Of a stretch of DNA of 64,000 bases, positions 1 through 64,000 are shown one piece after another. Origin of the DNA: Neoarius graeffei (lineage: Eukaryota > Chordata > Actinopteri > Siluriformes > Ariidae); assembly GCF_027579695.1 (NCBI RefSeq), contig NC_083577.1:29669698-29733697 (forward strand), given 5' to 3'. The notes beneath the pieces are model-generated. The model was not told the DNA's origin and ran no database searches. It saw only the letters and a program-made list of their open reading frames with translations. The translations under genes and the position numbers were made by a program. Within the stretch, counting starts at the first letter, position 1, and each line of letters begins with the position of its first letter.

Positions 1-20
1 TGGTCTATGCTGACCTGAGG

Positions 21-329
21 ATGGCCATCCTGCAGCGGCTCGGCCACTCTCCGGAGCAACATCGCCAGCGCTTCCGGATGCTGGTACTGGAGGAGATCGG
101 CCAGCCGTTTGCATTCGGCCAGCAACTCCAGGACATCTGCCAGTGGTGGCTGAGGGTGGAAGACCGCGACGCAGATGAGCTCATCGATCTGGTGGCACTG
201 GAACAGTTTATGTCTCGACTTCCGGAAGGAACGGCGGAATGGGTCCAGTGTCACCGCCCAGCGTCGCTGGAACGAGCCATCGAGCTGGCGGAGGACCATC
301 TGGAGGCGGCTCTGATGGCAGGAAGATGA
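21..329 (+). pseudogene. gag capsid fragment of element A
   Basis: About 100 residues resembling the capsid-type Gag of copy C at 46161-46571 and 46040-46148, including RPFAFGQQLQD and the stretch around LVALEQF. Gag would form the particle that packages the element RNA. The piece starts at the window edge and continues upstream. The frame closes at 329, whereas copy C continues with MAGQC into a proline/serine-rich linker, so this copy is frameshifted here. Confidence 0.8.
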
Positions 330-398
330 GGCGTCTCCCCTTGCTTCTCTTCTCTCTCTCTCTTCCCCATCTCTTGTCCCCCTCTCCACCCCGTTCCC

Positions 399-927
399 TT
401 GCCACAGAGGCGGCGGCTGGCTCCTCCCCAGCTGGCCCGTTGCACCCATGGTGTCCTCCCATCTCCCTCTTCTGTGTCTGTGTTGTCTCCCCCTCAGGTG
501 AGTGACACCCATAACACTAGTGCAGAGGGAAAGCCTGGGCCGGTGTGCTGGCGCAGCGGGGAATTGGAGCATCCCCAGAGTCAGAGCTCTGCAAGGGAGG
601 TGGGTGCTGTAATCCAGATCCCTGATGTGCCAGAAACCACCCCGATCGGGCTGGAACGTATCACATTCAAGTATTCAAGGGGATACATATCACGCTTTGG
701 TGGATTCCGGTTGTAATCAGACCTCAATTCACCAACGACTGGTGCAATGTGAGGCATTGGGGGGAGCACAAGCAGTGAAAGTGTTGTGTGTGCATGGGGA
801 TGTTCACCATTACCCTCTAGTGTCTGTCCATATTCTATTCTGTGGCCAAATGCATAGAATAAAGGCGACGGTTAGTCCTCGTCTCATCCACTCATTGATT
901 TTGGGTACTGATTGGCCGAGGTTTTAA
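399..927 (+). pseudogene. Gag linker, degenerate zinc knuckle and aspartic protease of element A
   Basis: A proline/serine-rich linker is followed by CWRSGELEHPQSQS, a decayed CCHC zinc knuckle in which the second and last cysteines are lost. In another frame (625-927) comes a retropepsin-like protease with the active-site triplet in ALVDSGCNQTSI and the downstream hydrophobic segment SLILGTDW. The protease would cleave the Gag-Pol polyprotein. A frameshift separates the two parts. Confidence 0.8.
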
Positions 928-933
928 AAACTA

Positions 934-2325
934 ATGGAATATTTAACACGTAGTGGGTCCTGCACTAGTAGTTCACTGGAAGATCCCGGTGTGGCATTGA
1001 CTGGAGAAGCTGTCACAGAGCCGTCTACGTCAACACCATGTCAGAGTGAGGAGCAGCTCGCTCCTCCTCCCTTTCTCGGGGATTCCCTTGGGGATATCCC
1101 GTTAGAGCAGTTGCGAGACGAGACTCTGCGGCATGTGTTTGACCAAGTGAGAGTAATCGATGGTCAAACTCTTCAGCCAAGCATGGCACCGACCTTCCCC
1201 TATTTTGCTATTATTAAAGATAGATTGTACTGAGTGATGCAGGACACTCAAACTCATGAACAAATAACCCAGTTGTTAATCCCAAAGAGCTGTAAGGAGC
1301 TCGTATTCCATGTGGCTCACTTTAATCCCATGGCTGGACACTTAGGGCAAGATAAAACACTAGCCCAAATAATGGCCCAGTTCTATTGGCCAGGGATTTG
1401 TGGGGATGTCCGTTGGTGGTGTGCGGCATACCGTGAATGCCAATTAGTAAATCCCGCGGCCACTCCAAAAGCACCTTTGAGCCCTCTTCCTCTAATTGAG
1501 ACCCTGTTTGAGCAAATTGGGATGGATCTCGTCGGGCCATTAGATCGGTCAGCACAGGGATATCGCTTTATTTTAGTTCTGGTGGACTATGCAATGCGAT
1601 ATCCGGAAGCAGTGCCTCTCCGCAATATCTCAGCACACAGTATTGTGGAAGCGCTCTTCCGCTTTATCTCCCGGGTCGGGATTCCGAAAGAAATCCTGAC
1701 AGACCAAGGCACCTCGTTTATGTCACGCACACTGCACGAACTGTATGGGTTACTGGGGATTAAATCTATCCGTACCAGTGTCTATCACCCACGAATGGAT
1801 GGCTTAGTAAAGCGATTTAACTGAACACTCAAAAATATAATCCGGAAATTCGTAAGTGAAGATGCGTGTAATTGGGATAAGTGGCTCGAGCCCCTGTTAT
1901 TCGCAGTACGAGAGGTCCCGCAAGCCTCTACGGGTTTTTTTCCCTTTGAATTATTATATGGGCATAAACCGCATGGCATTCTGGACGTGCTACGGGAAAA
2001 TTGGGAGGAGGGACCTTCACCTAGTAAAAATGAAATCCAGTATGTTCTTGACCTGCGCGCAAAACTCCACACCCTCACGCACCTAACCCAGGAGAATTTG
2101 CGGCAGGCACAAGAACGTCAAAGACGGCTGTATGACAGGGGCACACACCTTAGAGAGTTCACGCCAGTAGACAAAGTGCTCGTATTATTGCCCACGTCGA
2201 GCTCTAAATTAGTCGCCAAGTGGCAAGGGCCCTTCAAAGTCACATGGCGAGTCGGGGACGTCGACTATGAGGTGAAGCGAATGGTTGGGGTGGGGCACTG
2301 CAAATCTACCACCTCAACTTTTTAA
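934..2325 (+). pseudogene. Integrase of element A (H2C2 zinc domain, DDE core, C-terminal part)
   Basis: A spacer with LEQLRDETLRHVFDQV leads into an HHCC zinc-binding module (HFNPMAGHLGQDKT, then the Cys pair near 1420-1440). The DDE core follows: D in MDLVGPLDRS, D in EILTDQGTSF, and a glutamate changed to lysine in DGLVKRFN near 1810. The C-terminal part at 1987-2325 has the GPFKVTWRVGDVDYEV segment typical of gypsy integrases. A stop after SIIKDRLY (1231) and frameshifts at about 1825-1985 interrupt it. Integrase inserts the cDNA into the host. It lies 5' of RT, which is the unusual feature of this family. Confidence 0.88.
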
Positions 2326-2530
2326 AATGCTGGAATGAGGGGGTCCCTATGGCGTCGGTAGTCCCAGAGAAGGTGGAGCTGGGGCCGGAGGTAAAAAAGA
2401 TAACATCTCGGACCACTCCGGTCCTTGTGGAGACCACCTCTCACCGGCCCAACTCACAGAGGTAGCCAAGTTGCAGAAGGAATTTTCCAACGTGTTCCCG
2501 CCCCTTCCTGGTCATCCCCACCTCATAGAA
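2326..2530 (+). pseudogene. Integrase-RT spacer of element A up to the LINE insertion
   Basis: By comparison with B (33840-34075) and C (43800-44000) this stretch encodes the linker between integrase and RT (KVELGPEV-like residues and HPHLIE before the break). It is frameshifted. The LINE begins directly after the tagaa duplication at 2526-2530, and the coding match resumes at 7390. Confidence 0.7.
2526..2530. repeat. Left target duplication (tagaa) of LINE G
   Basis: The bases tagaa end the gypsy A sequence here and recur at 7385-7389 where gypsy A resumes. The related copy B reads straight through cctcatagaacaccacatt, giving the empty-site arrangement. Confidence 0.8.
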
Positions 2531-2550
2531 TGAATGAATGAATTTATTTA

Positions 2551-2854
2551 TTTCGAACATGTATAAAAATGTATGTAACTATTTGTACATACAAAAGAAA
2601 GAAAATGAAAAAAGTGACAAAAAAAGAATAAAATAAAGAGCTAATACATTACAATACACCGCACATTGTTCGAAAAAGGAGTGGGAAGAAGTACAATACT
2701 TTTTTTAATTTCCCACCCCTTTTTAACTACCCCGAAATCCAAACTACATTAATACACCTATAAAAATATATACCATATATACACTTCATGATTATCCATA
2801 TAAATATATAATTACAAAAATAAATATATACTACATATACACATATACATACAC

Positions 2855-2903
<49 letters not shown>

Positions 2904-2997
2904 GTACATACACACACATATACACACACACATACATACACACATATATGCATACACATACATACACACATACATACATATATACATACATATACAC

Positions 2998-3053
<56 letters not shown>

Positions 3054-3071
3054 TACACATACATAAACACA

Positions 3072-3115
<44 letters not shown>

Positions 3116-3490
3116 CACACACATACATACAAACACATACACTTCATAAATATCTATATAAATATATAATTACAAAAAAAATATCTACTACATACTTATC
3201 CCTGTAAATATGAAGATATCTATCCCCATAAATAAATATATACCATATACTAAGCTAGTTCTAATATAACAATCAACCCTATTCTATTTATCCCTCATCA
3301 TCCTCCATTAACATACTTCCTCTGCAATATACTTGTTTAAAAATATTTTTTGTACCTTTTTTTAAACAGATTTATATTTGCACTTTGTTTTATTTCTGTC
3401 TCCAGTCTGTTCCATAAAGTCACCCCACAGCTCGATACGCACATGCTTTTCATATTTGTTCGAACCTTTGGTTTTTTAAAATTTAGGTCT
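2551..3490 (-). repeat. LINE G 3' untranslated region with (TA)n/(CA)n microsatellite
   Basis: AT-rich non-coding sequence downstream of the ORF2 stop. Positions 2855-3170 are a compound TA and CA/TACA microsatellite. The apparent tyrosine/valine-rich open frames here are products of the repeat, not genes. Confidence 0.8.
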
Positions 3491-3494
3491 CCCC

Positions 3495-6470
3495 TTAGAT
3501 TATATCCCCCTCTCTCTCACTAAACATTCCTTGTATATTTTTCGTCAATAGATTATTTCTTGCTTTGTACATTATTTGTGCTGTTCTGAATTTGACCAGA
3601 TCCATAAATTTCAACATGTGTGATTTTATGAATAGTGGGTTTGTGTGATCTCTGTATCCTGTTTTGTTTATTGTCCTTATTGCTCTTTTCTGTATTGTAC
3701 ATATCGGCTGCAGAGTGGTTTTGTAGGTGTTTCCCCAGACTTCGACACAATAAGTCAGATATGGCAAAAATAATGAGTAATATAGAGTATGCAAAGATTT
3801 ACAATCAAGAATATATTTTGTTTTCCACAGATTTGCCAAGCACTTTGCCAGTTTTGCTCGTACGTATCCTACATGAGGTTTCCAGCAGACTTTAGGATCC
3901 AAAATCACACCAAGAAATTTAATTTCCTGTACCATTTCTATCTTAGTATTGTCTATTATCAATTCTACATTACAATCTATTTTATGTCTCCCAAACAACA
4001 TAATCTTTGTTTTGCTTAGATTTAATGATAATTTATTTTTGTCAAACCATAGTTTTCGTTTATTTATTTCAGTTGTGATTATCTCTAAAGTCTGCTGCAA
4101 ATTCTCACCGGAACAAAAAATATTGGTGTCATCTGCAAACAAAACAAATTTCAGTTCTTGCGAAATTGTACATATGTCATTGATGTATATTATGAATAAT
4201 TTCGGACCTAATATTGACCCCTGTGGTACCCCGCATTTAATGTTCATGAAATCAGATTTATGGTCACCTATCTGCACAAACTGTTGCCTGTTTCTTAGCT
4301 AGCTCGACAGCCAACTCCACCCAACTCCCCTAACACCACACTTTTCTAGTTTACTTAATAATATACTATGATCAATAGTATCGAATGCTTTTTTTAGGTC
4401 CACAAATACTCCAATTGCTATTTTTTTATTGTCTATACATTTTGTGATTTCCTCTATTAGTTCCATTAGTGCCATCGATGTTGATCTGTCCGTTCTGAAT
4501 CCATATTGACTGTCTGTAAGGAGGTTGTGTTTTTCAATGAATTTGTCCAGTCTATCTGAAAAAAGTTTTTCGAGTATTTTGGAAAATTGGGGGAGTAAAG
4601 AAACAGGCCTGTAGTTTGTGAAATGGTGTCTATCTCCAGTTTTAAACAATGGTATCACTTTTGCAATTTTCATTTTGTCTGGAAATGTACCTGATTGAAA
4701 AGATAAATTGCAGATGTGGGTGAGTGGTTTCACAATTCCCTCAATAACTGTCTTTACTGTTAACATGTCTATATCATTCCAGTCTGCAGAAGTTTTGTTT
4801 TTACATTTTCTTACAATTTGGATAATTTCTTCCTCATCAGTTGCAGTTAGAAAAATTGTACTTGGATTTCTGTCCCCCATATCTTCTATGTCCCCACATT
4901 GTGTTGTCTCAGGTTCCTTTATTTTTGCTGCTAAATCTGGTCCCACATTTACAAAGAATTGATTAAAACCATTCACCACATCCTCCATATTATTTATGGT
5001 CTTATCATTTTCAGTGTAGTACTCCGGGTAATTTGTAGTTTTGGATCCATTTCTCACAATGCCATTTAATACAGTCCATATACCTTTAATATTGTTTTTA
5101 TTTTTCTCCACTAATTTATTATAATAGTCTTTCTTACATATCCTCATAATATTAGTTAATTTATTTTTATATTTTTTATATTTTTCCTCTGCCTCTATAG
5201 TTCGATGCTTTAAGAATTGTCTGTATAATATATTTTTCTTTTTTCAGGCGTTTTGTAGCCCCTTGGTGACCCACGGACTATTTGTATATTTATGTATATT
5301 ACTGTATTTCTTTATAGGACAATTTTTATTATATAGTTCATTGAATATTATTAAAAATTCCTCATATGCTTTATCAACTTCTTTTTCTTTATAAACTGCA
5401 TTCCAGTCCTGTATTATTAAGTCATTTTTTAGTGCAATCATGGTTTCTTCAGTTTTCACTCTTATATATTTATCATTTTTAGTATCCTTTTTCTTGCTAT
5501 AATTACAGTAATATACATTAAAAATAGGTAGGTGGTCACTAATGTCTGTTAATAGTAGACCGCTCTCTATATTATTTTCCAGGATATTAGTAAATATATT
5601 ATCTATTAAAGTGGTGCTGTGAGAAGTGATCCTGCTTGGTCTGGTAATAGTTGGGTACAGTCCCATACTGAACATTGAATTAATGAACTCTTCTGTCATT
5701 TTGTGTTTCTTATGATTTAAGAGGTCGATGTTAAAATCACCACAGATGTACATGACCTTCTGAGTTGATTTTATAAACATACTTTCCATCCAATCTATAA
5801 AAACTTCTATGCTTGATCCAGGACATCTGTATATACAGCTCACCATTATATTTTTCATTTTTTCACAGCATATTTCTATTGTAATACACTCCATCCAATC
5901 ATCAACAGCTACCGTCATTTTATTATTAATTTTATATTCCAAACTATTATCAACATATATTGCCACTCCCCCTCCTCTTTTGTTCTTTCTATTGATATAA
6001 TTTAATTCATACCCGTTCAGCTCAAAACCTACTCCCATCTCATCGTTGATCCAAGTTTCTGATATGGCTATTATATTGAATGGAGTATTGAACTGACTGA
6101 GATATTCCTTCATTTTATGGAAATTGGCATACATACTTCTGATATTGAAATGAATAATTGATATCTTATTTCCGTCTCTGATCTTTGCATTGTATTGATA
6201 TTCAGTGTAATACCGGCAGCTGATATTGATGTTGCTGAAAAGATTATTTTCCGGATCAATATTATTTTCCATATCTTGTATTTTGTGCTCAGTATAAAGG
6301 AAAGTGTCCAGTTCTTGTGTCCAGTGTCCAGTCCTTGTGTCATGATTGTAAATTGCTTTATTTGGCTCCCTCAGAATTTGTCCAGTTCCCCAATATCTCG
6401 GATGACCAAGATCTTGGCCTCTTCTGAAGATCCCTTCAGCTTGATGAAAATCTTGCAGTTTTGTGTCCAA
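3495..6470 (-). pseudogene. LINE G ORF2: apurinic-type endonuclease and reverse transcriptase
   Basis: One minus-strand frame of 992 codons runs from a Met at 6470, broken only by TGA at 5244-5246 and TAG at 4299-4301. The endonuclease comes first: IIHFNIRSMYANF, AISETWINDEMG, CGDFNIDLL, and SDHLPIF near 5540. RT follows, with GVFVDLKKAFDTIDHS, CGVPQGSILGPKLF and the catalytic FADDTNIF, then a C-terminal region with LPYLTYCVEVWGN. It would nick the target and copy the LINE RNA by target-primed reverse transcription. Key catalytic residues look intact; only the two nonsense codons inactivate it. Confidence 0.9.
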
Positions 6471-6495
6471 GTGTTTTGGATTTTCCCCTGTGTCC

Positions 6496-7070
6496 TTAGT
6501 AGTCTCGCCTTTTTTGCAATGTCTGCATTTTTTTTTTTGTTAAGTGCTCATTTAAAAAAACATCTGAGCCTTTCAGTTTCTTCCCTTGTTTTAACAATTG
6601 CATCTTATGCTTTCTGTTGGCAAATCTCATTATTACAGCTGGTTTGCCTGTGTTGCTTCTCCGTGGGAGAGGGTGACATGCTTCAATGTTATTGCTTTTT
6701 ACCTCAATCCCCTTGGAGTGCAGGAATGCTAACACCTGTTTCTCCACAGAGTTAGCATCCTCCTCGTTCAGTTCCTCTCCATCTCTTCTCGCCACTGCTC
6801 CAGCATATGAGCGGGGTTGAATTTGCAGTCCGGTCACAATGATGTCATTCATCCGGGTGTACTGCTCCAGCTCCTCCACTCGGTTCTCGAGAATGGCGAT
6901 CCTCTTTGCCCTCTCTGAATTCTGCAGCCTCAGAGCTTTGACCTCTTCTACCAGGTCCAGGATGGTCTTCTGCTGCACCCTGACAGCAGAGATTTCTTCC
7001 CCCAGAAAGTCGAGGGATTTTTTAATATCATCTATCTCCTCGACCGTAGGAGCTTTCTTCGGGGGCATTG
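6496..7070 (-). CDS. LINE G ORF1 (coiled-coil RNA-binding-like protein)
   Basis: I chose the Met at 7070 (MPPKKAPTVEEIDDIKK) because upstream codons lie in the 39-bp tandem repeat, although the frame stays open through it to 7365. A heptad-rich stretch (AILENRVEELEQYTRMNDII) suggests a coiled-coil trimer. It is followed by a basic segment (RSNTGKPAVIMRFANRKHK) like the RNA-binding part of L2/CR1 and L1 ORF1 proteins. The stop lies just before ORF2. The product is expected to coat LINE RNA. Assignment is by position and composition. Confidence 0.72.
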
Positions 7071-7084
7071 CGTTTGTTGTTATT

Positions 7085-7365
7085 ACGCGGCCCGTTCCCG
7101 CGCAACCTCTCGGCCCGCTCTCGCGCAGCTTCGCTCCCGCGCAACCTCTCGGTCCGCTCTCACGCAGCCTTGCTCCCGCGCAACCTCTCGGCCCGCTCTC
7201 GCGCAGCTTCGCTCCCGCGCAACCTCTCGGCCCGCTCTCGCGCAGCTTTGCTCCCGCGCAACCTCTCGGTCCACTCTCGCGCAGCCTCGCTCTCGCGCAA
7301 CCTCTCGGCCCGCTCTCGCGCAGCTTTGCTCCCGCGCAACCTCTCGGTCCGCTCTCCAATATCAA
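7085..7365 (-). repeat. 39-bp GC-rich tandem repeat at the 5' end of LINE G
   Basis: About seven copies of a 39-bp unit (core ctctcggcccgctctcgcgc on the + strand) with small variations. It sits where LINE 5' UTR promoter monomers occur and is CpG-rich. Since 39 is a multiple of three, every frame stays open, so long antisense and sense ORFs appear here by construction. In the ORF1 frame it would add a repeated ESGPRGCAGAKLR peptide. Confidence 0.85.
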
Positions 7366-7384
7366 GACCTGAACAACTAAGTTC

Positions 7385-7389
7385 TAGAA
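7385..7389. repeat. Right target duplication (tagaa) of LINE G
   Basis: Partner of 2526-2530. Gypsy A coding sequence resumes just after it with the PGVVVRSRPY segment found in copies B and C. Confidence 0.78.
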
Positions 7390-7937
7390 CATCACATTGA
7401 AATGCCCCCGGGGGTGGTAGTGCGTAGCCGCCCTTACCAATTGCCCGAACACAAGAAAAAGGTGGTTTGGGATGAACTCAAGGCCATGCTCGAAATGGAC
7501 ATAATCGAAGAGTCCCACAGTGACTGGAGCAGCCCAGTGGCCCTAGTTCCCAAGACTGACGGGTCGGTCCGGTTCTGTGTGGACTATAGAAAGGTCAATG
7601 CGGTGTCTAAATTTGACGCATAGCCAATGGCGCTGCTCACTTTTATTCGACACTGGATCTATCAAAGGGATATTGGCAGATTCCCTTGACTCCTCTATCC
7701 CGAGAGAAAACGGCCTTTTTCACATCGTTTGGTTTACACCAATTTGTCACACTCCCTTTTGGGTTGTTTGGGGCGCCCGCTACATTCCAGCAGCTTATGG
7801 ACAGGGTCCTCCGCCCTCACGCTGCCTATGCAGCCACCTATCTAGACGACATCATAATTTACAGTCATGATTGGCTGCAGCACTTGGAACACCTAAGGGC
7901 CGTTCTAAAGTTGCTGAGGCGAGCGGGCCTCAGCTAA
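7390..7937 (+). pseudogene. Reverse transcriptase of element A
   Basis: Starts with PGVVVRSRPYQLPEHKKK and continues through SDWSSPVALVPKTDGSVRFC. A stop at 7621 and a deletion remove the PMPRIDELLD region seen in copy C. A second open stretch carries FGLFGAPATFQQLMDRV and the catalytic YLDDIIIYS. It is a Ty3/gypsy-type RT lying 3' of the integrase. A stop at 7935 ends the frame. Confidence 0.88.
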
Positions 7938-8660
7938 CCAAAAAAGTGTGCGATTGGGCGGGTGGAAGTACAGTATCTGGGGCTCCACTTGGGCCATGGG
8001 TAGGTGCATCCCCAAATTAACAAGACGGCAGCGATTGCGGCCTGCCCAAGGCCCAAGACCAAAAAGGAGGTGAGACGGTTCTTGGGGCTGGCTGGCTATT
8101 ATCGTAAGTTTCTACCTAATTATGCGGATGTCACCAGCCTACAAACTGATCTCACTAGAAAGGGGGCTCCAGATCCGGTTCAGTGGACAGGGCAGTGCCA
8201 ACAGGCCTTGTCTGAGGTAAAAGGTGCACTGAGTGGGGGGCCACTTTTACATTCCCCTGACTTCTCTCTCCCCTTTATTTTGCAGACTGATGCATCGGAC
8301 AGAGGGCTGGGGGCCGTTTTGTCCCAGGAGGTGGAGGGCGAGGAGCGCCCTGTGCTGTACATCAGCTGGAAACTGTCGATGCGCAAAAGCAAGTACAGCA
8401 CAATTGAGAAGGAGTTCCTCGCCATCAAGTGGGTGGTCCTTGCCCTCCGATACTACCTGCTGGGATGCCCTTTCACTTTCTGTTCGGACCACGCGCCCCT
8501 CCAGTGGCTCCACCGCATGTAGGATGCCAATGCGCGGATCACCCGTTGGTATCTCGCCCTCCAGCCATTTAAGTCCAACGTGATCCACAGGCCAGGGGCG
8601 CAGATGATGGTGGTGGACTTCCTGTCCCATCGGGGGGGAGTCATCAGGGAGCTGTCCGGC
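7938..8660 (+). pseudogene. RT thumb/connection and RNase H of element A
   Basis: After a stop the homology resumes with QINKTAAIAACPRPKTKKEV and FLGLAGYYRKF. The RNase H core follows: DASDRGLGAVLSQE, then STIEKEFLAIKW and FTFCSDHAPLQWLH. A stop at 8520 splits off the C-terminal tail, where copy C has VVHRPGVQMVVADFLSR. RNase H degrades the RNA strand during cDNA synthesis. It is the last coding module before the 3' LTR, confirming the gag-PR-INT-RT-RH order. Confidence 0.87.
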
Positions 8661-8802
8661 CTGAGTCAGGCTGTGGAGGTATGTGGCAGCGGGGGCATGG
8701 CTAAGCAGCAGTCTGTGAATGGAGGGTGGGGTCGGGGAAGGTAAGTGGCTAAGTCATTCCACCTGCTGTCAATAAATGTGTGTGTGTGTGACAGGGATGG
8801 AG

Positions 8803-8811
8803 CATAAAAGG
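8803..8811 (+). promoter_or_regulatory. TATA-like box in LTR of element A
   Basis: cataaaagg inside the LTR; copy B has the same cataaaagg at its equivalent position. It is a likely U3 core promoter, inferred from position. Confidence 0.5.
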
Positions 8812-8913
8812 AGAGAGAGAGCAGAGAAAAGAAGCTCTCTCCCTCACCACAACGCATGTGTGTGAGTGAGCGAAAGAGTGAGTGAAAGAAAGCTGAAAAG
8901 CAAGCTGAAGCTC

Positions 8914-8919
8914 AATAAA
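8914..8919 (+). terminator. Polyadenylation signal in LTR of element A
   Basis: aataaa about 70 bp before the LTR end, in the expected R-region position. Confidence 0.5.
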
Positions 8920-8988
8920 GTGCTTTGTGTAAACATCAACTCTCGCCTGCCGTGCTTCTGTGCTCCACCCACATCAGGAACTGTTACA

Positions 8989-9232
8989 ATGATGACTATC
9001 ATTTGCCATTCAATATTGGTAAATGTTTTCCATTTATGATCATCAACATCTTGCATCAGTTGTAGCCCTACAGGATTTGCATCAACTGTGTTATGTAGAG
9101 TATTATTAAAACCTATAAACTCACTCAGTAAAGTATGTGACTATTTGCTATTGTACTGTTTCCTGTGGGTGTCTTCCTTATTCAGGTCTAAGGATAAGGT
9201 GCACTATCATTTGCTGTTTCTAAGAGCTTATA
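8989..9232 (+). other. Duplicated TRIM 5' flanking segment
   Basis: Nearly identical to 61126-61370, which lies about 530 bp upstream of the RING exon of TRIM unit 4. Shared landmarks are atcatttgccattcaatatt, tgcatcagttgtag and gtttcctgtgggtgtct. It is therefore the 5' flank of a TRIM copy, probably unit 1, now cut by gypsy A on the left and gypsy D on the right. Confidence 0.82.
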
Positions 9233-9645
9233 TGCCAGTAAACCTGCTGAAGCTCAACTGACTACAAACATGGACTCCCCGAACTACATTTCCCATAACA
9301 CACAACACCCTCTGTCTCCCATCTACTGATTTACAGCTGACTGTCATTTCCTTAATCTCCTGTCCCTCCCTATAAGCTCACCTCACATACACACACCTTT
9401 GCGAAGTATTGTTCTGCTCTCAGTACATACCAAGTCTTGTATTCTTTCTGATTGTCCATTTCTGACCCTCGCTACTTTCCTCTTGTTTCTCACTCTTTGT
9501 CTATTTTGCTATGCTACACTGTTTGCCGATCGCCCAACCCTCGCTAGTTTACTGACTCTGATTTCTGCTTTCCGATTTGGCTTTGACTACCTTCTGTAAG
9601 CTATCTTCCTGCATGACTACATCCGTAAGTGCCTGCATTCTCACA
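9233..9645 (+). repeat. 5' LTR of element D
   Basis: Matches the E LTR at 37421-37825 over its length: shared gccagtaaacctgctga start, gaagtattgttctgctc, and a catt/cactctcaca-like end before the gag start region. It begins TG and ends CA. Confidence 0.82.
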
Positions 9646-9660
9646 AGATACTTTACCATC

Positions 9661-11720
9661 ATGGATGTAGCGGAGGACACGAACTAGACCGCTTTAAATG
9701 CACAGGGGCACTTACTAGGAAAACATCAGCAAATGATTGCCGATCTCAACACCCGGATGGCTCAGCTTGCAACGGTGATGTTGCAGGCCCTCCTAGCATG
9801 CATTGTTTTTTTTTTTTTAACAACTTTATTGGGCTACTTACAAAAAATTACATCAATAAGAAATTAACATTTACAAAAATATAAGCAATAATAAAGAAAA
9901 AAACAAAAACTAAAATTAAGGTTAGCCCAAAAGGGTGAGCACGAACGGGAACAAGTCCCATGCTGGGTGCAACCCTTAGCCTTACAAAAGCAGTAAAATT
10001 ATATAAAAATTCTATTAAATATGTCTGAAACTAGTTACAACCTGTGGCAGGAACAAGTTGGCGCAAGCGTCTATGTACATGGCCAGTCCGGGTCAAAGAA
10101 AGTATCCAGGTGCTTAAACATTAATTTCTTGACACTTAAAGTGAAAGAGGCAGAGCTAGAAAAGGCAATGGAAATATCCACTGCGCTGCAGACACGATTC
10201 CATAGTTTAACAATACGGTTAAAAAAAGATGCCTGGTAGGTACTTGTCTTACATAGCGGCGGCTTTAGATTGAAGGAATTACTGGCTCGTGTCCTCCCGT
10301 GCGATACAAAGGTGACAAAGTTGCTTACGTCTAGATCAATCTCTTTGTACAAGCATTTAAAGAAAAATACAAGATCTTTAAGTTCACGGTCTAGTGCTAG
10401 TGGCAAGATGTTTAAAGCCACCAGCCTGTCCTTGTATGACATCTCGCCTATCTTAACTTGGAGAATCCACCTAGTGGCGCGCCGCTGGACGCGCTCCACT
10501 TGTCCTTTCAAGGTAACTTTATCTGGTGACCATACTTGAGTTGCATAGCTCAGTTGAGATTTAACAAGGGATGAGTAGAGTGTGCGCCTGATCGCCCTAT
10601 CTGTCAGCAGCGGGCAGGTCCATATCAGTAGGCCCAGCAGCTTATTTGCCTATGCACAGATGGAATGAATATGAGAATTCCATGTTAGATCACTAGAGAT
10701 GGTGACTCTGAGATCCTTTTCTTTGCACACCTGTTCTAGCTGAGAGATACCCAGACGGTATTCATGTACCAGGTGGGATTTCTTGCGCATAATACTAAGT
10801 GATTTGCATTTGGATGCATTAAAGCTGATGTTATTGCGTTTAGACCAATCCTGCATGTTCGTTAGAGTCGACTGTAAAGATAGACAGTCATCGGTGGATT
10901 TCACTAGCTTGTAAACTTTAGTGTCATCCGCATAGAGAGCCACCTTAACTCCGTCAAGGGCCTCCTCGGGGAGGTTGTTGATAAAAATCGCCTACCAATC
11001 CAGTGTTGAAACTCCCTCCTCCAGAGAAGTTCGCTGGAGATGTCAGCGCCTGTAAAGGTTTTTTGTTACAGTGTTCTTTATATTTCACCACTATGCCTAG
11101 CCTGTCTGACGAACATAAGATCACTAAATTCCTATTTTTTCTCACTGGCAAAGCACTCCGCTGGACAACTGCAATCTGGCACAAGGGTGGCAAACCCACC
11201 AAGTCATATGAACAGTTCGTCTCACAATTCAAGAGGGTTTTCGACCATGAACCTGAGGGGATAGAAGTTGGAGAGAGCCTGTTTGCCAGTTCCCAGGGTA
11301 ACTGCAGCATAGCCGAATACGCCCTGGATTTCAGGACACTAGCTGCCACCAGTGGATGGAACGACCCCGCCTTGAAGGCAGTCTTTCACCAGGGTCTCTG
11401 TCCTGAGATCCTCAGTGAACTGGCCTGTAGAGATGAGAACCTTTTTCTCGACTCCCTCATCGAACTAGCCATCCATTTCGACCAGTTGCTTAAGCATCGT
11501 CCCTCCATTCAGGATGATGCCAGGACTGCCCTGCCGACAGAGGATGATGCTCCCATGGAAGTGTCCCGAACTAGACGATGCAAAGAGAGATTGTATATTT
11601 ATTGTGGGAGCTCTGAACATCACATTAGGAACTGCCCAATTCGACCCAGCCGAACCACCCAGGTCCTCCACAAGTCCGGTGAGAAAGCACACCTCCAAGT
11701 CTTTTCAGTTACCAGTGATA
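9661..11720 (+). pseudogene. gag of element D, interrupted by a LINE
   Basis: Starts at an atggatgtagcgga context shared with E (37409). The first ~140 bp is followed by the LINE at about 9803-10992. Gag resumes with LPPPEKFAGDVSACKGFLLQ, TGKALRWTTAIW and the retrotransposon-gag motif YEQFVSQFKRVF. A zinc-knuckle-like end (YCGSSEHHIRNC) has lost its first cysteine. The product would form the capsid. An in-frame stop lies near 9690. Confidence 0.82.
9803..10992 (-). mobile_element. 5'-truncated I/Jockey-type LINE fragment inside gypsy D
   Basis: Minus-strand RT C-terminus with the catalytic LYADDTKVYKLV (about 10940-10900), SFNASKCKSLSI and the post-RT region RRATRWILQVKIGEM, ending in a poly(A) tail that appears as t12 near 9808-9821. 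The 5' end is truncated just upstream of the AIFINNLPEE segment near 10992. Several stops are present. Gag of D reads on either side, so this LINE landed after D. Boundaries are good to about 10 bp; I could not define a target duplication. Confidence 0.85.
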
Positions 11721-12256
11721 CTGAAAGTTGCATCCACTACTTGCACCCTATCTGCTTTCATAGATTCAGGAGCAGAAGGGAATTTTATCAAACAAGCCAT
11801 TGTGCGTGAGCTCAACCTTCCCGTCACCATGCTGTACAGCCCACTCAGCATCCGGACCATCAATGGCAGGTGATGGGTTGATCACTTCACGCACCCAACC
11901 TGTGCTGGTCCAGGTGGGAGCAATACATAAGGAGCTCCTATCCCTCTATGTCACTTCTACTGTCAATCATGACATCATTCTCAGGTACCCCGGTTGCAAC
12001 TCCATGACCCTCTTATCTCCTGGCAACAAAAAGAAATTCTCCAATGGTCACCCACTTGCTTCCAGAGTTGCCTCTCTCATCCTCAAGTCCAGGTTGCTTC
12101 CACCTCTGTTGAGAGTCCTCAACCCGACTCTATCAACAACGTGCCTGACTGCTATAGGGACCTCGCTGAGGTTTTCAGCAAGGGGAAGGCCTGTGGGCTA
12201 TCTCTGCACAGACCTTACGACTGCGCCATAGACTTGCTACCCAGTACATCTCTTCT
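11721..12256 (+). pseudogene. Aspartic protease region of element D
   Basis: The retropepsin motif SAFIDSGAEGNFI is followed by LPVTMLYSPLSIRTINGR; E has the same module (36250-36480). A frameshift follows at about 11870. Downstream residues such as HDIILRYPG still match the protease C-terminal part in E (HDIILNYPW). Confidence 0.8.
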
Positions 12257-12860
12257 TTGCAGTCGCATCTATCCCCATCTCAGAAGGAACATGCTGCCAT
12301 GGAGGATTACATAGAGGAGGCTCTCAAACAGGGGTATATCCACCCATCCAAATCTCCCGCATCAGCTGGTTTCTTTTTTGTCGAGAAACGTGGGGGTGGG
12401 CTAAGGCCTTGCATAGATTATAGAGGCCTCAATCAGGTCACTGTCAAGTATCTGTATCCTCTGCCCTTAGTTCCAGCAGCCCTAGAACAACTACGAACCG
12501 CCAAGATTTTCATCAAACTTGACTTACGCAGTGCTTACAACTTGATCCGGATCAAGAAGGGTGATGAGTGGGAAATGGCATTTAACACTACTGCTGGACA
12601 CTTCGAGTACCAGGTCATGCCTTATAGCCTTTCTTCAACTCCCAGCATGTTCCAGTGTTTCATTAATGACATGCTCCGGGACATGCTGGGCAAATATGTC
12701 ATTGCATACATAGACAACATCTTCATCTACTCACCAGATTTTTTGCACCACCAGGAACACGTCAGAGCAGTTCTCAGAAGACTTTTGGAGAACAACCGCT
12801 CCTTGAAGGCTGAGAAGTGAGTTCCATCAAAGCAGGATCTCCTTCCTGGGCTAGGTCATC
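12257..12860 (+). pseudogene. Reverse transcriptase of element D
   Basis: Gypsy RT motifs: [53 protein letters not shown] and [13 protein letters not shown]. The active-site loop reads YIDNIFIYS instead of YxDD, so the second catalytic aspartate is lost. A stop at 12818 ends the frame. Confidence 0.88.
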
Positions 12861-13545
12861 AGCGCCAGCAGAGTCAGCATGGACTTGTCCAAGGTCTCAG
12901 CCATAACATCCTGGCCCACACCTCACTCCATCAAAGACCTCCAATGTTTCCTAGGCTTTGCAAATTTTTATCACCGCTTCATCCAAAGCTTCAGTAATCT
13001 GGCAAGCCCGCTAACCTCACTGCTAAAGAAAGGTCCAAGGAGCCTTCATTGGAACCCAGAAGCTGAGGAGGCCTTCAACCATCTCAAGCAAGTGTTCACG
13101 ACAGCCCCAATACTCCAGCATCCGGATCCTGCTAAACCATTCACCGTAGAGGTAGATGCTTCCGACACCAGAGTAGGGGCTATCCTGTTCCAATGTTTCA
13201 GGGAGAAATAAAAGCTACACCCTGTAAGAAGTTAACCCCAGCAGAAAGAAATTATGATGGAGGGAACAGAGAGCTACTTGTGATCAAATTGGCTCTGGAG
13301 GAGTGGCGGCACTGGCTTGAGGGATTAACACACTCTTTCACCATTCTCACTGATCATAAGAATCTTGACTACCTCAGGAAAGCCAAGATACTGAACCCTT
13401 GTAAGGCCAGGTGAGCTCTATTCTTCACATGATTTGATTTCACCATCTTGTTCCGTCCAGAGTCCAAGAATGTTAAGGCAGATGCCCTATCCAGGGCATT
13501 CGGGCCATCCCACCATGAAACTGGTTCTCACCCCATAGTACCACT
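12861..13545 (+). pseudogene. RT connection and RNase H of element D
   Basis: Contains [16 protein letters not shown], the RNase H start [18 protein letters not shown], then after a frameshift near 13200 the segments [19 protein letters not shown] and [17 protein letters not shown]. Remnants of the tail (ADALSRAFG-like) extend to about 13510. Confidence 0.85.
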
Positions 13546-14222
13546 GCAATGTTTTGTGTAGTCAATCACCTGGGAACTGGACAAAGAAATCAACGCATCT
13601 CAACCCCAAACCCTGCCTGTCAACCTCCCACCTGGTCTTCTCTATGTGCCAAAACGTCTCTGCAGTAAACTTATCACCTGAACACGTGTCTCCCACCACA
13701 GGACATACAAACAGCCAATGAACCCACCAGATGCTAAGGAACAGGTACTGGTGGGAGAACATGTTGTCTGAAGTCAACCAGTTCGTTGCCTCCTGCTCCG
13801 ACTGCAGTCAAGCAAAGGTCCCGAGAGCCCCCCCCCCCCAGGCAAACTATGCCCATGATTCCCCAAAGACCATGGTCTCACCTGACTTCATCACGGACCT
13901 ACCTCCATCTCAAGAAAATCCTACTATAATGGTAACCATAGACAGATTTTTCGAAAGCACTGAAACTCATCCCGCTGCCTGGCATCCCCTCAGCCTTCCA
14001 AATTGCGGAACTCTTGTTCCAGAAGGTCTTCTGGTACTATGGTATACCAGAAGATATAGTGAGTGACTGAGGACCTCAATTCATTTCCAAGTTTTGGACA
14101 AGCTTCATGGAGAGGTTGGGGTATCTGTGAGCCTCACCTCCAGTTATCACCCACAATTCAATGGTCAAGTAGAGAGAGTGAACCAGGAAATTGGCTGCTT
14201 TCTCAGAAAATATTGCAGGCCT
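13546..14222 (+). pseudogene. Integrase of element D, truncated
   Basis: Zinc-domain remnant RNRYWWENM with SCSDCSQAK, then the core ([31 protein letters not shown]). It lies downstream of RNase H, so the family has standard gypsy order. Homology stops near 14222 at a junction with unrelated sequence. Poly-C at 13830 and a stop at 14066 break the frame. Confidence 0.82.
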
Positions 14223-14919
14223 AGAAATTCATATATTTTTTCACCAGCCAGCTGGACTAGTTACCTTCCAAAGTAACTAGCCAAACAGAAAATCAACTAG
14301 CCAAAATTTGTTCATGTATGAATTTTACTTCTGTCAAAAATAACACAAAAGAGAGTAGTTACCATTGTTCATGACTAATGTGCATTTATTTCAAGACCCG
14401 AGTATTTTGATACTGTTGTTAAATACATAAATGAGAACAACACAGAGCGCCATAATATATCAACAAATAATAATATATTGAAAAACTTGGCAACTTGGTG
14501 TATGAGTATTGAAAACAAATATACTTACTATCATGACTATAGCACCCAAAATATGTCTAACATGCTTTCTGTACTTAACCATTTATGAGAGAGAAAGCAT
14601 TAGGAGCTTCATATTGACTAAGAATCAACTTGAAAAAAATTAATTATTACATAAAAATCATATCGCAGCCAAGGCCTACCCTGCTCCCACGTTTGCTTAT
14701 AAGTCCTTTGTCGTTTCTCCTTCTTGTACGCTTTATCGGCGGCCTTTTTCTCCTCTTCAGACCGAGGTCGCTTTGTCCCTGTCTCTGGCAGTTTCTGTAC
14801 ACCTTTCAGAAAATTCCACATCGCAACGTAGCTTTGGCAGATGTAAATGTAAACAACAACAAAAACACGTGTTTAAATGGCCGATAACGTGATTACCGCG
14901 ATATTCAACGAGATATTCA
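14223..14919 (-). pseudogene. hAT-derived fragment (ZNF862-like N-terminus), degraded
   Basis: A minus-strand stretch at 14618-14821 encodes a basic leader (KRPRSEEEKKAADKAYKKEK) followed by RTYKQTWEQGRPWLRYD. This resembles the zinc-finger leader of ZNF862/TTF-type hAT proteins, and compares with FQAKWYNRYPWLHY in the hAT at 17.9 kb. The rest is AT-rich with no other recognisable coding. Assignment is tentative. Confidence 0.4.
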
Positions 14920-15090
14920 ACAGTTCATGTTGCTATATAGAGCTGAAGACATCTCATTCTTAGAAGTGAGTGTCATTTAGTTAGTATTTATACTGTGAGA
15001 AAGTAAAACTTCTTTCCATCACCAGAAACGTCACATTTCAGTGGTGTAAAAATGTAAATCATATCCACTGATGTTTTTGTTGTTTTACAG

Positions 15091-15113
15091 AACTACAAGG
15101 CCACAGTGAAAAG
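15091..15113 (+). CDS. TRIM unit 1, 23-bp mini-exon
   Basis: Acceptor ttttacag before aactacaagg and donor gtgagtg after aaaag, identical in length to the mini-exons in units 2 (31558-31580) and 4 (62999-63021). A 23-bp exon between coiled coil and linker is standard for TRIM genes. Confidence 0.85.
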
Positions 15114-15199
15114 GTGAGTGATGTGCTTCCTGTCTCTCTCATTCTCTGTGTTTCTGAATCCAAACCCACAGCAACACTGACTCCTGAATGTTTTTGCAG

Positions 15200-15318
15200 A
15201 GCCCAGAGCACACTGCAGCATCCAGAGGAGCTTTCAGGAGCACTGATCCATGTGGCAAAACATCTGGCCAACCTGCAGTTCAGAGTCTGGGAGAAGGTGC
15301 AGTACACTGTCCAATACA
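15200..15318 (+). CDS. TRIM unit 1, 119-bp linker exon
   Basis: Encodes [20 protein letters not shown] between tttttgcag and gtaagag splice sites. Nearly identical to the linker exons of units 2 and 4. Confidence 0.85.
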
Positions 15319-15680
15319 GTAAGAGTCTTAACTCTGTGTGTGTGTGTGTTGAACATCAATGTTTTTTATACCCCGCCCAAATGAAGTTTGGCAGGGGATA
15401 TAGAAACGGGTGCTATCCGGCTGTCTGGCTGGTCACGTTTTGGTTTCTGGGCCATATCTTTAAAACTACTTCATGAAACTTTGTATACATATCAAGCAAC
15501 ATGTGAACTGGTGCCTTTTGCTATTTTGGATTTTTGAAAAAAAAAAAGTATATTTCAAATTTGTTCATAAAAAATAGATTTTGACTTAGTTTCTAAGAGC
15601 AATGTTAATTTCCGGAGCATATACCCAAAACTATTCATGATATGGATTTGAAACTTGGTATACATGTTAACAAGGTGATG
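15319..15680 (+). repeat. Intron 5 of TRIM unit 1 with imperfect ~130-bp tandem repeat
   Basis: A (GT)6 follows the donor. Then come degenerate repeats with the themes ggccatatctttaaaactac and gaaacttggtatacatgtta. The same arrangement recurs after the Tc1 element (21259-21475) and in unit 2 (31850-32390). No coding sequence is seen. Confidence 0.6.
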
Positions 15681-15682
15681 TA
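15681..15682. repeat. TA target duplication (left) of Tc1 element
   Basis: The ta here pairs with ta at 21257-21258. The unit 2 intron has the uninterrupted gatgtagatgtacc at 32160-32175, giving the empty site. Confidence 0.8.
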
Positions 15683-16306
15683 CAGTGTCTTGCAAAAGTA
15701 TTCATCCCCCTTGGTGTTTGTCCTGTTTTGTCACATTACAAGCTGGAATTAAAATGGGTTTTTGGAGGGTTAGCATCATTTGATTTACACAACACGCCTA
15801 CCACTTTAAAGGTGAAAATTGTTTTATTGTGACCCAAACAATAAGATGAAAAAAACAGAAATCTGGAGTGTACATGTATTCACCTCCCAAATCATTATTT
15901 TATAGAGCCACCTTTTGCTGCAATTACAGCTGCAAGTCTCTTGGGGTATGTCTCTACGAGCTTAGCACATCTAGCCACTGGGATTTTTGCCTATTCCTCA
16001 AGGCAAAACTGCTCCAACTCCTTCAAGTTAGATGGGTTGCGTTGGTGTACAGCAATCTTCAAGTTATGCCACAGACTCTCAATTAGATTGAGGTCTGGGC
16101 TTTGATGAGGCCATTCCAAGACATTTAAATGTTTCCCTTTAAACCACTCCCGTGTAGCTTTAGCAGTATGTTTTGGGTCATTGTCCTGCTGGAACAGGAC
16201 AATGTCCCAGTCTCAAACCTCTGGCTGACTCAAGCAGGTTTTACTCCAGAATTGCCCTGTATTTAGTGCCATCCATCTTTCCTTCCGTCCTGAACAACTT
16301 TCTTGT

Positions 16307-16314
16307 CCCTGCAG
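16307..16314. repeat. 8-bp target duplication (ccctgcag), left of hAT
   Basis: Identical to 20287-20294. An 8-bp duplication is the hAT signature. Confidence 0.93.
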
Positions 16315-19300
16315 CAAGGGCGTAGGTTTGCATATGGACCATAGGGACATGTCACAACCAATATTTTAGGATGGCAAAATAGTCCCTACCAATATTTAGC
16401 ATTTTATTTTTATATAACAAAATATGAATTTATTCACATATTTTTTGCGAACTCAATAGTAGGTTATAATCTTAGTCACTAGTTTTTTCGACGTGCCAGA
16501 GTGACAGGGTTATCCATGCTGCAATTTCATTGGCTGAAACAGAGAGTCTGCAGGCTCACGTTCTCCTCACATGGACGTAAACAAAGTGCTTCTAGTGGTG
16601 GTAACGATGAAGAGACCACAGGCCCGTGTGTTGTGCTGATAACGCAAGTTGTCTGTGATAGCCTGCTACTGTATGTCTTCAGAAAAGTGTACAACTTAAC
16701 ATTACTGTTACCTTGGTATTCAAACTCGTTTTGTCCGATTATCTGCTTTGTAGATAACCTAGACAATGCCACCAAAAAAGAAAAAAAGATATATACGGAG
16801 CTATTTCAACACACAGAGAGTAAGTGGTGCCCAGAACAGGTTGACGTTATTTAGCTATAGCCTACAGTGCGACGCAAACCTATCATTGCAAATGTTATAG
16901 GCTAGGCTACCACCAGTCTTTCTACTGTGGAAAATTGTGAGACTCCTAACGTAGCCTACATATTAATGACAAGGGGTAATAATATTAACCATGCAATTCA
17001 TGCCAAAATGCTAACCATCTCCCGTTTTGCTGTAGAAATTGGTAGGCTAAAGCTAGTGTAGCCTGTTACTAAGGCTACTATTAAAGCTGACACTATGAAA
17101 GCTAATTAATGAATCATTTGTGTACAGGAAAGACAGCATAAGGCTGATGCAAACCTAGAACAGGTTAATGAGGAATCAGTGCTTGAGGTGAGGATGTCAT
17201 CATGTCATATTAATATAGTCATGTCAAGTCATGCCATAATTTCGGTTGTTTTATTAGTAGCTTAGGCCAAATACATTTGCATGATAAAAGGTGTATTCCT
17301 ACTAATGTTAGGTTTCTGGTTAATTTTCATTAACACATTATTTGATCACATAGGAAACTCAGAAATCCAGTATAAAGGATCAAGAGCAGGTTGAGAGAGA
17401 AGAAGCTGGAGGGCTTCAGGTGAGGTCTGAATATTAAGGCATTTAGAAGCATCAAAGGATTAGCAATGAAACAGAAGGATCTTTGGAAAATTAGGACTAT
17501 GTGTTTTGGTTGTGATTGTATTTTGAATAGGCTAGCAGAAAATGTCAGCTTATTTCCTTAATATTTCAAATTGATGTGAAATAAATGTAGGTGTAATACA
17601 TAGAACTATGTATCCCAAGATAGGTCTGCAATTTATTCAGTATATATATTTTTTAACATATAGGATGTTCAGACATCCTGTGAAGATACTATAGGACAGG
17701 TAGAGTCAGAAGTGGCTGAAACTGCAGGGCTCCAGGTGAGATTTTGATTCTGTGATGGGAGATGCTATGAATTACAAGCAAATTATTTTAGTCAATCTAC
17801 TTCGTTGTTAGTGTTACTCTTTATAAAATCTTGCTACTGTGAATACAGACCAGGTTAAGTTTTATTTGCTCTCTAGGAGACAGTCAGTGTGAGTGACAGT
17901 GACTCTCAAGCAAGTCAGTGTAGCAGTGTCCTGGACATGGGGAGTAAACCATATCAGCCTGATCCAAAATTCATTGCAGTACAGCAACTGCCAAACAAGA
18001 AGCTATGGTTTCAGGCAAAGTGGTATAATCGCTATCCATGGCTGCATTATAGTCCCACACTACAAAAAGTTCTTTGTTTTGAGTGTGTCAAGGCATTCAC
18101 AATCAAAAAGACCACTCTGGAAAAAAAGAATGACCCTGCATTTTGCTTAAATGGTTTTGGTAACTGGAAAAATGCCACTGACAGCTTTAATCACCATCAA
18201 GCAAGTAAAGCACACCATCATGCTGTCACTGTCAATGCACTGGAACAGACTCCAGTTCATACCCAGTTATCAAGTGCAGTGACCAAAACACAGGAGGAGG
18301 CAAGGCACTGTCTTACAGAAATCATAGGATGTGTGAGGTATCTTGCAAGGCAGGGACTTGCTTTTTGAGGACATGATGTGAATCAAGGGAATTTGTACCA
18401 TCTTCTCAAATTTAAGGCAAAAGATGACCTGATTCTGACCTCTTGGCTTAATCGTTGCCGTGATTGCCAGTCCACAGTGCCAAAATGAATACTTAACTTT
18501 GTTTGGCAACACAATTGTGAGAGAAATTGCCTCAACAATCAGGTCCCTCCCAGTAGTTCAGTTTTGGATTATAATGGATGGCACTCAGGATATACAGGGC
18601 AAAGAGCAGGTTTCAATATGCTTAAGGTATGTGGAGAAAGACCTAATCCCACAGGAAGTATTTGTTGGATTATATGAGATACCAGGGACAACTGGTGAGC
18701 AAATGGCCATGGTAGCGCTTGATGTGCTGCTGAGACTATACCGTCCTATCTCAGGCTTGCGAGGTCAAACTTATGATGGAGCAGCCAATATGGCAGGAAG
18801 GTTCTCTGGGGCACAGGCATTGCTTAAGAAGAAACAGCCACTTGCTTTGTATGTGCACTGTGGAGCACACTGTGTAAATCTTATTACACAGTGTGCATGC
18901 AGTGCCTCTCCCTTGCTACGTGATGCATTACAGTGGGTCCATGAACTTGGAACACTGAGCAACCAGTCAGGGAAGTTCAAAGGGATATTGGCTGATCAGA
19001 CATTGTCAGAAGGGCATACCAGAACTGTAAAACCTCTGTGTCCAACTAGGTGGACTGTACGTGGTCAAGCTGTTCAAATAGTACTTAGTCAGTATGAGGC
19101 TGTCTTGACCAGTCTGGAGAAAATGGCTGCAGTTAGTTCTGACACCGGCACTAGGGCCAATGGTCTCCTAGAACACTTTCAGAAGGGCAAGACAGTTCTT
19201 GGACTGCTTCTAGCCACAGAGGTGCTCGGAGAGCTAGAGTGTTTAAGCAGGTCTCTGCAAAACCGCTCCCAAACAATTGGAGGTATGCAGACTGCTGTTG

Positions 19301-20286
19301 GCTATGTAAGCTCAACTCTTCAAGACAAAAGGAGTGAGGATAAGTTTACAGAGCTGTTTGAGAAGGCAGTGTTAATGGTTGATACTCTGGGAATTGAACC
19401 AATTGAAATCCCTCACCAAAGAAAACCCCCCAAAAGATTTACTGGTGGGGCTAGTCACCATAAGTCAGAGACACCAGAGGAATACTACAGAATTGAATTT
19501 TTCAAAGGTGTTAGACAGTTTGGACATTCAATTTAAGGATTGATTTAACCAACCAGACATAGAGAAACTCAAGCAAGTTGAGAATGTGCTCCTCACAGGG
19601 AAAATGAGTGATGTGATTGGAGAGTATCCAGAGATGGATAGGGAGAATTTGACTCACTCAAAGCATACATTCATGTCAACTGGAGAAGCTGCAGATATCC
19701 TGAGAGGGATGCATAGTGAAGTAAGAGGCTTGTTTGATGAGGTTGAAAAGCTTGTTAAGCTTTTGTTGGTTGTCCCTGTGGCTTCAGCTGAAGCTGAATG
19801 AAGCTTTAGTGCACTGAAAAGGCTAAAAAAATGGTTAAGATCTACCATGACACAGCAGCGCCTTAACAATGTAAGTGTATGCCATGTGCATCAAACGGAA
19901 CTTGACCTGATAGATCTTGAAGATCTAGGCCAACAGTATGGGTCTGTGAATGACAGATGGAGGCATCTGTTTGGAATGTTTGAATGTAATTATGTATAGA
20001 ATAGATTATTCATTTCGGGTGCAATTTTGTTTTATCAGCTCAATATGTCACTATTTGTTTGTTCAACTGTACTCAAATTTTACGTACCATTTGCAGTGTT
20101 TGTCATTACAAATAGTAAATTAAGCGTTTACATTTTTCAGCATTATGTCGTCATATCATATGTATTATCCTCTACTTGTGCATGTAATAGTATGGGTGGT
20201 TAAGTAAGTAGTTCGGCAGAGGATTGGTGTTGGGGGGGGGGATTGGTATTGTCCCTACCAAAGCTGAGACCAAACCTACACCCTTG
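16315..20286 (+). mobile_element. hAT transposon, complete with TIRs and 8-bp TSD
   Basis: 3972 bp bounded by caagggcgtaggttt on the left and aaacctacacccttg on the right, inverted with one mismatch, and flanked by ccctgcag on both sides. It carries a spliced, recently decayed transposase gene (16766-19999) and inserted into the transposase of a Tc1 element. Sequence 16320-16765 is 5' non-coding and 20000-20286 is 3' non-coding. Confidence 0.95.
16766..19999 (+). pseudogene. hAT transposase, five exons, TTF-type zinc finger and hAT dimerisation domain
   Basis: Exons: 16766-16819 (MPPKKKKRYIRSYF, nuclear-localisation-like), 17128-17187, 17354-17419, 17664-17735 and a large exon from 17877. 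All introns are phase 0 with AG/GT borders. The large exon has a zinc-finger leader (LWFQAKWYNRYPWLHY, FECVKAF, then His residues), a DUF4371-like RNase H fold (MDGTQDIQGKEQVSICLRYV, TYDGAANMAGRFSGAQ, HCGAHCVNLI) and the C-terminal dimerisation block around FSALKRLKKWLRSTMTQQRL. Defects: TGA at 18366, a frameshift between about 18440 and 18480, a frameshift near 19540, and TGA at 19799. Both TGAs sit where CGA would fit. It would cut and paste the element. Confidence 0.9.
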
Positions 20287-20294
20287 CCCTGCAG
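20287..20294. repeat. 8-bp target duplication (ccctgcag), right of hAT
   Basis: Partner of 16307-16314. Confidence 0.93.
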
Positions 20295-21483
20295 ATGAAA
20301 AATATCCCCACAGCATGATGCTGCCACCACCATGCTTCACTGTAGGATTGGTGTTCTCAGGGTGTTTGGTTTGAGCCACACATGGCATTTCTCATGATGG
20401 CCAAAAAGATAAATTTTAGTCTCCTTTGACCAGAGAATCTTCTTCCATGTGTCTGGGGAGTCTGTCACATGCTGTTGGGCAAACTCCAAACGTGTTTTCT
20501 TAAGCAATGACTTTTTCTGGCCACTCTTCCATAAAGCCCCGCTCTGTGGAGTGTACAGCTTAAAGTGGGCCTATGGACAGATATTCCCATCTCCGCTGTG
20601 GATCTTTGCAGCTCCTTCAGTGTTATTTTTGGTGTCTTCGTTGCATCTCTGATTAATGCCCTCCTTGCCCGGTCTGTGAGTTTTGGTGGGTGGTCTTCTC
20701 TTGTCAGGTTTGTAATGGTGACATATTCTTTCCATTTTGCTATAATGGATTTAATGGTGCTCCGTGGGATATTTGAAGTTTAGGATATTTTTTATGACCC
20801 AACCCTGATCCATACTTCTCCACAACTTTGCCTCTGACCTGTTTGGAGGCTCCTTGGTTTTCATGTTGCTTGCTTAGTAGTGTTGCAGAGTCAGGGTCCT
20901 TCCAGAACAGGTTGATTTATACAGACATCATGTGACAGATCATGTGACACTTTGATTGCACACAGGTGGATCTTAATCAACTAATTATGTGACTTATGAA
21001 GTGAATTGGTTGGACCGGCTCTTATTTAGGGGTTTCATACAAATGGGGTGAATACCTATGCACACTCCAGATTTCTGTTTTTTCATCTTAATTAGTGTTT
21101 GTGTCACAATAAAACAACAATGTTCACTTTTAAAGTGGGAGGCATACTGTGTAAATCAAATGGTGCAAACCCCTCAAAAATCCATTTTACTTCCAGCTTG
21201 TAATGCGACAAAACAGTACAAACACCAAGGGGGATGAATACTTTTGCAAGACAATGTAGACGTGCCTTTTCATACTAAGAAATTTGGGAAATTTAAATTT
21301 TTCATGTTTCCATGGAAACAATTTCAGACTGTCTTTGGGGTACGTTTTGTTTCCGGAGCAGAACTTGAAAACTATGAGTGGTATGGTCTTGAAAGTTGGT
21401 ATATGTGTTGACTAAGTCATGTATATGTGCCTTTTGATTCTAAGAACTGTGAGAAATTTTAATTTTTAGCTCACCTGTACCAA

Positions 21484-21486
<3 letters not shown>

Positions 21487-21526
<40 letters not shown>
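21487..21526 (+). repeat. (GT)20 tract just before the B30.2 acceptor of unit 1
   Basis: An uninterrupted GT run ends 6 bp before ag at 21531-21532. Unit 3 has (GT)16 in the same place, and unit 2 has a shortened, interrupted version. Confidence 0.9.
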
Positions 21527-21532
<6 letters not shown>

Positions 21533-22077
21533 CACCTGTAACTCTGGACCCCAACACTGCTTATCCTGGACTCATTGTATCTGATGATCTGAAAAGTGTG
21601 AGATGCAGTGGTGAGAAACAGAAACTTCCTGGTAATCCAGAAAGATTTGATAAATATCGGTGTATCCTGGGATCTGAGGGCTTTAACTCAGGGACACACT
21701 GCTGGGATGTGGAACTTGGAGACTGTACACAGTGGAGTGTGGGTGTGATGACAGAATCTGCTCAGAGGAAGGGGGATATCACCTCCAGAAGTGGAATCTG
21801 GCGTGTGGGGTATTATGATGGTACATATTTTGCAGTTTCTACACCACATCCATTCACTCACCTCTCAGTAGCACAGAAACTCCAGAGGATCAGAGTGAAG
21901 CTGGACTGGGACAGAGGAAAACTGTCATTCTCCGACCCTCTCACTAACACACACTTATATGCTTTCACACACACATTTACTGATAAATTACTGCCAATCC
22001 TGCATGTTAATCATAAAGAATCTCCTCTAAAGATCCTTCCATTTCAGTGCTCTGTAAGAGTGAACCAGATCAGTTAG
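21533..22077 (+). CDS. TRIM unit 1 B30.2 (PRY/SPRY) exon
   Basis: 545 bp, open from acceptor to TAG at 22075. PRY begins with TPVTLDPNTAYPGLI-type residues once the phase-1 base of the linker exon is added. SPRY contains SEGFNSGTHCWDVELGDC, the conserved SGIWRVGYYDGTYFA and LSFSDPLTNTHLYAFTHT. It ends CSVRVNQIS, as does unit 3. B30.2 is the substrate-recognition domain. Confidence 0.9.
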
Positions 22078-22549
22078 AGCTCATATTGTTTTCTTCCAGT
22101 TCATTCATAAAATTCTGCAGATTAAAAGATTAGTGTTCTTTGTGTCAGTCTCCCCCCCCCCCCCTTTTGAAACCCTGAAGCACACACTGTGATTTTTTTT
22201 AAGTGAATCAACTCAAAATATTGACAGAATATCTTAATGAATTAACTCAAATAATAAGATATCTTAAAATATATTATTATGATAGATTTTGAAAGCACAA
22301 GGAAGTCAAAATAATAAGTGAAATAATGACACACTGTCTTGAAATAACAAGGTATTAACTCAGAATCATGACTTAGCATTTAATTAAAATCACAAGACTA
22401 TTTAAATGCAGAATGAGCTGAAAATATTTTTTATTTTGATGTTTTAAAAAAGTAAATAAACTGAGAATTTGTTTCTCAGTTTATTCTCAGTAAATATGTC
22501 TTTACTCTATTTGTACTTGTTTGCATTTGCTGTTAATCTTGGATGAAGT

Positions 22550-22551
<2 letters not shown>
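22078..22551 (+). other. 3' flank of TRIM unit 1
   Basis: AT-rich, with no genes. It matches the 3' flank of unit 3 (38758-39200), for example actgcagattaaaagatta and ggtattaactca, so it belongs to the duplicated TRIM segment. A poly-C run lies at 22153-22164. Confidence 0.75.

Positions 22552-22636
<85 letters not shown>
22552..22636 (+). repeat. (GT)n microsatellite
   Basis: About 42 GT units. The cysteine/valine open frame over it is a repeat artefact. Confidence 0.95.
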
Positions 22637-22638
<2 letters not shown>

Positions 22639-22909
22639 AAACTGTGCAGTGGAGGAGAATTCAAGCTCTAAGTTTCCCTCCACCAGCAGTTTGTGGTTTT
22701 GTAAAGATCAGATGGATTTGTATGTTAATGCTGCATTAGGTGATGATTCACAAGTTCAAATCAATTCTGAGTGAAATAAATTTATTTTGTTCATTCTGAT
22801 ATTAAACATTGTTAATCTGCATAATGGGACAATTAAAATATGCACAAATAAATATATCTGTAATCTGTGTAATGTTTTTATTAACAGTTAAAATGTTCAT
22901 GATGTGCAC
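22637..22909. other. No recognised feature
   Basis: AT-rich sequence with no ORF or repeat boundary that I can support; possibly more TRIM 3' flank. Confidence 0.4.
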
Positions 22910-24065
22910 CAGGGCCGGCTCTAGGTCTTTGGCTGCCCTAGGCGAGATTGAGTTTTGGCGCCCCCCCCCAAGAAAAAAAACCCTCTAATAACATCTAAAT
23001 AACACTTTAATCTAATCACTCTTTTCTATTACTATTAAACAATGTATGGTGCATGGACAATAAACAAGAAGTAATTTTTATCTTTTTCATTATTGTTATT
23101 ATTATCTATTCACAAAGTGTCACAAAGTAAAATGACCACACAAATTCAATACATATCTCCATATAATGGGCAAAAACTCTTCTGCACCCTGTTCAAAGTG
23201 TAGTGCATGGACAATAAACAAGAAATTATTTTTAGTTTCTTTTTTGCTCTTAAAAGTTAAGTCATCTCTGAAGAATTAACAAATTAAATGAATAAAAAAT
23301 TCTACAATTCTAAATTGTGCAAACTTAAGCACCCTGTTAGGACATCAATGGGCTGTATTTTCAAACAAAAGTGCTATTATGGGTACTTTGTTATTGAAGT
23401 CTATTGCTGTTTGCATCTAGTTAGCTAGGCAGACATTGATTCAGGCGTCTAAAATATTAATTTGCCACTATAATGGTTGATATGAGAGATTAGATCAGAC
23501 TTACCTCTATACTTGGCTCTATTTGTTTCTTCCTGTAGCCTTCGTTTGCGCCCTTGCGCACCCGAGAGTTTGGATTTCTTTATTTAAGCACTTGTAGTCT
23601 GGGCTACTTTTTGCAGTGAATAGCCATTCTCATTCCCCGATGAACACCGCTCCCCCTGCCCCCCTTATAACCTATCATTGTGCATTTTTAGTAGGCATAA
23701 GGAAATCACCGACCACTACTGCGTAGGCTACACTTGTTTTTCAACCTTTTTGAGCCAGGGCGCACTTTTTTCAATGAAAAAATCTCAAGGCATATCACCA
23801 ATAGAAAATGTTGACTGAAACTAAAACGCTGTTGCCAATATTTACAATATACAGTCATTCTATAATTTTCCACGGTACACTTGGTGATCTCTCATGGCAC
23901 ACTAGTGTTCCGCGGTACTAGAGTTCGGCAGCACAGTGGTTGAAAACACTGTACACCACTGATGCACTTGGTAACATCTCCATTCAATAACTCCATCCCT
24001 CCTTTTTGGTGGGGTTTTGGTCGCCCTTGGCGCCCCTGGGCACACTTTGCGCTCTAGGCAATTGG
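22910..24065. repeat. Interspersed non-coding repeat, probably a non-autonomous DNA element
   Basis: Begins agggccggctctaggtcttt-like and ends with tggcgcccctgggcacactt then gctctaggcaattggcc. Terminal and subterminal 'ctaggc/gccctaggc' words appear at both ends in inverted sense, a pattern common in fish and vertebrate repeats. A smaller element with ends tgtttttcaacc/ggttgaaaaca sits at about 23732-23951. No coding is seen. The class is not certain. Confidence 0.45.
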
Positions 24066-24493
24066 CCAAAACAGAGAATAGCTGCAGATGCGCACTTGCG
24101 CGCCCGAAGACACACAGGGTGCATTTCATGATAATAACCAGCTTACTGTACATTATCGCTCACTCATTTACATGAACATAATGATCTTTGGCCTAAACCA
24201 GGGATGGGCAACTTCCATGATAAAGAGGGCCAATTTTTTTCACCACTATCATCGGAGGGCCACATGACCACACAATTCAAATAATTGGATATGAAAGAAG
24301 CTACAATATGATTCTCAATAAGAACACATTTTATATGTATTTATATCTGTATGTTTATTGCACCAACATACAACTATTTTCTGCATAGAAATGCATTTTA
24401 ACATGTCCTTGATAAGCAACAAAGACAAAACATTTGCTTAAAAAAAACAAAGTGCAAAAAGTCCAGTGCAGGGGCATTAGAAGCATTTGTAAT

Positions 24494-24524
<31 letters not shown>

Positions 24525-24533
24525 GCACACACT

Positions 24534-24546
24534 GGCAGGGGGTCCT
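24534..24546. repeat. 13-bp target duplication (left) of SINE
   Basis: ggcagggggtcct, repeated at 24925-24937. Confidence 0.88.
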
Positions 24547-24924
24547 CACACATCACATCACATTATCTCTAGCCGCTTTATCCTTCTACAGGGTCGCAGG
24601 CAAGCTGGAGCCTATCCCAGCTGACTACGGGCGAAAGGCGGGGTACACCCTGGACAAGTCGCCAGGTCATCACAGGGCTGACACATAGACACAGACAACC
24701 ATTCACACTCACATTCACACCTACGGTCAATTTAGAGTCACCAGTTAACCTAACCTGCATGTCTTTGGACTGTGGGGGAAACCGGAGCACCCGGAGGAAA
24801 CCCACGCGGACACGGGGAGAACATGCAAACTCCGCACAGAAAGGCCCTCGCCGGCCCCGGGGCTCGAACCCAGGACCTTCTTGCTGTGAGGCGACAGCGC
24901 TAACCACTACACCACCGTGCCGCC
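24547..24924 (-). mobile_element. tRNA-derived SINE (Mermaid-like), minus orientation
   Basis: The minus strand begins with a tRNA-like head (ggcggcacggtggtgtagtgg, B box gggttcgagccc near 24860), then a conserved body (gtttgcatgttctccccgtg). It ends in a body/LINE-like tail near a (tgatg)n repeat at 24547-24565. A 13-bp duplication flanks it. Related copies are at 52915-53057 and 63450-63740. The family name is inferred from recall of fish SINEs. Confidence 0.88.
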
Positions 24925-25289
24925 GGCAGGGGGTCCTGCCCCAGAAAATTTTTAATTAATTAGATGCCATTTCCTGCATTCTGGTGTATTTTTAACAGGT
25001 TATTAAACACCTAATTTTGCCTACAAAAGTCACTTAATTCAATGACTATTTTAGAGACTCAACAATAAGTCCTCATTCAACTAGTCCACATATTCATCAG
25101 CCTGTTTTTAAACCCACTGCTCTGCCTAAGATAATGAGATGAATGTGACAATTTATCACCAGCAATGACTTTATGGGTGCATTTTACTTTTTATTTTGTG
25201 CTTCCTTTTTTATTTAGTTTTAAATGTAACACAACATGCCACTGTGCCAAGCAATAGTGACACTCAACTGTATGTTTAAAAATAAGAAT

Positions 25290-25580
25290 ATTCATAATTT
25301 CACACAATGAACAGGCATGACATGGCATCATGCAAACTTCATAACAAAAAATCACACTGTGTCAAGCAACTGTGACACATAAAAAATAACTTCACACAAT
25401 GAACAGGTGCAATTTTGTTCACCACCAACAGTGACTTTACTGGGTGCGTTTTACTTTTTTCCGATTTAGTGATACTCATAACAAAAATGACATGGCATCA
25501 TGCAGTCTTCTTAACACAAAATCACACTGTGTCAAGCAACGACACATAAAAGAGAACTTCACACAATGAGCAAGTGCAGT
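25290..25580. repeat. Direct repeat pair inside the hAT-like region
   Basis: A block with catgacatggcatcatgca, aatcacactgtgtcaagcaa and acttcacacaatga occurs at about 25315-25405 and again at 25486-25575. Weaker related words lie at 25225-25270. No coding. Confidence 0.7.
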
Positions 25581-26468
25581 TTTGTCAACCTACATGCAAT
25601 GGTGGTACTACGGTAACATTTACAGATCAGTATAACAAATAGATTTATAGATATAACTCCTTCTTACATTGGTGCCACCACAATTTCTACCACTTCATAA
25701 CTTTTATCCCCCTTTCCTTCACAATCCACCTGGAATAACATCCATCTCTCTCCATCGCTTTCCTTTCTACTATTCCTTCCCATACACTGACTTCCCATGT
25801 TACTTTCCAGAAAACTAGCAAAGACCAGACAAAACAAGTTCTTCAAATCACAACAGGGAATCAGTAAATATCATCAGAGCAGACTTGACCTCATTCTTGG
25901 CATTACAGTAAGGCAGGCCTACTGGGTTTGAATTAAATGATAGCTAACATTAAGCTAGCTGATACATCTCCTAACATTGACTAGCCAGCTAACTGCACTA
26001 ACATTTCCACTGGGACAAAAAACCCTGTCCTGTGGGGAAATTCTGACTTTGCTTTGTAAAGAATGCCCTTATGTCCATTGTGTCTGGGGAGGAGCAAATA
26101 CTGCAAACAATTCATCATCAACCAAGAATACCCCATTAGGCTAAGCTTATTTCATTGTTTAGTTGAACATTAATTTAACGTGGCCTAGGGTTAATTTTGA
26201 GAGCAGATAACAAAAGAATAAGGTTTCAGCAAAAGCTAGACATTGTGAGGTGGCAATGTGGCTGACGTCACCTCCTCCACTCTCGAGCAGCTGCACCAAC
26301 ATGTCTCTGGTCGCACTGAGATTCGCTTACGCGCGGTGAGTTGTTGTAGGGAACGCCCGGAAAACCCGGAGTGGATTTTCAGTGGTCTGTGTATTCTCTT
26401 ATCGATCAAGTGGAATGGATTCTTTCACGAAGCAATAGAAACGGCGCTGGGTGAACTCATATTTTATG

Positions 26469-27187
26469 TTAAGTGGGGGGGTCCAAACAAAGAGTTATGA
26501 AATGTGAGGGGGACACGTCCCCTTCACATTCAATGGTGGTGACGCCCATGACCTCAACTGTGTGTTTCTGTACTGTTTTTGAGTCTTTGTTGATGTCCCT
26601 GGGAGGTTCAGTTTGTACCCAAACAGAGTTCGTATCAGTGTTGTTAACTCCTTTCAGTGCAGCTACAGAGCGCTTATCAGAGAGTGTACCCAAGGTCGGC
26701 ATGGAATGGTGGACAGAGTATTGATAATGGTCTGCCAAGACTTTGGCACCAGTCCAGCTGAGTTCTGTGCTATTTGGGCTGAAAAAGGCTTTGCGTTTCC
26801 AGAAAAGGTTGAAGTTGTCAATAAAATTAATGCCAGAGGAAAAACATGTCTTTGCAAGCCAGGTGTTGAGACTGAGCAGTCGAGAAAACCCGTAATTGCC
26901 GATCACAGATCCTGGTAACGGACCACTGATAAAAAAAGACATTCCAAGTCCGTTTAGGGCAGAAAAAAGGTATTTGAAAGATTTCCTCACAGTGAGCTGT
27001 TCCCTGAAAACATAATTTGCTCCAACATGCACAATAATGTGTTTAATTGATTTGTAGTTTGACAGCATTTTTGAAATGTTGTCTGTAGTCTCTGAGATGG
27101 AAGTGTGAGGAAAACAGCACACAACCATGGACTCTCCTCCAATATTTTCCACAGTGAAATCACCCACAACAAGGGTTGTAGGATTAA
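26469..27187 (-). pseudogene. LINE ORF1 3' part with SGNH-esterase-like domain
   Basis: The minus-strand frame 27167-26469 contains MVVCCFPHTSISETTD, IKHIIVHVGANYVFREQ (the GxND block, here N-Y), GMSFFISGPLPGS, LNTWLAKTCFSSGINF and LSWTGAKVLADHY. This looks like the esterase/SGNH-type ORF1 of CR1/L2-family LINEs. The usual catalytic GDS region reads GDF here and the ND aspartate is tyrosine, so activity is unlikely. The last ~25 residues before the stop look unrelated, suggesting a junction near 26535. ORF2 is absent. The N-terminal half lies across the Harbinger insertion. Confidence 0.72.
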
Positions 27188-27190
27188 CAG
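27188..27190. repeat. 3-bp target duplication (cag), left of Harbinger
   Basis: Paired with 29749-29751. Three-base CWG-type duplications are known for vertebrate Harbinger elements. Confidence 0.75.
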
Positions 27191-27489
27191 GGCCCTGTAC
27201 TACGAAGCGGGTTTTCTGGCTTACCAGGGTAACTTCGAGAGTAACTTGATCACGTGCAGCGTAACTTCCCGATTAACCCATACTACGAAAGTTGGCTATG
27301 TTCAAACCAAGGTATGCTGCCATGGCAATTTACGCTGCATCTCAAACCTGCTCGTCTCAGGTTATGTTCTTGGTTAACCCGAGGTTTCCGATTAACCACA
27401 CCCTTTTTAAACACCACCTCTCCACCGACATTTCCTCTAGAGACAATGCCAGCGTACCTGGATGACCCGTGCGATATCGGAGCGCAGAT

Positions 27490-28440
27490 TAGAGATGGGA
27501 TTTATGGCTCTTTGGTGGGATCCGCATCTTTGTGATCCGTTCTTTGAAAAGAGCCGTTCAAAAGACTGGCTCATTTGGCTCTTTTTAAATATTTATTCAG
27601 TTTTAAGAAGACAGTGTCTAAAGAAGCCAGATCCCTCTGCTTAGACAGTGACATCAATATTTCTGGACATACCTTTTATATAAAGCAACCTAGACTTACA
27701 TTATTGTAACCCCTAAACGCTCATAAATAACCATTAAAAAACAATGAGGGCTTCAATGAATGTCCATGCAGAACGGCTTTTCTGTAAAAAAAAAAAAAAA
27801 GAACCCACTCAAGAACATAGTTATCAAGAACGCAAGAATATTTTATAGAAAAACACTTGTTTTACAAAAATATTTAAGTCTGAGATACAAAATAGATACA
27901 ACTACAATAAATATAACACAAGAACTAGTTATCACACAAGAACATTTTAATAGAAAAAAACAAACTTTCTATATTAAAAATATTGAAATTGTAACAAAAA
28001 TAGATACAACTAAACAGTCAGATAAATAGATAAAGTTATAACAAGAACACAAGATTATTTTAATAGGAAAAAACAAACTATTAATGCAAAAAATATATTA
28101 TTAGAAAAATAGATACAACTAGACAAACAGATAAATAAATAAAATACACAAAAATAGAACAAACAAAATGACGATAGAATAAATTAAATGAACGTCCGTG
28201 CAAAGTAGTTTTCCCACAATATTATCATTAATATCACACAACAACATTATAAACTATATACAAAACAATTTGAACTATTAGGCAAACAGATACAACTTGA
28301 ATAAATAAAAGGCAAATGAATGCTTGCTTGCACGCGCACACACACACCATTATGAATGATGTTTTTATACTTCATTTTCACCTGTTGCCAGGTGCGTTTG
28401 GCACTGCTGTTGCCTCTGAAATGTTCACAGGACATACACC
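27490..28440. repeat. AT-rich filler with ~110-bp imperfect tandem units inside Harbinger
   Basis: A word group of 'gatccgcatctttgtgatcc' and 'gaaaagagccgttc' (27515-27560) resembles the ends of another short DNA repeat. From 27780 to 28200 imperfect units containing aatagatacaacta and ttttaatagaaaaaaacaaa recur about three times. No gene. Confidence 0.55.
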
Positions 28441-28444
28441 AACT

Positions 28445-29132
28445 TAGGCTACGTTTACATTAGACCGTATCTGTCTCGTTTTCTTCGCGGATGCACTGTC
28501 CGTTTACATTAAACCGCCTGGAAACGGGAATCCGCCAGCGTCCACGTATTCAATCTAGATCGTGTCAGCTCCGGTGCTGTGTAAACATTCAGAATACACG
28601 GATACGCTGTGCTGAGCTCTAGCTGGCGTCTCATTGGACAACGTCACTGTGACATCCACCTTCCTGCTGGCGTTGGTCATGTGACGCGACTGCTGAAAAA
28701 CGGCGCGGACTTCCGCCTTGTATCACCTTTCATTAAAGAGTATAAAAGTATGAAAATACTGCAAATACTGATGCAAATACTGCCCATTGTGTAGTTATGA
28801 TTGTCTTTAGGCTTGCCATCCTTCCACTTGCAAGTAGTAAGTGATATGCGCTTGGGATCACACACACAGCGGCTCAGTCCCGAATCGTGGCTTGTGCACT
28901 TCACTCGCGCGCTCTGTGAGCTGTGCAGGGCCGGAGTGCGCACCCTCCAGAGGGCACTCGCTGTTCAGGGCGGAGTGATTTGGAGCGCAGGATGCCTGCT
29001 GAGCCGAGCGTATCCGTGCATTGCCGTTGCTATGTGCACGCAAATCGTGTATTGGTGTTGCTGTGTGCACACTAATCGTTTTAAAAACGTTAATCGGATG
29101 ATCCGCTGATACGGTCTAATGTAAACATGGGC
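28445..29132. mobile_element. MITE with gtttacattagaccgtatc ends, nested in Harbinger
   Basis: The left end (taggctacgtttacattaga) and right end (gatacggtctaatgtaaaca) are inverted copies sharing gtttacattagaccgtatc. About 690 bp, with no coding capacity. Similar end words occur near 39671-39800. The superfamily is not determinable from what I see. Confidence 0.75.
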
Positions 29133-29328
29133 TTTGTCAAAGGGACTGAACAGTCAGTCATCCTAATTCATGTGACTCTGTGCACATATCAGCTTAAGTA
29201 GGCTACTCCATGAATTTACCATACCAAATTTTATTCAGGATTTTTCGGACATTAAACAAGCTATATATGACTGGGGCCACGTCGAAGGACCATTTTCTGT
29301 GACTTGTGATTGATCATGAAGCTTTCTC

Positions 29329-29532
29329 TCATCCTATACTTCTGTTCTGGAACATGTAGAAGGGAGAATGTACTTGCGCATTTACCCGATCGGCAATTCG
29401 TTGCCAACATGCTTGCCGCTCCTTATTGGCAGCCGCTGTGTTAGATTTTGCTCTTAATGTTGTTTTGAACTCCTCGTAGCTTTGCATTATGACAGAGCAT
29501 TCTTCCTCCGTGAAGTATGGCGACCGTGCCAT
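29329..29532 (-). CDS. Myb/SANT-like DNA-binding protein fragment of Harbinger
   Basis: Starts MARSPYFTEEECSVIMQSYE and continues with TAAANKERQACWQRIADRVN, a Myb/SANT-like (NAIF1-type) helix set with conserved tryptophan. PIF/Harbinger elements encode such a protein beside the transposase; it helps bring the transposase to DNA and into the nucleus. Only the N-terminal 60-odd residues are coherent. It sits about 220 bp inside the right end. Confidence 0.7.
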   Translation of the reverse strand: MARSPYFTEEECSVIMQSYEEFKTTLRAKSNTAAANKERQACWQRIADRVNAQVHSPFYMFQNRSIG

Positions 29533-29748
29533 TGTGAACAGTGGTGATTTGCGCTGATAACCTCCCCTTTAATGTGAACGCGCATTAACCCTGATTAGGT
29601 TAACACAGGTTCAACAAATCAACTTCATAACTAGCGTCGTAGTACCGTTTAACCCCAAACAAGATAACCAGGTTTTGTCAACCCCGGTTTAGCGGGGGAA
29701 CCCTGGGTTACTTCCGAGTAGGTTAACCTCCGTTCGTAGTACAGGGCC

Positions 29749-29751
29749 CAG
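29749..29751. repeat. 3-bp target duplication (cag), right of Harbinger
   Basis: Partner of 27188-27190. Confidence 0.75.
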
Positions 29752-30211
29752 GTGTTGGCAGCTGCTTTCTACCTCTACTGCGAGCTTTATTTTTGTTATT
29801 CAAATTCTGCCACTTTCTAGGAACTACTGGTTCCATGTCTGTAAGGCACTGAAATCTGTTCTGGAGTGTAATGGGCTGTGTATGTCTGTAGTTTTCAGCC
29901 CGGTGGTATTCATAGACTGTAGGTCTGACGGCATCAGACCGCAATGGAGTTGAAGTTAATGCCCTTTTGTTTTTGGGTCTAGCACCTTGTCTTTTCCAGC
30001 AATCAGTACTCACATTTTGCTTTGTGAAGTCAACCGATTCATCCAAATTCCCATCATTCAGATGCTGAACATTCCCCGCATTCCCCTTTGCGGTATCGGC
30101 TGCTGGACTCCCTTCAATCCTTAATAGACGGGCATCAATCATAGATTCCAGGCTAGAAATTCTTTTTTCAAGCTCAGTCCATTTGTTACTAGAGTTCCTT
30201 GGTTTCCCCAT
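29752..30211 (-). pseudogene. LINE ORF1 5' part
   Basis: Begins MGKPRNSSNKWTELEKRISS, with a short coiled coil (SLESMIDARLLRIEG), then a long low-complexity linker ending at the Harbinger target (KQLPTP). Its partner is 26469-27187. The Met at 30211 is the first in frame. The combination of leucine-rich start, linker and SGNH domain fits the ORF1 of CR1/L2-type LINEs. Confidence 0.7.
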
Positions 30212-30429
30212 TTTACAATAATCCAGTCTTCTGTGTCAGTTGCTTTGTCTAACTTCTAGGTTATCTTGTATAAATGGGAGAAAACATCTGTCCTTCCTTG
30301 CTAAACTTGTTGAATGTAAGTAAAAAGAAAGCAAATAAGAAAAAATAGAGAAATAGTGAAAAAAAGCGGAAAAGAGGAGTTCAAGCAGGAGCAAAGCAAA
30401 AAGCGTCCTACTCGCTTGAGTAGGAGGAC
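30212..30429 (-). other. Probable 5' UTR of the LINE
   Basis: A-rich non-coding sequence between the ORF1 start and the minisatellite. No motif that I can name. Confidence 0.4.
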
Positions 30430-30664
30430 CCATACACACCGCCTAGTGGTCAGTGTTAGTAATTACCAGTCACCGCCTAGTGGTCAGTGTTAGTAATTAC
30501 CAGTCATACACACCGCCTAGTGGCCAGTTAGTAATTACCAGTCATATACACCGCCTAGTGGTCAGTGTTAGTAATTACCAGTCATACACACCGCCTAGTG
30601 GCCAGTGCTAGTAATTACCAGTCATACACACCGCCTAGTGGCCAGTGCTAGTAATTACCAGTCT
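30430..30664. repeat. 40-bp minisatellite, six copies
   Basis: Unit caccgcctagtggtcagtgt plus tagtaattaccagtcataca, with copies starting near 30437, 30471, 30511, 30549, 30589 and 30629. Length variants arise from loss of 'catacac' and 'tgt'. There are no unique spacers, so it is not a CRISPR array. It lies 220 bp upstream of the LINE ORF1 start. Confidence 0.9.
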
Positions 30665-30850
30665 CACACACACCACTGAGTGCATACCTGCCATCATTGT
30701 GCATTTTGTTGCAGACATATGAAAACTCTCCATGTACACACACACACTGCAGACACAGGAAAGCTAAGATGACTTACAGTAAGATTACAGCGTGAGATAG
30801 AGATAAGGAGGAGACATGTATAGTTATAAATGTACATTTTCACACCACAG

Positions 30851-30852
<2 letters not shown>

Positions 30853-30903
<51 letters not shown>
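30853..30903. repeat. (CA)n microsatellite
   Basis: About 25 CA units. Confidence 0.95.
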
Positions 30904-30906
<3 letters not shown>

Positions 30907-31039
30907 ACAGTCTTTGTCTATCTCTCATCCATCAAGCAGTCATGGCATTTGCAACATGCACATCACCTTTGAACATTTGATGAATATATGACATGTGACT
31001 GTTTTGTTGGGTGGCGGAACGTCCTGGGTTGCGGAACCA

Positions 31040-31264
31040 CACGTGCGAGGGCCCGTCAAGGCCGCTTGCGGCTTTATTTCTTTTTATATTTGTATATGTA
31101 AATACTTAATTTAATTTATCGAGAAATTTTTTCTCTATTTTTGATTCTCTGTTTATCCTGTAATGATGCGGCTGGAATCTTAATTTCCCTGAGGGAACCC
31201 TCCCAAAGGGATCAATAAAGTTCTAATCTAATCTAATCTAATCTAATCTAATCTAATCTAATCT
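31040..31264 (+). mobile_element. 3' end of a 5'-truncated LINE with (TCTAA)n tail
   Basis: Non-coding sequence ending gggatcaataaagttctaat followed by about eight TCTAA units, typical of the 3' end of fish LINEs that end in short tandem repeats. No coding part is retained. The 5' edge is approximate. Confidence 0.65.
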
Positions 31265-31557
31265 CACTCTACCCAGTGGAGAATGAGCGTTGAATATGGT
31301 TTACGATGTTGCATGGTTGTCAAGACAACATGTTTTGGGTAAACTGACATTTTTCTATCGCTGTACCAGCATTGTGTGTTGATACAGTTCATGTTGCTAT
31401 ATAGAGCTGAAGACATCTCATTCTTAGAAGTGAGTGTCATTTAGTCAGTATTTATACTGTGAGAAAGTAAAACGTCTTTCCATCATCAGAAACGTCACAT
31501 TTCAGTGGTGTAAAAATGTAAATCATATCCACTGATGTTTGCTTTGTTGTTTTACAG

Positions 31558-31580
31558 AACTACAAGGCCACAGTGAAAAG
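31558..31580 (+). CDS. TRIM unit 2, 23-bp mini-exon
   Basis: Between tttacag and gtgagtg, identical in sequence to the unit 1 mini-exon. Confidence 0.85.
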
Positions 31581-31666
31581 GTGAGTGATGTACTTCCTGT
31601 CTCTCTCATTCTCTGTGTTTCTGAATCCAAACCCACAGCAACACTGACTCCTGAATGTTTTTGCAG

Positions 31667-31785
31667 AGCCCAGAGCACACTGCAGCATCCAGAGGAGCTT
31701 TCAGGAGCACTGATCCATGTGGCAAAACATCTGGCCAACCTGCAGTTCAGTGTCTGGGAGAAGATGCAGTACACCGTCCAATACA
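31667..31785 (+). CDS. TRIM unit 2, 119-bp linker exon
   Basis: Encodes [20 protein letters not shown], as in units 1 and 4. The donor gtaagact is followed by (GT)n. Confidence 0.85.
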
Positions 31786-31849
31786 GTAAGACTCTTAACT
31801 CTTTGTGTGTGTGTGTGTGTGTGTGTGTATTGAGCATGAATAGTTTTTT

Positions 31850-32394
31850 TTTTACCCCGCCCAAATGAAATTTGGTGGGGGATACAGAAACGGGTTCTGT
31901 CTGTCCGGTCACGTTTTCATTTCTGGGCCATATCTTTAAAACTACTGAAGATATCTTCATGAAACTTTGTATAAATATCAAGCAACATGTGAACTAGTGC
32001 CTTTTGCCAGGTTGGATTTTTGATAAAGAGTATTTTTCAAATTTTTACATAAAAAAAATAGATTTTGATTTAGTTTCTAAGAACAACGTTCCTTTCTGGA
32101 GCATATATCCAAAACTATTCAGGATACGGATTTGAAACTTGGTATACATGTTAACAAAGTGATGTAGATGTACCTTTTGATACTAAGAAATTTGAGAAAT
32201 TTTAATTTTGCATGTTTCCATGGAAACAATTTCAGACCTAGTCTTCGGGGTAGGTTTTGTTTCTGGAGCAGAACTTGAAAACTATGAGTGTTATGGTCTT
32301 GAAAGTTGGTATATGTGTTGATTAAGTAATGTACATGTGTCTTTTGATACTAGGAAATGTGAGAAATTTTAATTTTTAGCTCACCTGGACCAAA
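31850..32394 (+). repeat. Intron of unit 2 with ~130-bp imperfect tandem repeat
   Basis: Equivalent of 15319-15680 plus 21259-21486 in unit 1, but without a Tc1 insertion, so it serves as the empty site. Repeats share kcatatctttaaaactact-like and gaaacttggtatacatgtta words. Confidence 0.65.
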
Positions 32395-32416
32395 GTGTGC
32401 ATGTGTGTATTTTCAG

Positions 32417-32946
32417 CACCTGTAACTCTGGACCCCAACACTGTTCATCCTGGACTCATTGTATCTGATGATCTGAAAAGTGTGAGACGCAATGATGAGA
32501 AACAGAAACTTCCTGATAATCCAGAGAGATTTGGTGATAAATATCTGTTTATCCCAGGATCTGAGGGCTTTAACTCAGGGACACACTACTGGGATGTGGA
32601 AGTTGGAGACTGTACACGGTGGATTGGGGGTGTGATGACAGAATCTGCTCAGAGGAAGGGGGAGATCATTTCCAGAAGTGGAATCTGGTGTGTGTGTGTG
32701 TGTGGTATTATGATGGTAAATATTTCGCAGGTCCTACCCGGTACATCACATCCAGTCACTCATCTCTCAGTAGCACAGAAACTCCAAAGGATCAGAGTGA
32801 AGCTGGACTGGGACAGACGAAAACTGTCATTCTCCGACCCTCTCACTAACACACATTTACACACTTTCTCACACACATTGACTGATAAATTACTGCCATT
32901 CCTATATGTTAATGGTTCCCTAAAGATCCTCCAAATTAAAATATGA
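32417..32946 (+). pseudogene. TRIM unit 2 B30.2 exon, internally shifted and C-terminally cut
   Basis: PRY is intact (LDPNTVHPGLIVSDDLKS). SPRY is intact to SGIW, then altered by the GT tract, restored at VTHLSVAQKLQRIRVKL, and ends at KILQIKI, short of the family C-terminus by about 12 residues. Confidence 0.85.
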
Positions 32947-33078
32947 AAGATTTTGAAATTATGAGAAAGTCAAAATAAGAAGTGAAAATGGCACACTGTC
33001 TTGAAATAACAAGGTATTCACTCAAAATTTGAACATAGCATTTCATTAAAATCACAAAAGCATGTTTAAATGCAGAAT

Positions 33079-33083
33079 GAGCT
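33079..33083. repeat. gagct target duplication, left of element E
   Basis: Repeated at 37826-37830. The paralogous 3' flanks of units 1 and 3 read gcagaatgagctgaaaa uninterrupted (about 22406 and 39077). Confidence 0.88.
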
Positions 33084-33226
33084 TGTCAGAGTGCAGGCAC
33101 TTCCGGATGTATGTGCAGAAGAGAGTGGGATGCAAACAGTAAACAAAGCCAAGATGAGAGACTGAAATTGGGGTAGGTAAACTAGCATGGGTCGGGCGAT
33201 CGGCAAACAACGCGGTAGAGGAAAGA
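33084..33226 (-). repeat. 3' LTR remnant of element E
   Basis: Matches 37421-37563 of the 5' LTR (gcaggcactt, gcaaacagtaaacaaagcc, aactagcatgggtc). Ends at the junction with B in gaaag. Confidence 0.88.
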
Positions 33227-33960
33227 AATCCTGACAAACCAAGGCACTACATTTATGTCATGCACACTATGTGAACTATATGGGTTATTGGGGATTAAGT
33301 CTCTCCGCACCAGTGTCTGCCACTCACAAATGAATGGCTTAATGTAACAATTTAATCAAACACTCAAAAAAATAATCTGGAAATTTGTAAGGGAGGATGC
33401 ACGTAATTGGGATAAATGGCTCGAGCCCCTGTTATTTGCAGTATGAGAGGTCCCGTAAGCCTCCAGTGGTTTTTCACTGTTTGAATTATGATATAGGCAT
33501 AAGCCGCATGGCATTATGGACATGCTACAGGAAAACTGGGAGGAGGGTCCTTCGCCTAGCAAGAATGAAATTCAATACGTTCTTGATCTGTGCACAAAAC
33601 TCCACACACTCACGCACCTAACCCAGGAGAATTTATGGCAGGCACAAAAACGTCAAATCCGGCTGTATGACAGGGGCACGCGCCCACACCGGGAGACAAA
33701 GTGCTCATATTATTGCCCACCTCAAGCTCCAAATTAATTGCCAAGTGGCAAGGGCCCTTTGAGATCACACAGCGAGCCGGGGATGTCAACTATGAGGTGA
33801 GGCGAATGGATAGGGATGGGGCATTGCAAATTTACCACCTCAACCTGTTAAAACATTGGAATGAGGAGGTCCCCGTGGCGTTGGTGTCGGTAGTCTCAGA
33901 GAAGGTGGAGCTGGGGCTGGAGGTAAAAAAAAGGAACATCTTGAACCACTCCAGTCCATT
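33227..33960 (+). pseudogene. Integrase C-terminal half of element B
   Basis: Retains the second core aspartate region as nucleotide homology (aaatcctgacaaaccaagg), the NFxxFELLYG-type region in broken form, and C-terminal segments such as LIAKWQGPFEITQRAGDVNY (33715-33780). Several frame changes. Confidence 0.8.
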
Positions 33961-35360
33961 GTGGAGACCACTGCTCACCGGCCCAACTCATGGAGGTGGC
34001 CCAGTTGCAAAAGGAATTTCCCGATGTGTTGTCGACCCTTCCCGGTCGTACCCACCTCATAGAACACCACATTGAGACGGCCCCGGGGGTGGTAGTGTGT
34101 AGCCGCCCTTACCGCTTGCCCGAACACAAGAAAAAGGTGGTTCAGGATGAACTCAAGGCCATGCTCAAAATGGGCATAATGGAGGAGTCCCACAGTGACT
34201 GGAGCAGTCCAGTGGTCCTGGTTCCCAAGACCAACTGGTCGGTCCAGTTCTGTGTGGACTGTAGAAAAGTCAAGTCAATGCGGGGTCTAAATTTGACACA
34301 TACCCAATGTGTTGCACTGATGAATTGCTTGATCAGTCAGGCACTGCTTGCTTTTATTCGACACTGAATCTGATGAAGGGATATTGGCAGATCCCCTTGA
34401 CTCCTCTATCCTGAGAGAAAAGGACCTTTTCCACACCATTTGGATAACACTAATTTGTCACGCTCCCTTTTGGGTTGTTTGGGGCACCCACTACGTTCCA
34501 GCAGCTCATGGACAAGGTCCTCCGCCGTCACGCTGCCTACGCAGCTGCATATCTCGATGATATAATAATCTACAGCCATGATTGGCCGTGGCACCTGGAA
34601 CATCTGCGGGCCATTCTAAAGTCACTGAGGCACGTGGGTCTCACAGCTAACCTGAAGAAATGTGCAATTGGGCAGGTGGAAGTATGGTATCTAGGGTTCC
34701 ACTTGAGTCATGGGCAGGTGCGTCCCCAAATTAACAAGACTGCAATGATTGCGGCCTGCCCGAGGCCAAAGACCAAAAAGGAGGTGAGACAGTTCCTGGG
34801 GCTGGCTGGCTATTATCGTAGGTTTATACCCAATTATTTAGATGTCACCAGCCTGTTAACTGATCTCACTAAAAAGCGGGCTTCAGATCCGGTCCAGTGG
34901 ACTGAGCAGTGCCAACAGGCTTTCTCGAAGGTAAAAGCTCTACTATGTGGGGGGCCACTTTTGCACTCCCTTGACTTCTCTCTCCCCTTTATTTTGCAGA
35001 CTGACGCATCAGACAGAGGGTTGGGGCCCTTTTGTCCCAGAAGGTGGAGGGCAAGGAGCACCCCCTGCTGTACATCAGCCGTAAACTCTTGATGCATGAA
35101 AGCAAGTACAGCACCATCAAAAAAAGTGAGTGTCTTGCCATCAAATGGGTGGTCCTCACCCTCTGATACCACCTGCTGGGGTGCCCTTTCACCCTCTGTT
35201 TGGACCACGCGGCCTGCCAGTGGCTCCACTGCATGAAGGATGCCAATGCACGGATCACTCGTTGGTATCTTGCCCTCTAGCCGTTTAAGATCGAGGTGGT
35301 CCACAGGCAGGGGGTGCAGATCGTGGTGGTGGACTTCCTGTCCCATCGGGGGGGAGGGGG
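33961..35360 (+). pseudogene. RT and RNase H of element B
   Basis: RT starts with PGVVVCSRPYRLPEHKKK, has SDWSSPVVLVPKTNWS and the catalytic YLDDIIIYSHDWP, then FLGLAGYYRRFIPNY. The RNase H start is LQTDASDRGLGPF, where a frameshift follows (35030). Remnants of the tail run to about 35350. Many stops. Confidence 0.87.
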
Positions 35361-35412
35361 TAGTCTGCTTCAGGACGGTTGGCTCCCTGGCCTGAGTCAT
35401 GTGGTGGGGGTT

Positions 35413-35700
35413 TGTGGCAATGGGGACATGGCCAAGTGGCAGTTTGTGAATGGAGGGTGGGGTCAGGGAAGGTAAGTGGCTAAGTCATTACACCTGGTGT
35501 CAATTAATGTGTGTGTGTTTGTTGCAGAGATAGAGCATAAAAGGAGTGGGGAGAGCAGAGAAGAGCTGACTCCCGACCAGAATGTGTGTGTGAAAAAAAG
35601 GCACCTGAGTGAAGCTGAAAAGCTGACAGAAATGAAGTTTGCAAGAACTTCAGTACCTGCCTGCTGTGCTTATGTCCTCCACCCATATCAGAGATTCACA
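35413..35700 (+). repeat. 3' LTR of element B
   Basis: tgtggcaa start and gattcaca end, with cataaaagg and (GT)n, matching LTRs of A and C. No primer-binding-like extension follows its end. Confidence 0.85.
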
Positions 35701-36060
35701 ACAGTCCTCTATAATTAATACATGGTCTGAGACCACCACCCCATTTCTCCACAAAGAAGAAGCCCGCAGAGGCTGGAGATTTGGAAGGATGGATGTAACC
35801 CTGCTTGAGGGCTTCTTGAATGTATTCTTCCATAGTCACGTGCTCCTTTTGGGAGAGTGGGTATATATGCCCCCTTGGTGGTGACGTGCCTGGCAGTAAG
35901 TCTACCGCACAGTCATAGGGCCGATGAGGTGGTAGCTCACAAGCCTTTCCCTTGCTGAATACCTCCTTGAGGTCCAAATAACACACAGGGACATCGTCTA
36001 GAGAATCTAGCTGCGGGCTCTCCACAGAGGTGGATGAGATGTTGACTTGTGGGCGAGAGA
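35701..36060 (-). pseudogene. RT N-terminus of element E
   Basis: Minus strand encodes [50 protein letters not shown] and RPCINYRGL, then stops where B begins. Colinear with D (12200-12440). Confidence 0.87.
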
Positions 36061-36640
36061 TGCAACTTTGAAAGCAGGCAGGTGACTATTGGAGAATTTA
36101 CTTATTCTGCCATGAGATCAAGGGGTCATGAACCTGGAGCCAAGGATAATTGAGAATGATGTCATGACTTACAGTAGTGGTGACATAAAGTGAGATGAAC
36201 TCTGAGTGCAGTACGCCCACTTGGATGTGAATGGGGGTTGTACGCATGGTGACAAAACCCTCTCCTATGGGTCGTCTGTTAATGGTTCGAATGCTGAGTG
36301 CACTTTGAAGAGGGGTTGTTGGCAGGTTGAACTTATGAGCGACTGAGCTGCTGATAAAGTTGCCCCCTGCCCCTGAATCGATAAAAGCAGAAAAGATGTG
36401 TGTGGAATTTGCCAACTTTAACAACACTAGAACCTTGAATAATTTGGAATTGAATTTCCTTACTGGACTCACATCATGTGCTGGACCTTCTTTGGGAGCT
36501 GCACAGGATGGATGGATGGGACAATGGTTGAGCTGGTGTTTGGAGGTCCTGCAGTAAAAGCACAAACCCTCCTTCTTCCTCCTTAGATGCTCAGTCAGTA
36601 CATGTAAACTGGGTGCGTGACACTTCCATGGATGCACTGT
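36061..36640 (-). pseudogene. Zinc knuckle and protease of element E
   Basis: Knuckle GLCFYCRTSKHQLNHCPIH (CCHC complete: C, C, H, C). Protease SAFIDSGAGGNFISS followed by LSIRTINRRPIGEGF. The open frame runs 36637-36098. Confidence 0.85.
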
Positions 36641-37409
36641 CCTCAGAAGTTTGGACTTGTTTAATACTCTCCTGAATGGCGAGTCAGTGGGCCCACAGAT
36701 GATCTACACAAATGGCTAGGCCAATGAGGGAGTCCAGAGTGCATTGTTCATCTCTGCAGGCAAGCTTGCTTAGAATCTCAGGATGCAGACCTTGGCGAAA
36801 AACAGCTTTAAGAGCAGGATCATTCCACCCACTGAAGGTTGCTTAGAATCTCAGGACACAGATCTTGGCTAAGAATATGATCATTCCACCCACTGGCTGC
36901 CGCTAGCATTCTGAAACCTTGGGCTTACTCAGTCATGCTCCTGGAACCTTGTGAAATGGTGAGTAAACTTTCACCTAATTCATTTCCTTGTGGTTCATGA
37001 TTGAATACTCTCTTGAACTGAGAGAGGGAATGCTCATAGGAGTTAGTCTGTTCACCACCCTGATTCCAAACTGTGCTGGCCCATCGGAGTGCTTTACCAG
37101 TGAGGAAAGGAAGGAACTTCGCAATCTTGTGCTCTTCAGCCAGGTTAGACATAGTAGCGAAATACATGGAACACTGAAGTAAGAAACCATTGCAAGGAAG
37201 AGCATCTCCAGCAAACCTTTCCGGAACAGGAACTTGCAGCGCTGGGCTTGTGGAAGACTCAGGACATGTTAAGAGGGCCTGCGACATCACAGTAGCTAGT
37301 TACACCGTATGAGTATTGAGGTCTGTTCGCATCTGCTGATGTTCTCCCAGTAGGCATCCCTGGGTATTAACAGCCATCTGCTTAGCCTTTTCCGCTACAT
37401 CCATAATGG
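36641..37409 (-). pseudogene. gag of element E
   Basis: The start context atggatgtagcgga at 37409 gives MDVAEKAKQMAV. The gag core VPERFAGDALPCNGFLLQCS, TGKALRWASTVW and YEHSLSQFKRVF follows. A frameshift near 36930 and a short duplication near 36770-36870 (gcttagaatctcagga twice) disrupt the end. Confidence 0.83.
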
Positions 37410-37420
37410 TGAAGTATCCA

Positions 37421-37825
37421 GTCAGAGTGCAGGCACTTACAGGTGTATGTGCAGAAGAGAGCGGTATGCAAACAGTAAACAAAGCCAAGACGAGAGACTG
37501 AAATTGGGGTCGGTAAACTAGCATGGGTCAGGCAATCGGCAAACAACGTAGTAGAGGAAAGACAAAGAGCAAAAACATGAGAGAATAAGCAAAAGTCAGA
37601 AAGCCGATCAGAAAGATACAAGGCTTGGTATGAACTGAGGGAGCAGAACAATACTTCACACTGGAGTAGTGTGAGAGAGTGGCTTAAGTAGGGAGAGAGG
37701 TGATTAGGAAGATGCGTGACAGCTGTGAACAGTAATGGGGAGACAGAGGGTGCTGTGAGTCTTGGGGATTGCAGTTCTGGGTGTCCATATTTGTAGTCAG
37801 AGCGTTATCAGCAGGTTTACTGGCA
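37421..37825 (-). repeat. 5' LTR of element E
   Basis: Starts tgccagtaaacctgctga on the minus strand at 37825. 405 bp, aligns with the D LTR. Confidence 0.88.
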
Positions 37826-37830
37826 GAGCT
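37826..37830. repeat. gagct target duplication, right of element E
   Basis: Partner of 33079-33083. Confidence 0.88.
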
Positions 37831-38170
37831 GAAAAGATTATTTACTTCACCTCAATGACAAGCAATATAAACAGCATATATGGTTAATATTTGCCCTTTA
37901 TCTTTGTTAGATTATAAGTGCTACTTGTCTTTTGTTTGTTTTTTAATACACTTGTTTTTGTACAGCGTGTGGTCATTGAAAATGTGTTCTGATTCTTTAC
38001 AGAAAATGAGCCAAGGCCAATGAGTCTGAGTTTGAAAAAAAAATCGTATCATTATTCCTTTGATAAAAATGAAAATGGCTCCCACAGACCCGAACACCAT
38101 ACAAGAGTTAACTCTCATCCATTATCCCTGGCTGCTGTAAAATTTTTAATTTTAGCTCACCTGGACTAAA

Positions 38171-38172
<2 letters not shown>
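37831..38172 (+). other. Gap between element E and TRIM unit 3
   Basis: No gene. The last ~25 bp (tttagctcacctggactaaa) match the intron end before B30.2 in units 1 and 2. The mini- and linker exons of unit 3 are not present. Confidence 0.6.

Positions 38173-38204
<32 letters not shown>
38173..38204 (+). repeat. (GT)16 tract before the B30.2 acceptor of unit 3
   Basis: Ends 4 bp before the ag at 38209-38210. Confidence 0.9.
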
Positions 38205-38210
<6 letters not shown>

Positions 38211-38757
38211 CACCTGTAACTCTGGACCCCAACACTGCTCATCCTGGACTCATTGTATCTGATGATCTGAAAAGTGTGAGACGCAGCGATGAGAAACAGA
38301 AACTTCCTGATAATCCAGAGAGATTTGATGAATATTGGTGGATCCTGGGATCTGAGGGCTTTAACTCAGGGACACACTGCTGGGATATGGAAGTTGGAGA
38401 CGGTACAGGGTGGATTGTGGGTGTGATGACAGAATCTGCTCCGAGGAGGGGGGGGGGGGGGGGGGGGTATTCTGCAGAAGTGGAATCTGGCGTGTGGGGT
38501 ATCATGGTGATAAATATTGTGCAGTTTCTACACCACATCCAAACACTCTCCTCTCAGTAGCACAGAAACTCCAGAGGATCAGAGTGAAGCTGGACTGGGA
38601 CAGAGGAAAACTGTCATTCTCTGACCCTCTCACTAACACACACTTACACACTTTCACACACACATTTACTGATAAATTACTGCCATTCCTAGGTGCTACT
38701 GGTTCCATAAAGATCCTCCCACTTGAGTGCTCTGTAAGAGTGAATCAGATCAGTTAA
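38211..38757 (+). pseudogene. TRIM unit 3: orphan B30.2 exon, frameshifted
   Basis: PRY (LDPNTAHPGLIVSDDLKS) and SPRY through GTHCWDMEVGDGTGW are in one frame. A run of 20 G (38448-38467) then shifts it, and the rest (SGIWRVGYHGDKY, LSFSDPLTNTHLHTF, CSVRVNQIS) continues in another frame to TAA at 38755. No upstream TRIM exons are nearby. A dead copy. Confidence 0.87.
38448..38467 (+). repeat. G20 homopolymer in the B30.2 exon
   Basis: Unit 1 has only ggaaggggga at this point (about 21765-21776), so the run expanded and broke the frame. Confidence 0.85.
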
Positions 38758-39221
38758 CATTTTTGTTTTATTCCAGTTCATTAATAAAATACTGCAGATT
38801 AAAAGATTAATGTTCTTTGTGTAAGTGTTTTCCCCCTTTTGGAAATCCTGAAGCACACACTGATTTTTTTTTCAAGGGGATCAACTCAAAATATTGACAG
38901 AATATCTTGAAATAATGAATTAACTCAAATAATAAAATATCTTAACATATATTACGATAGCTTTTGAAAGTATGAGGAAGTCAAAATAATAAGTGAAATA
39001 ATGACACACTGTCTTGAAATAACAAGGTATTAACTCAAAATAATGACTTAGCATTTAATTAAAATCACAAAAAAGTGTTTAAATGCAGAATGAGCTGAAA
39101 AGATTTCATTTTATTGATGTATTTTAAATAGTTTTAAATGAACTGAGAATTTGAAAGCTCATGTCTTTACTGTATTTGTACTTGTTAGCGTTTGCTGTTA
39201 ATCTTGGATGAAATGTTTATC
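38758..39221 (+). other. 3' flank of TRIM unit 3
   Basis: Aligns with 22078-22540. Contains gcagaatgagctgaaaagat at about 39077, the intact form of the element E target. Confidence 0.75.
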
Positions 39222-39222
39222 T

Positions 39223-39263
<41 letters not shown>

Positions 39264-39383
39264 TCAGTGTGTGTGAGAGTGAGACAGTGAGAGAGAGTGT
39301 GTGTGAGAGAGAGACAGTGAGAGAGAGTGTGTCTGTGTGTATTATATATATATATATATATATGAGTGTGTATGAGAGAGAGA

Positions 39384-39453
<70 letters not shown>

Positions 39454-39583
39454 GAGAATGTGTGTCTGTGTGTGAGTGAGAGAGAGTGTGAATGAGTATA
39501 TATATATATATATATATAAGTGCGTCTGTGAGAGTGTGTGTGAGAGAGACAGAGAGAGTGTGTCTGAGAGAGTCTGTGAGAAT

Positions 39584-39648
<65 letters not shown>

Positions 39649-39664
39649 TCTGAGAGAATGAGTG
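39222..39664. repeat. Compound microsatellite (GT)n/(GA)n/(TA)n
   Basis: Blocks of GT (39222-39247), GA, GTGA, TA (39341-39362, 39387-39449, 39497-39518), then GT (39590-39621) and GA (39622-39647). Open frames here are artefacts. Confidence 0.95.
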
Positions 39665-39670
39665 TGTGAT

Positions 39671-40345
39671 GCTTAGTTTACACGTACCCAGGTATGTATA
39701 GAAACGGATAACCCCGCCTCTCCGTTTTCAAAAATATCCACAATTACACCAGACCGTTCTCCAAAATATCTGCATTTACACGGATCCGCATAGATACGCG
39801 GCTAAGTGCTATTATGAGCATGGCAAACATATAGGTGGCAGTATAAGGAGAAGTATAAAGCCATATTAGCCCATCAGAATCATGAAAATACAAATGACAT
39901 GACGGCAGCGGCGGCGACATTGGTAAGCAGCAAGCCTTTGTCTTGGTGGGAGGAAAAGGGCCTGAACAACTGCGACCCTCCTCGCAGTCCTTCTCCTCTG
40001 CTCCTCATAAAGCAGTTGTAGTCCTATTTGCAAATGCAATCAAACCAAAAGTGCTTGCAAATATGTTAAAAGGACGACCACCCGTGTTGCATCCATGAGA
40101 CCATCAAACCAAAATATTGAGCACCTGACGCAAATATTGTTCTGCAGGGAAGAGAATGAAAAATATTAAAAAAGTCTGAAAAAAGCCAGGGGTTTGGGGG
40201 CCACAGGCACCCAGCAGGGCCCAGGGGCAGAGCCCCAGTGGGGGCCCAGGGGGCGGGAGCTAATAATTTTTGGATATTTTTTTTACCCCAAAACTATTAA
40301 TTTTATCAGCAAAAAGTTGCAATGTATTTGGAAATAAATTCCCCT
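39671..40345. repeat. Degraded interspersed repeats
   Basis: 39671-39800 has words such as agtttacacgtaccc, ccgttttcaaaaatatcc and atttacacggatccgc, which recall the ends of the MITE at 28445. 40190-40260 is a G-rich stretch (gggcccaggggcagagcccc). No coding sequence is supported. Confidence 0.4.
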
Positions 40346-40357
40346 TCTTGGTGGACT
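40346..40357. repeat. 12-bp target duplication (left) of LINE
   Basis: tcttggtggact, repeated at 41234-41245. Confidence 0.88.
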
Positions 40358-41233
40358 CACTCACTCACTCAGTCCTCTTCTGGGCCTAGTGGTCCTTGAG
40401 GCATTAGGAAGAGTGCTCTCCATCTGGCCCTGTCTGAGGCAATACTTGGGGCGGTATCCAGAGTCAGTCCTCTCTTTTTTAGGTCTCGTTCTATTGTTCT
40501 TTGCCAGGTCTCTTTGGGGCGGCCTCTGTTTCTTTTTCCAACTGGCGTCCACTTTAATGCACTCCTTGTTATTGAGTTGGGAGTCATTCGACATACGTGG
40601 CCAAGCCAGATCCATCTGCGGGCTGCAATAGTTTTCTCCAGGGGCGCCACTCCTGTTCTGCTGTGAAGGTCCTCATTTGAAATGGTGTTCGGCCAAAAGA
40701 TCCCCAATATGCGTCTTAGGCATTTACAGTATTTTGGAAGACTTCAAGTTTGTGTCTGATAGTAGCTGTGGCTTTCCAGCACTCTGCTCCATACAATAAG
40801 ACACTTTGCACATTGCTCTTGTATATCTTAATTTTTGCGTTAGTATGGATTGAGGTGTCTCTCCAGAGTGGGCTGAGCATTGCAAAGGTTCGATTTGCTT
40901 TGCTAATCCGTGTATTTATTTCTTTAGTACAGTCCCCATCAGACATTACCACGCTGCCTAGGTATGCGAACTCTTGCGCATCTACAAACTGCTTGCCATT
41001 CAAACTAACCGGGTCTTTTGTAGCAGTTCTGTTTCTAAGTACTTGTGTTTTCTTTTCATTTACCCATAGCCCTATGGTACCAGCAGTTATGTGGAGTCTT
41101 CCTTTCTTCTCTTGTACATGACGGTGTAAATGTGCTAGTAGTCCTAAGTCATCAGCATAATCTAAGTCTTCCAAAACTTTGTTTAAGGTCCATTTAATGC
41201 CTTGTTGATTTTCCTGGGTGACACCCAGGAAAA
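40358..41233 (-). mobile_element. 5'-truncated LINE with (TGAG)n tail
   Basis: The minus strand encodes RT C-terminal sequence and ends in a gagtgagtgagt tail at 40358-40371. A 12-bp duplication flanks it. The 5' junction carries a 13-bp perfect hairpin (41208-41236). RTE-like clade is possible from the coding style, but not certain. Confidence 0.85.
40361..41174 (-). pseudogene. LINE reverse transcriptase C-terminal region
   Basis: Has the active-site region MEDLDYADDLGLLAH, then GLWVNEKKTQVLRN, FAYLGSVVMSDGDCT, SVLLYGAECWK and, after a frameshift near 40715, the distal part RRWIWLGHVCRM and GKRNRGRPKETWQR. The upstream RT and endonuclease are missing. Confidence 0.85.
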
Positions 41234-41453
41234 TCTTGGTGGACTACCAGGTGAAAATGATTAGTATGGTACAAGAGACTTGTTTTTAATCAATTCACAT
41301 TTGATGATTTCAAAAAAAATCAATGCACCTTTTAATATAAACGAGCTCTACAGTATTATATTTCTGCATGTTTGCTATTCATGTCTTTGAATCCTCTAAT
41401 CCTTTAAAATGAAGTGCAAACCAGAAAAAAGTTCTATCATATAATTCTCTTAA

Positions 41454-42094
41454 AGTGCCATTCCACCATTGGATGTATTCTTTGGCATAAAATACAATAT
41501 ATTTTATGACAACATGACTAGACAGAGAAATCTTTTAGCTTCAAAATGATATATCAAACATAATTTTTTGACAATGACAAGTATATTAATTTTGCGACCA
41601 AAGTCACCTACCCTTTTAATTTCCGCGCGGTAGTGAAACGTGATGTCATCGGCGGGTTCCCCTTCTTGTGTACCACGTCACGTGTGACATGGCACAGATT
41701 ATCAGCAATGGCGGATAGAACGCGATTGTCAGCTTCGGAAAAGAAGCGAAGGAAAATAGCAAGTGATGCCCAAAGGAGACGGTCGATGGCGAATATCGGC
41801 ACAGCAATCGACAAGTGGAAATCGCGTTCTATCCGCCATTGCTGATAATCTGTGCCATGTCACACGTGACGTGGTACACAAGAAGGGGAACCTGCCGATG
41901 ACATCACGTTTCACTACCGCGCGGAAATTAAAAGGGTAGGTGACTTTGGTCGCAAAATTAATATACTTGTCATTGTCAAAAAATGATGTTTGATATATCA
42001 TTTTGAAGCTAAAAGATTTCTCTGTCTAGTCATGTTGTCATAAAATATATTGTATTTTATGCCAAAAAAATACATCCAATGGTGGAATGGCACT
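41454..42094. mobile_element. Fold-back DNA element with 274-bp inverted arms and TTAA flanks
   Basis: The left arm (41454-41727) and right arm (41820-42094) are inverted near-copies around a 92-bp loop. ttaa lies on both sides (41450-41453 and 42095-42098), which fits piggyBac-type target use. Arms start agtgccattccaccattgga. Element C starts 14 bp to the right. Confidence 0.9.
41708..41845 (+). CDS. Short coding exon in the loop of the fold-back element
   Basis: atggcgg opens MADRTRLSASEKKRRKIASD and continues with ANIGTAIDKWKS, a basic, exon-like segment with the look of an N-terminal leader of a fish transposon or host protein. The ATG is in the left arm and the rest mostly in the loop. 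Past 41820 it reads into the right arm and loses sense. Function unknown. Confidence 0.45.
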   Translation: MADRTRLSASEKKRRKIASDAQRRRSMANIGTAIDKWKSRSIRHC

Positions 42095-42107
42095 TTAAGC
42101 TTTCTTC

Positions 42108-42112
42108 TGATG
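42108..42112. repeat. tgatg target duplication, left of element C
   Basis: Matches 47087-47091. It directly abuts the 18-nt primer-binding-like extension, not the LTR. Confidence 0.85.
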
Positions 42113-42130
42113 TCCTGGGTTTCGGCACCA
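42113..42130 (-). other. Extra primer-binding-site copy outside the 3' LTR of C
   Basis: tcctgggtttcggcacca, identical to 46731-46748. It follows the LTR end (gctaca) after one base and precedes the target duplication. LTRs of A and B lack it. Confidence 0.85.
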
Positions 42131-42131
42131 C

Positions 42132-42229
42132 TGTAGCAAGTGTTCTAGGTGGGTGGAGCACAGAAGCACGGCAGGCCAGTACTGAGTTCTCAATAACTCT
42201 TTTATTGTCAGCTTTTCAGCTTCTACACG

Positions 42230-42289
<60 letters not shown>

Positions 42290-42435
42290 CTGGTCAGGAG
42301 GGCTCCCTTCCTCTGCTTGCTGGGAAGACACAAACACAGGTTAATTCACATCAGGTGTAGTGATTCTGCCACTTACCATCCCCGACTCCGCCCTCCGGTC
42401 ACAGACGGACACTTGGCCACGCCCCCACTGCCACA
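42132..42435 (-). repeat. 3' LTR of element C
   Basis: 304 bp. Matches 46750-47086 apart from (CA)n length and a 29-bp block with the TATA-like region. Reads tgtggcag...gctaca on the minus strand. Confidence 0.92.
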
Positions 42436-42896
42436 TACCCCCACCACCCGACTCAGGCCAGGCAGCCGTCCGGCCCGCAGCCGACTCCCCCCCCTTGACG
42501 GGAGAGGAAGTCCGCCACGACCATCTGCACCCCCGGCCTGTGGACCACCTTGAAGTTAAAGGGTTGGAGTGCCAGATACCAATGGGTGATCCGCACATTG
42601 GCATCCTTCATGCGGTGGAGCCACTGGAGGGGCGTGTGGTCCGAACAGAGGGTGAAAGGGCGCCCCAGCAGGTAGTAATGGACGGCGAGGACCACCCACT
42701 TGATGGCCAGGCACTCCTTCTCTATGGTGCCGTAGCGCCCCACATGCACTGACAGCTTTCGACTAATGTACAGCACTGGGCGATCCTCCCCCTCCACCTC
42801 CTGGGACAAAACAGCCCCCAGCCCTCTGTCTGACGCGTCCATCTGCAATATAAAAGGGAGAGAAAAGTCAGGGGAGTGTAACAGTGGCCCCCCCAC
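42436..42896 (-). pseudogene. RNase H of element C
   Basis: LQMDASDRGLGAVLSQEVEG, YGTIEKECLAIKWVV, FTLCSDHTPLQWLHRMKD and VQMVVADFLSRQGG: the complete RNase H domain to the natural end of pol, followed by a purine-rich tract (ggtggtgggggta) before the 3' LTR, likely the polypurine primer. Confidence 0.9.
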
Positions 42897-43900
42897 ACAG
42901 TGCAGCCTTTACCTCAGAAAAAGCCCGCTGGCATTACACCGTCCACTGGACCGGATCTGGTGCCCCCTTTTTAGTGAGATCAGTCAGCGGGCTGGTGACG
43001 TCCGAATAGTCAGCGGGCTGGTGACGTCCGAATAATTAGGTATAAACCTACGATGATAGCCAGCCAGCCCCAGGAACTGTCTCACCCCCTTTTTGGTCTT
43101 GGGCCTCGGGCAGGCCGCAATCGCTGCAGTCTTGTTGATTTGGGGACGCACCTGCCCATTGCCCAAGTGGAAGCCCAGATACCGTACTTCCACCCGCCCA
43201 ATCGCACACTTCTTCGGGTTGGCTGTGAGACCCGCCCGCCTCAGCGACCTAAGGACGGCCCTCAGGTGTTGTAGGTACCGCGGCCAGTCATTACTATAAA
43301 TAATGATGTCGTCAAGGTACGCGGCAGCATAGGTGGCGTGGGGGCGGAGGACCCTATCCATCAGCTGCTGAAACGTAGCAGGCGCCCCAAACAGCCCAAA
43401 AGGAAGTGTGACGAACTAGTGTAAGCCGAACGGTGTGGAAAAGGCAGTTTTTTCTCGGGATAATGGAGTCAAGGGGATCTGCCAATAACCCTTTGTCAAA
43501 TCCAGGGTCGAGTAAAAGCGAACCGTGCCTAGTTGATCGAGCAACTCATCAATACGAGGCATTGGGTACGCATTGAATTTAGACACCACGCTGACTTTTC
43601 TATAGTCTACACAGAACCGGACCAACCCGTCGGCCTTGGGTACCAAGACCACCGGACTGCTCCAGTCACTGTGGGACTCCTCGACAATGCCCATTTCGAG
43701 CATGGCCTCGAGTTCTTCCCGAACCACCTTTTTCTTGTGTTCGGGCAGTCTGTAAGGGCGGCTGCGCACTACCACCCCCGGGGGCGTCTCAATGAGGTGT
43801 TCTATGAGGTGGGTGCGGCCGGGCAGGGGCGAGAACATGTCAGAAAATTCTGTTTGCAACTGGGCGACCTCCGCGAGCTGGGTCGGGGAGAGGTGGGCTC
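42897..43900 (-). pseudogene. Reverse transcriptase of element C
   Basis: PGVVVRSRPYRLPEHKKK, SDWSSPVVLVPKADGLVRFC, STLDLTKGYWQIPLTPLS, YLDDIIIYSNDWP, QINKTAAIAACPRPKTKK. An in-frame TAG lies at 43416-43418 in GLH-FVT, and a 26-bp direct duplication at about 43000-43050 adds a frame change before RNase H. Catalytic residues are otherwise intact. Confidence 0.92.
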
Positions 43901-45197
43901 CACAGGGGACCGGAGCGGTGGGTGATGCCAATTTTCCCTTTTGAACCTCCGGCCCCAGCTCCACCTTCTTGGGAACCACCGACACCAGTGCCACGGGGAC
44001 CTCCTCGCTCCAACGTTTTAACAGATTGAGGTGGTATACCTGTAACGCCCCACCCTTGTCCGTTCGCCTCACCTCATTGTTGACGTCCCCGACTCGCCGT
44101 GTGACCTCAAAGGGTCCTTGCCACCTGGTGATTAATTTAGAGCTCGATGTGGGCAATAACATGAGTACTTTGTCTCCCGGTGTGAATTCCCTAAGGCACG
44201 TGCTCCTGTTGTACAGGCGGACTTGACGTTCTTGAGCCTGCCGCAAATTCTCCTGGGTTAGGTGTGTGAGTGTGTGGAGTTTTGCATGCAGGTCAATAAA
44301 GTATTGAATCTCATTTTTGCTCGGTGAAGGTCCCTCCTCCCAATTTTCCTGCAGCACATCTAGGATGCCGCGCGGCTTCCGCCCATATAATAATTCAAAT
44401 GGGGAGAACCCCGTGGAGGCTTGTGGGACCTCTCGCACTGCGAAAAGCAGGGGTTCGAGCCATTTATCCCAGTTACGTGCGTCCTCGCTTACAAATTTTT
44501 TAATTATGTTTTTGAGGGTGCAGTTGAACCGTTCGACTAAGCCGTCCATTTGTGGGTAATAGATGCTGGTGCGGATCGGCTTGATTCCCAATAACCCATA
44601 CAGTTCGCGCAGTGTGCGTGACATGAACGTACTGCCTTGATCAGTCAGAATCTCTTTGGGGATTCCGACTCGGGAGATAACGTGGAAGAGTGCTTCCGCA
44701 ATACTACCTGTGGAGATATTGCGGAGTGGCACTGCTTCTGGATATCACGTTGCATAGTCCACCAGAACTAATATAAAGCGGTACCCTCGTGTTGACCGAT
44801 CTAATGGCCCGACGAGATCCATCTCAATTCTTTCGAACAGGGTCTCGATTAATGGGAGAGGGCGCAAAGCTGCTTTTGGAATGGCCACTGGATTTACTAA
44901 CTGGCATTCGCGGCACGCCGTACACCACCTACGGACATTGCCGCGAATCCCTGGCCAATAGAACCAGCCCACTATTCGGGCTAGTGTCTTATCCTGCCCT
45001 AAGTGTCCAGCCATGGGATTAAAGTGAGCCTCTTGAAATACCAATTCCCGGCGGCTCTTTGGGATCAAAAGTTGGGTTATTTGTTCCTTAGTTTGAGTGT
45101 CCTGCGTCACTCGATATAATCTATCCTTAATAATGGAGAAATAGGGGATGGACGGGGTGGCGTTTGGCCGGAGCATTTGACCATGGATTACTCTCAC
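43901..45197 (-). pseudogene. Integrase of element C
   Basis: HHCC module (AHFNPMAGHLGQDKTLARI, WCTACRECQLV), DDE core with D in EMDLVGPLDRS, D in EILTDQGSTF and E in DGLVERFN, then the GPFEVTRRVGDVNNEVRR C-terminal fold. One TGA (44745-44747) sits where copy A has CGA. It lies upstream of RT in the same frame. Confidence 0.92.
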
Positions 45198-45227
45198 TTG
45201 GTCAAATGCATGCCGCAGAGACTTGTC

Positions 45228-46148
45228 TCATGACTGCTCTAACGGGAAATCCGTGAGGGATTCCCCAAGAGAGGGAGGAGGAGCCTGCTGCTCCTCACTC
45301 TGATGCGGGGATGACATAGACGGCTCTGTGACAGCTGCTCCCGCCAACGCCACTCTGGGACCTCCCCCCGCTGAACTACGGCAGGACCCACTCTTCACTA
45401 AGTGCGTCATTAAATCCCAAAATCCCGGCCAATCAGTCCCCAAAATTATAGAGTGGGTGAGATGAGGATTAACTGCTGCCTGAACTCTAAATTTCTCCCT
45501 TCGAAACAGAATGTGGACCGACACGAAAGGATAGTTGTGAACATCCCCGTGCACACACAACACCTTCACCAATTGTGCTCCCCCCAATGCCTCATTTTGC
45601 ACCAGGCTTTGGTGGATTGAGGTATGATTACAGCCAGAATCCACCAAAGCCTGATACGTATCCCGTTGGATACTCACCGGTATGCAATACGCTCCGGCCC
45701 GATCGAGGGCGGTTCCTGGCGCGTCAGGGATCCAGACCACCGCGCCCACCTCCATCACCGAGTACTGATGCTGGGGGTGCCCCGGCTCCCCGCAGCGCCA
45801 ACACACCGGCCCAGGCTCTCTCTCTGCACCAGTGTTCCGGATATCACTCACCTGAGGGGGGGAGACACAGACACGGAAGTAGGAAACGGTAGGACACCGT
45901 GGGTGCGGCGGGCCGGCTGGGGTGGAGCCGGCCCCCACCTCTGCGGTGGGGGAATGGGGCGAGGGAGAGGAACAGAAGGGGAGAAAGAGAGAGAGGGGAG
46001 AAGGGGAGACACACTGTCCTGCCATTGGAACGGTCGCCATATGGTCCTCCGCCAGCTCAATGGCCTGATCCAGCAATGCCGGGCGATGGCACTGGACCCA
46101 CTCCACGGTTCCCTCTGGAAGTCGAACGACGAACTGCTCCAGCGCCAC
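45228..46148 (-). pseudogene. Gag C-terminus, zinc knuckle and protease of element C
   Basis: Gag end (LVALEQF-like), proline/serine linker, knuckle CWRCGEPGHPQHQY with the last cysteine changed to tyrosine, protease YQALVDSGCNHTSI and SIILGTDWPGF. It ends at TGA 45228-45230, where A has CGA, and then continues in the same frame into integrase. Confidence 0.9.
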
Positions 46149-46160
46149 CAGATCGATGAT

Positions 46161-46705
46161 CTACTCAGCGTCGCGGTTGTCGGCTCTCAGCCACCGGTGG
46201 CGGGCGTCCTGGAGTTGCTGGCCAAATGCGAATGGCCGGCCGACCTCCTCCAGGCGCAGCGCGTGGAAGCCCTGCCACTGCTGCTCCAGAGTGCGACCCA
46301 CGCATTGGAGGACGGCTCTGCGGAGGTCCGCATACACCAGCCGGCTGTCGGCGGGGAGCTGTAGCGCGGCCAGCTGCGCCTCGCCCATGAACAGGGGGAG
46401 GAGGCGCGCCGCGCGCTGTTCCACCGGCCAACCCCACACCTCTGCTACCTGCTTAAAGAGAGCGAGGAAGGCCTCGGGGTCGTCGTGCGGCCCATCTTCG
46501 TCAAGGTGAGGTGGGAAGGGCCCGCGGTGGTGGACCCCGCCGACGCGAGTAGGTGCCGGAACGCCCGGCAATCTTCCTGCTGCACCAGCACCAGGGCCTC
46601 AAACCTTCGCTCCTGTTCTTCCCGGAGGGCGACCAGCGCCTGATGCTGGCTCTGTTGGGCTGTGGCGAGGGCATGGACCAGGTCCTTGAAGGGGGAGGAC
46701 TCCAT
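46161..46705 (-). pseudogene. Gag N-terminal and capsid part of element C
   Basis: Start ATG at 46705 (MESSPFKDLVHALATAQQ), 26 nt after the PBS. A frameshift near 46540 moves to the main pol frame (DGPHDDPEAFLALFKQVA, RRAVLQCVGRTLEQQWQGF). TAG at 46161-46163 ends this segment. Confidence 0.85.
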
Positions 46706-46730
46706 GGGGCTGTTCTCTTCCTGCCCTCCG

Positions 46731-46748
46731 TCCTGGGTTTCGGCACCA
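46731..46748 (-). other. Primer-binding site of element C (tRNA-Phe type)
   Basis: On the minus strand tggtgccgaaacccagga starts one base after the 5' LTR. It is complementary to the 3' 18 nt of eukaryotic tRNA-Phe as I recall it, with one mismatch in the T-stem. Priming by tRNA-Phe is an inference. Confidence 0.78.
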
Positions 46749-46749
46749 C

Positions 46750-46853
46750 TGTAGCAAGTGTTCTAGGTGGGTGGAGTACAGAAGCACGGCAGGCCAGTAC
46801 TGAGTTCTCAATAACTCTTTTATTGTCAGCTTTTCAGCTTCTACACATTTACT

Positions 46854-46900
<47 letters not shown>

Positions 46901-47086
46901 CACACACGTGTTCTGGTCGGGAGGGCTCCCTTCCTTTGCCCTCTCTCTCCTTATATAGGGCGTGGTTGCTGGGAAGACACACAAACACAGGTTAATTCAC
47001 ATCAGGTGTAGTGATTCTGCCACTTACCTTCCCCAACTCCACCCTCCGGTCACAGACCAACACTTGGCCACGCCCCCACTGCCACA
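46750..47086 (-). repeat. 5' LTR of element C
   Basis: 337 bp, tgtggcag start at 47086. Contains tataaggagagag and a long (GT)n (seen as CA at 46859-46898). Confidence 0.92.
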
Positions 47087-47091
47087 TGATG
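47087..47091. repeat. tgatg target duplication, right of element C
   Basis: Partner of 42108-42112. Confidence 0.85.
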
Positions 47092-47547
47092 TTATCATAG
47101 TAGCAGGAGGTCTTGCATATTAAGCAGACAACATTCAACATCACTCATCACTTCCCTTTCAACGGTTGTGTGCACTAACTAGGTTTTATCTGGACAGGAT
47201 GTTGTGTAATGTAATACATATACCATATGGTCAATTTGAAGATCAAGATGGTGATTTTGAATTAAAGAACAAGCATGTACAATGGGCATTACATATTGGA
47301 AATTTTTTTAAAATCAAAAACTATAAGTTCATCTCGGCCTAAAAAATTTGAGCAGACGCTCCCGTGCGGCACATGCCAGCAATCCCCCCCGTCCCCCTAT
47401 GAAATGAGCAATAAGTAGGAGAGTTATACATGGTATCATACCTAAAATTTTATCAGAAATATAGATATGATACTATGATTCTCCCCAACATGCTACATTA
47501 GATAAGCTAACCCCATTTATAAAAGATACACACTTATATATGACATG

Positions 47548-47623
<76 letters not shown>

Positions 47624-47700
47624 CATGGCATTGATTCGTGCGATACACATTATAAATAATATAATGAATCATTGAACAGGCAAAATAATTTTCAACCTAC
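47092..47700. other. AT-rich non-coding with (TA)n(CA)n
   Basis: (TA)n at about 47553-47608 followed by (CA)n to 47622. No gene is seen in the rest. Confidence 0.75.
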
Positions 47701-47971
47701 CTTTGTGTTTTTTGGTGTATATGTGAAGTTCAATAGTCCTTGCCCCTCTACTAGCGTAGTTTATCATGTCAGAACACAATGAGCAAAGTACTTTTCCTGG
47801 GACGTCTATTTTCCGTATGTGATCACCGAGCTTCGTTGTGACAGTCTGCTTGTCGATCTCGACATTCAGTGTTCTTTCTAACCAAGCCCATCGAAAGCAG
47901 TTCTTTATTCCTGCACCTTTATCAATCTCCCTCGCTCGATCCTCTTCTTTCTTATCTAGGACTTTTGCCAT
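47701..47971 (-). pseudogene. First coding exon of a hAT-like gene (zinc-finger leader)
   Basis: Met at 47971 (MAKVLDKKEEDRAREIDKGA) leads to a Cys2-His-rich finger CSLCSDMINYASRGARTIEL with HIYTKKHK and a gtaggt donor at 47700. Such leaders precede hAT transposase exons in fish. The following exons expected at lower coordinates are absent, while matching later exons lie at higher coordinates (48847-50490), so the order is scrambled or two copies are involved. Confidence 0.55.
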
Positions 47972-48846
47972 TGTCGATATGCTGAAATATCCCACCTGAA
48001 TACATGGGTCTTTCCGATGTTACCAATGCGTATCGTCAAAAAGTGTGTACGGGTCGGTGAACGGCGATTGCAAGCCACGTGTGGAGAGCATGTGTACTTG
48101 TGTTTATACACTGCACGCGATGGGATTTCCCGAAAATTTTACTGCAAATAAGTCGAACATTGTTGCAAAAGTGAATGTTAATTACGACATGTCGAAAGAC
48201 TCGAGTGTGTTAACCCGGAGCCCACCAAGAATCAAGACGTTATAAGGTGACCACAGATCGTTACCCATACACACACCCCTGAAAATTTCTCAACGGATTT
48301 ACATCGATCTCAAAAACGATCATTTTGGTCTGAAAAAGTTGGAAATCCGCCGATCGGCGGAAAATTCTCATCCCTGTGTTCTGTGACGCATATCATGACG
48401 TCGGGAAAACCTAAAACTCCGCTTTCCACTATTTACACGCAGGCATGAAAACCAGACATCCCAACCTGCAGAAACTCATTTCAAGGAGGTGTCGTGACCC
48501 TCCCCGCTGATGGGAAAAAAGTCATGCCCCTCAAAAAAAAAAATAAATAAAGATGCACATAACAGGGGGGCGATGTAACGTCAATAAATTTTAATTAACT
48601 AGTAGCATGCTACAGAGCAAGCTATATAAAATACTTATGATATTTCCTTTCATTTTTGCTTTTACATGAATAGAACACAACTTTTTCAGTAACTATTTAC
48701 ATAGGTTGGACATAGCCGGAACGTAGACCTACTTCCATGTCTTTTCCATATTAGGATCCAATTTCCTTTCATATCTTCACATGAATAGAACACTGTTTTT
48801 TAGCCTAAATGTAGGCTTATTCCTTTTCATGTGACTTTTGCAGGGT
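47972..48846. other. No recognised gene
   Basis: Likely 5' flank of the exon at 47971 (CpG-containing, 48000-48300) and 3' flank of the hAT remnant. An A-run lies at 48530-48546. Nothing else is supported. Confidence 0.5.
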
Positions 48847-49486
48847 TTAATTGTATTTTGATCCTGCTTGCTTTGCAGACTTGAGCAATTTCCCTGAAAC
48901 TTCAAGCTCATAGTACTCGATGTCAATGAATTTGTTGATTTTACAGGACATCAGGTTCACAAGAGTTTGGTGAGACATCTGACACCTGAATTCAGATTTG
49001 ATGTGACGCACCAAACTGAATGCTCTCTCCACATCACAATTGGAATTAGGCAGAACCAACAACACCTTCATTAACTGGCAGAGCTCCTTGAATCTGACCT
49101 GCCCTGAGCTTACTGATTTTACTTTGGACAGCTTCCCTCAGAACTCATCGATTGACAAATTCTTGTAACTTGGGACCAGTGCTTCCAAATTGGTAGAGGT
49201 ATAATCCAGGACTTCCAAGTGGAGTTGTTCTCTGGCATCTGCCTTCATCACATTAGGGAATCTCTCAGCCAAAGTCAAAATCTGCTCTGGTTGCATATCA
49301 TCTTGGCTCTCTGGATTAACCACTGACAGATTTGTCAAGATTTGGTCTCTCATTGGGAACTTTTCCTTTACTTTTTGGAAGCTCCGGACATAGAATTCTC
49401 TGGCATCTTTGAAGAATTGCTTTGTCTTGTAAGGGGGGAGGGCTTCCTCACTTAGCAAGTGCCTCCTGGTCAAGAACCCAACAAAT

Positions 49487-50042
49487 GCCCCTTTTCCACC
49501 AAAGCAGTTCCAGGGCTGGTTCGGGGCCAGTGCTTAGTTTGGAACAAGGTTTTCTGTTTCCACTGACAAAGAACTGGCTCTGGGGTCAGAAAAACCGGTT
49601 CCAGGCTAGCACCAGCTCTTTGCTGGGCCAGAGGAAAGAACAGCTTACATCAGTGGGGGGAGGGGAGCGGAGTTGTTAAGACCAACCACAATAGCAAGAC
49701 CGTGAAAGATTGCCATTTTTAAATTAAATAAGCGACGAGAAGCAGCAGCTGTACAAACGCAAAGTCACCCATTATTGTTGTTGTTGTTGCTGCTTCTTCT
49801 TTTTCTCTGTGTTGTTGTTGCTTCTATGTTCGCGCCAAGGTTTAGGCAAACGCAGTGATGTAACTGACGTATACAGCGACGTAACTGATGTATACAGTGA
49901 CGTAATGATGTGGCTCCCCTTAGCACCCCGAGCTATGGAAAAGCAAACTGGCTCTCAGCTGGCTCGCAAGTTGAACGAGTTGTGAACCAGCACCAGCACT
50001 GGCCCCGAACCAGCCTTGGAACTGATTTGGTGGAAAAGGGGT
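49487..50042. mobile_element. MITE with gccccttttccaccaaa ends, in hAT exon
   Basis: The left end gccccttttccaccaaagca and right end tgatttggtggaaaaggggt are inverted copies of ~50 bp (ggctggttcggggccagtgc on the left, gcactggccccgaaccagcc on the right). No coding. Coding of the hAT resumes on each side. Confidence 0.88.
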
Positions 50043-50085
50043 AAAAAAGCTCTTCATCTTCACAGTGGATTTCAGGGTTACTCAC

Positions 50086-50157
<72 letters not shown>
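50086..50157. repeat. (TATC)n microsatellite
   Basis: About 18 units inside the hAT remnant. Confidence 0.95.
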
Positions 50158-51074
50158 CCTGCAGTTTCTGTTCTCTCAACACCTCTGGATTAATTTGTAC
50201 ACATCCTCTGAACATTCAGGTTCCAGCGCCAGGTTCATCATCGCTGCTGTCTTAGTGGAGGAGCAGGAATAATTTCTTGCTATTTCCGGGTCTGGAAACA
50301 TTTTCCTAAATAACTTGCCAGTGTGCCTACACGCATGGCATGGCACATTATGTTCAACAACAAAAGATGTGAAATACACCTCAGCTGTAGTAACCTTCTC
50401 AATGAGACTCTGCTTTTCTGATGGAAAGAACTGAGATATATTGGAGCAGCCTTCCCTGCGCTTAGCCTCCCTAATATGTTGTGCTCCCTAAAAGATATGA
50501 AAGCATATTATATTATACTATATTATATATTTATGTAAACTGCTTATTCATACATTGTTACTTTACGGAAATCTTCAATAAGTTTGGTCTTTTCATGACA
50601 GCCTGTTGTAGACCTAAGTATAATGCACATGAAATGACACTACTCACCTCAACATGTCTTTTACAATCATTTAAAGGAATACTCTGGAGTAAAATGCTTT
50701 TTAGGGCTATTTTCACATGATTGGGAGTGCATACGTTGAGTTGGTAGCACAATCACATCAATCAGTTGTGTTTTGAGAAAGTTGTTTTTTTGTGATTAAA
50801 ACCGAAAGTGCTAACATGGCAGTGCAAGGGGCATGTCATTTCACCGATACAAAACGCTGTTTTTAAAACCATTGCCAAGGTCCAAACAACATTACAGTTC
50901 AGTGGAAGTGAGTACAGGGTTCCTACACACAAACCGAAGTGTCCCTGGCTCTGTAAGTGTACAGACAGATCATCTAGAAGACTGAATACAAAACATGTAC
51001 CTTCCCGAAAGTAGTTGTTCTCCAGACGCCATCTTCAGGGGACAGTCCGTAAAAGTCGAGTGCCGAGTGCAGAG

Positions 51075-51078
51075 TTAA
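51075..51078. repeat. ttaa target duplication, left of THAP-bearing element
   Basis: Partner of 52603-52606. The other arm of the host palindrome shows the unfilled site agctaaatcc (one base changed). Confidence 0.88.
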
Positions 51079-51247
51079 AGGTCCCATGGCATGAAATTTT
51101 CACTTTCTGAGGTTTTTTAACATTAAAATGAGTTCCTCTGACCTTCTTAAGTCACCCCAGTGGCTAGAAATTTCATAATGTGTAAACCAAACTATGCCCA
51201 ACATTTGAGAATGGCGCGTCAAAATGGCGCATTGATAAACTCTTCCC

Positions 51248-51613
51248 TTGCCTACATCAGCAAGGGAGATGATCCCCACGCCCCCCCGTCTGGATTCCCT
51301 GCCCAGCTCAAAAGTTGCCACTAAACATGGAAGTTACGCTGTACATGGATGTGACAACACAGAAAAGAGTCTGTTTTTACTGCCGACGGGAGAGCCCCTG
51401 AAGACGCAGTGGCTTAATTTTATTTACTCCAATAATACGCCGTCGAGTCTACCTAAGACGGTGTATGTTTGTCAGAAGCATTTTCCTGATGAATGTTTCC
51501 ACAACTTGGGACAGTACAGGGCAGGTTTTGCACATCAACTGTCACTGAAGCCTGGGTCCGTACCAAGCATCCCTGCCGCATCAGCCACAAACACCGAACA
51601 AGTAAGTGTATAA
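51248..51613 (+). CDS. THAP-like zinc-binding domain exon
   Basis: From about residue 25: KHGSYAVHGCDNTEK, then LKTQWLNFIY, and VYVCQKHFPDECF with AGFAHQLSLKPGSVP. The C...W...C-x2-H pattern with a terminal hydrophobic/Pro segment resembles a THAP domain, a DNA-binding module found in transposases and in host factors. The frame ends soon after a likely donor (caagtaagtg at 51598-51607). Its companion exons are not in the element, so it is either a captured or a residual exon. Confidence 0.6.
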   Translation: MPTSAREMIPTPPRLDSLPSSKVATKHGSYAVHGCDNTEKSLFLLPTGEPLKTQWLNFIYSNNTPSSLPKTVYVCQKHFPDECFHNLGQYRAGFAHQLSLKPGSVPSIPAASATNTEQVSV

Positions 51614-51623
51614 CTGTTAAGTC

Positions 51624-52110
51624 ATTTTGCCGTGTTTTAAAATCGGTGCCACGTTAGCCTTGCAATGGCTACATTAGCTGTGCAGCTAACCGCTTCCTGC
51701 AGTTAGCCAGGTACTCTGCACTACAAAACCAAAAAGCATGCAGCTGTTAAACTGAGTTTAGTCTGGAAATTGACTGTAACTTATGAGCTTATGTTTTGCC
51801 GTGTTTTAAAATCGGTGCCACGTTAGCCTGGCAATGGCTACATTAGCTGTGCAGCTAACCGCTTCCTGCAGTTAGCCAGGTACTCTGCGCTATAAAACCA
51901 AAAAGCATGCAGCATGCTCTGTTAAACTGAGTTTAGTCTGGAAATTGACTGTAACTTATGAGCTTATGTTTTGCCGTGTTTTAAAATCGGTGCCACGTTA
52001 GCCTTGCAATGGCTACATTAGCTGTGCAGCTAACCGGTTCCTGCAGTTAGCCAGGTACTCTGTGCTACAAAAACAAAAAACATGCAGCATGCTCTGTTAT
52101 AATAGCCAAT
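51624..52110. repeat. Three tandem copies of a ~170-bp unit
   Basis: Units begin at about 51628, 51796 and 51972 with gccgtgttttaaaatcggtg. Spacings are 168 and 176 bp. Units share gcaatggctacattagctgt and ctgtaacttatgagcttatg. Confidence 0.92.
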
Positions 52111-52914
52111 CAAAACAGTTTTTACAAAGACACCCACATTCTTTTTTTAAGTCACTCGTTCATTTTATTTGTTTGTTTGTTCAGTAAAAACCCAAACATT
52201 TGTTGAATTTATTTTATTTCCTCGCGTCGCACCTTAATGACGTCAGTGCGCGGTATTTTTCCCTTCGCGGTTTGTTCCTTCTCTCTCGCCATAGTAAGAC
52301 ACCCACATCCGCTTGTTCTGACCCACTGGAGGTAGCGTCACAGTGCTGTTAGCCAATCAGAGGTAACACGTTTACATGTCATGAATATTAATGATAAGAC
52401 CCGCCCCCACCCTCTACCCTTCCCCGCCTCCTGCTTCTCATTAGCAAAACGACGCACTGGGAAAAGCGTTGAAATGGGGCTTTCTCCCAGGAGGCTATAT
52501 CTACGTGCCGAGGGTTCATTTCGAGAAAGGCTGCGGATATAACATCCGGAAACCTCCATGAGCCCGTTTAAAGCATCAACAAGCCACCATGCCATGGGAC
52601 CTTTAAATCCTCTGGAAATGCACAATTTTGTAGCATCACATGACCTCCCATTCAAAATTCCAACCCGCTTGGACTATAATGTTGTTGCATGCAGTTTCCT
52701 TTTAATTTCGAACTAAACATTAGACTGTGTTTCCATAAAATGCTACGAAATTGTGCATTTCCAGAGGATTTAGCTCTGCACTCGACTTTTACGGACTGTC
52801 CCCTGAAGATGGCGTCTGGAGAACAACTACTTTCGAGAAGGTACATGTTTTGTATTCAGTCTTCTAGACGATCTGTCTTCATCTGTTATCCTGATTTTTG
52901 TGGATTTTTGTGGA

Positions 52915-53057
52915 TGGAGCACCCGGAGGAAACCCATGCAGACACGGGGAGAACATGCAAACTCCGCATAGAAAGGCCCTCCCCGGCCACGGGGCTCGAA
53001 CCTGGACCTTCTTGCTGTGAGGCGACAGCGCTAACCACTACACCACCGTGCCGCCCC
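52915..53057 (-). mobile_element. SINE fragment (same family as 24547), 3'-truncated
   Basis: The minus strand starts ggcggcacggtggtgtagtg and carries the B-box region and the first body block, ending near 52915. Confidence 0.85.
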
Positions 53058-53284
53058 CTAAATTAATCATTAACAATAAACATTAATCTCATTAAGTATT
53101 ATTTAAAGGTGCCCTTCCACCAAAAACGTTTAATACTGGCTCTTTTTGAAATACAGGTAGTTGTCGACTTACAACCGATCAACTTTATGACCGTCTGGTT
53201 ATGACTGGCAAGTGTTTCCCAGCTGAGCTAGTTGAGCATACGACAGTTTCTGCCCCAGCTCCTGGCAATAGGCTACAGTATTTG
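53058..53284. other. No recognised gene
   Basis: Contains acaggtagttgtcgacttac, a word seen at the edges of short DNA repeats, but I could not pair it with a second terminus. Confidence 0.35.
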
Positions 53285-54344
53285 CTAGTAGGCTAGGCTA
53301 CTTACCGTTATTAAACTATGCTCCGGCAGTCCTAGCTCTTGTTGCTTCTTTTTCAACCCCTGCTGTCGCTGATAGCTGTGTGAGAAGGCGGATACAATGG
53401 AACGGCATACTCCTATGGCCCTGTCAGTCTTTTTCTTCTGGTCTGCCAGTGCATTTGTTACGGCAAGATTGAGGTTATGGCTGAAGCAGTTGAGCCATGG
53501 CCAATTCAGCAGCCTTACCGCAGCTATGACGTTGGCCCCATTATCTGTTGTAATTGCCGACACTTTTTCAACCCCACTCCTCGAGTGCCTATTCGATAGC
53601 ATCTCTCAAATTGTCTGTTGTGTGGTTTTTGGGGAAGAAGCTAGTTTGGAGGCATTTTGATTCTAGCTCCCAGTTTGCTGAGATGTAGTGACACGTCAGT
53701 GACATGTAAGGGGTCATGTCTCTCGAGGACCACATATTGGTTGTTAATGCGTAGTGACTTGCTCCCAACACTGACACTTTTACTTCCTCACGCACTTGTC
53801 TGTAGAGGTCTGGTATTGTGGTTTGGGAAAAGTATTTTCTTCCAGGCAACTCATATTGAGGGTTGACTGTTTTCACCATCTGATGAAAAGACTTGTTCTC
53901 TACTGTGTGAAAGGACAACATACCTTCTGCTATGTATTCGCTAATCGAATTAGTGCAGTCCTTCCACCTCAGACTGTCCTTTTTGTACTTTGTTGCCTTC
54001 GCAAAAAATTCAGCGATTGTCGGTTGGTTGATCTGCTTCGGAGTTGACTTCACTGTCTGGTATGTTGCAAGATGGTATACTTTGAGGTGAGAGTGCAAAT
54101 TCGATGTGTTGCCGTCTCTTGCACAGACTTTCTTATAACATATAGCACATATCGCTTCGGTGGAATTTGCCGGCTCACCTTTATCATTCAGCAGAAAACC
54201 AAAATGCTCCCAGACAACGGCTGAGGCATAGGCCTTTTTGACTAATTCCGCACTGCCATCATTTACAGTCGCCATCCTCACGCACTGACTGGGCCAACTG
54301 TCGATTGATTCTAGAGTCTTTGGCAGTTTGCGGGTCAACAGCAT
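53285..54344 (-). pseudogene. ZBED-like hAT transposase, N-terminal two-thirds
   Basis: The likely start is the Met at about 54275 (MATVNDGSAELVKKAYAS). A BED zinc finger follows (SAVVWEHFGFLLND, AICAICYKKVCARDG, LHSHLKVYH), then the linker INQPTIAEFFAKATKY and the RNase H-like core (YALTTNMWSSRDMTPYMSL). After a frameshift near 53600 come VSAITTDNGANVIAAV and FSHNLNLAVTNAL. The dimerisation domain is absent. It would bind and cut element ends. Confidence 0.85.
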
Positions 54345-54421
54345 CTAGTGGTGCTGTACCAGAGACAGTTGTACTGTAATAAAATGACATTGCAGTCATT
54401 TCGAGTAAGTTGGATAAAAAT

Positions 54422-54437
54422 ACAAATATATTTATTT
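54422..54437. repeat. 16-bp target duplication (left) of L1
   Basis: acaaatatatttattt, repeated at 60259-60274. Confidence 0.85.
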
Positions 54438-54737
54438 ATTTTTTTATTTTTTTTTTTTATGAATAATGTTTATTGAAGGAAAGAAAGAGATTTTACAGAA
54501 TATCAATATACAACATATCCCTTCCTAATTTTGGTTATACACAGAAAGAAAAACATAGAACAACAACCCCAGCCAACCCCCCAACCCCACAAGAATAGCA
54601 ACTGGGGGAAAAAAAGGGGAAAAAGCAAAAGAGAAACAGAACAAAGCGAGCCAGCCAGAAAAAGATGTACAGTGGTAAGACAGTGAAAAGTCAGACTGTG
54701 ATAATGGAAAAAAAAGGAATAAAGAGAGCTCATGGAG

Positions 54738-57700
54738 CTAGGGGTCAGCAGCCTGGGTTTCTGACCATTTATCCAGCAGTGGCTGCCAAGTTTTGGAGAA
54801 GGCTCTCTCCCTACCTGTGTTGTTGTAGTGTAACCGTTCTAAGTGCAAGACACTGCCCAGATCCCTAAGCCATTGCTGGAACAGAGGGCAGGCTTCTGAT
54901 TTCCAATGTTGCAGAATGAGGCGTTTAGCCAAGGGAGTGCAGAGGGAAATAGCTTGTCCTACATAGCCACTGATGTTGGGATTGTATTCTACACAGCCGA
55001 AAATGGCAAGGAGTGGGTCAGGTGCAATAGTTTTATGGAATGTTTTTGAGATATAGTCAAATATGAGAGACCAGAAAAGAGTCAATTTAGGACATCCCCA
55101 GAACTGATGCGTCAGAGTCCCTGTTTGCTGTTTACATTTGTCACATAACGGAGATGTGTTAGGGTAAATACTATGTAGCCTGGCTTTGGAGAAGTGAAGC
55201 CTGTGGACTACCTTAAACTGTAACAAAGAGTGTCTGGAGTTTATTGAAGTGCTATGAATCATGTCTAGAATGCCCTCCCATACTGTTGTGCAGAGTTCTA
55301 TTCCAAGTTCCTGTTCCCAACTATTTTTGACTTTATCGGTGGACACTTTTAGATGGGCCACCAATATGCCATACAGAGTGGAGATTGTACCTCTGTTACC
55401 TGGAGTAAGATGCATAAGACTGTCCAGAATATTGTGTTGGGGTGTATGTTCATACTGTGGTATATGAGTTCTGATAAAATGTCTGATTTGAAGGAACCTG
55501 AAAAAGTGTGAGGATGGTAGGTCATACAACTGTTGGAGATGCTGAAAGGAAACTAGACACCCTTCAGAGTACAGGTCCTGTATACAAAAAATGTTATTGG
55601 CTCTCCACTTGGAAAAGACTGGATCCATTAAGGCAGGGGAGAAAGCATGATTATGACAGATTGGACTGTCTATATAGACTTTGGGCAAATCTAGAAAATG
55701 TTGGATTTGTTTCCAAATTTTAAGGGAATGAAGTATAACAGGGCTTTTAATATAAGAAGGTATTTTAACTTTAGGAGGGTTGTTAAGTAGGGCAGGGAGA
55801 GAGGTGGGCCCACATGAAAATACTTCCATCTGAAGCCACGTGGAGGCATCATCTTGATTGTAATGGGCCATTGGAAGGGCACTGTGCCAATGCAGTAAAA
55901 CATTCAAGTTTGCAGCCCAGTAGTAAAGTTTAAAGTGGGGCAGGCTGAAGCCTCCTTCTGCCCTTGATTTCACTAAGTGTTGTTTAGAAATTCTAGGTAA
56001 TTTATTGTTCCAAATGAAGGAAGATATGATTGAGTCAAGTTTTTTTTTAAAGAAGTAGAGGGGGATAAATACAGGGAGATTTTGAAAAATGTAAAGAAAT
56101 TGAGGAAGGACAACCATTTTATGGCATTGATGCGTCCCACCATAGAGATGGGCAATGTGTTCCAAAATTGAGTATTCTGTTTGAATTGTTGCAGTTTGAA
56201 TTCCCAATTACTAGAGAGGAGCTTTCGATGATCATGTGTTACTATTATGCCAAGGGATTTGAATTTGTCTGTTGCAATTTTAAAAGCAGTTGTACGGAGG
56301 AAATTAAGATCTACTTTGTCAGATATGGGCATTAGTTCACTCTTGTTCCAGTTGATCTTGCATCCTGAGAAGCTACCAAATGTGTCAATGAGCTGTAGTA
56401 GAGGAGGAATAGAGGATTTAGGGCGAGAGATGAATAAAGTAATGTTGTCCGCAAACAGGGATATCTTATTCTTGACCCCCAAAGTATCAATCGGGGCTAT
56501 CTCCTGTTTTGATCTTATTTGGCTGGCTAGTGCCTCTAGAGCTAGGTTGAATAGGTAGGGTGAGCAAGAGCAACCTTGACGTACACCCCTATGAAGAGGA
56601 AATGATTCTGAAATGTCGCCATTTGTGATTATTGAAGCTTGAGGATGAGCATAGATGATTTGAATCCATCTAATAAATTCAGGAACAAAATCAAAGTATT
56701 TTAAGGTGGTGAACATGTACTCCCTTTCCAAAAAATCAAATGCCTTTTCTGCGTCTAACGCTATAACCACAGACTCCTCCTTCTGCTTATTGTAAATTAT
56801 ATTGAATAAACGGCGCAGGTTGAAATATATTTGCCTACCCGGGACAAAGCCAGTCTGATCAGGATGTATAAGGCTAGCTATGTGTTTTCGGAGTCGATTA
56901 GCCAACACCTTACTAAGAATTTTTGTTTCCATCTGCAGGAGAGATATTGGACGATATGACGCCATGTCCAGTGGGTCCCTGTCTTTTTTGGGGATGAGTG
57001 CAATGTTGGCATTGTATAGTGAAGGTGGCAGTTCTGCTGTTTCTTTTGAGTGGGCAAACATTCGCAGCAACAAGGGGGCTAAGTCGGATAAGTATTTTTT
57101 ATAGATTTCAATGGTAAACCCGTCAGGGCCAGGGGCTTTGTTGTTAGGGAATTGAGATATGGCAGACTGGATTTCCTCCAAGGTAATGGGGGCTTCTATT
57201 GATTCATAAGCATCTTTATTAAGTTTAGGAAGCTGGCTCTTCTCTAGAAAATCATTCATTTTCTGTAAGTCGGAGGATTTAACTTTAGACTGGTATAGTT
57301 CTTCATAAAATGAAGCAAATGCTTTGTTTATTTTTTGTGGATCTGTTATGAGCTTGCCTTGTTTATCCTTTATTTTGTGTATTGCACAGGTAGCCTGAGA
57401 GTGTCACAATTGCCTTGCTAGGAGCCTGTGGGGCTTGTCACCAAGCTCAAAGTATTTTTGTTGTGTTCTCGCAAGTAGCGTGCGAACTCTTTGAGAGAGG
57501 ATGGTGTTATATTCATATTTTAAGCTTGTAATTTTTTCAAGAGTACTGTCATTGGGGGTTGTCTTATAGAGGTCTTCCTGAATAGATAGGTCCCTAATTA
57601 AATCTTCCAGCCTCTTGGCTTCAGCTCTTCTTTGCCTGGATACATAAGCTATGATGTGGCCCCTGATTACTGCCTTGAGTGTCTCCCACAAGGTTGTGTC

Positions 57701-58660
57701 ATTTACATCGCCTGTGTCATTTTCAGAAATAAAGAGTGAGATCTGATTTTGAAGAAAGTCAGTAAACTGTTCATCGTTAAGTAAAGTAGAGTCAAAATGC
57801 CATTGATTACAGGCTGCTCTTGCAGAGCCTATTTTTAGTACCAAGGACATAGGCGCATGGTCTGAAATCACAATAGGGTGATAGGTTGCTGAGTCTACAG
57901 CTGATAGTAATTTGGAGTCCACTAAAAAATAATCGATGCGAGAATATGCTTTACGCACTGGAGAGAAAAAGGAGTAGTCTCTTGCAGTTGGGTGATGGAG
58001 ACGCCACACGTCAACTCAGTTAAGGTTTTCCATCAAAGTATTAAGGCGGATGCATGAATTAGATTTTTGAAGGGATTTGGAGAACTGTTTGTCCAGCAGG
58101 GGATCAAGTACGCAAATAAAGTCTCCTCCAATTATAACATTTGTGCTGAAAAAATCTGGAATCATATTAAAAACCTTTTGGAAAAAATCAGCGTTGTCAA
58201 AGTTAGGTGCATAGAGGTTTACTAATGTTGTAGGTACAGAGTTTAAGGTTCCAGCTACTATTACAAATCTACCATTGGGATCATTTATTACTGAGGACTT
58301 AATAAAGGGGATATTTTTCCTAATTAAAATTGCTACCCCCCTTGCTTTGGTAGAGAAGTTTGCTTCATATAGTTGATCTACCCAGCCCACCTTAAGTTTC
58401 CCTTTAGAAGTATGCTTGATGTGTGTTTCCTGGAGAAATATTATATCTGCACACAGGGACTTCAGGTGAGAAAATACCTTTGCTTGTTTTATAACGTGAC
58501 CAAGGCCCTTGACATTCCAACTAACAAAGTTGTAACCCCCTCTGTGCACCTGAGCTACATTTTTGGCATGTGTCACTCTATGTTTATAAAGCAAAATATA
58601 TACACTGTCATTAAGAATATTAAAAAGTGCTGGCAAAGAGAGAGAAATAAAGGAAAACAT
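54738..58660 (-). pseudogene. L1 ORF2: endonuclease and reverse transcriptase
   Basis: Endonuclease: NFVSWNVKGLGHVIKQAK, IIFLQETHIKHTSKG, VIIGGDFICVLDP (GDFN changed to GDFI), SDHAPMSL. RT: IALDAEKAFDFLEREYM, HRGVRQGCSCSPYLFNLALE and FADNITLFI (FADD changed to FADN). The C-terminal region has KTWQPLLDKW. Defects: TGA at 58016, TGA at 57404, and a frameshift in the T-run at about 56040-56048. Mutated catalytic motifs plus stops mean it is dead. Confidence 0.92.
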
Positions 58661-59259
58661 AAAAAAACATAAAATACATACAAAACCCCTTACCCCAGTT
58701 GTCCCTAGTCTGAAGACTGCCCAAATGGCACCTACAACTACTAAAAGGCATTTCTAAGACTCTCCTGTCTCGCACTCGCAGCCCACCTGGCTGATAAGTC
58801 TGCCCCACAACGTACTATTAAGTTATTAGTTATAGTTAACAGGTAACAAACAGCATACAACAAATAGAACAGTGTTGCCATCAACAATATTTGGGAGACC
58901 TGCCTCGTAAACATGAGTGTCGCGTTGTAGTCCCGTTAAAAAAGATTGAATGAAATGAAAAAAGGACTAGCAGTAGTGATTATATAAACTAGGGTGCAGT
59001 GGCAATTTCGTGCAGCTTAACATAACATTGAAAAACACATTTAATGCTTAAACATTTGAAAAACACAATCACTTTTTAACCAGTTCTAAGTTACTAATTT
59101 AAGAGCATCTACTTGTTTCATTTACACAAAAAAGCCTAATCAACAAGGACGCCTGGCATGTAGAGCCAAGCTAACCATTGAAATACGAACTCAAGGTTGG
59201 GTGTTTTAAAGTTCCATAACAGTCTACAAGGCACAGTGAAGATGTGGGCAAAAGGATAT
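58661..59259 (-). other. L1 inter-ORF region
   Basis: No coherent coding between the ORF1 stop and the ORF2 start. It is longer than in mammalian L1; fish L1s vary. Confidence 0.55.
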
Positions 59260-60105
59260 TTATCTTGTATCCTCCGTGTTGTTTTGATTCGGGTTTGAAA
59301 GATGATGTTTAGACACAAGGTCCTCCGCTTCCTTGACCGAGTAAAGACGCGTCTTGCCCGCGCCTAGGAGTGTGACAAACAGCCTGGCTGGGTATTGCAA
59401 AGAGGGTTTGAGTCCAAGGCTGTACAGTTCCTTCATTACGTCTCGGTATTCAGACCGCATTTCCAGTACGTCAGGGCTGTAGTCTTTGAAGATCTGAATT
59501 GGAGTGCCACGGTACTGAAGTTTGCCTCGAAGATTGCGGGATTCGCGTATCACCAGGTCACGGGTCTGGTACTTGTGGAAACAGATGACAACCGAGCGAG
59601 GTTTAACCCCGGTGCCACGCTTGAGTGCGTGGTGGGCACGGTCCAGCTCAGGTGTTGAAGTGAGAACTCCTTCCCCCAATACCTCCACCAGAAGTTCTGC
59701 AAAAAAATCAGTTGGCCGAGAGCCCTCAATCGACTCAGGGAGGCCAAAAATGCGAATATTATTCCTTCTGCTTCGTCCTTCTAAGTCTATAACTTTTGCT
59801 TGTAGCTTAGCAATGTCGTCGGCCATGGCTAAGCAGCTAGCCTCGAGAGCCCTAATAATCTCACTGGTTTCAGTAGCGTTGGACTCGAGGGAAATCACCC
59901 GCTTGTCGTGGTCATCAACTTTCGCTCGAATTGTGTCCAGTTTAAATTCAAGTGTTGAAATCGCAGATTTGAAGTCAGTCGAGAGAGCTGCTCGAAGTTC
60001 TTCATGCATGGCAGCTATGGCTTCCATGTTCACTTGGCTAGCGGCTGCACTGTCTTTGGATGTATTTTCGTCCTTTTTTGTGTTTCTTGCAGGTCTTGTG
60101 GTCAT
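59260..60105 (-). CDS. L1 ORF1 RNA-binding protein
   Basis: 281 codons, open. Start MTTRPARNTKKDENTS; long coiled coil (LEFKLDTIRAKVDDHDKRVI, IIRALEASCLAMADDIAKLQ), then the RRM-like domain (GRSRRNNIRIFGLPES, RSVVICFHKYQTRDL) and a C-terminal domain (IQIFKDYSPDVLEMRSEY, YPARLFVTLLG). It would trimerise and coat L1 RNA. It looks intact although ORF2 is not. Confidence 0.9.
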   Translation of the reverse strand: MTTRPARNTKKDENTSKDSAAASQVNMEAIAAMHEELRAALSTDFKSAISTLEFKLDTIRAKVDDHDKRVISLESNATETSEIIRALEASCLAMADDIAKLQAKVIDLEGRSRRNNIRIFGLPESIEGSRPTDFFAELLVEVLGEGVLTSTPELDRAHHALKRGTGVKPRSVVICFHKYQTRDLVIRESRNLRGKLQYRGTPIQIFKDYSPDVLEMRSEYRDVMKELYSLGLKPSLQYPARLFVTLLGAGKTRLYSVKEAEDLVSKHHLSNPNQNNTEDTR

Positions 60106-60258
60106 CTTGTTGTCAATCCGAATTGTTGTTGTTAGTTAGATGTTGCTGTTTGTTAATCGTGTCATTGTGAAAGGGGCTAAAATTTAGGATTTTTTAAAAG
60201 AAAGGTGGGAGCGTAGACAAAACGTATCTACTCCATGCTCACGCAGCTGGAAGTCCTC

Positions 60259-60274
60259 ACAAATATATTTATTT
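60259..60274. repeat. 16-bp target duplication (right) of L1
   Basis: Partner of 54422-54437. Confidence 0.85.
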
Positions 60275-60352
60275 GACAGTATGAAAAATATATCGCCGGT
60301 ATTTTGTTGTACCGCGGTACACGATATTTTCACCATACCGCTCAAGCCTAAT

Positions 60353-61060
60353 TGGCGTGTCGGAACTTTCAAGCTGTAATCCATGATTTCCTGAGTCTGT
60401 TACATGACCACGGTTTTTCAAAGTACTCCTGAGCCCATGTGGCTGTATTTGTCATATTAGCATGACAGTTTCCCAGGCAGTGCCGCCTGAGGGCTCGAAG
60501 GTCATTCAGCAGTGGTTTCCGACCTCGCCCTTTATGCACTGTGATGTCTCCAAATTCCCTAAAACCTTTCAAAATGTTATGTACTGTTGTTTTTGAAAGA
60601 GCTAAATTCTCTGTAATCTTGCATTGAGACTTTTTTTTTTAATAACTAGCAATTCTCTCTCAAATTTTGGCACAAAGAGTGAGCCACAACCCATCCTTGC
60701 TTGCAAAGACTGAGCTTTTGGTGCTGCTCATTTTATACCCAATCATGTTACCCATTAAGCTCCTTATTGTGAAATCTTCCTAAATGGTGTGAATTGAATA
60801 TCCTATAAACTTTTCAGTCTTATTTTGCCTCCATCCCAACTTTTCTTAATGTGTTGCAGGCATCAAATTCGAACTTCATTTATATTTACAAAATACAATT
60901 AAGTTTGTCAGTAAAACTATTGAAAATATTTTTTGTGCTTTTGTCAGTTAAATAAAGATGCACGTGAATTAACAAATCAGATTTTTTTTATTGCATTTTG
61001 GGCTATATCCCTACTTTTCTGGAAACAAAGTTTGTATTTTTTTTTAAATGTGAAAAATGT
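60353..61060 (-). mobile_element. Tc1-like fragment and 3' debris
   Basis: 60369-60572 (minus) encodes a Tc1 helix-turn-helix segment. Beyond it, ccatcccaacttttcttaat and tgttgcaggcatcaaattcg are words typical of fish Tc1-derived short elements. There is no full TIR pair. Confidence 0.6.
60369..60572 (-). pseudogene. Tc1 transposase N-terminal fragment
   Basis: GRGRKPLLNDLRALRRH with upstream FREFGDITVHK, the second helix-turn-helix/GRPR region of Tc1 transposases. The rest is missing. Confidence 0.65.
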
Positions 61061-61125
61061 TACAACTGACCCCCTTCTATAAAACGGTTAATGCAACAAA
61101 ATATCAGAAAATATTATACAAATAT

Positions 61126-61370
61126 GATGAATATCATTTGCCATTCAATATTGGTAAATATTTTCCATTTATGATCATCAACATCTTGCATCAGTTGTAG
61201 CACTACAGGATTTGCATCAACTGTGTTATGTAGAGTAAATATTATTAAAAACTATAAACTCAGTACAGTATGTGACTATTTGCCATTGCGCTGTTTCCTG
61301 TGGGTGTCTTTCTTATTCAAGTCTGAGGATAAGGTGCAGTATCATTTGCTGTTTATAAGAGCTTATAACT
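61126..61370 (+). promoter_or_regulatory. Upstream segment of TRIM unit 4, duplicated at 8989-9232
   Basis: Conserved block about 530-770 bp upstream of the RING exon. No TATA box can be placed with confidence. Conservation with 8989-9232 reflects duplication and perhaps a promoter. Confidence 0.55.
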
Positions 61371-61899
61371 CTTCTGACTGAGCTCCAGTTCATCCCACTG
61401 ATGATTAGAGCATTCTGGGTCTTGTGTCTGAAACTGCAAGATCGACTTTAAATGATTCCAGAAGTGAAACATTATTTTCAGTTCAGAAGAGTGAAATTCA
61501 TCACTGGATAAATTTGCACCAAAATTACAGTTAATTCTCAGTGCTTAAACATAAGTAAGTGCCGTGTGCTGCTTCTGATGTAGCTGAGGAGTGTAACAGG
61601 TCATAATGTGTCTCTCGAAAACTCCTCCTATTAAGGAAGTGCCAAGTCTGATACGACTGAAGTCCTTCATTAACAGCCTGCAGTGTTCTGCTCTGGTGAG
61701 TTGAGATTTATTCTCAGTTTAGGGAGAAATCTGAGTCTCGTTTTCAGCACAGTGAAAGGAAGTGATGAAAAACTGAACCTACAAAGTCATCTATTTAGCT
61801 TTAAAGAATCCTGAAATCAGGGTGTGATTACTTTTCACAGAAGTGACAGTGAAACTCTGAGCATTTGGACGAGAGAGAACAACAACAGCAGCAAAAGAA
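61371..61899 (+). other. Probable 5' UTR and promoter-proximal region of TRIM unit 4
   Basis: No ORFs. A gtgag at 61696 and acagtgaaag near 61749 could mark a 5' UTR intron, but this is not certain. A CAA/CAG-rich run precedes the ATG at 61900. Confidence 0.4.
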
Positions 61900-62298
61900 A
61901 TGGCTTCTAATTTTTCAGAGGAGGATTTCTCCTGTCCTGTGTGCTGTGAAATCTTCAAGGATCCTGTTGTTCTGCACTGCAGTCACAGTGTGTGTAAAGT
62001 GTGTTTGCAGCAGTTCTGGGAGACCAAAGGATCCAGAGAATGTCCTCTTTGTAGGAGTAAGTCGTCTGTGGCTCAGCCTCCCATAAACCTGTCCTTAAAG
62101 AACCTGTGTGAGACTTTCTTACAGGAGAGAAGTCAGAGATCTTCATCAGGGTCTGAAACAGTCTGCAGTCTGCACAGTGAGAAACTCAAACTCTTCTGTC
62201 TGGATCATCAACAGCCGGTGTGTTTGGTGTGTCGAGATTCAGGAAAACACACCAACCACAAATTCTGCCCCATTTATGAGGCAGTAACAGACTGTAAG
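61900..62298 (+). CDS. TRIM unit 4 exon 1 (RING and B-box)
   Basis: Open for 133 codons from the ATG, then gtaaat donor. The C3HC4 RING spans residues ~12-55 and the B-box-2 ~88-127. Confidence 0.9.
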
Positions 62299-63226
62299 GT
62301 AAATAAAACGTACATATGAACTCATGGGTCACATGTCAACAAATGCTGCTATTCATAATCATGACAATTATTTTGTAATCAATTTAGTTCATCTGAGTTC
62401 AAATAATATCTAAAACACAGAGACTCCATGCAGCGTGTTAATTTATTTCAGGAGAAGCTCAAAACTGCACTGGAACCCCTACAGGAGAAACTGAATGTCT
62501 TTAAAGACTGTAAACTGAACTGGAGTCAGACTGCAGAACATATAAAGGTTAGAATCAATAACATGGGTTTGATATTATAATTGTATTTTGTTTCATTGCA
62601 TATTCAGTTATGTTTCATTTGATTTTCTCTTCACTGTAGATTCAGGCCCAACACACAGAGCATCAGATTCAGGAGGAGTTTGAGAAGCTTCACCAGTTTC
62701 TACGAGATGAAGAGGGAGTCAGGATCACTGCACTGAGAGAGGAAGAGGAGCAGAAGAGTCAGATGATGAAGGAGAAGACTGAGAAGCTGAGCAAAGACAT
62801 ATCATCTCTTTCAGACACAATCGGAGCCGTAGAAGAGGAGATGAGAGCTGAAGACGTTTCACTGCTACAAGTGAGGGTCATTTAGTCAGTATTTATACTG
62901 TGAGAAAATAAAACTTCTTTCCATCATCAGAAATGTCACATTTCTGTGGTGTAAAAATGTAAATCATATCCACTGATATTTGCTTTGTTGTTTTACAGAA
63001 CTACAAGGCCACAGCGAAAAGGTGAGTGATGTGCTTCCTGTCTCTCTCATTCTCTGTGTTTCTGAATCCAAACCCACAGCAACACTGACTCCTGAATGTT
63101 TTTGCAGAGCCCAGAGCACACTGCAGCATCCAGAGGAGCTTTCAGGAGCACTGATCCATGTGGCAAAACATCTGGCCAACCTGCAGTTCAGAGTCTGGGA
63201 GAAGATGCAGTACACCGTCCAATACA
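61900..63226 (+). CDS. TRIM unit 4: RING, B-box, coiled coil, linker (B30.2 exon beyond window)
   Basis: Exons: 61900-62298 (133 codons), 62452-62547 (96 bp), 62640-62870 (231 bp), 62999-63021 (23 bp), 63108-63226 (119 bp), all with AG/GT borders and consistent phase. [39 protein letters not shown]-box: [27 protein letters not shown]. Coiled coil: [20 protein letters not shown]. The proximal part is intact, with no stops. The product would be an E3 ubiquitin ligase, with the B30.2 exon expected downstream as in units 1-3. The ATG context aaagaaatgg is good. It belongs to a TRIM39/NF7-like or finTRIM-like fish expansion; which one I cannot say. Confidence 0.88.
62452..62547 (+). CDS. TRIM unit 4 exon 2 (96 bp, coiled coil)
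   Basis: Acceptor tttcag, donor gttaga (weak). Encodes 32 residues including [20 protein letters not shown]. 96 bp is the standard TRIM exon 2 length. Confidence 0.88.
62640..62870 (+). CDS. TRIM unit 4 exon 3 (231 bp, coiled coil)
   Basis: Acceptor actgtag, donor gtgagg. 77 residues rich in Glu/Lys/Leu heptads. Its end (RAEDVSLLQ) corresponds to the truncated remnants at about 14940 and 31405. Confidence 0.88.
62999..63021 (+). CDS. TRIM unit 4 exon 4 (23 bp)
   Basis: Acceptor ttttacag, donor gtgagtg. Confidence 0.87.
63108..63226 (+). CDS. TRIM unit 4 exon 5 (119 bp linker)
   Basis: Acceptor tttttgcag, donor gtaagac. Ends in phase 1, compatible with the B30.2 exons of units 1-3. Confidence 0.87.
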
Positions 63227-63438
63227 GTAAGACATTGGCTTAGGTTTGGTATTAACATTGGTGGGGACATAAACCCAATGCCAACCCCCAGTGGTGCCAA
63301 CTTCAGGTCAACATTATAGAGTCACAATATTTTGCTCTGTTGTGTTCCACCAAAAGAGTATCCATCATCTCTCCAAAGTCCAGACTTTTAAAATTTGAAG
63401 TTTAGAACTGTAATAATTAATGAATAATAATAATAATA

Positions 63439-63449
63439 TGCAGTTCATT
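63439..63449. repeat. 11-bp target duplication (left) of SINE
   Basis: tgcagttcatt, against tgcaattcatt at 63741-63751 (one mismatch). Confidence 0.75.
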
Positions 63450-63740
63450 CGGCAGCATGGTGGTGTTGTGGTTAGCACTGTCGCTTCACAGCAAGAAGGT
63501 CCTGGGTTCAAGCCCAGCCGCCAGCGGGGGCCTTTCTGTGTGTTGTGTGCATGTTCTCCCCATGTCTGCGTGGGTTTCCTCCAGGTGCTCTGGTTTCCCC
63601 CCACAGTCCAAAGACATGCAGGTTAGGCTAATTGGTGGCTCTAAATTGACCGTAGGTGTGAATGTGAGTGTGAATGGTTGTTTGTCTCTGTGCCAGCCCT
63701 GTAGAACAGGATAAGCGGCTACAGATAATGGATGGATGGA
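63450..63740 (+). mobile_element. tRNA-derived SINE in TRIM unit 4 intron 5
   Basis: Head cggcagcatggtggtgttgt with B box gggttcaagccc (63504 on), body gcatgttctccccatgtctg and accgtaggtgtgaatgtgag, tail (atgg)n at 63725-63740. Shorter than the copy at 24547. Confidence 0.9.
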
Positions 63741-63751
63741 TGCAATTCATT

Positions 63752-64000
63752 TGATTAATTGCAAATCTTGCATGTGATGATTAACTCATTCTACCAATTT
63801 GCAAATGTGTTTTACAAGCGAATAACGCATTGACTGTTGGGAGGGTGTATGTTCCTTTCCCTCATAAATGGAAGTAAAACACATCCGGAGCCTTAAACAT
63901 TGCGTTCCATGAGGCTGGCAGGGGGAGTTGGCTCTCTTCTGTGGGATCTTTCACTAGTTTTAGAATGCTAGTTTAAGCTGATATGTGATTGATCTAATGG
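63752..64000 (+). other. TRIM unit 4 intron, no further feature
   Basis: No repeat or exon is recognised before the window ends. Confidence 0.5.

Follow-up and report, generated by a model that had tools for sequence, protein, structure and literature searches.

Why does an LTR retrotransposon carry a second copy of its primer-binding site (PBS) outside its 3' LTR, inside the target-site duplication (TSD)? This question is raised by element C, which occupies positions 42132-47086 on the minus strand, as read directly from the window (i.e., the whole 64,000-nt stretch of Neoarius graeffei DNA that was analyzed). An earlier note on this DNA had suggested that C integrated with a copied end of its tRNA primer still attached. 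On the element strand, the order is 5' LTR, G, PBS, internal region, 3' LTR, G, 18 nt, and TGATG; the plus-strand sequence is TTTCTTC-TGATG-TCCTGGGTTTCGGCACCA-C-TGTAGCAAG.. across the left border and ..CTGCCACA-TGATG-TTATC across the right one. Direct reading bore out the arrangement that the note had described at both ends. More specifically, the outer U5 end consists of a spacer base, 18 nt, and TGATG, with the 18 nt (42113-42130, TCCTGGGTTTCGGCACCA) being letter for letter the same as the internal PBS (46731-46748), and at the opposite end the LTR terminates at position 47086 (..CCACA) with TGATG directly after it (47087-47091), i.e., the U3 end is flush with the duplication.

C has the structural features of an LTR retrotransposon, namely two TG..CA LTRs, a PBS adjoining the 5' LTR, and a TSD. 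A Pfam search of the open pieces revealed, in order along the element strand, a protease-like region (an aspartyl-protease match under the Pfam cut-off), integrase, reverse transcriptase, and RNase H (Table 1). Since integrase lies upstream of reverse transcriptase and RNase H, an order that we take to be that of Gmr1-like Ty3/gypsy elements, C is classed from its sequence as a Ty3/gypsy-type LTR retrotransposon that is Gmr1-like by pol order. Its LTRs are 304 (3') and 337 (5') nt long and differ at 15 of 304 ungapped columns, or at 8 of 244 (K2P 0.034) when the TG-repeat tract is left out, and C is not a new insertion. In addition, a 26-nt block that includes a TATA-like stretch is present in the 5' LTR (46750-47086) and missing from the 3' LTR (42132-42435).

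Table 1. Features of element C and of its borders (positions in the window)
Feature	Positions	Strand	Basis
TSD TGATG, beside the extension	42108..42112	.	direct reading and empty sites
Putative 18-nt copy of tRNA-Phe nt 59-76, outside the 3' LTR; element strand TGGTGCCGAAACCCAGGA	42113..42130	-	
Spacer, 1 base (element-strand G); the same base separates the 5' LTR from the internal PBS at 46749	42131..42131	-	
3' LTR, TG..CA	42132..42435	-	LTR alignment
Internal region, open pieces only	42456..46160	-	Pfam on open pieces
RNase H, RT-type	42456-42908	-	Pfam
RVT_1, remainder	42987-43415	-	Pfam
rve (25.5 bits, below the cut-off of 32.6), integrase C-terminal domain, and start of RVT_1	43419-44744	-	Pfam
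H2C2 (integrase zinc-binding)	44748-45227	-	Pfam
Internal PBS, identical 18 letters	46731..46748	-	direct reading
5' LTR; U3 end flush with the duplication	46750..47086	-	direct reading and LTR alignment
TSD TGATG, beside the 5' LTR	47087..47091	.	direct reading

The calculated chance of this 18-mer occurring at one fixed place is ~1.5e-11, which rules out a chance origin of the extension, and the only other match to it in the window (both strands, ≤4 mismatches) lies at 31022 with 2 mismatches. The further claim that the LTRs of elements A and B in the window lack the extension was also correct, with the ends of both placed by eye: the 3' LTR of A ends in ..GTTACA followed by ATGATG, and that of B in ..CACAACA followed by GTCC. 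The exact length of the retained piece requires a comparison with other copies. The G at position 42112 is found before the internal PBS as well, and both sides of C have TGATGT. Because the G and T beside the join are thus shared, C alone would allow a piece of 17, 18, or 19 nt. The 5-bp duplication rule in related copies, together with the empty sites described below, sets it at 18 nt: with a duplication that is 5 bp long and abuts the U3 end, the other join has to fall directly after TGATG, i.e., at the end of the 18-mer.

When the flanks of 8 LTR pairs from related copies were compared, 7 pairs had a shared stretch of exactly 5 bp that directly abuts TG..CA. Two of these seven (L063/L064 and L066/L065) have one flank in common and may represent a single locus that was duplicated. 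The eighth pair, L071/L072, is tandem-like, with L071 being an LTR that lies between a PBS and a PPT-like stretch. At least this one relative is therefore arranged as in a tandem array, and the PBS outside C might analogously have been left by an assembly or recombination artefact in which a tandem (LTR-internal-LTR) collapsed. A tandem would run on into the leader, whereas in C the PBS stretch ends after 18 nt, directly at a duplication that is intact, and we consider such an artefact very unlikely.

We looked for an empty site in the neighboring palindrome and did not find one there; copies elsewhere in the genome supplied it. The joined flank of C, CTTTCTTCTGATGTTATCATAGTAGCAGG, was searched against the 2.34-Gb genome with ≤3 mismatches allowed, yielding 901 matches, 3 of them exact. 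In the four unoccupied copies that were fetched, the right flank aligns to that of C over 381-420 nt at 92.6-94.8% identity, and all four contain TGATG only once at this place and lack the PBS stretch. These alignments place C inside a dispersed repeat for which the unoccupied form is available, and TGATG is its true duplication, a point on which the proposal of primer retention had been made to depend. The neighboring palindrome itself (41450-42098) is a long-palindrome element with TTAA on both flanks that is missing from the four fetched empty repeat copies; it looks like a piggyBac-type non-autonomous insertion and lies 9 bp from C's duplication.

We then scored genomic copies for the extension, as the earlier note had suggested. 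The C-type LTR end has 1131 matches in the genome (≤3 mismatches), and the next two counts rest on the 100 exact ends listed of these 1131, with 30 loci read. The 30 loci contain 30 distinct LTR-end sites, 14 of them inner ends with a PBS and 16 outer ends, and the extension was found on none of the 16. Likewise, in 26 same-strand LTR pairs, 2.5-12 kb apart, formed from the same 100 of 1131 ends, the PBS pattern occurred at 18 inner ends and at 0 of 26 outer ends, so the extension is not a feature of most copies. A strict search for PBS-LTR junctions returned 130, and among the 100 listed only C's two lie on the same strand within 12 kb. Exact T-type junctions (i.e., those with C's PBS letters) number 23, comprising C's own two, 19 with an ordinary leader, and two that are rearranged (L042 and L008); among these, the extension occurs in C only.

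These data also bear on whether the 18 nt could simply belong to the LTR of the subfamily or to the target site, with nothing retained. The outer ends of relatives are flush with TG..CA, which rejects ordinary LTR sequence, and the fetched empty targets are without the stretch, which rejects target-site sequence; this explanation is already refuted, and we assign it a negligible probability.

In addition, we screened for PBS-LTR junctions without an internal leader. Three screens produced 161 (100 listed), 24 (all listed), and 136 (100 listed) matches, with calculated random-flank pass rates of ~50%, 9%, and 9%, respectively, and a wider screen was too broad (3286 matches, 100 listed). Rows were sorted by eye on 8-12 letters, so that misjudgement is possible, and 29 doubtful rows were read. 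Among the matches listed, no second copy with an extension and a 5-bp duplication was found besides C. In L102, L103, and L106, the upstream sequence is possibly host flank, and no 5-bp match with the flank past the other LTR end was found; L112, whose U3 end was not found in the next 600 bases, is a candidate only. Within the copies examined, the extension is a rare event.

The origin of the block was addressed through the tRNA genes. In tRNA-Phe genes, nucleotides 59-73 with CCA added read TCC(C/T)GGGTTTCGGCACCA, and nucleotide 58 is A. Using a search pattern with the acceptor end fixed as TTTCGGC, which covers only variants inside that pattern, we obtained 39 tRNA-Phe-like matches, 14 with T62 and 25 with C62. 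ARAGORN called tRNA-Phe (GAA) in every one of the 30 loci, of these 39, that were submitted to it, and 5 of the 11 T-type genes read have an intact GCCGAAA start. Nucleotides 59-76 of tRNA-Phe, which the earlier note had named as the source of the block, are thus corroborated, with both T62 and C62 versions of the 18-mer at hand. The 18-nt match of C takes in the CCA, which is not encoded in eukaryotic tRNA genes. As for genomic distribution, 31 of the 39 matches lie within G000:C1:18.6-30.4 Mb, 0.06-1.84 Mb apart, with C62 and T62 mixed.

Both the extension and the PBS of C carry T at tRNA position 62. Comparison of this T-stem base with the tRNA-Phe genes of the species had been proposed as a check, and its outcome was divided: the T isoform does exist (14 of 39), and therefore a U62 primer is possible, but CpG decay explains the T equally well. 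Among the 100 of 130 PBS-LTR junctions listed, the variant-base CpG reads TG in 23 and CA in 27, about as decay alone would give; with both isoforms present in the genome, T62 was rejected as proof of tRNA copying. Unlike this first CpG, the second CpG of the PBS, in the same 100 of 130 junctions, reads CA far more often than TG (46 versus 9); this may reflect a PBS form that was inherited or a tRNA variant that matches it.

The extension lies at the U5 end, which is the side of tRNA attachment, and stops at tRNA nucleotide 59, adjoining A58. In HIV-1, synthesis of plus-strand strong-stop DNA halts once 18 nt of the tRNA have been copied, a stop that depends on m1A58 in vitro (PMC9317671). By analogy, we infer that this tRNA-Phe carries m1A58. 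Since no base differs between the extension and the internal PBS, a tRNA-copied block and a copy of the PBS itself would be indistinguishable by their letters.

Later repair also has to be weighed, in which, through gene conversion or break repair, a 3' LTR end broken after a normal insertion would have copied the U5-PBS stretch of a 5' LTR and rejoined the flank. The LTRs of C differ at only 1 of 97 columns on the U5 side versus 7 of 147 columns toward U3, and the sequences at the join have one base (G, 42112) in common, as this scenario would allow; the asymmetry is not significant (P = 0.15). Copying would also need to end precisely where the PBS ends, and the rejoining to fall precisely at the intact duplication, neither of which anything predicts. 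We therefore judge later repair to be unlikely.

Collectively, the proposal that C integrated with a copied tRNA primer end is supported, the extension being absent from the outer ends of relatives and TGATG holding as the duplication: the linear cDNA of C very probably integrated with the tRNA-copied plus-strand end still on U5. This tail is normally removed. The tRNA primer would have been attached to the minus-strand 5' end, where U5 of the 3' LTR has its edge and where the extension is found, and reverse transcriptase would have copied it up to A58 (with m1A58 assumed by analogy with the HIV-1 primer tRNA). The tail could have been kept by either of two routes. In the first, the tRNA would have stayed on the minus-strand 5' end and been copied when the plus strand reached it; in the second, plus-strand strong-stop DNA would have remained untransferred, with its tail single-stranded, and another molecule would have served the second transfer. 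Both routes fit and would leave the same sequence. Integrase would then have joined the 3'-OH of the tail (..CCAGGA), without the usual terminal CA, and the U3 end would have been joined normally 5 bp away, with any tRNA flap being removed by host repair. That the duplication has the normal 5 bp suggests that integrase joined both ends. Several points speak against retention: there is one copy only, known from the genome assembly; its extension has the same letters as the internal PBS; and the HIV-1 analogues discussed below make a normal 5-bp duplication on a non-CA end unexpected.

Several other PBS junctions in the genome are unusual. In L042, L082, and L084, the PBS is joined straight to gag (L042) or integrase codons. 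At the corresponding places, relatives read CCGGGA (L042, 7 of 11 rows; L082, 2 of 4 rows) or GGGA (L084, 3 of 4 rows). Both strings match the end of the PBS form that is most frequent (50 of the 100 junctions listed of 130, at that site). The longest exact runs shared with the present letters are 3 (L042), 4 (L082), and 4 (L084) nt, being short because L042 and L082 differ at CpG; L107 has a similar join with no exact shared run. The L042, L082, and L084 joins would fit a misplaced second transfer of an 18-nt tail, and a DNA-level deletion between short direct repeats would fit too. Given this alternative, and because the screen selected intact PBSs, these joins support an 18-nt end weakly.

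A second class is inverted. L008, L083, L085, L104, and L109 have an inverted LTR/PBS/LTR structure with 89-97% inverted complementarity across the PBS, as determined by BLAST, which found no such complementarity across the PBS of L103, L110, and L112. L083 and L104, located on different chromosomes, have nearly the same inverted junction, so this structure may have multiplied. L109 (G000:C14:52994150-52994560) is a mini palindrome composed of a shortened LTR, the PBS, and an inverted LTR, with a U3 end on both sides; its arms are 62 nt long with 3 mismatches, and the fold-back begins directly after the 18-nt PBS copy. Among the matches listed, G000:C1 also contains opposite-strand PBS-LTR junction pairs (18666536/18667384, 26863082/26863967, 30748752/30749637, 35187724/35188359, and 47415902/47416731) that are 0.6-0.9 kb apart and have nearly the same leader, which we regard as a recurrent inverted element. 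We treat the fold-back palindromes and the PBS joins as leads, not as proof.

The remaining junctions are more varied. For L105, relatives match only up to 13 nt before its PBS, and L113 has a weak match of ≤77% (three rows shown for each). In L102 and L103 (with L118 and L117), an LTR with an 18-nt PBS stands beside non-leader sequence, with a different flank past the U3 end. At L106/L116 (G000:C10:59513370-59514100), the PBS of the LTR is joined, without a target duplication, to a repeat at TCC..GGGTTTCG, presumably a SINE. At L108 (G000:C6:82738200-82738510), the leader runs into an incomplete repeat of the PBS start, which lies right before the PBS.

If C did retain its tRNA-copied end, it is a single fossil of a failed removal, of a kind known in retroviruses and found here with a normal duplication. 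In vitro work and virus cultures have established both primer removal and the stop that the tRNA imposes at A58; C appears to preserve the primer-removal step in a genome in which the unoccupied site is also available. C suggests that a clean CA end is not a strict requirement of integrase, and that genomes may be mined for the tRNA isoform that served as primer and for the point at which reverse transcriptase halted. It is conceivable, if somewhat doubtful, that a Gmr1-like integrase can carry out full two-ended integration, correctly staggered by 5 bp, even when the U5 end has 19 nt in excess and no CA; the genome would then hold a fossil record of primer-removal errors.

In the open-licence literature searched, we found no report of tRNA-end retention in Gmr1-like elements and, judging by titles and the beginnings of abstracts, no earlier report of such a genomic copy. 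Mules, Uzun and Gabriel (1998) reportedly described replication intermediates of Ty1, a copia-type element of yeast, with 'untidy ends'; going by that title, this is LTR-retrotransposon cDNA with irregular ends, like that proposed for C. Like Gmr1-like elements, C has integrase before reverse transcriptase and an RT-type RNase H. Over half of frog Gmr elements are reported to carry a SCAN domain (PMC4131045); the SCAN-like gag match of C (PF02023) scores 26.4 bits, just under the Pfam cut-off of 27.

The closest parallels come from HIV-1. In Mre11-deficient cells, U5 (3') junctions with 2, 4, 11, or 15 nt of the PBS have been described, and the authors suggest that Mre11 may affect correct tRNA cleavage; a figure legend of that report also mentions MLV junctions with partial PBSs (PMC2797772). 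Three abnormal HIV-1 proviruses were read at both ends, and the 5' junction was normal in all of them. Two of these carried PBS nucleotides, one with a 2-bp repeat and one with none, and the third had a single inserted G and a 3-bp repeat (PMC2797772). These cases are vectors in cultured cells, whereas C is a copy in a genome assembly. Like the HIV-1 junctions given there, the extra U5 sequence of C continues into the PBS while the other end is normal; unlike them, C keeps all 18 nt together with a normal 5-bp duplication, rather than a shortened or missing repeat.
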